Shown piece after piece: positions 1-42,419 of a stretch of DNA of 42,419 bases (the stretch's first letter is position 1; every line of letters begins with the position of its first letter). The notes below the pieces were generated by a model. That model was not told the origin of the DNA, did not search any database, and saw only the letters and a list, made by a program, of their open reading frames with translations. Both the position numbers and the translations under genes were made by a program. This DNA is from Methanobacteriota archaeon. GTDB taxonomy: Archaea > Thermoplasmatota > Poseidoniia > Poseidoniales > Thalassarchaeaceae. Location: positions 1-42,419 of the forward strand of contig PATC01000030.1 of NCBI GenBank assembly GCA_002712285.1, read 5' to 3'.

Positions 1-63
1 AGCGTGGTCTTCGGTGACTCCAAGTTCGATTAGTTTCTTTTTTGTGGAACTCTTGACCGCCAT
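1..63 (-). CDS. N-terminal fragment of an unidentified protein
   Basis: The reverse strand reads ATG at 63-61 followed by 20 more open codons before the left edge of the window. The visible start is Lys/Ser/Thr-rich and then reads K-K-L-I-E-L-G-V-T-E-D-H. It is probably a basic protein, but 21 residues are too few to name a family. The tRNA-Lys gene lies about 50 bases upstream on the same strand, so the two could be cotranscribed. No clear Shine-Dalgarno sequence precedes the ATG. The start codon is plausible but not proven. Confidence 0.5.
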   Translation of the reverse strand, partial: MAVKSSTKKKLIELGVTEDHA

Positions 64-113
64 TTTCACACACCCTAAACCAACAAAAACCATGAGCCTG
101 TAAGCCAGTCAGG

Positions 114-187
114 CGGGCCTGAGGGGATTTGAACCCCCGGCCAACGGATTAAAAGTCCGTCGCTCTACCTGGCTAAGCTACAGGCCC
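114..187 (-). tRNA. tRNA-Lys (anticodon TTT)
   Basis: The reverse strand folds as a complete cloverleaf of 74 nt. The acceptor arm GGGCCTG pairs perfectly with CAGGCCC. The anticodon arm ACGGA/TCCGT encloses the loop CTTTTAA, giving anticodon TTT and lysine. The T arm carries GGTTCAAATCC, and the discriminator base is G. The 3' CCA is not encoded (the next bases are CCT), so it must be added after transcription, as is common in archaea. No intron is seen. Confidence 0.95.
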
Positions 188-324
188 ATGGCTGATGCTG
201 GGCCTTCGTCGGACCGAGGGGGTCTTCTTAAAACTTACCAGCAGGAATAGGGAGCAATTTTGCACCCTCATTGTTGAATTGAGTCAACTCCCCATTCAAT
301 AAACCACCGTAACAGGAGTATGAG

Positions 325-1698
325 GTGATGGGAGACTCGATACAACGCGAAATCGAGTTCTCGCAACAGAGAGGATCCAAGATTGAATGGATCGATGGAG
401 AAGGGCTTCTGCAAATCATCGAAGTTCCACGAACAGTATATCCTCCAAGAGAGGACTCTACACTCTTACATCGAGCCTTGCTTCGGCTTGAATGTCCACC
501 TGGACGCTTCCTTGAAATTGGCTGTGGAACGGGAGTAATATCACAATCTATGGCCAAAATTGGCTGGGAGGTAGTGGCCATTGACCCAAATCCCTTCGCT
601 GTCGCTTGCGCTCGATCACTCCATGGACCAGCGATGAAAATCCTCGAAGGGGCATTAGAAGAAGGTCCACATTTGGAACATGGGCCATTCGATGTAATCG
701 CGTGGAACCCACCATATCTTGAGCCGATAACAGAACGGTTAGGACCAATGGAAGAAGCAGCGCTAACTCGTCCCGAAATTCACCCAATTTTGCATGCAAC
801 CAACCATGTCAAAGAAAACAATTGCCTGTCTGAGGATGGCTGCATCATCATCATAGCATCTGATGATGCAGCCACCCGTCAAGCATTATCTCAAGCGGAT
901 AGAGAGGGGTGGTGCTCGCGAAGAATCATCGGGCATTCAAGGGGAGGAGAACGTCTCGCAGCCGTTTGCATGTGGCATCCATGGAGATATGAACCAATAA
1001 GAATCAAAGAAACAGAATCAACCATGGATGAACTACCCGTTGACTCAAAATGTGGGCAGGTAGTTATTGCAGATATCCAAACTGGAGGAAGAGGGAGGAA
1101 AGGAAACAATTGGATAGGAGAGAAAGGCGATTTCTTTGGTACATGGTGTATTACTGGTCCTGAAAAAATTCGGCTTACTACACCTGATCTCCACATCTTA
1201 ACAGTAACAGCTGTGTTGGAAGCTTTTCAGGCATTCACTGGAAAGGGCATTGACCGCATAGGATGGCAGCCCCGTTCTGATGTCGGCGTTCGTTGGCCGA
1301 ACGATCTTGTATCTGGAGAAGAACCTGTAAAATGTGGAGGCTTACTTATCCATGCACGAACAAGTGGGAATAATGTCAGAGTTCATCTCGGCATTGGCAT
1401 TAATGGCTCAGACCGGACTGTTGACGACATACATCACCGACAAATAATGGAAGATAGCTTAGAGGGATTAGGTGAGCGCATCCATAATGCATTGGCAGGA
1501 TGGTTCATGAAACACCCACGAGTACCGGAGCCAGACATCGATGCAATGAGACGGACATGGTGGGCGGCTTCGAGAAAAGTACGTGTAATCAGCGAAAAAC
1601 GAAGAAATGAAATGAATGTCAACGCAGTTCTTCTGAATGAATCAGGACTTCATGGATGGGATGGAGAATCAATGGTAGACCTTAGCGATATAATCTGA
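325..1698 (+). CDS. Fusion: HemK/PrmC-like methyltransferase + biotin-protein ligase
   Basis: Two domains share one 457-residue frame. Residues about 1-215 look like a class I SAM methyltransferase of the HemK/PrmC/Mtq2 type: the SAM loop E-I-G-C-G-T-G is at 64-70 and the glutamine-methylating signature N-P-P-Y at 128-131. Residues about 220-457 look like a biotin-protein ligase catalytic domain: T-G-G-R-G-R-K-G at 253-260 (biotinyl-AMP loop), R-W-P-N-D at 323-327, and K336 in K-C-G-G-L-L at the position of the catalytic lysine of BirA, followed by G-I-G-I-N. There is no N-terminal winged helix. The likely roles are methylation of a release factor or similar protein plus biotin loading of a carrier such as the one at 20792. 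The frame starts at GTG 325, with ATG 328 as an alternative; AGGAG at 314-318 suits either. Confidence 0.85.
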   Translation: MMGDSIQREIEFSQQRGSKIEWIDGEGLLQIIEVPRTVYPPREDSTLLHRALLRLECPPGRFLEIGCGTGVISQSMAKIGWEVVAIDPNPFAVACARSLHGPAMKILEGALEEGPHLEHGPFDVIAWNPPYLEPITERLGPMEEAALTRPEIHPILHATNHVKENNCLSEDGCIIIIASDDAATRQALSQADREGWCSRRIIGHSRGGERLAAVCMWHPWRYEPIRIKETESTMDELPVDSKCGQVVIADIQTGGRGRKGNNWIGEKGDFFGTWCITGPEKIRLTTPDLHILTVTAVLEAFQAFTGKGIDRIGWQPRSDVGVRWPNDLVSGEEPVKCGGLLIHARTSGNNVRVHLGIGINGSDRTVDDIHHRQIMEDSLEGLGERIHNALAGWFMKHPRVPEPDIDAMRRTWWAASRKVRVISEKRRNEMNVNAVLLNESGLHGWDGESMVDLSDII

Positions 1699-1703
1699 GA
1701 GAA

Positions 1704-2171
1704 TCATTGGCGTTTGCGCCATTCGCCCCAGATTACAAGGAAGAGTCCTAAGATAACCGGAAGAGCCTCCAATGGTAACTGGCGCTGTACACTGACAAAG
1801 ATTGTGTAATCACCCACTCCCTCAGCAGAGACGACGATAGGACCTTCCGAAGAACGCTGACTAGTAGCATCGCCCCCTGATTCATTAAACTGGAAAGTTT
1901 CAGAACCAATTTTGACAATGATATTGCAGGTTGTCGCATTGTCGCCAGAACAAGATTCACCAGGAACTACATCAATCTGAATTGCATCAGAGGAACCCAG
2001 AAGCCCCACATCCACACTAGTGATTTGCACCTCTCCTGATTCTGATTCCAAAGAGAGATCGTGACTAGGCGACCATAGTACCATTAGCACAGTCCCAATC
2101 AGCAAGGTTGCACCAATCAAAGATGCTAGGTCCCAAGGAGGGATTGGTTCAGCAGTTCCTCCACCACCCAT
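1704..2171 (-). CDS. Small membrane protein with an extracytoplasmic domain
   Basis: Family not recognised. The 155 residues begin with a Gly-rich stretch and a hydrophobic helix at about 15-33 (A-S-L-I-G-A-T-L-L-I-G-T-V-L-M-V-L). A polar segment of about 95 residues with two nearby cysteines (C-S-G-D-N-A-T-T-C) follows, which could form a disulfide outside the cell. A second hydrophobic helix near the C-terminus ends in W-R-K-R-Q, giving an in-out-in topology by the positive-inside rule. It lies just downstream of, and in the same orientation as, the Pop5-like gene and ends 5 bases from the convergent fusion gene. The function is unknown. Confidence 0.7.
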   Translation of the reverse strand: MGGGGTAEPIPPWDLASLIGATLLIGTVLMVLWSPSHDLSLESESGEVQITSVDVGLLGSSDAIQIDVVPGESCSGDNATTCNIIVKIGSETFQFNESGGDATSQRSSEGPIVVSAEGVGDYTIFVSVQRQLPLEALPVILGLFLVIWGEWRKRQ

Positions 2172-2204
2172 AGAACTGCCAACAGTATGGAGGTCATGAA
2201 TGCT

Positions 2205-2513
2205 TCATCTGCGCCGTGGAGGTTTTGGTATACTCAAACGCTCCCGTACGAGGCGAATTTTTCCCGATGTAGTCAAGGGTTCAATCCATTCACATTCTTC
2301 TGAAACCATACGGAATCGAGGTAAATCAGGGAGAGGTACACGGATAATTGCGATACTATACTGGCCATCTTTCTGAAGATCGTAAAGACGCAAGTCCGAA
2401 TCAGGAATCAGATATTGTATCTCGGATTCAAGATACTCTCTATCTGGTTCTCTCTTGAGACGCACGCCAACCCATCTGCGTTTGACACGCTTAGCTTTGG
2501 ACAGGCGCGCCAT
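2205..2513 (-). CDS. Probable RNase P protein component 2 (Pop5/Rpp14-like)
   Basis: The protein is a basic 102 residues. The N-terminal K-R-R-W-V-G-V-R and the C-terminal I-I-R-V-P ... T-T-S-G-K-I-R-L-V-R-E-R resemble the start strand and the final V-R-T-L-G-V-S-G-T-I-R-R block of archaeal Pop5 (Rnp2). The length (usually about 110-130) and charge fit. Pop5 binds the RNase P RNA specificity/catalytic core and is needed for 5' maturation of tRNAs. The match is by eye and weak in the middle, so another small RNA-binding protein is possible. It is divergent from the gene at 2564 across a 50-base spacer. Confidence 0.55.
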   Translation of the reverse strand: MARLSKAKRVKRRWVGVRLKREPDREYLESEIQYLIPDSDLRLYDLQKDGQYSIAIIRVPLPDLPRFRMVSEECEWIEPLTTSGKIRLVRERLSIPKPPRRR

Positions 2514-2563
2514 GCCCGTTCTGACGATGACGATTTATTTCATCCCCCACTATCGGAGTCCGA

Positions 2564-3910
2564 ATGTCAGAGCGGGATGAAGGGGTTTCTGTCGATGGCC
2601 CACTACAGCTTCTCAAGGTACTGCTACGGCCCGACACATTACCTCACATCGTGCTACTCGTCCTCGGTACGGGCGGACTCTATGGTTATCTTTCCATCAC
2701 AGCAGGCAGTGCAGGATATGCTGCCATTGTCTTTACTTCCGCCATGCTCGCATACCTGATCATTGGCTTAATCGGAAACAATGATGCGATGGCGAAAATG
2801 CTTCGTGCTTCTTCAAGCAGCAGTTTCCTCACCCGTATCATCGGACCAGTCGCCATCCCGATAGCAATCACGACTATTCTCACAATAGTTGCATGGTCAA
2901 CACTAGGCAAGGATGAGGATATCCGCAACGGATGGGCACTAACTCTCGCAAGTATGTTCGCCCTATGGTCTATCGGTCAAGGTCTTGCATTGAGAGCAAG
3001 TGCATCGGGATGGGCTTCCGGAAAAGATGGAGGTAAAGATTCACCTCTCAGTGAGGCCTCAAATTGGGACATTAGAAAACTCATGATTGGTGCTGTCACA
3101 TCTACAGGAATAATCACAGTAATTCGCGGAATAGTACTTCCTTCTTTTTCAGAAACTGAACCACTAATTTTGCAATGGATCGCATACCTCATTGGCTGCA
3201 CTGGCTTACTTCTCCTTGCTATTTGGCTTGCACGAGATGCAATCACTCCGATGGATACATCTTGGACTAGAGCAGACCGTCGAAGAACACATAGAACTGG
3301 GCAACTCCTACTGATACTCTCAGCATGGCATCTCTCCAGTGCTTGGTCGAGATTCACTACATCGGAATCAGGTACAATGTGGACTGAAGAGGCGGTATTA
3401 GTCATCATTACAGTAATCAGCGCAGTATGGGCCATGACAAATCGAAATCGAACCAAAATTACTGTGGTAACTGAAAATACTGCAGTATTCTGGGCAATAG
3501 CATTCGGATTTGGCTATGCAGGAAGTATCACTGTCATGACCGATCTATCAACGGAACTCATTGGAAATCTTCCATTAATTGGACTACTAAGTAAGCAGTT
3601 GGGAATCGGAAGTGTTGCTTCGACATTAGGCATAGGACACGTTCTAACCGCATTGACTCTGCTTCTAGGCTTCTCCAAAGGACTCAAACGACCAACGAAC
3701 AAAATCGGAAGATCAGTTGCAAGCCTTGAAGATGACTTAGAGTCATCCAAAGGAGAAAAAATAAATTCTGGAAATGATAATCTTGAACTCTCGGAAATCA
3801 TATCAAATGAAGAGGGACATGAAGATGAAGGAATCGAACTTTTAGAGATTGAAGATGAGATTGAGTTGATTGAAGAAGAAGATGAGGTTGAACTTATCGA
3901 TGAATCATAG
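2564..3910 (+). CDS. Polytopic membrane protein with acidic C-terminal tail
   Basis: Family not recognised. The 448 residues contain about nine or ten hydrophobic helices between residues 25 and 370 with short polar loops, so this is an integral membrane protein. The last 70 residues or so are strongly acidic and semi-repetitive (E-L-L-E-I-E-D-E-I-E-L-I-E-E-E-D-E), probably a cytoplasmic tail. No transporter or enzyme signature was seen. A TATA-like GATTTATTT at about 2530 lies roughly 26-34 bases before the ATG with no Shine-Dalgarno sequence, which suits a leaderless transcript. The 3' end overlaps the convergent FtsZ-like gene by 6 bases. Confidence 0.75.
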   Translation: MSERDEGVSVDGPLQLLKVLLRPDTLPHIVLLVLGTGGLYGYLSITAGSAGYAAIVFTSAMLAYLIIGLIGNNDAMAKMLRASSSSSFLTRIIGPVAIPIAITTILTIVAWSTLGKDEDIRNGWALTLASMFALWSIGQGLALRASASGWASGKDGGKDSPLSEASNWDIRKLMIGAVTSTGIITVIRGIVLPSFSETEPLILQWIAYLIGCTGLLLLAIWLARDAITPMDTSWTRADRRRTHRTGQLLLILSAWHLSSAWSRFTTSESGTMWTEEAVLVIITVISAVWAMTNRNRTKITVVTENTAVFWAIAFGFGYAGSITVMTDLSTELIGNLPLIGLLSKQLGIGSVASTLGIGHVLTALTLLLGFSKGLKRPTNKIGRSVASLEDDLESSKGEKINSGNDNLELSEIISNEEGHEDEGIELLEIEDEIELIEEEDEVELIDES

Positions 3911-4804
3911 TCCCGCAAGAACCGCAATTACTCTGACTTCACCCTCTAATTCACGGACAATTGAAGCCCCATAGATAACGTGACAATTGTCAGATAAGCC
4001 ACGTGTGAAAGCATCCGCGATTCGATCAAAGTCACCTAAAGTCACCTGGTCTCCGCCCTCTATGTGCAATAAACAGGTTGCTGCATCTACAAGATCAATG
4101 CGTTCAAGAGGTGCATCGAAGGCTTTCTGAAAGAGTCGCTGAGGGTCATAACAGTCACCTTGAGCAACAAGTACTGTCGACCTACCTGCTTGAGTAAGAA
4201 CTGTTCTCAAATCCATCAAGTCAAGATTAATGATGCCTTTTCGAGCCTGAGTTTGGACCAATGACCGAATCAGTGAAGGAACCCATCCTCCACCTGATTC
4301 CCACTGCGAGCCACGCTTCTCTGATCGGAGTGCAAGCGCAGACAATGAGATACCAATCGTTGCGTGTGAAGCGGACTCTAAACGAGGACGGCTTAATCTC
4401 GCCCAACGCATTCTTGCTACCTGATCTTCGAAAGGGAGCCCGACAACAGTAACGACAAGAGCACCAGATGATCGTGCCTGCTCAGCGAGCCATGTGGATG
4501 CTCCAGAACCAACTCCACCTCCGAGGCCAGCAGCAATTAGAACGAGTTCTGCCTTGTCAAACATATCTGCAAAAATCGAAGCATGGGACTTTGCCCAATC
4601 ATGCCCTAATTCTGGTAAAATCGCACCATTGGAACCCTCTGGCCCAAGACATACTGTGGATGCATTCTCCGACAATTCAAGAGAGGACGGGTCAGAATCT
4701 ACTAAAAGTAAGTCACAATCTTCATTCACATCAAGATGTGCATGACTGGCCCAACGGCATCCAAGGCCCCCTGCACCGATAAGAAGTAGTGCGCCGTCCT
4801 GCAT
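3905..4804 (-). CDS. Divergent FtsZ/tubulin-family protein
   Basis: The N-terminus (L-L-I-G-A-G-G-L-G at 7-15) matches the first nucleotide-binding loop of FtsZ. Residues 93-101 (G-L-G-G-G-V-G-S-G) are the tubulin signature, but the usual Thr is Val98. The following G-A-L-V-V-T-V-V-G-L-P-F-E at 114-126 aligns with the G-A-L-T-V-A-V-V-T-K-P-F strand of FtsZ. N193-L-D195-L-M-D198 followed by L-R-T-V-L matches the T7 synergy loop. The protein has 299 residues against about 360-380 for FtsZ, and the N-D-x-L-L purine-contact region is not recognisable. A paralogue with altered GTP handling, rather than the main division FtsZ, is likely. A TPR gene lies 9 bases upstream on the same strand. Confidence 0.75.
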   Translation of the reverse strand: MQDGALLLIGAGGLGCRWASHAHLDVNEDCDLLLVDSDPSSLELSENASTVCLGPEGSNGAILPELGHDWAKSHASIFADMFDKAELVLIAAGLGGGVGSGASTWLAEQARSSGALVVTVVGLPFEDQVARMRWARLSRPRLESASHATIGISLSALALRSEKRGSQWESGGGWVPSLIRSLVQTQARKGIINLDLMDLRTVLTQAGRSTVLVAQGDCYDPQRLFQKAFDAPLERIDLVDAATCLLHIEGGDQVTLGDFDRIADAFTRGLSDNCHVIYGASIVRELEGEVRVIAVLAGL

Positions 4805-4813
4805 AACATTCCC

Positions 4814-5119
4814 TCAATCGTAGGTAAGGTATCTCTGATAGCGACGGCGCTCGTCTCTAGCCCACGCATTATCAGGTTCGATATCAAGGACCATTTGATA
4901 ATACTCAACGGCTTTCTCAAAATCTGAGAGATGACGGCCATAAAGATGGCCGAGATTACTTAGAATGGGGACACATCTAGGATCTTCATCTAACATCCCA
5001 AGGAGGATTTTCTCAGCTTCAGATAGATCCATTGCCTCCATCCTCTCTTCAGCCCTATCAAGTCGTTCAAGTTGGGCATCCGACAATCGGTAAGTATTCT
5101 TCCACGCACGGCCCGCCAT
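4814..5119 (-). CDS. TPR-repeat protein
   Basis: The 101 residues form an all-helical protein with at least two tetratricopeptide-like units: M-D-L-S-E-A-E-K-I-L-L-G-M-L-D-E-D-P and F-E-K-A-V-E-Y-Y-Q-M-V-L-D-I-E-P-D-N-A-W-A. The second is a textbook TPR ending in the characteristic Pro. TPR proteins are usually adaptors for protein-protein contacts. It is cotranscribed with, and 9 bases upstream of, the FtsZ-like gene, so it may act with that protein. This is inference from position. There is no signal peptide or membrane helix, so it should be cytoplasmic. Confidence 0.8.
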   Translation of the reverse strand: MAGRAWKNTYRLSDAQLERLDRAEERMEAMDLSEAEKILLGMLDEDPRCVPILSNLGHLYGRHLSDFEKAVEYYQMVLDIEPDNAWARDERRRYQRYLTYD

Positions 5120-5267
5120 GAACTACTCACTGCCGAGTAGGGGTTTCAATCATGCGGCTCAAAAATAAGGTCTAGGAGGAATGCAAATGTTCAAGCGAAA
5201 CAACCTGTGACCGCGGGCCGACTGGATGCGCCGCTGTCCATCGAAAAAGGCACCTATATTGCCAACG

Positions 5268-5275
5268 TTAATATC
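5268..5275 (+). promoter_or_regulatory. Putative TATA box of the Rieske/cytochrome b cluster
   Basis: TTAATATC sits 22-29 bases before the ATG at 5298, the spacing expected for an archaeal TATA box with a leaderless transcript starting at or near that ATG. No clear Shine-Dalgarno sequence precedes the ATG, which agrees. The call rests on motif and spacing alone. Confidence 0.4.
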
Positions 5276-5297
5276 CCCTTTTCAGGTCGCTACGAAC

Positions 5298-6164
5298 ATG
5301 AGCATGCCCAGTCCGTGGACTGCGCCAGTTAGGCGCGCCCTGACTCTTTCCTTGCTCATGTTGATTTTGGCCTTCGGGCCATCTTCTGTTGGTGCTTGGC
5401 CAGGAGGTATTGGTTTTGATCAAGATGGCAAGGGCGATGTCGCATTAGCCGGTTGCACATGCCACAACGTAGACCCAAGTGGTTCAGTGACTGTAATCCT
5501 CGATGGTGTGCCATCAGTATACATTGCAGGTGAATCTTACGACATGACAATCCAGGTCATCGGTGGTGCTGAATACCATGAAGGAGGCACTGAATACAGT
5601 GCTGGTTTCTCAATGCGAGTCTCAGAAGGCGCTCTCAGCGCGGGTGAAGGTTCGGAAGACCATGTCATGGCAGCCCCTGAGAACTTCAATGGCCCAGCCA
5701 GCGATGACACACAATCCCTGACCCATACTGATGCTGGAGGCAACCTTGAATCACGTTCTTGGAATATTGTCTGGACTGCCCCAGATACAGAGAGTGGCCC
5801 CGCCACCATTTGGTTGGTTGGCAACTCTGTAAATGGTGATGGACAGCCGGGCCCACAGGACATGTGGAATCGCCTTTCTGCCGTAATCATTGAGGGCACA
5901 GACGATAGCAACCGTCGCGCAGTATTCTCTGGAGATGGCAACATTGAGCCACCAGCTCCACCATCCGATGGACACGGCGACCTTCACCACATGGGAGCGA
6001 AATTTCGCGCCCATTGGCTTGGCCTCCTTGGCTTTGGAGCAGTCATTGTCGTCCTAATCTTCTGTGGCTTCTTCCTCAGATATGGATTCAGTCGCCACTA
6101 TGAGGGCCGAAGCAATCTGCTTCGCCTCCGAATCAAGCATCTACGCAGGGGGGATCAACTGTGA
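5298..6164 (+). CDS. Secreted, membrane-anchored CxCH 'choice-of-anchor'/Reeler-like protein
   Basis: The ATG at 5298 opens a clean signal peptide (basic P-V-R-R then a leucine-rich core ending around S-V-G-A-W), so I prefer it to the ATG at 5226. The mature N-terminus has A-G-C-T-C-H-N, a CxCH motif near the start of a beta-rich domain of roughly 150 residues. This resembles the bacterial Reeler-like 'choice-of-anchor' proteins with an early cysteine/histidine motif. C-x-C-H is not a canonical CxxCH c-heme site; it might bind a metal or heme atypically. The C-terminus has a helix (L-L-G-F-G-A-V-I-V-V-L-I-F) and a basic tail, giving an outside domain anchored in the membrane. It is the first gene of the cluster; its TGA overlaps the next GTG. 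Confidence 0.7.
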   Translation: MSMPSPWTAPVRRALTLSLLMLILAFGPSSVGAWPGGIGFDQDGKGDVALAGCTCHNVDPSGSVTVILDGVPSVYIAGESYDMTIQVIGGAEYHEGGTEYSAGFSMRVSEGALSAGEGSEDHVMAAPENFNGPASDDTQSLTHTDAGGNLESRSWNIVWTAPDTESGPATIWLVGNSVNGDGQPGPQDMWNRLSAVIIEGTDDSNRRAVFSGDGNIEPPAPPSDGHGDLHHMGAKFRAHWLGLLGFGAVIVVLIFCGFFLRYGFSRHYEGRSNLLRLRIKHLRRGDQL

Positions 6165-6610
6165 GGGACAATAAACTCCTGACACTACTCCGTGAAGTCA
6201 AGAGTGGTGCAGTAAGTATCGAAGAAGCTCGTACGGCTCTTGAAGGCGTATCACTAACTGAAGAACAATACACATCTGCCGTCGATCATGGCGTGTTCAA
6301 TGCGCCAAAGCCTGGCACAGTAGTCCGAGCAACAATCTCACCCTCAGCAGAATCTGGGATCATGGTACTCTTCTTTGTCTGGGGCATCTTTTGGACTACT
6401 TATTGGGCGTTCACCTTATCCTACGGACTACTCAATGATTGGGACCAACAGCAACTTGCATTCCATCTCGGGATGGTCCTCATGACTCTGATTATGATGG
6501 GGATTATCTATCTCCGATTCGTACTCCCTGACCTAGTTGTTGTTAAACATCGCAGAAACAAATTCATCCCCGCCAAGGATACTAATTCGTGGAAGAGGTA
6601 CGAATCTTGA
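6161..6610 (+). CDS. Small membrane protein in the Rieske/cytochrome b cluster
   Basis: The 149 residues are not assigned to a family. The first 65 residues are soluble and partly helical (A-V-S-I-E-E-A-R-T-A-L-E-G-V). Two membrane helices follow at about 67-88 and 102-123, and a basic tail ends the protein. It starts at GTG 6161, overlapping the previous stop as GTGA, so the two are translationally coupled. The position between the secreted CxCH protein and the Rieske gene suggests an accessory subunit of the complex. This is inference from synteny. Confidence 0.7.
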   Translation: MRDNKLLTLLREVKSGAVSIEEARTALEGVSLTEEQYTSAVDHGVFNAPKPGTVVRATISPSAESGIMVLFFVWGIFWTTYWAFTLSYGLLNDWDQQQLAFHLGMVLMTLIMMGIIYLRFVLPDLVVVKHRRNKFIPAKDTNSWKRYES

Positions 6611-6617
6611 GGTGATT

Positions 6618-7478
6618 ATGATGGGTCGAAAATTCAAGCTACGTCAAGCACCAGGAGAGGTCAATGAAGTCACTGCTGGTGGCGCACGTCTAATTGATCG
6701 TCGCGATTTTATCCGGCACTCATTCAACAGTGCAGCTGGCGTTATTGCAGCCGCATCACTCGGATCTATCGGTTTTGCAGCCCTACTCATGGGTGTTGCC
6801 GAATCAGATGGCGGCGACTCAGCGGTTCGATTCTGGGTACCCTCTGGAGCTGAAGATACAGCTTGGTATGGCAATTTGCACCTTGAACCCATGACGAAGT
6901 CAGTATTTGAGGCAGAGGCTGCAACCTCTTCAACCGGTATGGCTGGAGCGGCTGGCGTATGGAGTGGACTTCCAGTGACCGTCGTCTACGTCCCTCACGA
7001 AGAGAATGCAGGAAGTGCACCAGTTGAGAACAAACCAAGGTTCCAATATGGTGACGGTTACGATGTATCTGGAGCATACATCGGCTATGGAGGCGAGATG
7101 GAAGAAGACAGTACATATGCGGACCTTGCCATACACAACAACATGGTGATTATCTTCAGCAGATGCCCTCACCTCTGCTGCATACCCGGGTGGCAACTTG
7201 TACCTAACGACTTTACCGCAGATACTTGGTTCCCAGGAGGCACTGACTCAGGCGGGAACAAACTATTCTGCATCTGCCATTCAAGTCGATATGATCCGAC
7301 TATGATTGAGAAAAATCAGAATAGAAACCGAACAAATGGAACTATGTTCGATTACTTTGGCGTCAAGCTAACAGGTGGGCCAGCTCCCGTTGGCATGCCT
7401 CTGATTCCCTTCGAAGTCAACGGAGACATCATTGAGGCGCTCCCGACTTATCTGGACTGGTACACATTTTGCGACTGA
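6618..7478 (+). CDS. Rieske [2Fe-2S] protein (Tat-exported)
   Basis: The 286-residue frame starts at ATG 6618 (or 6621) behind a GAGGTG ribosome site. D-R-R-D-F-I before a hydrophobic helix (A-A-G-V-I-A-A-A-S-L-G) is a twin-arginine signal/anchor. Box I is C183-P-H185-L-C-C188 and box II C218-I-C220-H221-S-S. The cluster ligands should be C183, H185, C218 and H221, with C188-C220 as the usual disulfide. The protein takes one electron from quinol at the outer Qo site of a cytochrome b complex. About 30 residues separate the boxes, more than in most bc1 Rieske proteins. It lies 11 bases before cytochrome b in the same operon. Confidence 0.92.
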   Translation: MMGRKFKLRQAPGEVNEVTAGGARLIDRRDFIRHSFNSAAGVIAAASLGSIGFAALLMGVAESDGGDSAVRFWVPSGAEDTAWYGNLHLEPMTKSVFEAEAATSSTGMAGAAGVWSGLPVTVVYVPHEENAGSAPVENKPRFQYGDGYDVSGAYIGYGGEMEEDSTYADLAIHNNMVIIFSRCPHLCCIPGWQLVPNDFTADTWFPGGTDSGGNKLFCICHSSRYDPTMIEKNQNRNRTNGTMFDYFGVKLTGGPAPVGMPLIPFEVNGDIIEALPTYLDWYTFCD

Positions 7479-7489
7479 GGTGAAAGAAT

Positions 7490-8365
7490 ATGATTGAATC
7501 AGTAGTACTGTGGCTTTTCCTCGCTGTTATTCTTGTTATCGTAGCATTCACACTTCGTAAAGAACGTGAAGAAGTCCCCCGCAAGGAAATTCTGCGCGCA
7601 GTGCAGACCACTACATCAGGAGGTAATGGAATGGGACTTCTTGAGAGGTCTTTCCTTTGGGCATTCTCATGGATGGATACGCGCTTCCGAGTTCAAGACT
7701 ATTGGGCAATGTCTCGCGATGCATACTACAGTATGCACCGTCAGATGCCTCTAACTCATGCTGAGAAATACAAACTACGCATCATCTGGTATTGGTACCC
7801 TCTCTACTGTCTTGGAGGGATTTCATTCCTCGCGTTCATCATTCTCGTAATCACTGGAACTATTCTCGGGATCTACTACGTCCCAGGAGGCATGGGTGAC
7901 CCGACACCGGCATATGCGAGTATGGAGTTCATCATGACCCAACTACCGTTTGGATACATCATCAGATCAATCCATCATTGGACTACACATTTCATGGTAG
8001 CGGCAGTATTCCTCCATATGTGCCGTGTCTACTTCACTGGAGCCTACCGTAACCCACGCGAACTAAACTGGCTCATCGGCGTTGCTCTGATGTTCTTCAC
8101 AATCTTCTTCGGATATTCCGGATATCTTCTTCCTTGGGATGCACTTGCCTTCGGAGCAGCTACCATCGGAATCAACATGGCAAATGCGACACCTTTGATC
8201 GGCCCTTGGGTCGCAACAGCAATGTTTGGCGGCAGCACTCTAACTTATCAGGCGGTGACCAGAATGTACTTCATCCACGTGTTTATCCTACCGGTTCTAG
8301 TAACTACCCTAATCATCGTCCACCTGTTTATCGTATGGGTACAAGGGGTTGCGGAGCCGCACTGA
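7490..8365 (+). CDS. Cytochrome b, b6-type N-terminal subunit
   Basis: The 291 residues have an N-terminal extension of about 95 residues (one extra helix, then a soluble stretch) before a four-helix cytochrome b6 core. Heme ligands are H162/H176 on one helix (R-S-I-H ... L-H-M-C-R-V-Y) and H263/H278 on the other. The 15-residue step between H263 and H278 is the b6f, not the bc1, pattern. Y-C107-L-G-G-I aligns with Y-C35-L-G-G-I of chloroplast b6, the cysteine that binds heme ci covalently. The split into b6 plus subunit IV (next gene, 14 bases on) also follows the b6f layout. The protein should oxidise quinol together with the Rieske protein. Confidence 0.92.
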   Translation: MIESVVLWLFLAVILVIVAFTLRKEREEVPRKEILRAVQTTTSGGNGMGLLERSFLWAFSWMDTRFRVQDYWAMSRDAYYSMHRQMPLTHAEKYKLRIIWYWYPLYCLGGISFLAFIILVITGTILGIYYVPGGMGDPTPAYASMEFIMTQLPFGYIIRSIHHWTTHFMVAAVFLHMCRVYFTGAYRNPRELNWLIGVALMFFTIFFGYSGYLLPWDALAFGAATIGINMANATPLIGPWVATAMFGGSTLTYQAVTRMYFIHVFILPVLVTTLIIVHLFIVWVQGVAEPH

Positions 8366-8379
8366 TAGGAGTTTGAAGC

Positions 8380-11205
8380 ATGGGAATTATCGAACGTCTC
8401 GGCCGGGTTGCAGACACTTATGTCAGCGAACGCGATCAACTCATAGAGGCAGAACAGGAGCGTAGACGTGTATTTACTGGTCATGCATTCTGGCCTCAAG
8501 AAGTACTCAGAGATACAATCATTGCAATGTCTATCCTGATGGTTCTCTGCTTCTACGCATGGTTAATCCCTCCACCACTCCACAATGCTGCAGATCCCTT
8601 TGCTCAAGCTGGATTCGTATTTCCTGATTGGTATGTACTGTTCTCATATGGATACCTCCGACTTGGAGAATATCTCCCTCAATTCGATATCCCTCTCCCT
8701 GAAGCAATTGGGAACTTCTTCGGAACTCCAATTATTTCATGGAATGCAGGCTGGTGGGGCGCTGCAATCACAGGCATCCCAGTAATGATACTCGCATTAC
8801 CCCCATTCATTCCCGGTAGAGAGAAGCGGGGTGTAGAAGACCCATGGTTTGCTACTGCTGGAATGGTGTATTTGGCTCACGTGTGGTTCATCTCTGTATA
8901 TTCAATCAATATCTTCCTTGAACTCTATGGAAAGAATCGAACTGATTTTTGCCAAATGAATTCTCATGCAGGACTATCTTGTGGAACAAGATCACCATGG
9001 ATTGCGGAGGTGTTCAACAGCATACCCTGGGTCCTCACCGGAGTGTTCATTTTCGCCGTTGTCTACTTCGGCATCCGTTGGTTCATGGTACAAACACAAG
9101 GTGCTAGGATTACTCCAAACAGTAATCGAAACGTTGCCTTTGGATCACTCCTCGTCGCCATACTACTCTGTTCAGTCACTTGGCCGGTCTACGATAATGG
9201 ATTTTGGGACATGGGTGGATTCGGCGCTATGCAAGACGTTGAGGAACTTGAAACGCTACGAAGCCAGCCGAGCGACACACTCGTAGATCTTCGAGAAAGT
9301 GAATATGCAGACCATATGCTTGGAATGTGTCTAACTTACAGTTCATCGTCCGATTCTAAAGCATGGGATGACGACCACTTTGCGGATGGATCGTGGGCCT
9401 ACAGCGACTTCTGTGTAATGCCTGCAAGAGAGTTCTCTAATTGGGGCATTTACCAACCCACACAGGAGTATGTTATTGACTTCAATGGAGCGAATAATCA
9501 CGTCGATACTGAAAGCGGTAGAAATGGCCTGTTTTCCGCATCCGAATACCCTGGTTCAATTGATGGCTCACCTGTCCTCTTCACATATTCAGGCACAATG
9601 AATGTGCCCAATCTTGGCGTAGATACCCTTCAAGTGGATGTAGGTTGTAATGTCCGAACAACAATCCGCAATGTAGGCGAGCACACCATCTCACTAATTG
9701 TCAAAGACATAGCAGGTGCAATAATCATCGAAATGGATTCCTGCACTGCTCAAACACTGAAACTCGCCTCTGGTGCCGACTACATGCTTGACTACAGCAT
9801 CGAAACAATCGGACTCAATGACAGTGGGAATGTAATCACAGATGTGTCTATCCAAGCTTTCCAACCTCTAGTCCTCGATGCTGATGGACTCGCAGTCAAC
9901 CTCTCCGACTCTACAGCACTCAACCTATTGACAGGTAGTTCGATTTACAGTGCGTCCAGCCTGACAGATCACACGCTTGAGAACCCGACATATCTCAAGA
10001 ATCCAAAGAGTCTTGATGCGAAACTTACCTATTCTCTAGTCATCCCATGCCTTGGTGTCGGTGCTCTTGTCTTCTTCTTGATGCGCAGCATGGCCCGTGG
10101 ATACGAATATGAGATGAACAAATGCTACGGATGCGATTTGTGTGATGATGCCTGTCCTGTCCGTCTATTCAATGCCGGTGACAAGTTGAACATCATCTAC
10201 AACTCATGGAATAACGAAGATGACGGCGTACCGTTGTACTCTTGTTTGACCTGTACTGCGTGCACCAATGCGTGTCCACAGCTCGTTGACTACGACTCCT
10301 ACATCGATATTCGCCGAAACCTCATCGTGGGCGGACCACCAGCAGCAGAAATCCCCCACACTATCCTTCAGGCTGTCATTAGAGCAGAAGCAGAGGAAGA
10401 TGCAAGCGACCAATTCGTTGCAGTTGATGATTACCCAATAGACTCCACAGTTGGCTACTACCCTGGCTGTGTTGACTACATTGACCAAGAGATGATTTTC
10501 AGCCATGTAAATGAAGGTACAATGGATCTTGGTCAGACCACAGACGCCGCTTTCACTCTCTTTGAAGATGCAGGCATGGATGTGGCTTACCTAGGACGTG
10601 ATTTCTTGAAGTGTTGTGGCCATGACCAGAAATGGCAAGGCATGACCGAAGTGTTTGAGAAACTCAAGGCATACAATCAGAAGAAACTCGGTGAAAGTGG
10701 TATTGAGACACTTGTGACATCTTGTGCAGAGTGTTTCCGTACCTTCGCCATGGATTACGAACTTGATGACCTCAAGGTCATGCATACTACAGAGTATCTT
10801 ATTGAGTCAGGCTATCAATTCGAAGCCGCTGTTCCAGAAGGTACGACTGTTACCTACCACGACCCATGTCGACTTGGTCGCCAAATGAATCTCTATGATG
10901 AACCTCGAGAACTCGTTCAGCGCATCGAAGGTGTGGACCTTGTTGAGATGGAACATCACGGAGAAGATGCTCTCTGCTGTGGTGTTTCCTCAATGATGTC
11001 ATGTAATGAGAATTCACGTGCACTCCGGATTGAGCGTTTCGAAGAAGTTCGCGATACTGGTGCAGAGATTATGCTCACAACCTGTCCCAAATGTGTGTCT
11101 CACTTTGAATGTCTGAAGTTCGAAGGAGATCCAAGACATGACTTTGAGATCCTCGATGTGGTGTCCTTCCTCGCACGCCAGATAGAAGCAAAGAAACAGG
11201 CCTAA
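8380..11205 (+). CDS. Fusion: cytochrome b subunit IV + ectodomain + HdrD/GlpC-like Fe-S module
   Basis: One 941-residue frame. Residues 1-180 are subunit IV-like with P82-D-W-Y85 at the place of the Qo P-E-W-Y motif. Two further helices (about 213-236 and 250-268) and an extracytoplasmic beta-rich stretch (about 270-555) follow, then a helix at about 558-577. Next come two [4Fe-4S] motifs, C582-x2-C585-x2-C588-x3-C592-P and C622-x2-C625-x2-C628-x3-C632-P. Two CCG domains end the protein, with C745-C746-G, C782-x2-C785, C830, C866-C867-G and C902-x2-C905. This order (2[4Fe-4S] then two CCG) is that of HdrD, GlpC and related oxidoreductases. Six predicted helices put the Fe-S part in the cytoplasm. 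Function is inferred: electron exchange between a cytoplasmic partner and the b-heme/quinone core. Confidence 0.9.
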   Translation: MGIIERLGRVADTYVSERDQLIEAEQERRRVFTGHAFWPQEVLRDTIIAMSILMVLCFYAWLIPPPLHNAADPFAQAGFVFPDWYVLFSYGYLRLGEYLPQFDIPLPEAIGNFFGTPIISWNAGWWGAAITGIPVMILALPPFIPGREKRGVEDPWFATAGMVYLAHVWFISVYSINIFLELYGKNRTDFCQMNSHAGLSCGTRSPWIAEVFNSIPWVLTGVFIFAVVYFGIRWFMVQTQGARITPNSNRNVAFGSLLVAILLCSVTWPVYDNGFWDMGGFGAMQDVEELETLRSQPSDTLVDLRESEYADHMLGMCLTYSSSSDSKAWDDDHFADGSWAYSDFCVMPAREFSNWGIYQPTQEYVIDFNGANNHVDTESGRNGLFSASEYPGSIDGSPVLFTYSGTMNVPNLGVDTLQVDVGCNVRTTIRNVGEHTISLIVKDIAGAIIIEMDSCTAQTLKLASGADYMLDYSIETIGLNDSGNVITDVSIQAFQPLVLDADGLAVNLSDSTALNLLTGSSIYSASSLTDHTLENPTYLKNPKSLDAKLTYSLVIPCLGVGALVFFLMRSMARGYEYEMNKCYGCDLCDDACPVRLFNAGDKLNIIYNSWNNEDDGVPLYSCLTCTACTNACPQLVDYDSYIDIRRNLIVGGPPAAEIPHTILQAVIRAEAEEDASDQFVAVDDYPIDSTVGYYPGCVDYIDQEMIFSHVNEGTMDLGQTTDAAFTLFEDAGMDVAYLGRDFLKCCGHDQKWQGMTEVFEKLKAYNQKKLGESGIETLVTSCAECFRTFAMDYELDDLKVMHTTEYLIESGYQFEAAVPEGTTVTYHDPCRLGRQMNLYDEPRELVQRIEGVDLVEMEHHGEDALCCGVSSMMSCNENSRALRIERFEEVRDTGAEIMLTTCPKCVSHFECLKFEGDPRHDFEILDVVSFLARQIEAKKQA

Positions 11206-11208
11206 TAC

Positions 11209-11493
11209 TCAGAATAGGGCCACTATTAGCGACCATAACGAGAGTATCGCAGTGATACCTACCCCCCACCATGTCCATTGAGCCGCCCGTTTGTGCCCAT
11301 AAGCAAGAACTGTCAACCAAAGGTAGAATCCAATCTGTGCTTGGCAAACAAAGGCCAACCAACCTACACTGAATCGCAGTTGGGTGACCAGCAATAACCA
11401 GAGAAGTGGGCCTAATGTAAGCATTAGAATCGAGAGGAAATCGTTCTGCCAACTCTCCGGTTCTACTGGAACATTGGACTCTGAAACCTCCAT
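11209..11493 (-). CDS. Small membrane protein
   Basis: The preferred start is the ATG at 11493, giving 94 residues (a TTG at 11508 is possible). Three hydrophobic segments are visible: L-S-I-L-M-L-T-L-G-P-L-L-W-L-L-L, W-L-A-F-V-C-Q-A-Q-I-G-F-Y-L-W-L and W-W-G-V-G-I-T-A-I-L-S-L-W-S-L-I. No family was recognised. It sits between the fusion gene and the ferredoxin but on the opposite strand, ending 3 bases from the fusion gene's stop. TAATATTT about 20 bases upstream of the ATG could be a TATA box for a leaderless transcript. Confidence 0.6.
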   Translation of the reverse strand: MEVSESNVPVEPESWQNDFLSILMLTLGPLLWLLLVTQLRFSVGWLAFVCQAQIGFYLWLTVLAYGHKRAAQWTWWGVGITAILSLWSLIVALF

Positions 11494-11576
11494 GATTAGG
11501 GCAATCAAATATTACAAATGAAACCATCCAAGTATGCCAAGCCTTGAGAAGAGGGGGGCATGTCCCAAATACATAC

Positions 11577-11909
11577 ATGGCGAGTCGAGACGAGGTAGCC
11601 TTGCGGAGAACGGATGTTCAGCGCCGCATCCGCATCGCCTTGAACGCAGCCAAGGCAGAGGAACGCGCCAGTGTCAAAGGTGGGGAAACAACCGTCGCAT
11701 TCGTAAAAGAAGAGCAATGTATTGGTTGCGACCAATGCACAATCGTCTGTGACGACGACGCAATCGAACTCTACGATAAACCACTAGCGAGTCCTCTGAT
11801 GCAAGTCGATATCAATCGTAAAGCGAAGATTCTGCGTGACCCATGTACTGGTTGCCGACTCTGTGTCTTTGCCTGCCCAACAGACGCGATTATCATGATT
11901 GACCGATGA
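11577..11909 (+). CDS. 2[4Fe-4S] ferredoxin
   Basis: The ATG at 11577 gives 110 residues. The N-terminal 45 residues are helical and charged, then two clusters follow: C-I-G-C-D-Q-C-T-I-V-C and C-T-G-C-R-L-C-V-F-A-C-P. The first lacks the usual proline after the last cysteine (it is followed by Asp-Asp-Asp), which may tune its potential. Such ferredoxins carry low-potential electrons in the cytoplasm. It lies downstream of the cytochrome b/HdrD fusion on the same strand, so it is a reasonable candidate partner for the Fe-S module. The link is positional only. Confidence 0.88.
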   Translation: MASRDEVALRRTDVQRRIRIALNAAKAEERASVKGGETTVAFVKEEQCIGCDQCTIVCDDDAIELYDKPLASPLMQVDINRKAKILRDPCTGCRLCVFACPTDAIIMIDR

Positions 11910-11915
11910 TGTCGA

Positions 11916-13151
11916 CTACAGCATCGCGCGCAGATAAATCGACTCAAATCGTTCTGCATCAATGGCATACGTGAATGATTCGAGAACACGCTTTCTCCCC
12001 GCCTCACCTTTCAGAACAAGAGCATCCGGATTGGATAGTTCAAGAATAATAGATTCAGCCATCGAATCTACATCTCCCATCTTGAAAAGGGAACCGACTG
12101 TATTGTCAACCATCTCGGGTAATGGTCCATGATTCACAGTAACGACTGGAGTCCCCGAAGACATCGCTTCTAACGGAATAAGTCCTTGACCTTCGTAGTA
12201 TGAAGGATATACGACAAGATTCGCCGACCTAAAGAGCATAGCAAGATCTTCGAAAGGCATTCCCGACTCAATGATCACTGAAGAACCGATAGATAGGCGA
12301 GATGCTTGCCGAAGGAGTCGCTTTCGCAGATGACCACGACCTACAATTACGAGAGTCGTGTTGGAATCAGTAGCATGTACCTTAGCGAAGGCCTTCAATA
12401 ACGAACCATATCCCTTGCGAGCAGCTAAACGCCCTACAGCAAGAATAAGATTGGAAGACTCATCAACTCCATACTTTTGGCGAATGGATACCTTCTCTTC
12501 GATTGATTGTACATCATTCAGATCAATTGGTACGAACATCTCTGTATCAACACCCCAATGCACTACCTCGCAATCCCAATCCTCTGGAGGCCTATATCTC
12601 ATCACGAAATCCTCTTTTGTAGCCCTGGAATTTGCTACACATATTTTGGAACCTTGGATGGCAGCCTTCTCAAATCGAGCATAATGGCCTGCAGTAAGTA
12701 AGATTGCGAGATCATTGGGATTAGCCCAAACTGCAGCTTCACGCTGCCGACGAGCGGTCAAAAGTCCATCACGCTCTCCAAGCCATGAACCATGAAGTGA
12801 GGAGATAACCGGGGCAACTTTAGAGGTACAAGCCTGAAACTGTCGTGAGTTCCAAGAAATCATAGGACAATGGAGATGAACAACATCTACTGGATCCTCT
12901 GAATGTAAACGAATGAGATCTGCCAACGCATACTTACCGTAAGAGCGGGTGAAAGCCATCGGTATTTTTGCCCATCTTACAGTACGTATCTTGACACCAT
13001 CCTGCACTGGAGGAGAGCCTCCTCCACCATCTCGAGTAATCACTGTAACTCGATGGCCGCGTGCGACCAGAGCAGCAGATAGATGGAAGACTGTCGAGCC
13101 CATACCACCCCATCGCGGTGGATATTCACCACTGAGCATGGCGATGTGCAT
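11916..13151 (-). CDS. Glycosyltransferase, family 4 (GT-B fold)
   Basis: The 411 residues have the GT4 layout. The N-terminal acceptor half begins M-H-I-A-M-L-S-G-E-Y-P-P-R-W-G-G-M-G, with the glycine-rich loop typical of these enzymes. The C-terminal half contains V-G-R-L-A-A-R-K-G-Y (start of the nucleotide-sugar domain), I-V-G-R-G-H-L, and Y-Y-E-G-Q-G-L-I-P-L-E-A-M-S-S-G-T-P-V, the E-x7-E signature that binds the sugar nucleotide. It retains the anomeric configuration. The sugar and acceptor cannot be told from sequence; lipid or surface glycan assembly is likely. It is cytoplasmic or membrane-peripheral and convergent with the ferredoxin. Confidence 0.9.
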   Translation of the reverse strand: MHIAMLSGEYPPRWGGMGSTVFHLSAALVARGHRVTVITRDGGGGSPPVQDGVKIRTVRWAKIPMAFTRSYGKYALADLIRLHSEDPVDVVHLHCPMISWNSRQFQACTSKVAPVISSLHGSWLGERDGLLTARRQREAAVWANPNDLAILLTAGHYARFEKAAIQGSKICVANSRATKEDFVMRYRPPEDWDCEVVHWGVDTEMFVPIDLNDVQSIEEKVSIRQKYGVDESSNLILAVGRLAARKGYGSLLKAFAKVHATDSNTTLVIVGRGHLRKRLLRQASRLSIGSSVIIESGMPFEDLAMLFRSANLVVYPSYYEGQGLIPLEAMSSGTPVVTVNHGPLPEMVDNTVGSLFKMGDVDSMAESIILELSNPDALVLKGEAGRKRVLESFTYAIDAERFESIYLRAML

Positions 13152-13260
13152 ACTGACGCCTCATTCTACTTCCACACGCCCTCTGGCTTGAAACAATCGT
13201 TCGTCAAGAGCCATAGGACCATGACATAGTGTTGAATATGGTCTGCCATCTCGGATACTC

Positions 13261-13551
13261 ATGCCAGAGGAGCCCGAAGAGCCAATCCGGTTCGGAGCCG
13301 AATTTGGACCTTACAGATCTAGTCGCTCAAGTGGCGTTTCTCTTTCCACATTCAAGACTCTTGTCTGGACATCAAATGTGGGTGGACTAATCCTGATGGT
13401 AATAGGATTAGAACTGTTAATCGTAACTCATGCATACACTTGGGCGATGATTTGTTTCATCGCAGGTGTCGCAATCGCACTCTTCCCTTCAAACTATGAG
13501 ATTGTAGGTATGGAACCCGAAGAAGCTCAATCAGAATCGGATTCGGAATGA
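13261..13551 (+). CDS. Small membrane protein with two helices
   Basis: The 96 residues have a Glu/Pro-rich N-terminus, two hydrophobic helices (G-G-L-I-L-M-V-I-G-L-E-L-L-I-V and A-M-I-C-F-I-A-G-V-A-I-A-L-F) and an acidic Ser/Glu-rich tail. Both termini are probably cytoplasmic. The family is unknown. It is divergent from the glycosyltransferase across about 110 bases and overlaps the 3' end of the convergent glutamate-cysteine ligase by 25 bases. No ribosome site precedes the ATG. Confidence 0.6.
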   Translation: MPEEPEEPIRFGAEFGPYRSSRSSGVSLSTFKTLVWTSNVGGLILMVIGLELLIVTHAYTWAMICFIAGVAIALFPSNYEIVGMEPEEAQSESDSE

Positions 13552-14741
13552 TTTGCCGCTTCTAGTGTCATCGCAATCATCGAAATCTCCGCGAGAGTGC
13601 GATGTAGAAATCGTCGACTGAGTATTTTCTGAGATGACTCTTCATCCAATTCTGAATCTAGAATGAATGAGGTAGAAGGAGTGTTCAAATTATCTAGAGG
13701 ACCATGCTTTCGATTCATCCGATGAAACCAAGAAAGAACGAGACCGTTTACCCCATAACCAACTGGTTCGATTACAGCTCCATCACTAAGCAAGTGAGTA
13801 GGAACAGCTTCTTGAAGAAGGAAATCCTCTGCTTGCACTCCTCCACGACCATATGTTAAACGGTTCATCTTCCGCTTTGAAAGATTGAGAATTTCCTCAG
13901 CGGCGTCAATTCGAAGAATACCCAGACCATATGTACCCCTATCATTCTTCATGAATAGTGACGGATTTGCATCAATCCCGTGTTCATCATACTTCCCTGA
14001 GATAAATTCCAAACCAAGTTCAATCTCTGCTGCAAGTCGCTCCCTACATTCCAGATCCTCAAGACAACGGCCACGACTAACGAACCCCCAAGGCCCGATT
14101 AACCATGGATCTATACCTAGCATCTCTGCCAATTGATGTACCAGATCTTTGACATGCTCAAAATGCTCACACTTACTTCTGTTGTACCAACCCATCGAAG
14201 GGACAGGGTGTATCGGAACGCTATCAATATGAAGTGGCCCAGTAGTCAAATCAGAATTGAGCAGGATAATATCGATTGGAGAACTATCTACTAGGACACA
14301 ATCTTCCTCGACATCCACTTGACTCAGTTTCAGAATACCCCCTTGAACCTCAACGTCCATCGGTGGTAGTTCATCCGTACCGACAAGGACTGTGATTCCA
14401 TCTGATCTGAGTAGATTGCTGAGAACGAATACATTCTCAAGATAAGCATCGTTCCTCGTGTGTGCCTCTGGCCAAAGTAAAATCCGCCCCCCATTAGGAA
14501 GTACCGAATGTAGATAATCAGAAAATCCAGAAGCCAGAACAGGGTAATCTTGAGTATCAATATTGTTGAATCCTGCTGGGAAAGCATTGGCATCTACTAC
14601 TGATGCTTTCCAACCAGCATCGCGAATATCGAAGGAACCGTAGAATGGTAAGGAGGCTTTCTTCCGGAGTTCAAACAACCATGTTTTGATTTCATCACGG
14701 CGATGCTCAAAGTGATACATTGCATCATCGAACCCACTCAA
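13527..14741 (-). CDS. gshA: Glutamate-cysteine ligase, Acidithiobacillus type (TIGR02049-like)
   Basis: The 404 residues match, by eye, the proteobacterial glutamate-cysteine ligase family first defined in Thiobacillus ferrooxidans. Evidence is P-F-Y-G-S-F-D-I-R-D-A-G at 32-43, the D50-x-N52 with F-P-A-G-F-N-N at 54-60, and later R-G-T-Y-G-L-G-I and L-L-Q-E-A-V-P-T. The family forms gamma-glutamylcysteine from glutamate, cysteine and ATP. This is an unusual gene for an archaeon, so another amide-forming ligase role is possible. It starts at TTG 14741, inside the stop region of the asparagine synthase (TTGA overlap), behind GGAGGTG. The pair is translationally coupled. Confidence 0.72.
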   Translation of the reverse strand: MSGFDDAMYHFEHRRDEIKTWLFELRKKASLPFYGSFDIRDAGWKASVVDANAFPAGFNNIDTQDYPVLASGFSDYLHSVLPNGGRILLWPEAHTRNDAYLENVFVLSNLLRSDGITVLVGTDELPPMDVEVQGGILKLSQVDVEEDCVLVDSSPIDIILLNSDLTTGPLHIDSVPIHPVPSMGWYNRSKCEHFEHVKDLVHQLAEMLGIDPWLIGPWGFVSRGRCLEDLECRERLAAEIELGLEFISGKYDEHGIDANPSLFMKNDRGTYGLGILRIDAAEEILNLSKRKMNRLTYGRGGVQAEDFLLQEAVPTHLLSDGAVIEPVGYGVNGLVLSWFHRMNRKHGPLDNLNTPSTSFILDSELDEESSQKILSRRFLHRTLAEISMIAMTLEAANHSESDSD

Positions 14742-16621
14742 TTTAGCACCTCCATAGGAGGTGCCTCATCAAGGATACTGATGAGGTCTTTGTTTGGTGA
14801 AATTGTAGAGTTACTTGGATCCAAATGCATTGCTTGAAACAAACGAAGACCAAGGCCAATTTCAGGCATACCATCGAGTACTGAATTAAGGGCAGGTATC
14901 TCCGCATTCCATTCACGGATTCTTGGACCCATTTCGTGTAAGAATTCATCCAGAAGTCGAGGAGAAGTCGCAGTCCCTGCAGGGAGTTTAGGGCGGTCAA
15001 CTACAGACCTAGGGAGATCAGTCAATGCTGCAGCCTTTCTCAAAGCGATTTTCTCAAGTCCGACTAAAGGTAGTCGTTGGTCCATAGGTAATTTGTGAGA
15101 TAAAGAACGATGACGTCGACCTAGAAATGGAACACGGACTTCTAGACCGTGAGCCATGCTATGGCGATCAACTAAGCGTAGTTGGAAATTTGTCAACTGT
15201 CCTCTATCAAGTTCAAACTGCAATGTTGATTCTAGATTGGAAAAAACAGTAGATGGAGACGGGGGAGGTGATACCCATGCCTGTCCAGGACCAATTAAAT
15301 TTGAAGGTAGAGATTTAGATTCCAAAGCACGCGCTTCAGTGATATTCATCGATGCAAGTCGAGAGGCAACTTCTGTAGAATGTGATCTTAGGTCACGATA
15401 CCTTGGGTATCCTGCATGTAACTCATCTGCACCTTGGCCACACAAACCAACTGTGACATTCGACGACATTTTCTCGAAAAGAGGCTGGAAAAATAGAACA
15501 CTAACATCAAGATCTTCTCCATACCAACTCAAATCCGGGAGACGCTTCCAAAATACATCATCATCCATTGTCCAAGTTGTATGATCAAGATCCATGGCAG
15601 ATGCAACATCAGTAGCAGCAATGTGGTCAGGATTATCCTCACTCTCTGTGAGTGTCCAACATGTAGGGACAGGGCGATCTGCAATCTTAGCCGACTGATA
15701 TGCAAGTGCTGCAACCATGCTAGAATCGAGACCCCCCGAAAGAACGATACCAACGGGAACATCTGACATCAATCGATCTGCTAAATCGTGACGTAATCCA
15801 TCTAGAAGTTCCTCAGGAGAAGGGGATTTGGCATGAGATAACGGAGTGACACTGTCGGTAGAATACTGAGCAACACCGGTGAGAATTGCTCGACCGTTAC
15901 TATCGACTGACCATGTTTCGACAGTACCTGGTCGAACTTGAGCCACACCTTGGAACAAAGTAGTATTATCCAAGGGGTATTCAAATGCAAGACGAGCCAC
16001 GAGGGCATGCATATCCATCACAGGCGTGTATTCTGGATGCGCACGGAATGATTTAGCTTCAGAAGAGAAAAGCAGGGTCCCTTCAGAAGATTGCCAACGG
16101 AGAAGGGGTTTGACGCCCAAAGGGTCTCTACAAAGAATGAGTTCACTATACCGTGGATCCCAAAGTGCAAAACCCCAGATTCCGTCCAATCTTTGAATCC
16201 ATTCCACATGACGAAGTGCACGATTAGACCCTTTTGCTATCCTAAACCAACCGTGAGGTCCGCCTTCAGGAAATTCATTAGAAGAACTAGATGCTGAGAT
16301 TGCCTCTGAATGGGCCGCTAGAATAGACTCACCATCGCCATTTGTTCGAAACGGATAGGTGCTTCCGGAGCGAATCCTCCGATGATTGTAGATCTCTCCA
16401 TTCTGAATCAGAACACACCCATGATCACTGCCAATCGGCTGCTGCGACCCAGTTAAGTCAACAATAGCAAGGCGCGAATGACCAAAGGAGATGTAGGCGT
16501 TAGGCCCGAATACTTCATTCCAGGAACCAAAACCATCTGGTCCACGATGATGTAAACAAGACGCCATCTTAGCAGCGATGTCTGGGGCGTCGGGACCTAA
16601 TTGACCGGCGATGCCGCACAT
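14738..16621 (-). CDS. asnB: Asparagine synthase (glutamine-hydrolysing) family amidotransferase
   Basis: I start the gene at the ATG at 16621 (M-C-G-I-A-G, 627 residues) because the catalytic cysteine of the Ntn glutaminase domain must become residue 1 after Met removal; an upstream extension is open but unlikely. The glutaminase half has H-H-R-G-P-D-G, Q-N-G-E-I-Y-N-H and G-D-G-E-S. It carries an insertion of about 40 residues before R-L-D-G-I-W-G-F-A-L-W-D. The synthetase half has the PP-loop L-S-G-G-L-D-S-S and C-G-Q-G-A-D-E-L-H-A-G-Y, where the usual G-E-G-A-D-E-L-F-G-G-Y is modified. It transfers ammonia from glutamine to an acyl-adenylate, aspartate in classical AsnB. Overlap with the glutamate-cysteine ligase suggests a joint pathway, so the substrate is uncertain. 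Confidence 0.85.
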   Translation of the reverse strand: MCGIAGQLGPDAPDIAAKMASCLHHRGPDGFGSWNEVFGPNAYISFGHSRLAIVDLTGSQQPIGSDHGCVLIQNGEIYNHRRIRSGSTYPFRTNGDGESILAAHSEAISASSSSNEFPEGGPHGWFRIAKGSNRALRHVEWIQRLDGIWGFALWDPRYSELILCRDPLGVKPLLRWQSSEGTLLFSSEAKSFRAHPEYTPVMDMHALVARLAFEYPLDNTTLFQGVAQVRPGTVETWSVDSNGRAILTGVAQYSTDSVTPLSHAKSPSPEELLDGLRHDLADRLMSDVPVGIVLSGGLDSSMVAALAYQSAKIADRPVPTCWTLTESEDNPDHIAATDVASAMDLDHTTWTMDDDVFWKRLPDLSWYGEDLDVSVLFFQPLFEKMSSNVTVGLCGQGADELHAGYPRYRDLRSHSTEVASRLASMNITEARALESKSLPSNLIGPGQAWVSPPPSPSTVFSNLESTLQFELDRGQLTNFQLRLVDRHSMAHGLEVRVPFLGRRHRSLSHKLPMDQRLPLVGLEKIALRKAAALTDLPRSVVDRPKLPAGTATSPRLLDEFLHEMGPRIREWNAEIPALNSVLDGMPEIGLGLRLFQAMHLDPSNSTISPNKDLISILDEAPPMEVLN

Positions 16622-16661
16622 ACCCATGTCTTGAAGTCGATTTGCTTTCAATCGTTGTGGA

Positions 16662-16811
16662 TTACCAAAATCGGACAAAGATCCAAACAGACAAGACCAT
16701 AGCTAAAAGGTAGACAAAGAGGTACGTATTCTGAGAAATTCCAGCCGACCACACCTTAGTAGGTCCAGAGTCAGGTACGTCGACTGTGACAGAACGCTCC
16801 TTAGTCGCCAT
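16662..16811 (-). CDS. 49-residue single-pass membrane protein
   Basis: The reverse strand has ATG at 16811-16809, 49 codons and TAA at 16664-16662. The product is a polar N-terminal half (M-A-T-K-E-R-S-V-T-V-D-V-P-D) and one C-terminal membrane helix (T-Y-L-F-V-Y-L-L-A-M-V-L-S-V-W-I-F-V) ending R-F-W. It lies 47 bases downstream of the polyprenol-kinase-like gene and 40 bases upstream of the asparagine synthase start, in the same direction, so it fills what would otherwise be an empty gap. TTTACAAT about 20-28 bases before the ATG could be a TATA box. The function is unknown. Confidence 0.5.
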   Translation of the reverse strand: MATKERSVTVDVPDSGPTKVWSAGISQNTYLFVYLLAMVLSVWIFVRFW

Positions 16812-16858
16812 AACCGTCCGACCTGAATTCGGATTGTAAATCTAACCCGAAGAATGAA

Positions 16859-17509
16859 TCAAAGGAATGGAGAAAGAAGCATCACGAATCCAAGAGGAAT
16901 GAGTAACATTGTCGCATTGTCATCAATCCAAGGCAAACGTGGCCACTCAGAAGCAACAACAAGGGCTGATACAAAGGGCACAATGATGTAAGGGGTACCT
17001 ACAAAGTAAGCACAAAAGATCCAGATTGCTAATGTGGATAGGTAGCCACAGAGGATTACCTTCTCTGTCGAAACATTTGCACGACGGAGTTCTCCAAGTA
17101 TTGGGTCAACGAGTGTAAGACCGAGAATTAGAGGGAGCCCATATGCTGCACCGTTCATGCCCTCATCAGGTGCGATGAGTAACGTGAGACAAACCGATGT
17201 ACCTCCCCAAAAAAAGGCCGAAGGTTGACTACTCTCGTATTCTCGTTGGCCAAAAACAACTATCCCGATTCGCAGCCTAATGACTTCTGAGAGGATGATG
17301 GCAAAAGCACAAACACTGACTATTTGCTTCGGCTCTAAACCAGTAAATGAGGAAACAAAATCGGCCTCCCAGTAGTAAATTATTGGAATAATAACCATTG
17401 CAAGATGGATGAATCTTCTGAACAAATGTCCTGAGAGACCCCCAACAGAGTGAGGAACGTGATCATTCAGGTTCTCTTCAATATCTTCAACTGATACAAC
17501 ATCAGACAT
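16859..17509 (-). CDS. Polytopic membrane protein, possibly dolichol/phytol kinase-like
   Basis: The 216 residues have about six or seven hydrophobic helices. F-R-R-F-I-H-L near the first helix recalls the R-K-x-x-H-L start of CTP-dependent polyprenol kinases (SEC59/VTE5 family), and L-T-L-V-D-P-I-L-G-E-L stands where those proteins have G-D-x-x-A/G. If correct, it phosphorylates a polyprenol used as a glycan or lipid carrier, which would suit the nearby glycosyltransferase. The motif match is loose; a CDP-alcohol-related or unrelated membrane protein remains possible. It is 29 bases downstream of MeaB on the same strand. Confidence 0.5.
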   Translation of the reverse strand: MSDVVSVEDIEENLNDHVPHSVGGLSGHLFRRFIHLAMVIIPIIYYWEADFVSSFTGLEPKQIVSVCAFAIILSEVIRLRIGIVVFGQREYESSQPSAFFWGGTSVCLTLLIAPDEGMNGAAYGLPLILGLTLVDPILGELRRANVSTEKVILCGYLSTLAIWIFCAYFVGTPYIIVPFVSALVVASEWPRLPWIDDNATMLLIPLGFVMLLSPFL

Positions 17510-17538
17510 CTGAATCGCCCTTTGAATCGTATTTCTAT

Positions 17539-18474
17539 CTAAGCATCTTCCGGCTGAAGTAGCTCTTGAACTGCCTGTTGAAGGCTTACTTCACCATCAC
17601 CGAGACGCCTCACTAAATCCTCTAATCGATTGTCTGAAAGTACTGTTTGTTGCAAGGATTCGAGAAGACGGAGCCGCCAACGCATTGAAGATACAGTATC
17701 ACTAGGTATCAAATTCTCAATTGTCTCAACCAAGTCAACAACACCAGTATGGTTTAGAGCACTGACTAGGAGAACAGGCACAGTTGATGCCCTACCAAAT
17801 TCCAGACCACTACGTAAATCAGAAGCGGCCTGTTCAGCACCAGGTAAGTCGGACTTATTCACGACTACAACATCTGCCATCTCTAGAATCCCTGCTTTCT
17901 CGGCCTGAACTATGTCACCACGCTCTGGCCCCTCTACCAATAATACATGATCTGCAATCGATACGATGCCAAGTTCAGTTTGACCAACTCCTGCTGTCTC
18001 GATAAGAATACGGTCGTGACCAGCATGTGCTAACGCATCTGCCATGGCGCTCAAACGAAACGGGAGAGAGCCAACTGCATCTCTAGTTGCAACACTACGC
18101 ACATAGATTCGCTCATCTGCACCACTCTCCTCCATCCGCATACGGTCGCCAAGCAAAGAACCGCCTGAAACTGGCGAAGATGGATCAATACAAAGCACTG
18201 CTACTCGTTGTCCTCGGTCAGAAAAAGCGGAGGCAAGACGATCAGTCAACACGGACTTTCCAACTCCAGGAGGTCCAGTAATGCCAAGTGAACGCGAAGC
18301 GGGAGGATTTTGCACAGTATCAATGGCTGTAGTATCTCCTGATTGAATCAAAGAAAGTAGACGAGCAAGAGATCTCCGAGAACCATTCTTGGCCTCATTG
18401 AGTAGAGAAATAGAATCCAAACGATCAACTCCTACGCCAATCGCTGCCCTCTCCAACACCGCATGGTGAACCAT
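17539..18474 (-). CDS. meaB: MeaB/ArgK-type GTPase, methylmalonyl-CoA mutase chaperone
   Basis: A G3E-family GTPase. It has Walker [16 protein letters not shown] after the first strand, E-T-A-G-V-G-Q-T-E and the guanine-specificity motif [16 protein letters not shown] and the overall length match MeaB, which guards the B12 cofactor of methylmalonyl-CoA mutase. The adjacent B12 subunit gene, overlapping its 5' end, supports this. ATG 18474 gives 311 residues, but a TTG at 18420, just behind GTAGGAG, would avoid most of the overlap and starts nearer the family's usual N-terminus; the choice is open. Confidence 0.9.
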
Positions 18475-18871
18475 TTGCGCGACGCTCAACGACCTCTTCA
18501 AGGAAAGAGAGGACCTCATCAGTTGGAGTTCCAGGACCAAATATCCCTCTTACTCCAGCCTCATGCAATGCCGGACGGTCAGCTTGAGGAATAATGCCTC
18601 CGCCAAATACTACAACGTCACCTAAACCGGCCTCGTTCAGCAATTCACATACACGTGGAAACAGGAATGCATGCGCTCCGGAAAGAGATGAAAGACCAAC
18701 AATGCTTGCGTCTTCATCTTCGACAATCCTGACAATTTCCTCTGGTGTCCTACGAAGTCCGGTGTAAATGACTTCATGACCCGCATCGCGAAGGGCTCTA
18801 GCAACGACTTTGGCACCGCGATCATGCCCATCGAGGCCCGGTTTGGCCACCACGATACGCAGGCGGGTCAT
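18425..18871 (-). CDS. mcmA2: Methylmalonyl-CoA mutase, B12-binding small subunit
   Basis: The 148 residues form a stand-alone cobalamin-binding domain. D14-G-H16-D-R-G19 is the base-off/His-on signature whose His replaces the lower ligand of B12. S-S-L-S-G-A-H and G-G-G-I-I-P follow at the expected places of the Rossmann-like fold. It pairs with a separate substrate-binding large subunit (not in this window) to convert (R)-methylmalonyl-CoA to succinyl-CoA. MeaB is directly downstream and overlaps it. The acyl-CoA carboxylase genes diverge from it, so the steps propionyl-CoA to succinyl-CoA are largely collected here. Confidence 0.92.
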
Positions 18872-18941
18872 GGAGTTGGACTAATCCGCCTCGTCTTGAA
18901 CCAACCGACTAGTTTGAATGGGCTCCAGAGGGGTATGAATT

Positions 18942-20519
18942 ATGGGCAGGTTGCACGAACAAGAGGGCATGGAGACGACTGAAGACCGGCTCCAAGACCT
19001 TCGCAAGAGGAAAACTCAAGCACAAATGGGCGGGGGCCAAGGGAGGATCGATGCTCAACATAACAAGGGCAAAATGACTGCTCGTGAGCGATTAGAAGCT
19101 TTTCTCGATGAAGGAACATTTCAGGAAATTGACGCCCTAGTTGAGCATCGATGCAATGATTTTGGCATGGATAAGAATGTCATCCCAGGTGATGGCGTCG
19201 TCTGCGGATATGGTACGATCGAAGGACGGACTGTTTACTGCTACGCTCAAGATTTCACCGTTTATGGAGGCAGCCTTGGGGAGATGCATGGCCTCAAAAT
19301 CTGCAAACTTCTCGATATGGCGCTGAAAACAGGAGCACCTGTCGTAGGTATGAACGATAGCGGAGGAGCTAGAATTCAGGAAGGCGTGGCATCACTAGGT
19401 TCCTACGCTGAGATATTCTTCAGAAACGTGCGAGCAAGTGGCATCATTCCTCAAATCTCCATCATCATGGGTCCATGTGCAGGTGGGGCAGTATACAGTC
19501 CAGCAATTACGGACTTCGTAGTGATGGTTGATCAAACTGCTCACATGTTTATCACCGGCCCTGAGGTGATTAAGACCGTTACAAATGAGGAAGTTAGTTT
19601 TGAGGAACTAGGCGGAGCAAATACACACGCTTCACGTTCAGGGGTTACTCATTTCACTGCACAAAGTGACGAAGATGCTCTTGATCTCGTTCGTGACCTA
19701 CTTGGACATCTGCCGTCGAATAATCTGGAGAGAACTCCTTCGCGTAACACAGGTAAACCTTCAGTGGACGAGGATACATTACGTGCCCTTGTTCCCTCGG
19801 ATCCATCGAAACCCTACGATGTGATGACTGCTATCGAAGGAATCGTCGACTATGGTGCATTCCTAGAGGTACAGGCCGATTTTGCACAGAATATTGTTTG
19901 TGGATTCGCCCGACTCAACGGTAACTCCGTCGGCATCGTTGCGAACCAACCTAAGGTTCTCGCAGGATGTCTCGATATTGATGCGTCCGTGAAAGCTGCA
20001 AGGTTTGTTCGATTCTGCGATGCGTTCAACATTCCACTCGTAACACTCGTTGATGTGCCGGGATTCCTTCCTGGTGCGAGTCAAGAATGGGGAGGTATCA
20101 TTCGTCATGGAGCGAAACTCCTCTATGCTTACGCCGAAGCAACGGTACCTAAGCTCACCGTGATTCTCCGTAAGGCCTACGGCGGAGCGTACGACGTAAT
20201 GTCATCAAAACATATCAGAGGCGACTACAATATCGCTTGGCCTACAGCTCAACTTGCCGTAATGGGTGCAGATGGAGCCGTACAAATCATCCATCGTCGT
20301 CGAATCAAAAATGCTGCAAACCCCGAACAAGAACGTGCACGCCTTGTGGAGGACTATACAGAATCCTTCGCAACTCCATACAAGGCTGCATCATTGGGCT
20401 ACCTCGACGACGTAATCGACCCTACAGAAACACGTGATCGTCTGATTCGAGCCCTTGGCCATCTTATGGATAAAGAAGAGACACGTCCGGCAAGAAAGCA
20501 TGGAAATATACCCCTGTGA
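18942..20519 (+). CDS. pccB: Acyl-CoA (probably propionyl-CoA) carboxylase beta subunit
   Basis: The 525 residues (516 if ATG 18969 is used) are a carboxyltransferase of the PccB/AccD5 type. M-T-A-R-E-R-L near the N-terminus, [22 protein letters not shown], and in the C-terminal half [15 protein letters not shown] and W-P-T-A are the usual acyl-CoA and biotin oxyanion-site blocks. It transfers CO2 from biotin to an acyl-CoA. Propionyl-CoA is favoured because the methylmalonyl-CoA mutase subunit and MeaB are next door; acetyl-CoA cannot be excluded. Two downstream genes form an operon with it. No biotin carboxylase gene is present. Confidence 0.92.
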
Positions 20520-20528
20520 GGCATACAA

Positions 20529-20786
20529 ATGGACTCAGAGCCTACATTCACAGAACAGGTAGGGAGAATTCTGCGCGAATCTCGGGATGCAGAGTTAGTG
20601 AATGACAACACGAAAATCCGTCTAGCTGTGGCCATGGCTATCCGCCTACATACACAGAACGTTTCAGAAAATCGTGCTGATATTGGTCGAATGTTAGGTC
20701 CCGCTTACGCTCAAGACCACCGCAATAACCGCTTCGGGCGCCCTTCATTACTGAAAAATCGAAGCAGCCGTAGCACTTGGAGGTGA
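20529..20786 (+). CDS. Small hydrophilic protein of the carboxylase operon
   Basis: The 85 residues have no signal or membrane helix. The first 60 are helical (E-Q-V-G-R-I-L-R-E-S-R-D-A-E, then R-L-A-V-A-M-A-I-R-L-H), and the tail is basic (N-R-F-G-R-P-S-L-L-K-N-R). It starts 9 bases after the beta subunit stop, and the ribosome site of the next gene (GGAGGTGA) overlaps its last codons. Small extra subunits are known from other carboxylases (epsilon in actinobacteria, PccX in haloarchaea). A similar assembly role is plausible by position, but no homology is claimed. Confidence 0.6.
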   Translation: MDSEPTFTEQVGRILRESRDAELVNDNTKIRLAVAMAIRLHTQNVSENRADIGRMLGPAYAQDHRNNRFGRPSLLKNRSSRSTWR

Positions 20787-20791
20787 ACCAT

Positions 20792-21211
20792 ATGGAGACC
20801 TATGAGATTGAAATCGATGGGGAGAAATTCTCTGTCGATATTGAGGAAGGAGAGGATGGTAATCTGAGCGCTTCAGTTGGAGGTATCACTTACAACATCA
20901 CCCTACCTGAAGGCGCCGAGGTAGCAACTCCTAGGCGACGTAGCACAGGTGGGAAAAGTCGAGGGAAATCTGGAACAGTCTCAACAAGCATCCCTGGCAA
21001 GATTGTCACTCTCGAAGTAGCCCCTGGGGATTTAGTAAATGAAGGCCAAGTTATTCTCATCCTTGAGGCAATGAAAATGCAAAATGAGGTAACAGCTCCT
21101 GTAACTGGAACTGTAAGCGCAGTAAACTGTGCAGAAGGAGATAATGTCGAAGCAAATATGGCATTGGTGGTAATCGATCCCGAAACGACTGAAGATGAAG
21201 TTCCAGAATGA
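20792..21211 (+). CDS. Biotin carboxyl carrier protein
   Basis: The ATG at 20792 follows a strong GGAGGTGA and gives 139 residues. The C-terminal 75 residues are a biotinyl domain: S-I-P-G-K-I-V, then E-A-M-K95-M-Q with the biotinylated lysine, then N-E-V-T-A-P-V-T-G and a final hydrophobic strand. The N-terminal half has a short beta domain (Y-E-I-E-I-D-G-E-K-F-S-V-D) and a basic linker (R-R-R-S-T-G-G-K-S-R-G-K). It carries CO2 as carboxybiotin between the missing biotin carboxylase and the beta subunit. The ligase fusion at 325 is a candidate to biotinylate it. Confidence 0.93.
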   Translation: METYEIEIDGEKFSVDIEEGEDGNLSASVGGITYNITLPEGAEVATPRRRSTGGKSRGKSGTVSTSIPGKIVTLEVAPGDLVNEGQVILILEAMKMQNEVTAPVTGTVSAVNCAEGDNVEANMALVVIDPETTEDEVPE

Positions 21212-21257
21212 AACTACAAGCAATCATTGAAGTGATGTGAGGTGGAGAGGATATTGG

Positions 21258-21488
21258 ATGCCGAATTGTGACCACCCAGGATGCACCGAGGATGGTGAGG
21301 TCATTTCACGACTCTCACCGGAAGGTTTCCTTGTGGCAACTGGCAAGAAAGCATACTCATTCAGGGAGGCGTATCGGCGTTTCCACTATTGCATGAAACA
21401 TCATGATGAACTCATGACTAATGTCTGGTCTAGAGTCAGGACTCCAGACGACAAGTCCGACGATCATCCTGCTCCCACTATGGTTTGA
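21258..21488 (+). CDS. Small putative zinc-binding protein
   Basis: The 76-residue product opens C-D-H-P-G-C and later has F-H-Y-C-M-K-H-H, so two Cys from C-x4-C and Cys/His from C-x2-H-H could form one zinc site. No named zinc-finger family was recognised. The acidic C-terminal tail (P-D-D-K-S-D-D-H-P) is probably disordered. It follows the biotin carrier by 46 bases on the same strand, with GTGGAGAGG about 9 bases before the ATG, and may be read from the same transcript. Confidence 0.55.
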   Translation: MPNCDHPGCTEDGEVISRLSPEGFLVATGKKAYSFREAYRRFHYCMKHHDELMTNVWSRVRTPDDKSDDHPAPTMV

Positions 21489-21557
21489 ATCCAAATCGTA
21501 TGATTTTCTCGGCATTCGTTATATCAGGTAGACCCTGAGTAGAAATTATGGCTATGC

Positions 21558-21773
21558 TTGACTTCTTTGGGACGCCAGAAGAACTTCGATGGTTCGCAAT
21601 GGGCAATCACCGCTCACGGAGAGGTATTCATTCAACCGTATGGGTGGACAATCCACGCAACTAGTGGATCAATCATCATCTCATGTGTAATGTGCGCACT
21701 ACTCGCTGCTGCGATGCATCCACCGGTTCTACCTAACGGCCCAAATTTGGTCGACGAAGATACAGGCGAGTGA
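21558..21773 (+). CDS. Possible small single-pass membrane protein (start uncertain)
   Basis: The open frame runs from 21543; its only usable start is TTG 21558, giving 71 residues. The product has a polar N-terminus, Y-G-W-T-I-H, one helix (S-I-I-I-S-C-V-M-C-A-L-L-A-A-A-M) and an acidic tail. An ATG at 21548 lies 22-28 bases after the TATA-like TTATATC at 21520-21526 but is in a different frame, which stops after 38 codons. A single-base shift near GGGAC at about 21570 would join the two. The 3' end abuts the glutamate dehydrogenase stop. The family is unknown. Confidence 0.4.
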   Translation: MTSLGRQKNFDGSQWAITAHGEVFIQPYGWTIHATSGSIIISCVMCALLAAAMHPPVLPNGPNLVDEDTGE

Positions 21774-23180
<1,407 letters not shown>

Positions 23181-23192
23181 CTAGTCACCTCG

Positions 23193-23200
23193 CTTATTAA
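23193..23200 (-). promoter_or_regulatory. Putative TATA box of glutamate dehydrogenase
   Basis: The reverse strand reads TTAATAAG about 55 bases upstream of the dehydrogenase ATG. It lies in a small inverted repeat (CTCG ... CGAG). This would give a leader of about 30 bases. The call is motif-based only. Confidence 0.3.
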
Positions 23201-23231
23201 CGAGAGCCAGTAGTGAAACCTAAGGAGGAAA

Positions 23232-23253
23232 TCATGAGTTATATCACTCATGA
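23232..23253. repeat. Perfect 8-bp inverted repeat around a TATA-like core
   Basis: TCATGAGT, a 6-base spacer TATATC, then ACTCATGA. The arms are perfectly complementary. The element covers the stop codon of the HD-phosphohydrolase gene and lies about 95-115 bases upstream of the glutamate dehydrogenase start. It could be an operator or a weak hairpin; it has no T-run and so is not a standard terminator. Confidence 0.5.
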
Positions 23254-24564
23254 GTAGATAATTCGTTCAGCTATCACAGCGACATCCTTGACCGCTTCAG
23301 GTAGAGTGATGACGGACATCGCATTCTGGCTTACTTGGCGCTTTCTCAATGCATCAGCAATTGGAGTATGTTCCTTGAACCAACGTGTTCGGCCATCTTT
23401 ACCAACCACCCGGACATCAACTGCAGCCATACGTGGTTCTGAAAGAAGGAGTTTGACAGACGGGACGTCTATTGCCACGTAGCCTGGGTCTAAGCCTGCA
23501 CGCTGTGCTATCTGATCTTCAATCTGTATCCGATCTTCAGAATGTGTAGCGAGGTGGACTAATCTATCGATTTGCTCAGATGTCAACTCATCCATCCGAC
23601 GCGTGATACTATTCTTCATCAAACGACGATATTTCAGACGCTTCAAAATATCACGTGAGAATGGGCCTGCCTGATCGAGAGCATGCCATACTTCGGCATC
23701 AACCATACGTTGCATCTGTCTCGCTTCAGGTAAAAGGTCACCAGCACGCTCGACTGCCCGAGAGAGCATTACCTCAGTGATTCGAGTAACTCGATGGAAA
23801 TAGACAGCACTGTACATCAGAGCACGAGCAGTCATCATGCCTTCAAGAGCGGAAAGACCACCTTCTGTCACCGCAATATCTCCACCATGACGTGTGAGGC
23901 ATTGAATGAGGCGATCGTGATCGATAATTCCATGACGTACACCCGTGAAATGAGCGTCACGAAGAAGATAATCCATCTGATCACAATCTACAGGGCCATG
24001 CACGAGGTTAGCAAGAGTATGGTCGGCAGATTCGAAGGATTCTGCTCCTTCACCCCAGTGAAACAAATTCCTCTCTTTACCACCTGCATCCGGACCACGA
24101 ATTAGCGAGGCTACCTCTTGTGGATCGATTCCATGCGACTCTAGAATCTCAGGAACCGTTTGACGCTTGCCGAGAATCCGTTGCTCATCATCTGAAAGTA
24201 TCTCATAATCCCCTGTGATGATACCCTCTGTAATATGCATGTGATCGGCCCCCCCACGCTCATGCAAGATGTGTTCCAATGTATGCGAATAAGGACCATG
24301 CCCCACATCATGAAGCATCCCTGCAACTTCTACAGTCATACACTCATGAGGGTCGAGATCCAGACTTGAAGCCATCCGCCCAGCAAGGTGTGAAACTCCA
24401 AGAGAATGCTCAAAACGGGTATGGTGTGCACCGGGAAATACAAGATGGGCGAGCCCAAGTTGCTTGATGTGACTTAGTTTATTGAACTCCGGTGTCGCAA
24501 GCAGATCTTCGCGAACTCCATCAATCTCGAAGGAGCCATGGATGGTGTCATTGATGACCTTCAT
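23248..24564 (-). CDS. HD-superfamily phosphohydrolase (SAMHD1/COG1078-like)
   Basis: The 438 residues have the arrangement of COG1078/SAMHD1-type proteins. It begins V-I-N-D-T-I-H-G, followed by T-R-F-E-H53-S-L-G, the metal motif A-G-M-L-H85-D86-V-G-H-G-P-Y-S-H, and later V-D-C-D-Q-M-D-Y-L-L-R-D-A-H with the final Asp ligand. These H...HD...D residues bind the metals that cleave phosphate bonds, in SAMHD1 the triphosphate of dNTPs. The exact nucleotide substrate is not predictable here. It is cytoplasmic, in the same direction as the dehydrogenase downstream but separated by 109 bases. Confidence 0.88.
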   Translation of the reverse strand: MKVINDTIHGSFEIDGVREDLLATPEFNKLSHIKQLGLAHLVFPGAHHTRFEHSLGVSHLAGRMASSLDLDPHECMTVEVAGMLHDVGHGPYSHTLEHILHERGGADHMHITEGIITGDYEILSDDEQRILGKRQTVPEILESHGIDPQEVASLIRGPDAGGKERNLFHWGEGAESFESADHTLANLVHGPVDCDQMDYLLRDAHFTGVRHGIIDHDRLIQCLTRHGGDIAVTEGGLSALEGMMTARALMYSAVYFHRVTRITEVMLSRAVERAGDLLPEARQMQRMVDAEVWHALDQAGPFSRDILKRLKYRRLMKNSITRRMDELTSEQIDRLVHLATHSEDRIQIEDQIAQRAGLDPGYVAIDVPSVKLLLSEPRMAAVDVRVVGKDGRTRWFKEHTPIADALRKRQVSQNAMSVITLPEAVKDVAVIAERIIYS

Positions 24565-24620
24565 TGTAGGGGGAGCCTTACACTCTCATCATCAATGCTA
24601 CGCTCGAACGAAGAACAACC

Positions 24621-27600
24621 TCAGCCTTGCTGGCCCCAGCCTTGCTGCTGGTCCCAACCCTGCTGTTGCTGGTCCCAACCTTGTTGGTTCCAACCCTGCT
24701 GTTGTTGCTGCCATTCAGCCCACTGTTGCCCCTGAGCTTGTTGTTGTGCCCACCATTCGGCCTGTTGAGCAGCACGCATCTCTTCCTCGAGTTTGTATCG
24801 ACGGTCCCCAAGACGATCGAATAGAAGAGCAGCCTGTCCCGCATCGATGCCACCCTTATCAGACAACGATTCGATATCCGTCTCCACCTCCATTAGGCCC
24901 TCAAAACCTTCAGCCTCATCTAATAGAGTTCGAATTTTCTCATAGTTAGAACGACGACTGGTTGAAGAGCGCCAAATGAGCACAGACATACCCGCACCAA
25001 TAGCGATGATTGCAAGGATAGCGAGAGAAAGCGCAGATTGGATTACGGGATCTAGCCCCGCTTCTTGCTGGAGACGATCAGGAGTATTATCTCCATCGAG
25101 ATCAACAGGAAGACTTGACGCATCATAAGGATCTGAACCATCAGCAAACTCATCGACATCATAGTAGCCATCATTATCGTCGTCTGGATCAACTATGTCG
25201 GCCCAACCATCTCCATCTGTATCTGGACATCCCAATGTGAAAAGACTAGAATTACCTGGTACGAGGGGGCAATCATCAGACAATTCAGTCCCCTGCTGGT
25301 CAGCAAATCCATCACCATCACTATCAGACCAGAGACGAGCATCAAGGGCCCACCCTCCAGGAATAGTTGAATTTCCATCAATGATATCTGCATAACCATC
25401 TGAATCACTGTCTTCACAACCTACAAGACCGCCAGTTGTGGAAGTCCCTGATTTCCCAGGGCAATCGTCTGCGTCTGTCCCATTTTCATTGTCCCCATAG
25501 CCGTCCCCATCAACATCACTCCACTGGGTGGCATCGTTAGGATAAGCATCTCCAGAATCAGACCAACCATCCCCGTCTGAATCAAGACATCCAATGAGAT
25601 CGATTGTCGATGTACCTGCTTCTTGAGGGCAGTCATCAATGAGGCCTGATTCAGCAGTATCAGGATAGCCATCTCCATCGGTATCTGGACATCCATTCAT
25701 CGTATTGGCATAATCCGTAGGACATTCATCCCCATCGTTAGAAATGCCATCACCATCATTGTCGGGGCAACCAATTGCGTCTATTGAAGAGGTACCTAAG
25801 CGTGTTGGACAATCATCTGAATCTGGGAATCCAGGTGCATCCCCATATCCATCGCCATCTGAATCTGCATATTGATCCGAATTTTCTGGCATGTCATCAA
25901 ATAAATCTGACCAACCATCACCATCCGTATCAACACAGCCGTACCTATCACGGAAAGAATCTCCAGGCTCATCTGGACAATCGTCATACGGGCCCATTGA
26001 CATATCTAATTCAACGTCTTCAAATCCGTCATTGTCACGATCAAGAGGACTTGGGTCAGCAAGATATGCACCAGCAATCCAATGACCAGGCCAATGACTC
26101 AATCTGGAGGAGTTCCAAGAATCGATCCTCCAATTATCTCCGAGACCATCTCCATCAGTGTCATTCCATTGCGATGGTTTGTTGAAGAAATCGTCTGCAA
26201 GATCAGACCATCCATCAGAGTCTAAATCGGTGCAACCAAAGGTATCTTTCCATGAAGTCCCCCAAACATTGGGACAATCATCGAAACCCTCGCCATCAGG
26301 ATTGTCCCCAAAACCATCACCATCATTGTCAGACCATTGAGTAGAATTGTTAGGGAAGTCATCATTAGAATCAGATTGTCCATCACTGTCTAAGTCAGGG
26401 CAACCATAGACGTCACGTGTACTATTCCCCGCCACAACAGGACAATGATCGGGGGTTGTAGCGAAATCCACGTAGACGCCGGGACCACCCATTCGGCTTC
26501 CATTAAGAGAAGAATCAGCCCAATTGTCACCGTATCCGTCTCCATCAAGATCGGACCACTGAGTCGAGTCTAGAGGGAATTGATCAGTTCGATCCCCTAC
26601 CTTATCTCCATCCGTATCGACACCATGCACAACAATAGCAAGATCATTACTTCCGTAATGTGGAACAGAATTCCCATTTATCGTCAGTCCAGTTGGGTAG
26701 TTGAATGCAAAATAAGTCTCATCACCGAGAATTGCGGCGCCATATCCGGTATCACTAGAGGTCGAACCATGGTGGTTGACCCAATTCCAAGCGCCATTCG
26801 ATGATAATGTTCCCATGAAGACGTCATTGCTCCCTATCGAGTTCACACCATATTGGCCGAACCATGCTGCACTGTTGTAGTAACCTGTTACGGCTACCTC
26901 ACCGGTCGAGGATTCGACATCGACGTCGTAACAATAGTCTGTACTGCTACCTCCGCCTTGCTGCTGCCAGTTCCAGTTACCAGTGGGTGAAATTTGAGCT
27001 ACGAACATATCCCAACCACTACCACCATAGGCATTCAGACGATTAGATGAAAACTCAGTGTAATAGTAAAATCGACCACAAACTGTTGCATTGCCACCAT
27101 CATCCACTTCGATTGCTTCGGGATAAGTCTCATACGAGGAGTAACCAAACTTCTGGGACCAACTGTATGCACCTGTAGAGGAATATTGAGCTATGAATCC
27201 CCAGTAATCGTAAGCATGGTAATTGTACTGACTAGTGGATCCAAAGTCAATCTGATAAGAGAACTCTCCCGTAACATACACTCTTTCTTGGGCATCAACC
27301 GCGACGTCGCGTCCACGCTCGTAGTAACTTCCACTCATCCTCTGTGCCCAGCGCCAATTTCCTTGAGAATCGAGGCTTGCAATGAAAGCATCAGAATAAC
27401 AGCTACTGCAAGAAATGGAACCCGCTGAACCGAAATTCAAGGTTCCAGATGACCAATATCCAGTAACGTAAACATTACCCGAATCTGCGAGAGCAATGCC
27501 GTATGCATAATCACTACTACTAGCACCAATTTTCTGTGCCCACAACCAATTACCCATGGTATCTAAAACCGCAACATAAGCATCGAGTGATCCAGATGAA

Positions 27601-28061
27601 GAGAATGAGGTGCTACCGAATGAAATAGTATTGTAGAAGGTGCCTGTGATACTCACATTTCCGCCCCCATCCACGTCGATATCATAGCAGTAATCAGTAC
27701 TGGTAGAACCTGCAGTTTTGACCCAAAGCCAGTCACCTGTGGATGATAACTTAGCAACAAAAATGTCTGAGCTCCCACTGGAGGAGGTAGGAGTACTGAA
27801 TGCACCGAAATATGCAATCTGATGATAGTTCCCGCAGACGTAGATATTTCCTTGATCATCCACATCCAAGCCACGGACATTATCTGAATTGCTTCCACCT
27901 GCGTTTTGATGCCAGAGATACTGGCTACTGCTGACGTACGAAGTCAACGGTACCTCCTCAAGAGGAGAAATATTTGACTCACCATCTGAGTTCAATACAG
28001 ACACAGAAATCAAATGCGCAAGAAATAGGGAGGCAAACAGTACGGCAGCAATACGTCTCAT
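24621..28061 (-). CDS. Large surface protein: propeller-like repeats, TSP3 repeats, TM helix, Q/W-rich tail
   Basis: The preferred start is ATG 28061 (M-R-R-I-A-A-V-L-F-A-S-L-F), which opens a signal peptide; an ATG at 28112 is also open. About 1146 residues. The first half has seven or so units of roughly 50-55 residues with W-x-W ... D-V-D-G-G-G-N-V-x-V-T-G-x-F, typical of SBBP-type beta-propeller blades. The second half has many thrombospondin type-3 calcium loops (D-x-D-G-D-G-x-x-D). Near the C-terminus a membrane helix (A-I-L-A-I-I-A-I-G-A-G-M-S-V) is followed by a helical region and a tail repeating Q-Q-G-W / D-Q-Q-Q-G-W. The bulk is outside the cell, tethered, with a cytoplasmic low-complexity tail. 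Adhesion or particle binding is likely but not shown. Confidence 0.85.
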   Translation of the reverse strand: MRRIAAVLFASLFLAHLISVSVLNSDGESNISPLEEVPLTSYVSSSQYLWHQNAGGSNSDNVRGLDVDDQGNIYVCGNYHQIAYFGAFSTPTSSSGSSDIFVAKLSSTGDWLWVKTAGSTSTDYCYDIDVDGGGNVSITGTFYNTISFGSTSFSSSGSLDAYVAVLDTMGNWLWAQKIGASSSDYAYGIALADSGNVYVTGYWSSGTLNFGSAGSISCSSCYSDAFIASLDSQGNWRWAQRMSGSYYERGRDVAVDAQERVYVTGEFSYQIDFGSTSQYNYHAYDYWGFIAQYSSTGAYSWSQKFGYSSYETYPEAIEVDDGGNATVCGRFYYYTEFSSNRLNAYGGSGWDMFVAQISPTGNWNWQQQGGGSSTDYCYDVDVESSTGEVAVTGYYNSAAWFGQYGVNSIGSNDVFMGTLSSNGAWNWVNHHGSTSSDTGYGAAILGDETYFAFNYPTGLTINGNSVPHYGSNDLAIVVHGVDTDGDKVGDRTDQFPLDSTQWSDLDGDGYGDNWADSSLNGSRMGGPGVYVDFATTPDHCPVVAGNSTRDVYGCPDLDSDGQSDSNDDFPNNSTQWSDNDGDGFGDNPDGEGFDDCPNVWGTSWKDTFGCTDLDSDGWSDLADDFFNKPSQWNDTDGDGLGDNWRIDSWNSSRLSHWPGHWIAGAYLADPSPLDRDNDGFEDVELDMSMGPYDDCPDEPGDSFRDRYGCVDTDGDGWSDLFDDMPENSDQYADSDGDGYGDAPGFPDSDDCPTRLGTSSIDAIGCPDNDGDGISNDGDECPTDYANTMNGCPDTDGDGYPDTAESGLIDDCPQEAGTSTIDLIGCLDSDGDGWSDSGDAYPNDATQWSDVDGDGYGDNENGTDADDCPGKSGTSTTGGLVGCEDSDSDGYADIIDGNSTIPGGWALDARLWSDSDGDGFADQQGTELSDDCPLVPGNSSLFTLGCPDTDGDGWADIVDPDDDNDGYYDVDEFADGSDPYDASSLPVDLDGDNTPDRLQQEAGLDPVIQSALSLAILAIIAIGAGMSVLIWRSSTSRRSNYEKIRTLLDEAEGFEGLMEVETDIESLSDKGGIDAGQAALLFDRLGDRRYKLEEEMRAAQQAEWWAQQQAQGQQWAEWQQQQQGWNQQGWDQQQQGWDQQQGWGQQG
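24628..24730. repeat. Tandem repeat encoding the Q-Q-G-W tail
   Basis: On the reverse strand, units of roughly 15-24 bases built on CAACAGCAGGGTTGG-like sequence recur, encoding Q-Q/Q-Q-Q-G-W/N-Q-Q-G-W-D. The repeat lies wholly within the 3' end of the surface-protein gene. It could vary in number between strains. Confidence 0.75.
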
Positions 28062-28119
28062 CAGACGAATGAGGCTTTTTCGGAGATATAGTGCATTCGT
28101 ATGCAGGGGCAATCAGTAT

Positions 28120-28608
28120 TCAAGCGAATGGATGCCTGACAAGGTAACGCTCCATCCTTTCAGTAAGGCGTTCGGATCCTTCAGAACGAGATGCAAGGAG
28201 GCGGATTTGCTCTACCATCATAGCGTGTTCATCACTCTGAAGACCAAGTACTCGACGAAGGACATCTAACATTGCCATCTCATCATCAGTAATGACCTCA
28301 TCATCCAGAGAAGTAATCAGAACATTCTGGTACAGGGCCATATCGCCAAGATGCCGACGGTTGTGTGCTCGAATATCATCATCAGAATGAGGAGACGACA
28401 TCGAACCACTTGCAATTGCTAACGAATCCTGAACATCTGATGACCCCAGTCCCATCACAGATGCAATGACATCTAATATCGCAGATTCATCATCGGTTAG
28501 AATGTCATCTTCCATTGCGACCTCGACAATGCGAAGTAGAATGTATCGACCCCGGTCTCCACTCGTTGCGCCCATGGCTACAGGATTCAGTTCCCGTATA
28601 TCATCCAT
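28120..28608 (-). CDS. Duplicated TerB-like helical protein
   Basis: The 162 residues contain two copies of one motif: I-L-T-D-D-E-S-A-I-L-D-V-I-A-S-V-M-G-L and V-I-T-D-D-E-M-A-M-L-D-V-L-R-R-V-L-G-L, about 75 residues apart. D-G/D-x-x-T-x-x-E-x-x-x-L is the core of TerB-like domains, helical modules often found with stress or envelope proteins. The family call is by motif only. There is no signal peptide or membrane helix. It is directly upstream of the large surface-protein gene on the same strand (58 bases to its preferred start), so the cytoplasmic tail of that protein is a possible partner. Confidence 0.6.
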   Translation of the reverse strand: MDDIRELNPVAMGATSGDRGRYILLRIVEVAMEDDILTDDESAILDVIASVMGLGSSDVQDSLAIASGSMSSPHSDDDIRAHNRRHLGDMALYQNVLITSLDDEVITDDEMAMLDVLRRVLGLQSDEHAMMVEQIRLLASRSEGSERLTERMERYLVRHPFA

Positions 28609-28635
28609 TCACACAGAACGACCAGTTCAAGGTGG

Positions 28636-28648
28636 AGGGCTCCGCCCT
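28636..28648. other. Short GC hairpin between divergent genes
   Basis: AGGGC, loop TCC, GCCCT. It lies between the starts of the TerB-like gene and the LysE-family gene, only 6 bases before the latter's ATG. It could affect translation or be chance. Confidence 0.3.
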
Positions 28649-28654
28649 TAAGTC

Positions 28655-29269
28655 ATGGATTTCTGGTCAGCAGGCATCGAAGGGTTCGCCCTAAGTTTGG
28701 GCCTAATTCTAGCCATAGGGCCACAGAATATCTTCGTAGTCAGACAAGGCCTACTAAAATCACACGTTTTTGCTGTCTGCCTAGTTTGCTCTTTTTGCGA
28801 TGCATTTCTGATTTGTATAGGAGTATTAGGATTCGGATCTATCCTCGCGGGTATTGAAAATGCGGAATTTCTCATCTCTCTGGCTGCTGCCACATTCATC
28901 ACGGGCTACGGGATACTGAGAATCAAATCCTCAATGAATCCAATCGGAATGTCTCTAGGAAAGGAAGAGGAATTGAGTTTAGGACCCACTATTGGTACAG
29001 TGCTTGCATTCACATTCCTCAATCCCCACGTATATCTTGACACAATCATTCTGATAGGCGGAGCATCCAGTAGATACTCGGCCGACAACCGATTTTGGTT
29101 TGCGTTGGGTGCTGCACTTGCCTCATTCCTGTTCTTCTTTGCTCTAGGGTATGGAGCAAGAAGACTCTCCAATGTGCTTGAAAATCCTGAATCCTGGAAG
29201 ATTATCGATAGAGGAATAGCATGTGTGATGTTTGCTATAGCTGGCGGGATAATGCTTCCATTCCTTTGA
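28655..29269 (+). CDS. LysE/ArgO-family amino-acid exporter
   Basis: The 204 residues have six hydrophobic helices and the family start: F-A-L-S-L-G-L-I-L-A-I-G-P-Q-N25, then V-V-R-Q-G-L at the first loop and later F-L-N-P-H-V-Y-L-D-T. These are characteristic of LysE and ArgO, which export lysine or arginine by proton exchange. The length equals that of the family. The substrate is inferred as a basic amino acid; LysE-family members of unknown specificity are common. It is alone in its orientation, with no ribosome site adjacent to the ATG, so the transcript may be leaderless. Confidence 0.9.
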   Translation: MDFWSAGIEGFALSLGLILAIGPQNIFVVRQGLLKSHVFAVCLVCSFCDAFLICIGVLGFGSILAGIENAEFLISLAAATFITGYGILRIKSSMNPIGMSLGKEEELSLGPTIGTVLAFTFLNPHVYLDTIILIGGASSRYSADNRFWFALGAALASFLFFFALGYGARRLSNVLENPESWKIIDRGIACVMFAIAGGIMLPFL

Positions 29270-29340
29270 TATTGAATCTGGCAATGCATCAATTCGTATT
29301 TAGGAGAGGGTTCAAATGAAGAAAAAAATGATAATAATAT

Positions 29341-30084
29341 GTGGGGGACAAGAATTACTCTCCTTCTAGGTCACAACATACTTCCAAAAATTTACTTGGA
29401 TTTGTAGCACCATGGAAGGATGCATCGGGTAGACTACTCAACCCAATAGAAATCTTACAATCACGACGATTTACAATTCTGTATCTCGTAATCGTTTGGA
29501 TTTATGTCATGCTAATTGATGAGGCTCTAGAAGGAAGTATGTTCTATGATCTAAGAATAATAAGTGAACAAATCGCTAGAATGGACCCAAATGAATTGAC
29601 TACTAATCCTCTAATTTTCCTATTCTCGTTATTGATTTCACCCTTTGCACATTGGGATACAGTACACGCAATGTATGTTACAGCAGGAATAATTTTCTTT
29701 TTACAATCGTTTGAGGCACATAATAATTGGAAAAGTGCAGCGATAATTTTCATCGGAACAAGTGCGCTAACTTCTATGCTTATGGCGTTTTTTTACAATG
29801 TCGGCTTTGCCATAAATCCAGATATTGACCTATTTTCATACGTCATGAGTAGGTCATTCAGAGGTGGATCAATTGGAATGTTTGGGGCTTTGGGAGCACT
29901 AGCTTATCATGCCAAGAAACCACAATTTCCCTTGTTACTCGTTTTCTTATTCGAGGTTTGGAATTACACTAGTTACGGTACAGATGCAGCCATTTCTATT
30001 GGCCATGCAACTTCAACCCTAATTGGACTAATCGGTTGGAAATTGTGGAATGAAAACAGGATACGCGATGATGAAGAAGAGTAG
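29341..30084 (+). CDS. Rhomboid-like intramembrane protease
   Basis: The 247 residues start at GTG 29341; a stop codon two codons upstream rules out an earlier start in frame. Helices alternate with short loops. S-P-F-A-H-W-D-T-V-H-A-M-Y matches the rhomboid F-x-H-x5-H-x3-N-like loop, G-G-S177-I-G-M-F-G holds the candidate nucleophile, and G-H222-A-T-S-T-L-I-G-L-I-G-W the candidate general base. The family cleaves membrane helices. Asn in the first motif is absent, so activity needs care. The gene and its upstream region are visibly A/T-rich compared with neighbours, and no ribosome site fits the GTG, so horizontal gain or unusual initiation is possible. Confidence 0.72.
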   Translation: MGDKNYSPSRSQHTSKNLLGFVAPWKDASGRLLNPIEILQSRRFTILYLVIVWIYVMLIDEALEGSMFYDLRIISEQIARMDPNELTTNPLIFLFSLLISPFAHWDTVHAMYVTAGIIFFLQSFEAHNNWKSAAIIFIGTSALTSMLMAFFYNVGFAINPDIDLFSYVMSRSFRGGSIGMFGALGALAYHAKKPQFPLLLVFLFEVWNYTSYGTDAAISIGHATSTLIGLIGWKLWNENRIRDDEEE

Positions 30085-30095
30085 AATATCGTTGT

Positions 30096-30109
30096 AATAC
30101 AAACGTATT
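30096..30109. promoter_or_regulatory. Possible operator (inverted repeat) upstream of the RHH regulator
   Basis: AATAC-AAAC-GTATT is a 5-4-5 inverted repeat 60-73 bases before the ribbon-helix-helix gene. It is a candidate autoregulatory site because such regulators bind short palindromes near their own promoter. There is no direct evidence. Confidence 0.25.
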
Positions 30110-30168
30110 TCATTTGCAATACATTCATATGATGCCGGCATAACAGGTAGGCCGGAGGGCAGGAGGAT

Positions 30169-30543
30169 ATGGCCAACAACAGCCCGATGGTTTCGCTTAG
30201 AATCCCAGAGGATCACCTGATGATGCTCGAACAATTGGTTGGTTTCGATGGAATGCGTAATCGTTCAGATGTTATTCGACACGCAGTGCGACTCCTACTA
30301 GAATCCGGTCCCTCACGAGCAGTAGGTGGGACGGTGAAGGTAGATCTGGGGCCAGATTTGACAGAGAAGCTCGACACATTCTGTCAAATTCACGGTGACA
30401 CACCTGAAACAGTAACCCGCTACGCTCTACGCGATCATATGACTTCAGTCATGAATCAGACCGAGACGCTGGAGACGAAAATGCAGCAGCGCCTCAAAGA
30501 ACTCCAAGATAAGAGTCGGCAGAATGAGGATCACACAGCCTAG
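30169..30543 (+). CDS. Tandem ribbon-helix-helix transcription regulator
   Basis: The 124 residues start at ATG 30169 behind a strong AGGAGG at 30161-30166. Residues about 7-45 are a classic RHH fold: V-S-L-R-I-P strand, then a helix and M-R-N-R-S-D-V-I-R-H-A-V-R-L-L-L. Residues about 54-92 look like a second, more diverged RHH unit (G-T-V-K-V-D-L strand, then helices with P-E-T-V-T-R-Y-A-L-R-D-H). A charged helical tail rich in Lys/Gln follows. Two RHH units in one chain could make a pseudo-dimer for DNA binding. No metal-binding ACT-like domain as in NikR is seen. It heads the group leading to the helicase. Confidence 0.75.
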   Translation: MANNSPMVSLRIPEDHLMMLEQLVGFDGMRNRSDVIRHAVRLLLESGPSRAVGGTVKVDLGPDLTEKLDTFCQIHGDTPETVTRYALRDHMTSVMNQTETLETKMQQRLKELQDKSRQNEDHTA

Positions 30544-30552
30544 TGGAGGCAG

Positions 30553-30846
30553 ATGGACATGGTAGGGGATGGGAACTCAACCAATGCGGGGGGGCCTCAG
30601 CGCCCCCTCGCGACCAATGTCTTCACCCATGTCGCTCTACGTAGTGCTCTACGCAATCGACTCTTGGCAAAGGCGACCAAATCAGAACCTATCCGCCGAA
30701 TATTCAACAGTGAACCAATGGATGAAATTCGTGATCGTGCATTAGATGCATCCACTGAACTCCATGGGTTTGACCAGGATTCCAGAATTATGGGCAACTT
30801 TTCGGGATTGAGGATACGCGCTCTTCGAACCCTTCCAACCAGATAA
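30553..30846 (+). CDS. Hypothetical basic protein
   Basis: The 97 residues are not recognised. It starts at ATG 30553 (or ATG 30559) after GTGGAGG, 9 bases past the RHH gene stop, so the two are probably cotranscribed. The first 20 residues are Gly/Asn/Pro-rich, and the codons there form a GC-rich hairpin (30586-30611). The rest is helical and basic, with S-A-L-R-N-R-L-L-A-K-A-T-K and M-D-E-I-R-D-R-A-L-D. There is no signal or membrane helix. A start further downstream would avoid the hairpin and cannot be excluded. Confidence 0.5.
   Translation: MDMVGDGNSTNAGGPQRPLATNVFTHVALRSALRNRLLAKATKSEPIRRIFNSEPMDEIRDRALDASTELHGFDQDSRIMGNFSGLRIRALRTLPTR
30586..30611 (+). other. GC-rich 10-bp hairpin near the start of the hypothetical gene
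   Basis: GCGGGGGGGC, a 6-base loop and GCGCCCCCTCGC-like return arm pair over ten positions with one G-U. It lies inside the first third of the gene at 30553 and about 45 bases after the RHH gene stop. It could attenuate or end transcription from the RHH gene. Confidence 0.5.
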
Positions 30847-30860
30847 TCACCCACACACCC

Positions 30861-30878
30861 GCCCCGCTTCGGCGGGGC
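30861..30878 (+). terminator. Stable hairpin with TTCG loop
   Basis: GCCCCGC-TTCG-GCGGGGC is a perfect 7-bp GC stem closed by the very stable C(UUCG)G tetraloop, 15 bases after the hypothetical gene and about 40 bases before the helicase start. There is no T-run after it on the top strand, so intrinsic termination is uncertain. It may be a processing or pausing signal. Confidence 0.6.
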
Positions 30879-30920
30879 ACCCCCAATTGATTCGGCCGGG
30901 AGGCTCATCACCGAATCTTC

Positions 30921-32942
30921 TTGAAGGGCCGCGCGAAGATACTCTTCGTGGCGACCACATTCTCCTTCGTTGCCCATGATGTCCTGAGGGATAGTCAACG
31001 TGAGATGATTGAGGATGCAATGACGATTCTGGAAAAGGACGGCTACTTATTTGCCGCTGCACCAACAGGAATTGGTAAAACCGCTGCAGCACTTAGCGCG
31101 GCCTTAGCTAGAGCAAATGACCACCCAGGCGGCAAGAAAACTGTCCTATTCATGACTGGACGCCAAAGTCAACATCGAATTGTAGTAGATACAGTTCGAA
31201 AGATTAACGCCCGCAGAGATGGGGAAAAAGTTCGCCTCGTTGATCTAATTGGGAGGGAATCTATGTGTGTAGATTTGGATCGATTCACAGGAAAATGTAG
31301 TTGTGAATTCGGGGTGAGTGATTACGTTTTACAGGATGCTAGAGAAGGACTGAGAAGATATATCTTCGAGGAACCCAAACATGTTGACGATGTGGTTAAC
31401 CAAGGAAAGCAGAGAAAGGTCTGTTCCTGGGCATGTGCTAGGCAATGCGCGAAAGATTGTGATCTGATTGTTTTTGATTACAATCACGTATTCATCGACA
31501 AGGTAAGGGAAGCGTCACTTGAATCAATGGGCATTGAGCTTACAAATTCGATTTTGGTAGTTGATGAAGCACACAACCTCCCAGATAGAATTCGGAGAGG
31601 TCTGGAAAGAAGATTGACTGCAAAGGTGCTTCGTGACTGCGTTAGCGAGATGCAAGAACACCGTGGCAACGAAGACAAAGTAGTCGCGAAAGCATTGGAA
31701 GAAGATGGTGCAGAGGCTTGGACTGGAGATGCAGAAGAGGCTTTGCTCGCAGAAAAGGCCCTAATTAGAATACGAGAACAGGTAGGGAAACATCTGAACA
31801 ATCTCAAACGAGTTCTTGGCGATGATAAGGAACAAATGACTGATCCTGGAAAATTATTGGAGATTTTCCAATCCTCGCTTGAAGGGACCTTGGATGAACC
31901 AATGACTATGCCCCGATTTATTCGAACATTAGAATCGGTTCGAATCGAGATAGACGAAGCATTAGATTCAGATCCTGAAATTGCATGCCATCGCCTAGCG
32001 GAATTGCTGGATATCCTCTATATGCGTCAAGGCGACTCTGCCCTTGCTACTGTATTCGACATACTGGGTGAAGAAGGAAGAATCACAACACATCTACTTG
32101 ATCCAGGCGTCGTTGCAAGACCCCTTCTCAAGGAGGCTGCAGGAGGGATTTTGATGTCTGGCACCTTATTCCCACCCTCAATGTACGGAGACATTCTCGG
32201 AATTCCACAGGAAAAATCAGTATCTTACAAAGAATACACTAGCCCCTTCGAAAGCGATCGACGACCTGTTGTCCTTGCTACAGATGTAACAACGCGTTAC
32301 AAGGATAGAAGTGCCGCAAACACACATCGAATCCGCGAGCATATCCATGGATTGCTCCGAAAAACTCCTGGTCACGTCGCTGTTTTCCTCCCCTCTTACA
32401 ACCTGTTGGAAGAAATAATCGAAGATGGGTCATGGCCAAATCGTCATTTAATAATTGAAGAGAGAACTTGGTCGAAAAGCAGGGTACAAGATGTGCTCGA
32501 TCGTCTTCGTAGCTCGAGAGATTCCGGTCCACGATACCTACTCGCAGGAGTATACAATGCTCGACTCTCAGAAGGTATTGACTACGAAGGTAACATACTG
32601 GATGCAGTAGTATGTGTCGGCATCCCAATGGCGCCCCCTACAGCATCAAACCAAGCACTGCGTGACTACATCTCAGACCGCTTCGGGGAACGGAATGCTT
32701 GGAAGTACTCGGCTGCACAACCTGCAATGAATGCCATCCTGCAAGCAATGGGAAGAGCCATCCGAAAAGCAGAAGATCGTGCGATAGTCCTAGTCCTTGA
32801 GCGACGGGTCGGCGATAGAGGATACAAGGCATGCCTTCCAATGGGGTTGAACATGTTCCATACCGATAACTCAGAGACCACTGAGAGGCTAGTTCGACGA
32901 TTCTTTCAACGACATCCTGAGCCAGCACGTACCACTGAATGA
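30921..32942 (+). CDS. XPD/Rad3-type Fe-S DNA helicase (DinG-related)
   Basis: The 673 residues belong to helicase superfamily 2. Walker A is A-P48-T-G-I-G-K-T54 and the DEAH box V-V-D-E-A-H-N. A cysteine group between them (C in E-S-M-C-V, then K-C-S-C-E-F and C-S-W-A-C-A-R-Q-C-A-K-D-C) stands where XPD holds its [4Fe-4S] cluster. The C-terminal motif VI is Q-A-M-G-R-A-I-R-K-A-E-D. Such enzymes unwind DNA 5' to 3' in repair or recombination. The frame starts at TTG 30921; GTG 30948 is an alternative and lies closer to the family's usual beginning. There is no ATG before the Q-R-E-M block. Confidence 0.88.
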   Translation: MKGRAKILFVATTFSFVAHDVLRDSQREMIEDAMTILEKDGYLFAAAPTGIGKTAAALSAALARANDHPGGKKTVLFMTGRQSQHRIVVDTVRKINARRDGEKVRLVDLIGRESMCVDLDRFTGKCSCEFGVSDYVLQDAREGLRRYIFEEPKHVDDVVNQGKQRKVCSWACARQCAKDCDLIVFDYNHVFIDKVREASLESMGIELTNSILVVDEAHNLPDRIRRGLERRLTAKVLRDCVSEMQEHRGNEDKVVAKALEEDGAEAWTGDAEEALLAEKALIRIREQVGKHLNNLKRVLGDDKEQMTDPGKLLEIFQSSLEGTLDEPMTMPRFIRTLESVRIEIDEALDSDPEIACHRLAELLDILYMRQGDSALATVFDILGEEGRITTHLLDPGVVARPLLKEAAGGILMSGTLFPPSMYGDILGIPQEKSVSYKEYTSPFESDRRPVVLATDVTTRYKDRSAANTHRIREHIHGLLRKTPGHVAVFLPSYNLLEEIIEDGSWPNRHLIIEERTWSKSRVQDVLDRLRSSRDSGPRYLLAGVYNARLSEGIDYEGNILDAVVCVGIPMAPPTASNQALRDYISDRFGERNAWKYSAAQPAMNAILQAMGRAIRKAEDRAIVLVLERRVGDRGYKACLPMGLNMFHTDNSETTERLVRRFFQRHPEPARTTE

Positions 32943-32982
32943 GACGACGGGTTGATGACCTTCGGCGGCCCCAACTAATTCC

Positions 32983-33429
32983 ATGGAGAAGGTTGAGTGG
33001 ACACCAGTTGTTCTGAATTCAGAGAACGAAGAAGATACACCGCCCGGACTTGAAATGGATGCTTCTGCACTTCATCAGCGATTCATACGCCGCGATCTTG
33101 GAACACTCGATGCGGCCATTCAAGCTGATACATTCGCACGCCAAACCGGAGAACTTGTTGAAATGACACGGGAAGCCGGAGCACATATTCTCGCAAGTGA
33201 ACTATCAGGAGCATCTCTGGATGTAACTCCAATGCACGATGGAGTACACATTCACATGAATAAAATCCCATTGAAAGGACTCGACGTATTCACAGGCCGT
33301 ATTGATTCTACAGAATTTATTCGAATTGACCGTGAGGGCCTTGAATCCATTATCACTCCACTCCCAAGTGGAATCTCGATTGCTAATGCTCGATTCACTG
33401 ATGGCGGAATAGATATCCGCCTCGAATGA
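32983..33429 (+). CDS. Hypothetical soluble protein
   Basis: Not recognised. The 148 residues have an acidic N-terminal stretch (S-E-N-E-E-D-T-P-P-G-L-E-M), a helical middle (A-L-H-Q-R-F-I-R-R-D-L-G-T-L-D-A-A-I-Q-A) and a beta-rich C-terminal half (D-V-T-P-M-H-D-G-V-H-I-H-M-N). There is no signal peptide or membrane helix. It follows the helicase by 40 bases on the same strand and ends 5 bases from the convergent giant gene. A cytoplasmic role linked to the helicase is possible but unsupported. Confidence 0.65.
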   Translation: MEKVEWTPVVLNSENEEDTPPGLEMDASALHQRFIRRDLGTLDAAIQADTFARQTGELVEMTREAGAHILASELSGASLDVTPMHDGVHIHMNKIPLKGLDVFTGRIDSTEFIRIDREGLESIITPLPSGISIANARFTDGGIDIRLE

Positions 33430-33434
33430 TGTAA

Positions 33435-36400
33435 TCAGCGCCCAGGGATTTCCTCAATACTCTGAATCTCACTGACCACGTTTGCCAACGCCTGCTGAGC
33501 AGTAGCTGTGTGCTGCTCCCCCATTTCATGGGCAGAATAACGAGCCTCTTCGAAAACAGCATCGAGAGCCTCCAGAGCAGATTCGCGAATAGGAAGAGCT
33601 TGTCGAATGGCAACTTCAAACTCACGAACAGTCTCAAAGTCACGACGCAAGAAACCACTCTGCATCAATACTAGACAGAGGTCTTCATAGCAGTTGAAAA
33701 TTGCTTCACGAATCGAGTCGCCTGCTGCCAATAACTCCGCAGTGTAAGAGAATATGTCCTGCATCTCTTCTAGAGCAGTCTTACGATTCCTTAGACGATA
33801 ACCAACTACTGAAGCACTGATTAGTAGAAGAACTAGGAGAGCAATAGAGGTGGTTGAAAGACCCGAGGATACCTCTTCTAACTGCTCATACTGTAAGTCG
33901 ACTCTTAGGTTGAGTAAATCGCCTCTGTCATTAGGTGCAATGACGTCAGAAGTACTATCCAATGTGATGTTGAACTGACCCCAATGTGCTTGATCTGAGA
34001 ATGGCGGTAATGGCGCTTGGCTGATAAAGGAATACTCGAAGATGCCAAACTCATCCGTGAGTTTACCAAACTGTGTCAACTGAGATGATTGGTTAGACAA
34101 GATAGCTGAAATCGAAATATTGGCTAACGGTAAACCGTTATCATCAGCCACGACTCGAACAAAACCGATAATCTCCCTTGAATCTAATGCGACAATAACA
34201 GAATCAGCGGAGAATGAGGCCGGAATCATCAGGAAGGCGTCAATGCCGATTTCTTCACCAGAATTGAACCAACGGACATCATCTTGCGCGACTTGAATAT
34301 CGAACTGAAGATCTGCCTGCATAGGAGCCCTTCCAACCATTGAGATTGTGAACTGGCCAGTTGCATTATCCCATGAGACAATAGCAGTAGTCTCAGGGGA
34401 ATCCTCCCATAAGAGAGATAGAGAAGCCCCAGATACGACATTACCTGTTCCGCCCACCTCGAGTATACGACCTGTAATCTCAATCGGATGGGACGCATTT
34501 GAACGAATATTATTGTCAGATACGCCAAGTATCTCGACAATGATGTCTGCCCAGGTGTATGCAGTAACCTCTGCATCATCACCAATAAACTGGTCATTAC
34601 CCTCGTAACTCACACGAATCGTGTGTGCCCCACGATCAGAAGAGAACTCTACGGGGATCTCTACACTAAACCTCCCATTTGCACCGGTAAGTGCGGTTGT
34701 AATCTGCTGTCCATCAACCTCGATAATTACTGTCGCGCCCTCGATTGGGATCTGAGGACTAGTGTCCCCATCTACGAGCGAACCAGAGAGATTCCAAGTA
34801 TCTCCACGAGTGGCGAATCCACCGTTATCGAGATTAACTCCTGTGAAGATCGCATTGTGCTTGATGGTAATCGATGTATTTGCATCCCCCCCTAGATAGT
34901 AACCCTGTGGCTCCGCATAAGCGAATATGAGATGATCTCCAATAGAGAACGCTGGACCAACAACCCAGCTGAGATTCCATGAACCATCTGATTCGGTTGT
35001 TGCGGTCCCAATGATGCTATTATCCACACGCACAGTAACGAAATGACCGGGAATCCAACCATCTGGTAGATTGTCTCGTATAGTACCTGTAATCAAGACC
35101 TCATCGCCTACAGCAGCGGTATCAATCGCATCGACGGTGAGAACTGTCGGAGCGAATACCTCAAAAGAAGTCGAACTCGTCGATGGGAGGTAGAGCGGAG
35201 CACCTGCAAATCGCACCTCAACTGTCTGGGTTCCAAGATCCATATCCAATGGAACCGGATAGAGTATTGAAAACGAGCCTTCCGCATCGGTGGTAACGTT
35301 GGTCAAGAATTGACCATTCATCCATACAGTTAGATTCTGCCCTGGAACAGGTCTTTCTGCAACATCAAATAGCACTCCTACGAGACTGAGAAGATCTTCA
35401 CGAACAACCTCTGTTCCGCCTCCAAAGAGTCTTACTTCTGTAGGCACTGAGACATCGAATTCTAAACTCGCAATCGAACCCAAATAGAACTCAGGGTTGA
35501 CTGAATCACCTTCACCCATCGGATCTACCCAAAGGAATCCTCCAAGGAAAGATGCAGAAACATTGTGAGTTCCTGGGGTGGTCTCCAGTGGCAAAGTGTA
35601 TGCTATACTCCACGAACCAGTACTTGGATCAGATAACACAATCGTAGATGCACCTGTATCAATACCATCCATCGCGAGATGAATCAATCCACCCACTGGA
35701 TCACCGGTCTGATTCAGAAGTACTGCCCCATTTTCATCAAGTAAGGTCCCATTAACGTAAATCGTCTGACCTGCAACGAGATCGCCTTCCACAGAATCGA
35801 GTGTGAGGAACGTCGGCGCGAGAATTACAACGCGGGTGAACGTCTCATCACCTACAACTCCCGTTGATCCTGCAAGGCCAGCATAGCTCGCATTGATTGT
35901 CATGAAACCAACAGGCCAAGAAGATGGAACACTGAAGTTACCAACTGCGAATCCACTTGAATCCGTCATGATATCGAATGAAGTAAGGCCTTCAATCGTG
36001 ATATTGACTGTAGCATTTTCAACGGCGTCACCCGCATTATCGAAGAGCCCCAAGCCCACTGTCACATTGTTACCACGGATAGTACGACGATCAGGATCAA
36101 GATCTAGAGGGTCTGCAAAGTCTAGAATTGTGTAGCCACGACTGTCAAATGTAGTGCCATTGGTAGATGCAAGGAAATAGTTCACCGTCGGTGTGAACGA
36201 CGCATTGAGATTATGAGTTCCTCTCGGGAACGCCTGATCAAGCGTAATTGTAGCCGTCCAATTTCCATCATATACAGTACCATTTGTAGCCGTGAATGTA
36301 TCAGAGAAACCATCGATTGTAATCACCAATGAAGGTAGTAGAGAATTACCATTACGATCAATAATACCTGAACCATTCTCAGAAGTTAGCGTACCCGTGA

Positions 36401-39400
36401 CATTGAACGTGTCACCAGCAGTTGGATTCGCCACAATCGGATCGACAACAAGGATTGTGATTGTTCGAACCGTCACCGTACTGAATGTTCGATCTGTTCC
36501 AAGCAATGTGAAGTTACCAGCATAAGATAGAGTCATATCGACTAATCCAAGCGGGTGTGAGTCAGGAATACTGAAATTGAAACTAACAACTCCAGTAGTA
36601 TCATTGGTAATTTCATCTGGAAGAAGAGTATCATGGAATACAGCACTGATTGTCTGATTACCTAACTGACGATTGTTATCGCTAGCCTCGACAAGTGTTG
36701 CTCCGAAATCAATAGAATCACCGCGATTCACAACTACAGGGATTAATGGAGTCGTCTGTGTAAAGTCAGTCACCCCCTTGACGAGGACATTCTGAGTAAG
36801 ATTACTTGGAAGATAGAACGGACTAGAACCTTCTAGAACACCAACAACCAGAGTTTTGTTTCCACTAGATAATCCATCACCAGCAGGGTCAGTAGGCACA
36901 GTGAGGTTGAAGCTACCATTCACTGTAGTAGTAAACGAAGAAATCAATACTTCACTGGAATTGCCTTCAAAGAATATTGTGATGTCAACTGGACCAGAGA
37001 AATTTCTACTCGGATCGTTTGCATCCTCAACTTGTCCCTCAAGCAAGAAGTTAGAACCTGCAGTAAGGAAGGTCGGTGGAGTAATCACTACATTAGAGAT
37101 GATCGTCGGAACAAGAACAGTGATATTCAGATCTGTATGATTACCAATCCAACGAGCAGAACCAGTAGACAGTGGGTCAGTTACATCATCTGCCATAAGA
37201 ATTCGAACTGTGTAGTATCCAGGTGCCACTGAAACAGGAATCACCGGATTGAATCGTGCGATACCATCAGGAGAACCGGTAGTTACCGATTGTAATGATT
37301 GGTTGTTAGGGCCATCCCAATCCCAGATAAACTGGACTGCTGCACCGGTAATGTTACTCCCATCAGCGACGTCGCGGACACTTGCATTAACCACTAGTAT
37401 ATCTCCAGCTGTTACAGTTGATGGTGGATCGATTGTAGCCAAGACCGCTTCAGACTCGACACCAATATCGATTGAAGCACCCTGCTCAGTGTAGAAATAC
37501 GCCCCACCTATCGGAGATGCTGAATTGAAGTCCACCTCAATATTGAGCGAATATACCCCGGCTCCAACAGTAGTTGGAACCGTGAATGAAAGATTGTAAG
37601 TTCCATTATTCACGTCTAACCAAGTTCCACCCAGTGGAATTATGTCAGGAGCAGGAGGCTCACCCATCGGACCTGAAGGACCAGTACCCGGAATCTCAAG
37701 TGTGGCTGTAATAGAGGAATTGTTCCCTAATACTAGTGGAGAACCTGTGATGTTCGTATCTCTAATCTCACCTGTGACATAATTTGTGTCGCCAATATGA
37801 GTCCAACTCTGAGCAAGAACGGCAGAAACCGAAGCTAGACCTTGGATGCGAATAGTAGAATTGTTTGTGGCAGGATAGTACCATTGGGAACCTGAATAAT
37901 TAATCCAGAGAGGGTAATCACCAGCAGGAACGACAGGTGGGGTGTACTCAAAGCCATATCCGCCATCAACAGGGTCAACTGTAATATTGACTAGAACACC
38001 ATCAATCTCAGTCTCATATGTACCATTAAACGGCTGATCGGTAGTACCTGCATGATCAAACATTGAAATTGAAATGAATCCAAGCTGATCGCGAGGTATC
38101 GCATCTAGGAAGTAATCGAATGTAACATAACTCTTCAACCCATATCCAGATGGCATTAGTACCTCATCGTTGGCTTCTAGGGTAGCGGAATCGAAGATGA
38201 AACGAACATCAACAAATCCAGGAGTAATTGGAACCAGAGCAGGATCCATGAACCACGTAATCGAGAAATTACCCGGATTACCTGACCAAGTTGTGGAATT
38301 AAGTTCCCAGTCAGCAATATCTACGAACGGTGCACCCGAACCATTCACACGCATTTGGAGATAGAGAGTACCCTCCATTGGAACTGGATTAAGACCACGA
38401 CTGAGAACGGTTCCATTCATTGTAATGTTGTCTTTAATTTCCAAGAGTGTGTTATTTGATGACGGCCCCTCAAGAACGATGTCAAGATTAGGAGAGGGGG
38501 TGATGTTCATAGTCACAATCTGAGTTGTTGGACGAATATGGTAAAGTGGAGAGGAACCGTTGTTCAGATCATCTTCATGCCAACCAGGGAACTCCAGTGT
38601 ACCATTGAGTAAGCCTTGTGATTCATTCTCATCCACAGGGATAGTAATTTCAAAGAAGCCATTTGGACCAATCGAAGCAGTTAGAACTTGAGCCCCATTG
38701 ACCGTAGAGGTCCAATTGAAGTATACCTGATTGAAACCATCAGGAAGTCCATCACCATCGATATCCCATTCGTCAACCATGAACAAATCAATTGCTGGGG
38801 GCGAAGTCAATTCGACACGGCCACTCAAAGTGGTATTAGATCCAGCACCAAATATTGGTTCATTAACTGGTAGAGGAGCCTCTACAATGAACGTGACATT
38901 ATCTGTCACATTCACTATGTAATTATCAAACAAGCCATTTGTTCCAACATACCCTGAAGGCACCGTTTGGAGAACCAAGCCACCGTAACCAGGGGCAATG
39001 AACTCGGGAGGAATTCCCTTGGCGGAGAAATTACCGTTGATATCAGTAATGGCTGTGCCAACAAGGCGACCAGGGAGTGCAGCAGCACCAGGTACTGCTC
39101 CCACCTCTGAAAGAGGCACAAGATAGAGGTCGACCACGAGATTTGGAACCGCAGTTTGGTTGGCAGAATACACCATTGTACCATTCAAGAAAAGTTGTGG
39201 GCTTGTCCCGTTACGATCTACTGTCAATGGACCAAAGGTAGCATTGAGTATCTCCACATCCTCGGCTGGAGGACAAGCATCGAAAGGAACCCAACCCATG
39301 TCTGCATTACCAAGAGCTGAATTCGTCTGCATGTGGACCTCAACCCACGATGCACTGTTGAATCCGAAGACCTCGTAACCCGTTCCATGCCAACTTCCCT

Positions 39401-42389
39401 CGACGAAACCTGTGACCTTTCGAGCAGGAAGGCCAGAAAGTCGAGCCATGCTTGTTAGAACTGTAGCCCATTCGTCACAGGTCCCTTCCTTGCTATCTAC
39501 TAGAAGGAAATGCGTGAAGTCAGGACCTCCACCTTGTGGATATCCGCTGCCATCGTAATTCAATCGGGGGGTGAATGTGGCGTTACCATTCTCGATAAAG
39601 TCAACTAACGCTTCCATCTTATCGTATGCACTTAGCGCACCACTCGATGTCAAAACAGACTGTGTGACATTGTAAACCTCGGATTCAAACATAGTCATGT
39701 CCGTGAAATAATCAGGAACATCAAGTGCATAGGAACTGGATTGGTAAGCAGTACTATTTCCACGGACTGAATCAGAAAACCAAATCTCTGGAGCATTGCC
39801 GAAGTAAAAATCGATTGGAGCATCAGTGACACGGATATCATGTGTGTAGTTTGTGTGATTCAAACCTGCACCAGGGTCTGACCATGAAGAATAATCTGTC
39901 ATACTCCAATGCCCAGGTAAATTCGAATTGAGATTGATTGTAAAGGGGAAAGTGTATTCCCACGTCGTAGAATTATTGTGGAACTGGGAGGCAGCAACCC
40001 AATTATTGTCTGTAAAACCAGGAGTCATTGGGTTTAGAACAATCAACGATGAGTTCACTCCATAATCAACTCCTGTGTAAAAGTCGTAGGTATTTACTCT
40101 CCAATAGTGAGTTAAAGCCGGATCTACGTTGATTGTAGTGTTGTTAGCCCAGAAAGCAACCTGATTCTGAATAATATCGTCTGTCGGATCGAAGGGGTCC
40201 TGTCCAGAACCGGCGCAAAGTGTAGACCAAAACTGCGGTGGACACTCTTGATAGTCAGTTAGACCTCCTCCATCAGTATCTGGATCTAACCAGTTGGTTC
40301 CCGTGTTATTTTCAATAGCATCAGGGATGCCATCGCCATCTGTATCAGCTGGATTCAAATCATCAGAAGGATCATTCTGTGGATTCGTACCATCAACATA
40401 TTCCTGTCCATCCCAGACACCTCCTACATCAGTATCAGCTTGCTGATAATCTGTCAGATAAGTATCGAGAGAGCCATTGCCACCCATCCCGGGAATGTAG
40501 AAAAGGGCACAACCAGTTGTATTCTCAAAGTAATTATTCAGCCCATCCCCATCATCGTCACGATTGTTATCGCAAGGCTCTTGTGGGTCAGTACCGTTGA
40601 TAATCTCATCAAGATCGTTGACTGTATCGTTATCTGAATCAACATCAAACGGGTCCGATTGATAGCCCCAGTAACCGAAAGATTCCTCCCAGTCTGCCAG
40701 ACCATCCTGATCAGAGTCAGAGTAATCATCATCACACCATGGGTCGTTGTTATTGGGTTGAATTGTAGCATCCCAACACCATGATCCATTCTTGTGAATG
40801 ACCGTCTGAGTTGTGGGTGGAGGAGGTATATTCACACCTATCAGGCGATTAGGATTCGATGCATCATCTGCCCCTAAGAACGTGAAAGGAACAAGGGAAC
40901 CATTACTCAAATTGTAGAATCCAGTCCGAGAAGGTGCAGTAGGTCGCCACTCAAGGAATCCGGCACCAAAACCTGTAGCATTAGCAACTTCAAGAATTTG
41001 TGAACTAGCATCATAGTTTGAATGCACAGTTACGAAATCAAATGTTGAGCGACAAGGGTCTGTATTTACTCCTGCAAGAATCTCAAAACCATCCTCTGCA
41101 CCTCCAAAATCAGTATCGGCTACATCCCACATGGTACAAGTTAGATTCTCTTCCCAATTCTCGATACCATCTCCATCGAAATCACCAGAGTCTTCTGCAC
41201 GGGTTGGATCAGTTTCATTTCCATCAACTAACCCGTTACCATTCGCATCCTCATCACCATCGTCAAAGGGGTCATCATCTGTATTGTTATCACGTGGATC
41301 AGAAGCCTGTGGGGGGTTTCCATACTGGCCATTAACTTCCGTACCATCAAGAATACCGTCTCCGTCGGTATCTGAGTCTGTAGGATCTGTAAGAAGTGTA
41401 AGTGCCTCATGACTGTCATTGAGGCCATCACCATCAGTATCTGGACTCTGAGGATTAGTTGAAGTCACGCCATCAACCTCAGCAGTGGATGTCGCACACC
41501 CCCCTGGGCCAATACCTAGCACTGGATTACAAGGAGATTCGGTCTCAGTCCGCTGCTGACCTGAAGCCCCAGGCATGAAATAAGGTGTACCAGAATTCTG
41601 TGTGGTCCAAGTTGGATTCACGTATTCATAGATATTCACGAGTCCATCGCCATCGGGGTCACCGTTAGGCCCGTCAACACCTGTACGAACCGTAGGATCA
41701 AGACCGTTAGCAACCTCCCATCCATCATTCATACCATCATTATCGGTATCGTAACCATCAGGGTCTTCATCGATGCTCCCATCACCATCGTCGTCATCAG
41801 ATGAACAATCTGCATCACCGTCACCATCACTATCTGCTGAATCTACCAAACCATCACGATCATTATCCATGCCATCGGCACAAATATTGCCCATTGGATC
41901 TTCATCAGCACCATCCGTACCAGCTCCCTGATTCGCCTGCATAGCTGATTCTTCATCCCAATTCCTTGTAGGCACGGTTCCATTCCACCAGACACCATTG
42001 TCAAGGAGGTTAGGAGTGTTTGGATTATCCCAATTGGAGGGGATACCATACAAATACTCGTCTTTGTTGGATAAACTATCTCCGTCGGGATCACCAAGAG
42101 AACCATTCACTGTCAAGCTTGAGGCATCAAGCGGATTCAGACCATGGAAAAACTCCCAGCCATCTGGTAACTCATCGTTGTCACTATCCCAATCTTGAGG
42201 TTGTGTATTCAATAGGAACTCAAGGCCATAAGTGAGTCCATCGCCATCTGCGTCAGAAGAGGCATATGCTTCCCATGCAGCGAACTCAAACGCTGCGAGG
42301 CTAGAAAAGATCATCAACATCACAAGGAAAATTGAGCGAGCCTTAGCACGAGATTCCGGATTTCTAACGACGAACTGAGTACCAGACAT
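33435..42389 (-). CDS. Giant surface protein: TSP3 repeats, transglutaminase-like domain, Ig-like repeats, DUF4129-like tail
   Basis: The ATG at 42389 (behind GGTGAGG) gives about 2984 residues. A signal/anchor helix is followed by many thrombospondin type-3 calcium loops up to about residue 720. A transglutaminase-like domain has its candidate Cys near 971 (E-G-T-C-D-E-W-A-T), then S-W-V-E-V-H-M and G-W-V-P-F-D-A-C-P for His and Asp. A long series of about 15 or more Ig/Big-like units runs to about residue 2820, with F-S-I-P-Y/V-P... and G-T-x-x-D-x-x-G blocks. One membrane helix (S-I-A-L-L-V-L-L-L-I-S-A-S-V-V) and a cytoplasmic tail resembling DUF4129 (V-R-E-F-E-V-A-I-R-Q-A-L-P ... F-E-E-A-R-Y-S) end it. 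DUF4129 often accompanies membrane transglutaminase-like proteins. The role may be adhesion or cell-surface crosslinking; inference. Confidence 0.88.
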   Translation of the reverse strand: MSGTQFVVRNPESRAKARSIFLVMLMIFSSLAAFEFAAWEAYASSDADGDGLTYGLEFLLNTQPQDWDSDNDELPDGWEFFHGLNPLDASSLTVNGSLGDPDGDSLSNKDEYLYGIPSNWDNPNTPNLLDNGVWWNGTVPTRNWDEESAMQANQGAGTDGADEDPMGNICADGMDNDRDGLVDSADSDGDGDADCSSDDDDGDGSIDEDPDGYDTDNDGMNDGWEVANGLDPTVRTGVDGPNGDPDGDGLVNIYEYVNPTWTTQNSGTPYFMPGASGQQRTETESPCNPVLGIGPGGCATSTAEVDGVTSTNPQSPDTDGDGLNDSHEALTLLTDPTDSDTDGDGILDGTEVNGQYGNPPQASDPRDNNTDDDPFDDGDEDANGNGLVDGNETDPTRAEDSGDFDGDGIENWEENLTCTMWDVADTDFGGAEDGFEILAGVNTDPCRSTFDFVTVHSNYDASSQILEVANATGFGAGFLEWRPTAPSRTGFYNLSNGSLVPFTFLGADDASNPNRLIGVNIPPPPTTQTVIHKNGSWCWDATIQPNNNDPWCDDDYSDSDQDGLADWEESFGYWGYQSDPFDVDSDNDTVNDLDEIINGTDPQEPCDNNRDDDGDGLNNYFENTTGCALFYIPGMGGNGSLDTYLTDYQQADTDVGGVWDGQEYVDGTNPQNDPSDDLNPADTDGDGIPDAIENNTGTNWLDPDTDGGGLTDYQECPPQFWSTLCAGSGQDPFDPTDDIIQNQVAFWANNTTINVDPALTHYWRVNTYDFYTGVDYGVNSSLIVLNPMTPGFTDNNWVAASQFHNNSTTWEYTFPFTINLNSNLPGHWSMTDYSSWSDPGAGLNHTNYTHDIRVTDAPIDFYFGNAPEIWFSDSVRGNSTAYQSSSYALDVPDYFTDMTMFESEVYNVTQSVLTSSGALSAYDKMEALVDFIENGNATFTPRLNYDGSGYPQGGGPDFTHFLLVDSKEGTCDEWATVLTSMARLSGLPARKVTGFVEGSWHGTGYEVFGFNSASWVEVHMQTNSALGNADMGWVPFDACPPAEDVEILNATFGPLTVDRNGTSPQLFLNGTMVYSANQTAVPNLVVDLYLVPLSEVGAVPGAAALPGRLVGTAITDINGNFSAKGIPPEFIAPGYGGLVLQTVPSGYVGTNGLFDNYIVNVTDNVTFIVEAPLPVNEPIFGAGSNTTLSGRVELTSPPAIDLFMVDEWDIDGDGLPDGFNQVYFNWTSTVNGAQVLTASIGPNGFFEITIPVDENESQGLLNGTLEFPGWHEDDLNNGSSPLYHIRPTTQIVTMNITPSPNLDIVLEGPSSNNTLLEIKDNITMNGTVLSRGLNPVPMEGTLYLQMRVNGSGAPFVDIADWELNSTTWSGNPGNFSITWFMDPALVPITPGFVDVRFIFDSATLEANDEVLMPSGYGLKSYVTFDYFLDAIPRDQLGFISISMFDHAGTTDQPFNGTYETEIDGVLVNITVDPVDGGYGFEYTPPVVPAGDYPLWINYSGSQWYYPATNNSTIRIQGLASVSAVLAQSWTHIGDTNYVTGEIRDTNITGSPLVLGNNSSITATLEIPGTGPSGPMGEPPAPDIIPLGGTWLDVNNGTYNLSFTVPTTVGAGVYSLNIEVDFNSASPIGGAYFYTEQGASIDIGVESEAVLATIDPPSTVTAGDILVVNASVRDVADGSNITGAAVQFIWDWDGPNNQSLQSVTTGSPDGIARFNPVIPVSVAPGYYTVRILMADDVTDPLSTGSARWIGNHTDLNITVLVPTIISNVVITPPTFLTAGSNFLLEGQVEDANDPSRNFSGPVDITIFFEGNSSEVLISSFTTTVNGSFNLTVPTDPAGDGLSSGNKTLVVGVLEGSSPFYLPSNLTQNVLVKGVTDFTQTTPLIPVVVNRGDSIDFGATLVEASDNNRQLGNQTISAVFHDTLLPDEITNDTTGVVSFNFSIPDSHPLGLVDMTLSYAGNFTLLGTDRTFSTVTVRTITILVVDPIVANPTAGDTFNVTGTLTSENGSGIIDRNGNSLLPSLVITIDGFSDTFTATNGTVYDGNWTATITLDQAFPRGTHNLNASFTPTVNYFLASTNGTTFDSRGYTILDFADPLDLDPDRRTIRGNNVTVGLGLFDNAGDAVENATVNITIEGLTSFDIMTDSSGFAVGNFSVPSSWPVGFMTINASYAGLAGSTGVVGDETFTRVVILAPTFLTLDSVEGDLVAGQTIYVNGTLLDENGAVLLNQTGDPVGGLIHLAMDGIDTGASTIVLSDPSTGSWSIAYTLPLETTPGTHNVSASFLGGFLWVDPMGEGDSVNPEFYLGSIASLEFDVSVPTEVRLFGGGTEVVREDLLSLVGVLFDVAERPVPGQNLTVWMNGQFLTNVTTDAEGSFSILYPVPLDMDLGTQTVEVRFAGAPLYLPSTSSTSFEVFAPTVLTVDAIDTAAVGDEVLITGTIRDNLPDGWIPGHFVTVRVDNSIIGTATTESDGSWNLSWVVGPAFSIGDHLIFAYAEPQGYYLGGDANTSITIKHNAIFTGVNLDNGGFATRGDTWNLSGSLVDGDTSPQIPIEGATVIIEVDGQQITTALTGANGRFSVEIPVEFSSDRGAHTIRVSYEGNDQFIGDDAEVTAYTWADIIVEILGVSDNNIRSNASHPIEITGRILEVGGTGNVVSGASLSLLWEDSPETTAIVSWDNATGQFTISMVGRAPMQADLQFDIQVAQDDVRWFNSGEEIGIDAFLMIPASFSADSVIVALDSREIIGFVRVVADDNGLPLANISISAILSNQSSQLTQFGKLTDEFGIFEYSFISQAPLPPFSDQAHWGQFNITLDSTSDVIAPNDRGDLLNLRVDLQYEQLEEVSSGLSTTSIALLVLLLISASVVGYRLRNRKTALEEMQDIFSYTAELLAAGDSIREAIFNCYEDLCLVLMQSGFLRRDFETVREFEVAIRQALPIRESALEALDAVFEEARYSAHEMGEQHTATAQQALANVVSEIQSIEEIPGR

Positions 42390-42419
42390 GACCCTCACCA
42401 ACCCTCAGGGGTTCCCGTA

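Follow-up and report, generated by a model that had tools for sequence, protein, structure and literature searches.

Fusion of a subunit IV-like protein to an HdrC/HdrB-like module in the Rieske/cytochrome b operon of Poseidoniales

Poseidoniales (Marine Group II) rank among the commonest archaea in surface seawater. Published reports describe their complex III as non-canonical, so far without explanation. These organisms, described as aerobic heterotrophs, carry cytochrome b and Rieske proteins without a canonical bc1 complex, and an orphan RnfB (PMC6336850). We analysed a window of 42,419 nucleotides, contig PATC01000030.1 of assembly GCA_002712285.1 (1.7 Mb, 74% complete; family Thalassarchaeaceae). 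In this window, one gene was predicted to join a quinol-oxidising cytochrome b subunit to an HdrD-like Fe-S protein. Is the join real and, if so, with what might such a protein exchange electrons? A conserved single-chain link of this kind would show a meeting point of cytoplasmic electrons and the quinone pool.

Organisation of the fused protein

The gene and its parts are as follows.

8380..11205, plus strand: fused subunit IV–ectodomain–HdrC/HdrB-like protein, 941 aa (open frame; kept in both Poseidoniales families)
8380..9105, plus strand: subunit IV (PetD-like) part, residues 1–242 (hhalign 99.8% against stand-alone subunit IV proteins, which match PF00032)
9190..10023, plus strand: extracytoplasmic domain, residues 271–548, GOLD/jelly-roll-like beta sandwich (AlphaFold2, Foldseek, alignment)
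10123..10275, plus strand: HdrC-like part, two CX2CX2CX3C motifs for 2[4Fe-4S], C582–C592 and C622–C632 (Pfam; all eight cysteines invariant)
10447..10749, plus strand: HdrB-like CCG domain 1, C697, C745, C746, C782 and C785 (Pfam CCG x2; Foldseek to HdrB, LutA and EtfD)
10849..11106, plus strand: HdrB-like CCG domain 2, C830, C866, C867, C902 and C905 (Pfam CCG 824–909; alignment)

The frame at 8380–11205 runs for 941 codons, from ATG to stop, without interruption. This agrees with the original prediction. There was no Pfam match to Cytochrom_B_C on the fused protein of the window or on 52 orthologues. Homology to subunit IV was established stepwise, by Pfam searches of homologues and then by profile–profile comparison. 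Stand-alone subunit IV homologues match PF00032 (Cytochrom_B_C) at 31–42 bits, and shorter fused homologues from families f21 and f24 do so at 22.5 and 39.3 bits (cut-off 20.7 bits). Using hhalign, the N-terminal part of the Poseidoniales protein aligned with stand-alone subunit IV at 99.8% probability over 206 columns, with the PDWY motif in register. This bears out the predicted subunit IV helices with a PDWY Qo motif, which occupies residues 82–85 (positions 8623–8634). We take this motif to be of the menaquinol-oxidising type.

Hydropathy analysis identified six helices, at residues 46–64, 123–141, 158–176, 214–232, 252–270 and 549–567. One extra weak peak falls within the folded ectodomain. 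By helix count, the ectodomain lies on the outer and the Fe-S module on the cytoplasmic side, as had been proposed. Four cysteines of the ectodomain (C317, C345, C423 and C455) are invariant in the orthologue alignment. AlphaFold2 predicted a confident beta sandwich for residues ~370–510 (pLDDT about 80–89), which Foldseek matched, with modest scores, to GOLD-like and other jelly-roll folds. The ectodomain showed no cofactor motif. The domain is missing from the f21, f24 and f3 homologues. In one other genome (G078, L205:6997-8769) Pfam places a Laminin_G_3 domain within subunit IV, apparently at a place comparable to that of the Poseidoniales ectodomain. The AlphaFold2 model of the whole fused protein was poor (mean pLDDT 59.7, pTM 0.41) and that of the Fe-S/CCG module alone was middling (pLDDT 62.2, pTM 0.66).

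The C-terminal half carries the full Hdr ligand set, 2[4Fe-4S] plus two complete CCG motifs, in line with the domains first proposed. Pfam matched CCG in two stretches (83.6 bits) and also recovered a 4Fe-4S dicluster domain, all above cut-off. All 18 cluster cysteines are present; 16 are invariant in 53 orthologues, and each of the remaining two differs in a single sequence of the alignment. The best curated family match is TfrB, HdrD-like in its C-terminal part. By sequence the closest solved relative is 9ojn (M. smegmatis EtfD per Foldseek). Searches with the module fold also placed M. smegmatis EtfD closest, with HdrB and LutA among the matches. A plasmid search gave matches to the Fe-S/CCG half only.

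The module could be a redox sensor, or a structural relic, with no steady electron flow. Related complexes do manage without it. Conversely, its 18 ligands are near-strictly conserved, and the module is 76–96% identical across the family, compared with 64–94% for the whole protein. We consider a sensor or relic very unlikely.

Distribution of the fusion

A match to the fused protein was found in all 59 relatives searched, which represent 18 genera. In 36 the match is full length and in one stretch. A further 16 contain two match stretches within one open frame of about 920–950 aa. Nearly all of the 59 thus encode the protein in one frame. In six the match is broken by contig ends. The remaining relative (G017; L217, G017:C26) has a frame-breaking deletion in the ectodomain, which probably reflects a sequence error or else a damaged gene; its congeners are intact. 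Separate genes, with a stop codon at about 9200–10100, were not found as the normal arrangement. The fusion occurs in both Poseidoniales families, including a single-contig genome (G036), and several of the loci are presumably from single-cell genomes. An assembly artefact joining two genes is thus refuted, and its probability is practically nil; the identical join is present in dozens of independent assemblies. The fusion is real, old and conserved throughout Poseidoniales. The best 80 matches in a scan of named genomes are close relatives; our distribution survey covers Thermoplasmatota, and the sample of this phylum gives the same picture as the 59 relatives. We found no prior description of the fusion in the open literature, a search whose coverage mostly excludes subscription journals.

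Two further Thermoplasmatota families, f21 and f24, have the fusion without the ectodomain insert. The arrangement is different in f3, a sister family within the class: there, subunit IV carries only the [4Fe-4S] half, and a second, overlapping gene encodes the CCG half. CCG site 1 of this HdrB-like protein (L129–L133) lacks one cysteine, in two ways (C746S or C785G) in two genera. In families f4, f14, f20, f22, f30, f32 and f38, the PetB protein of the operon is accompanied by a stand-alone subunit IV, and the module is absent. The conserved tail of stand-alone subunit IV (e.g. GYEFNLNRTYYKVR) aligns with the linker of the fused form, GYEYEMNKCYGC. The PetB tree is compatible with either gain of the fusion or loss of the module.

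A two-helix membrane protein is also shared between the two kinds of lineage.

13261..13551, plus strand: small two-helix membrane protein (iterated HMM; its homologue in unfused lineages is the membrane part of two-helix/glutaredoxin proteins)

In seven of nine unfused loci, from five families, the two-helix subunit bears a glutaredoxin-like domain (PF05768, which Pfam confirmed in all four that were tested). In module-bearing lineages, including that of the window, the two-helix protein has no such domain. No locus among those compared has both module and glutaredoxin.

The Rieske/b operon and related systems

The fused gene belongs to an operon.

5226..6164, plus strand: choice-of-anchor V protein carrying a CxCH motif; its gene opens the operon (NF041895, 84 bits; conserved order)
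6161..6610, plus strand: DUF7318-like small membrane protein (PF24002, 24.7 bits, just below cut-off; conserved order)
6618..7478, plus strand: Rieske protein (TIGR01416 below cut-off; two cysteine-histidine motifs)
7490..8365, plus strand: PetB-like cytochrome b (Pfam Cytochrome_B, 139 bits; motif scan)

These four genes are followed by that of the fused protein and, beyond a small reverse-strand frame, by a two-[4Fe-4S] ferredoxin gene. As far as contigs reach, this order is constant across Thalassarchaeaceae loci. The proposed attachment to a Rieske-type complex is supported by this operon and its conserved order. Three marks of a b6f-type complex are found in the window: a four-histidine cytochrome b with b6 spacing, an adjacent subunit IV with a Qo motif, and a Rieske gene. 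A motif scan of the PetB-like protein identified the four b-heme histidines, with b6-type spacing, and Cys107 within YCLGG. We take this cysteine to be at the heme ci/cn cysteine position of b6f, and heme ci would presumably form there. The cysteine is found in f1, f2, f21, f24, one f3 genus and f30. In the other f3 genus the position is Ser; in stand-alone lineages whose contig covers the site it is Ser, Thr or Ala, except in f30. Thus, every module-bearing lineage has the heme-ci cysteine except one f3 genus. This correlation rests essentially on one split of the tree and may reflect descent only.

We compared the complex with known systems. It resembles cytochrome b6f (PetB/PetD/Rieske) in its split cytochrome b, b6-type histidine spacing, subunit IV Qo motif and heme-ci cysteine position. 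Conversely, the Poseidoniales subunit IV bears an HdrCB-like module and an ectodomain, and has PDWY where b6f has PEWY. No cytochrome f gene was seen in the operon. Like HdrDE and HdrBC, it has the motifs for 2[4Fe-4S] together with two CCG sites that are complete and include the bridging cysteines. However, the b-type partner is a Rieske/b complex rather than the small cytochrome HdrE, and no HdrA was found in the eight Poseidoniales genomes tested. We know of no CoM/CoB substrate for the Poseidoniales protein. The b6-like complexes of anammox bacteria (Kuste4569-4574 and Kustd1480-1485) also combine a b6-like core with an inner-side Fe-S wire, proposed to divert bifurcated electrons (PMC12954380). 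In those complexes the addition is an NAD(P) oxidoreductase, whereas here it is an HdrCB module fused to subunit IV.

The original prediction held that in known systems the Fe-S/CCG protein is a separate polypeptide. As worded, this does not hold; EtfD/FadF-type proteins are single-chain fusions of the same kind of module with a b-heme membrane domain (PMC13083937), and a paralogue of this type is present in most Poseidoniales. Hence, the Rieske/b partner is new but membrane fusion as such is not. In EtfD/FadF/EMO, whose one chain also combines a membrane domain with an HdrD-like module, the membrane part is NarI-like; here, by hhalign, it is subunit IV. The ligands also differ. EtfD has Thr539 in place of one Hdr cysteine, and a capping residue, His583 (PMC13083937). 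At the equivalent positions the window protein has Cys (Cys746) and Glu (CAEC), the Hdr state, and retains both bridging cysteines. The EtfD-type paralogues in these archaea show Ser and His (CPHC) there, the EtfD state. In the module tree, which has some long branches, Rieske/b-linked modules form a single clade (100/99), separate from these paralogues. Outside the Rieske/b clade, too, several CCG proteins retain all ten cysteines.

Candidate partners and direction of electron flow

A ferredoxin gene lies close to the fused gene.

11544..11909, plus strand: two-[4Fe-4S] ferredoxin, RnfB-like, the proposed cytoplasmic partner (Pfam Fer4_21; gene linkage)

Homologues of this ferredoxin adjoin the fused gene in Thalassarchaeaceae loci; in the window it lies beyond a small reverse-strand frame. 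In nine of ten Poseidoniaceae tested, the ferredoxin gene is ~0.3–1.5 kb from the fused gene, on the other strand; in G036 the distance is ~14 kb. At the equivalent place, families f3 and f21 encode a longer ferredoxin of the poly-[4Fe-4S] type. In f24 the gene directly after the fused gene encodes an HdrA-N/FlpD-like protein rather than a ferredoxin. A member of the 2-oxoacid:ferredoxin oxidoreductase family was found in 15 of 16 genomes tested, and reduced ferredoxin is therefore expected.

Taken together, we favour a b6f-like Rieske/b complex with a built-in cytoplasmic electron port, the module being the port on the inner side (probability about 0.7). We tentatively suggest, at slightly under even odds, that the port serves for input, the module carrying electrons from the linked ferredoxin to heme ci and on to menaquinone. 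The outer part of the complex would carry out ordinary quinol oxidation at the Qo site. On the inner side, a chain of [4Fe-4S]-[4Fe-4S]-CCG cluster-CCG cluster, if the predicted clusters form, would connect the inner b heme and the covalent Qi-site heme (ci) to a carrier in the cytoplasm. The 2-oxoacid:ferredoxin oxidoreductases would reduce the linked ferredoxin, which would then give electrons via the module to heme ci and menaquinone. A parallel is cyclic photosynthetic electron flow, in which ferredoxin is a proposed electron donor to b6f. Whether electrons enter or leave at heme ci has long been debated for plant b6f, and the Poseidoniales complex would be a natural case in which to test this.

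Input from ferredoxin would be downhill, with no need for unusual heme potentials, whereas output to a disulphide would need bifurcation. In favour of input we also count the retention of fusion and operon in both families, the single clade of Rieske/b-linked modules apart from the EtfD type, and the distribution of the heme-ci cysteine. The same applies to the ferredoxin gene, which in both families has stayed next to or close to the fused gene, to the poly-[4Fe-4S] ferredoxin that takes its place in f3 and f21, and to the oxidoreductases. The published orphan RnfB and non-canonical complex III (PMC6336850) point the same way. Against input we count the two complete CCG sites, which exceed the needs of an electron wire, the HdrA-N/FlpD-like neighbour in f24, and the distant ferredoxin gene of G036.

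Electrons might instead leave through the port. Quinol bifurcation, driven by the high-potential Rieske branch, would send a low-potential electron via the module to a cytoplasmic disulphide or other acceptor, in an Hdr-like manner. The Hdr state of both noncubane ligand sets, with Cys for EtfD Thr539, Glu for His583 and bridging cysteines kept (PMC13083937), speaks for such a role. Most module-less operons carry a glutaredoxin domain on the homologous two-helix subunit, and no locus compared has it together with the module, a hint that thiols may react at the cytoplasmic face. A similar mode of action has been put forward for anammox Rieske/b complexes that have an NAD(P) oxidoreductase on the inner side (PMC12954380). 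However, ferredoxin as acceptor would be strongly uphill, and a disulphide substrate is not known for these archaea. Moreover, f3 has lost a cysteine of site 1 in two different ways, and the ten cysteines are not confined to the Rieske/b clade. We regard output as possible but doubtful. A fuller version is unlikely: in this, the low-potential branch of the Q-cycle, heme ci and the Hdr-type cluster pair of a quinol-bifurcating complex would provide the cytoplasm of an aerobic archaeon with a thiol or another reductant, and glutaredoxin would be the counterpart in related lineages. Electron bifurcation into the module, raised by the original prediction, may occur but has no direct support.

We also considered bifurcation at an HdrA-type flavin. 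This was rejected, since none of eight Poseidoniales genomes tested had a match to the f24 HdrA-N/FlpD-like protein. The latter (G092, L151:757-2292; 511 aa) combines an HdrA-like N-terminus, an FAD-type motif, ferredoxin motifs and an FlpD/MvhD domain.

Finally, the module could act as an ETF dehydrogenase, feeding fatty-acid electrons into the complex in an EtfD-like way. Among solved structures, M. smegmatis EtfD is nearest in sequence and, where the module is concerned, in fold; ETF genes were found in every genome tested. However, ETF has its own quinone route in Poseidoniales. Most have a separate EtfD-type fusion with EtfD-type ligands, and the fused module sits in a different clade. 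In the window's own genus, a search of relatives gave no match to the EtfD-type gene, and FixC-FixX occupies the place that this gene has in G036. On these grounds the ETF dehydrogenase role, which we judge highly improbable, was rejected.

The intervals concerned lie between the mevalonate kinase and cysS genes. FixC-FixX is found there in the window's genus (L173:3361-5274, G000:C30) and the EtfD-type gene in G036 (L155:6046-8082). FixC-FixX likewise adjoins cysS in G011. In the window, the frame separating the fused gene from the ferredoxin gene (11209–11508, minus strand) encodes a hydrophobic 99-aa sequence, with matches of 29–95% identity in some Thalassarchaeaceae loci.
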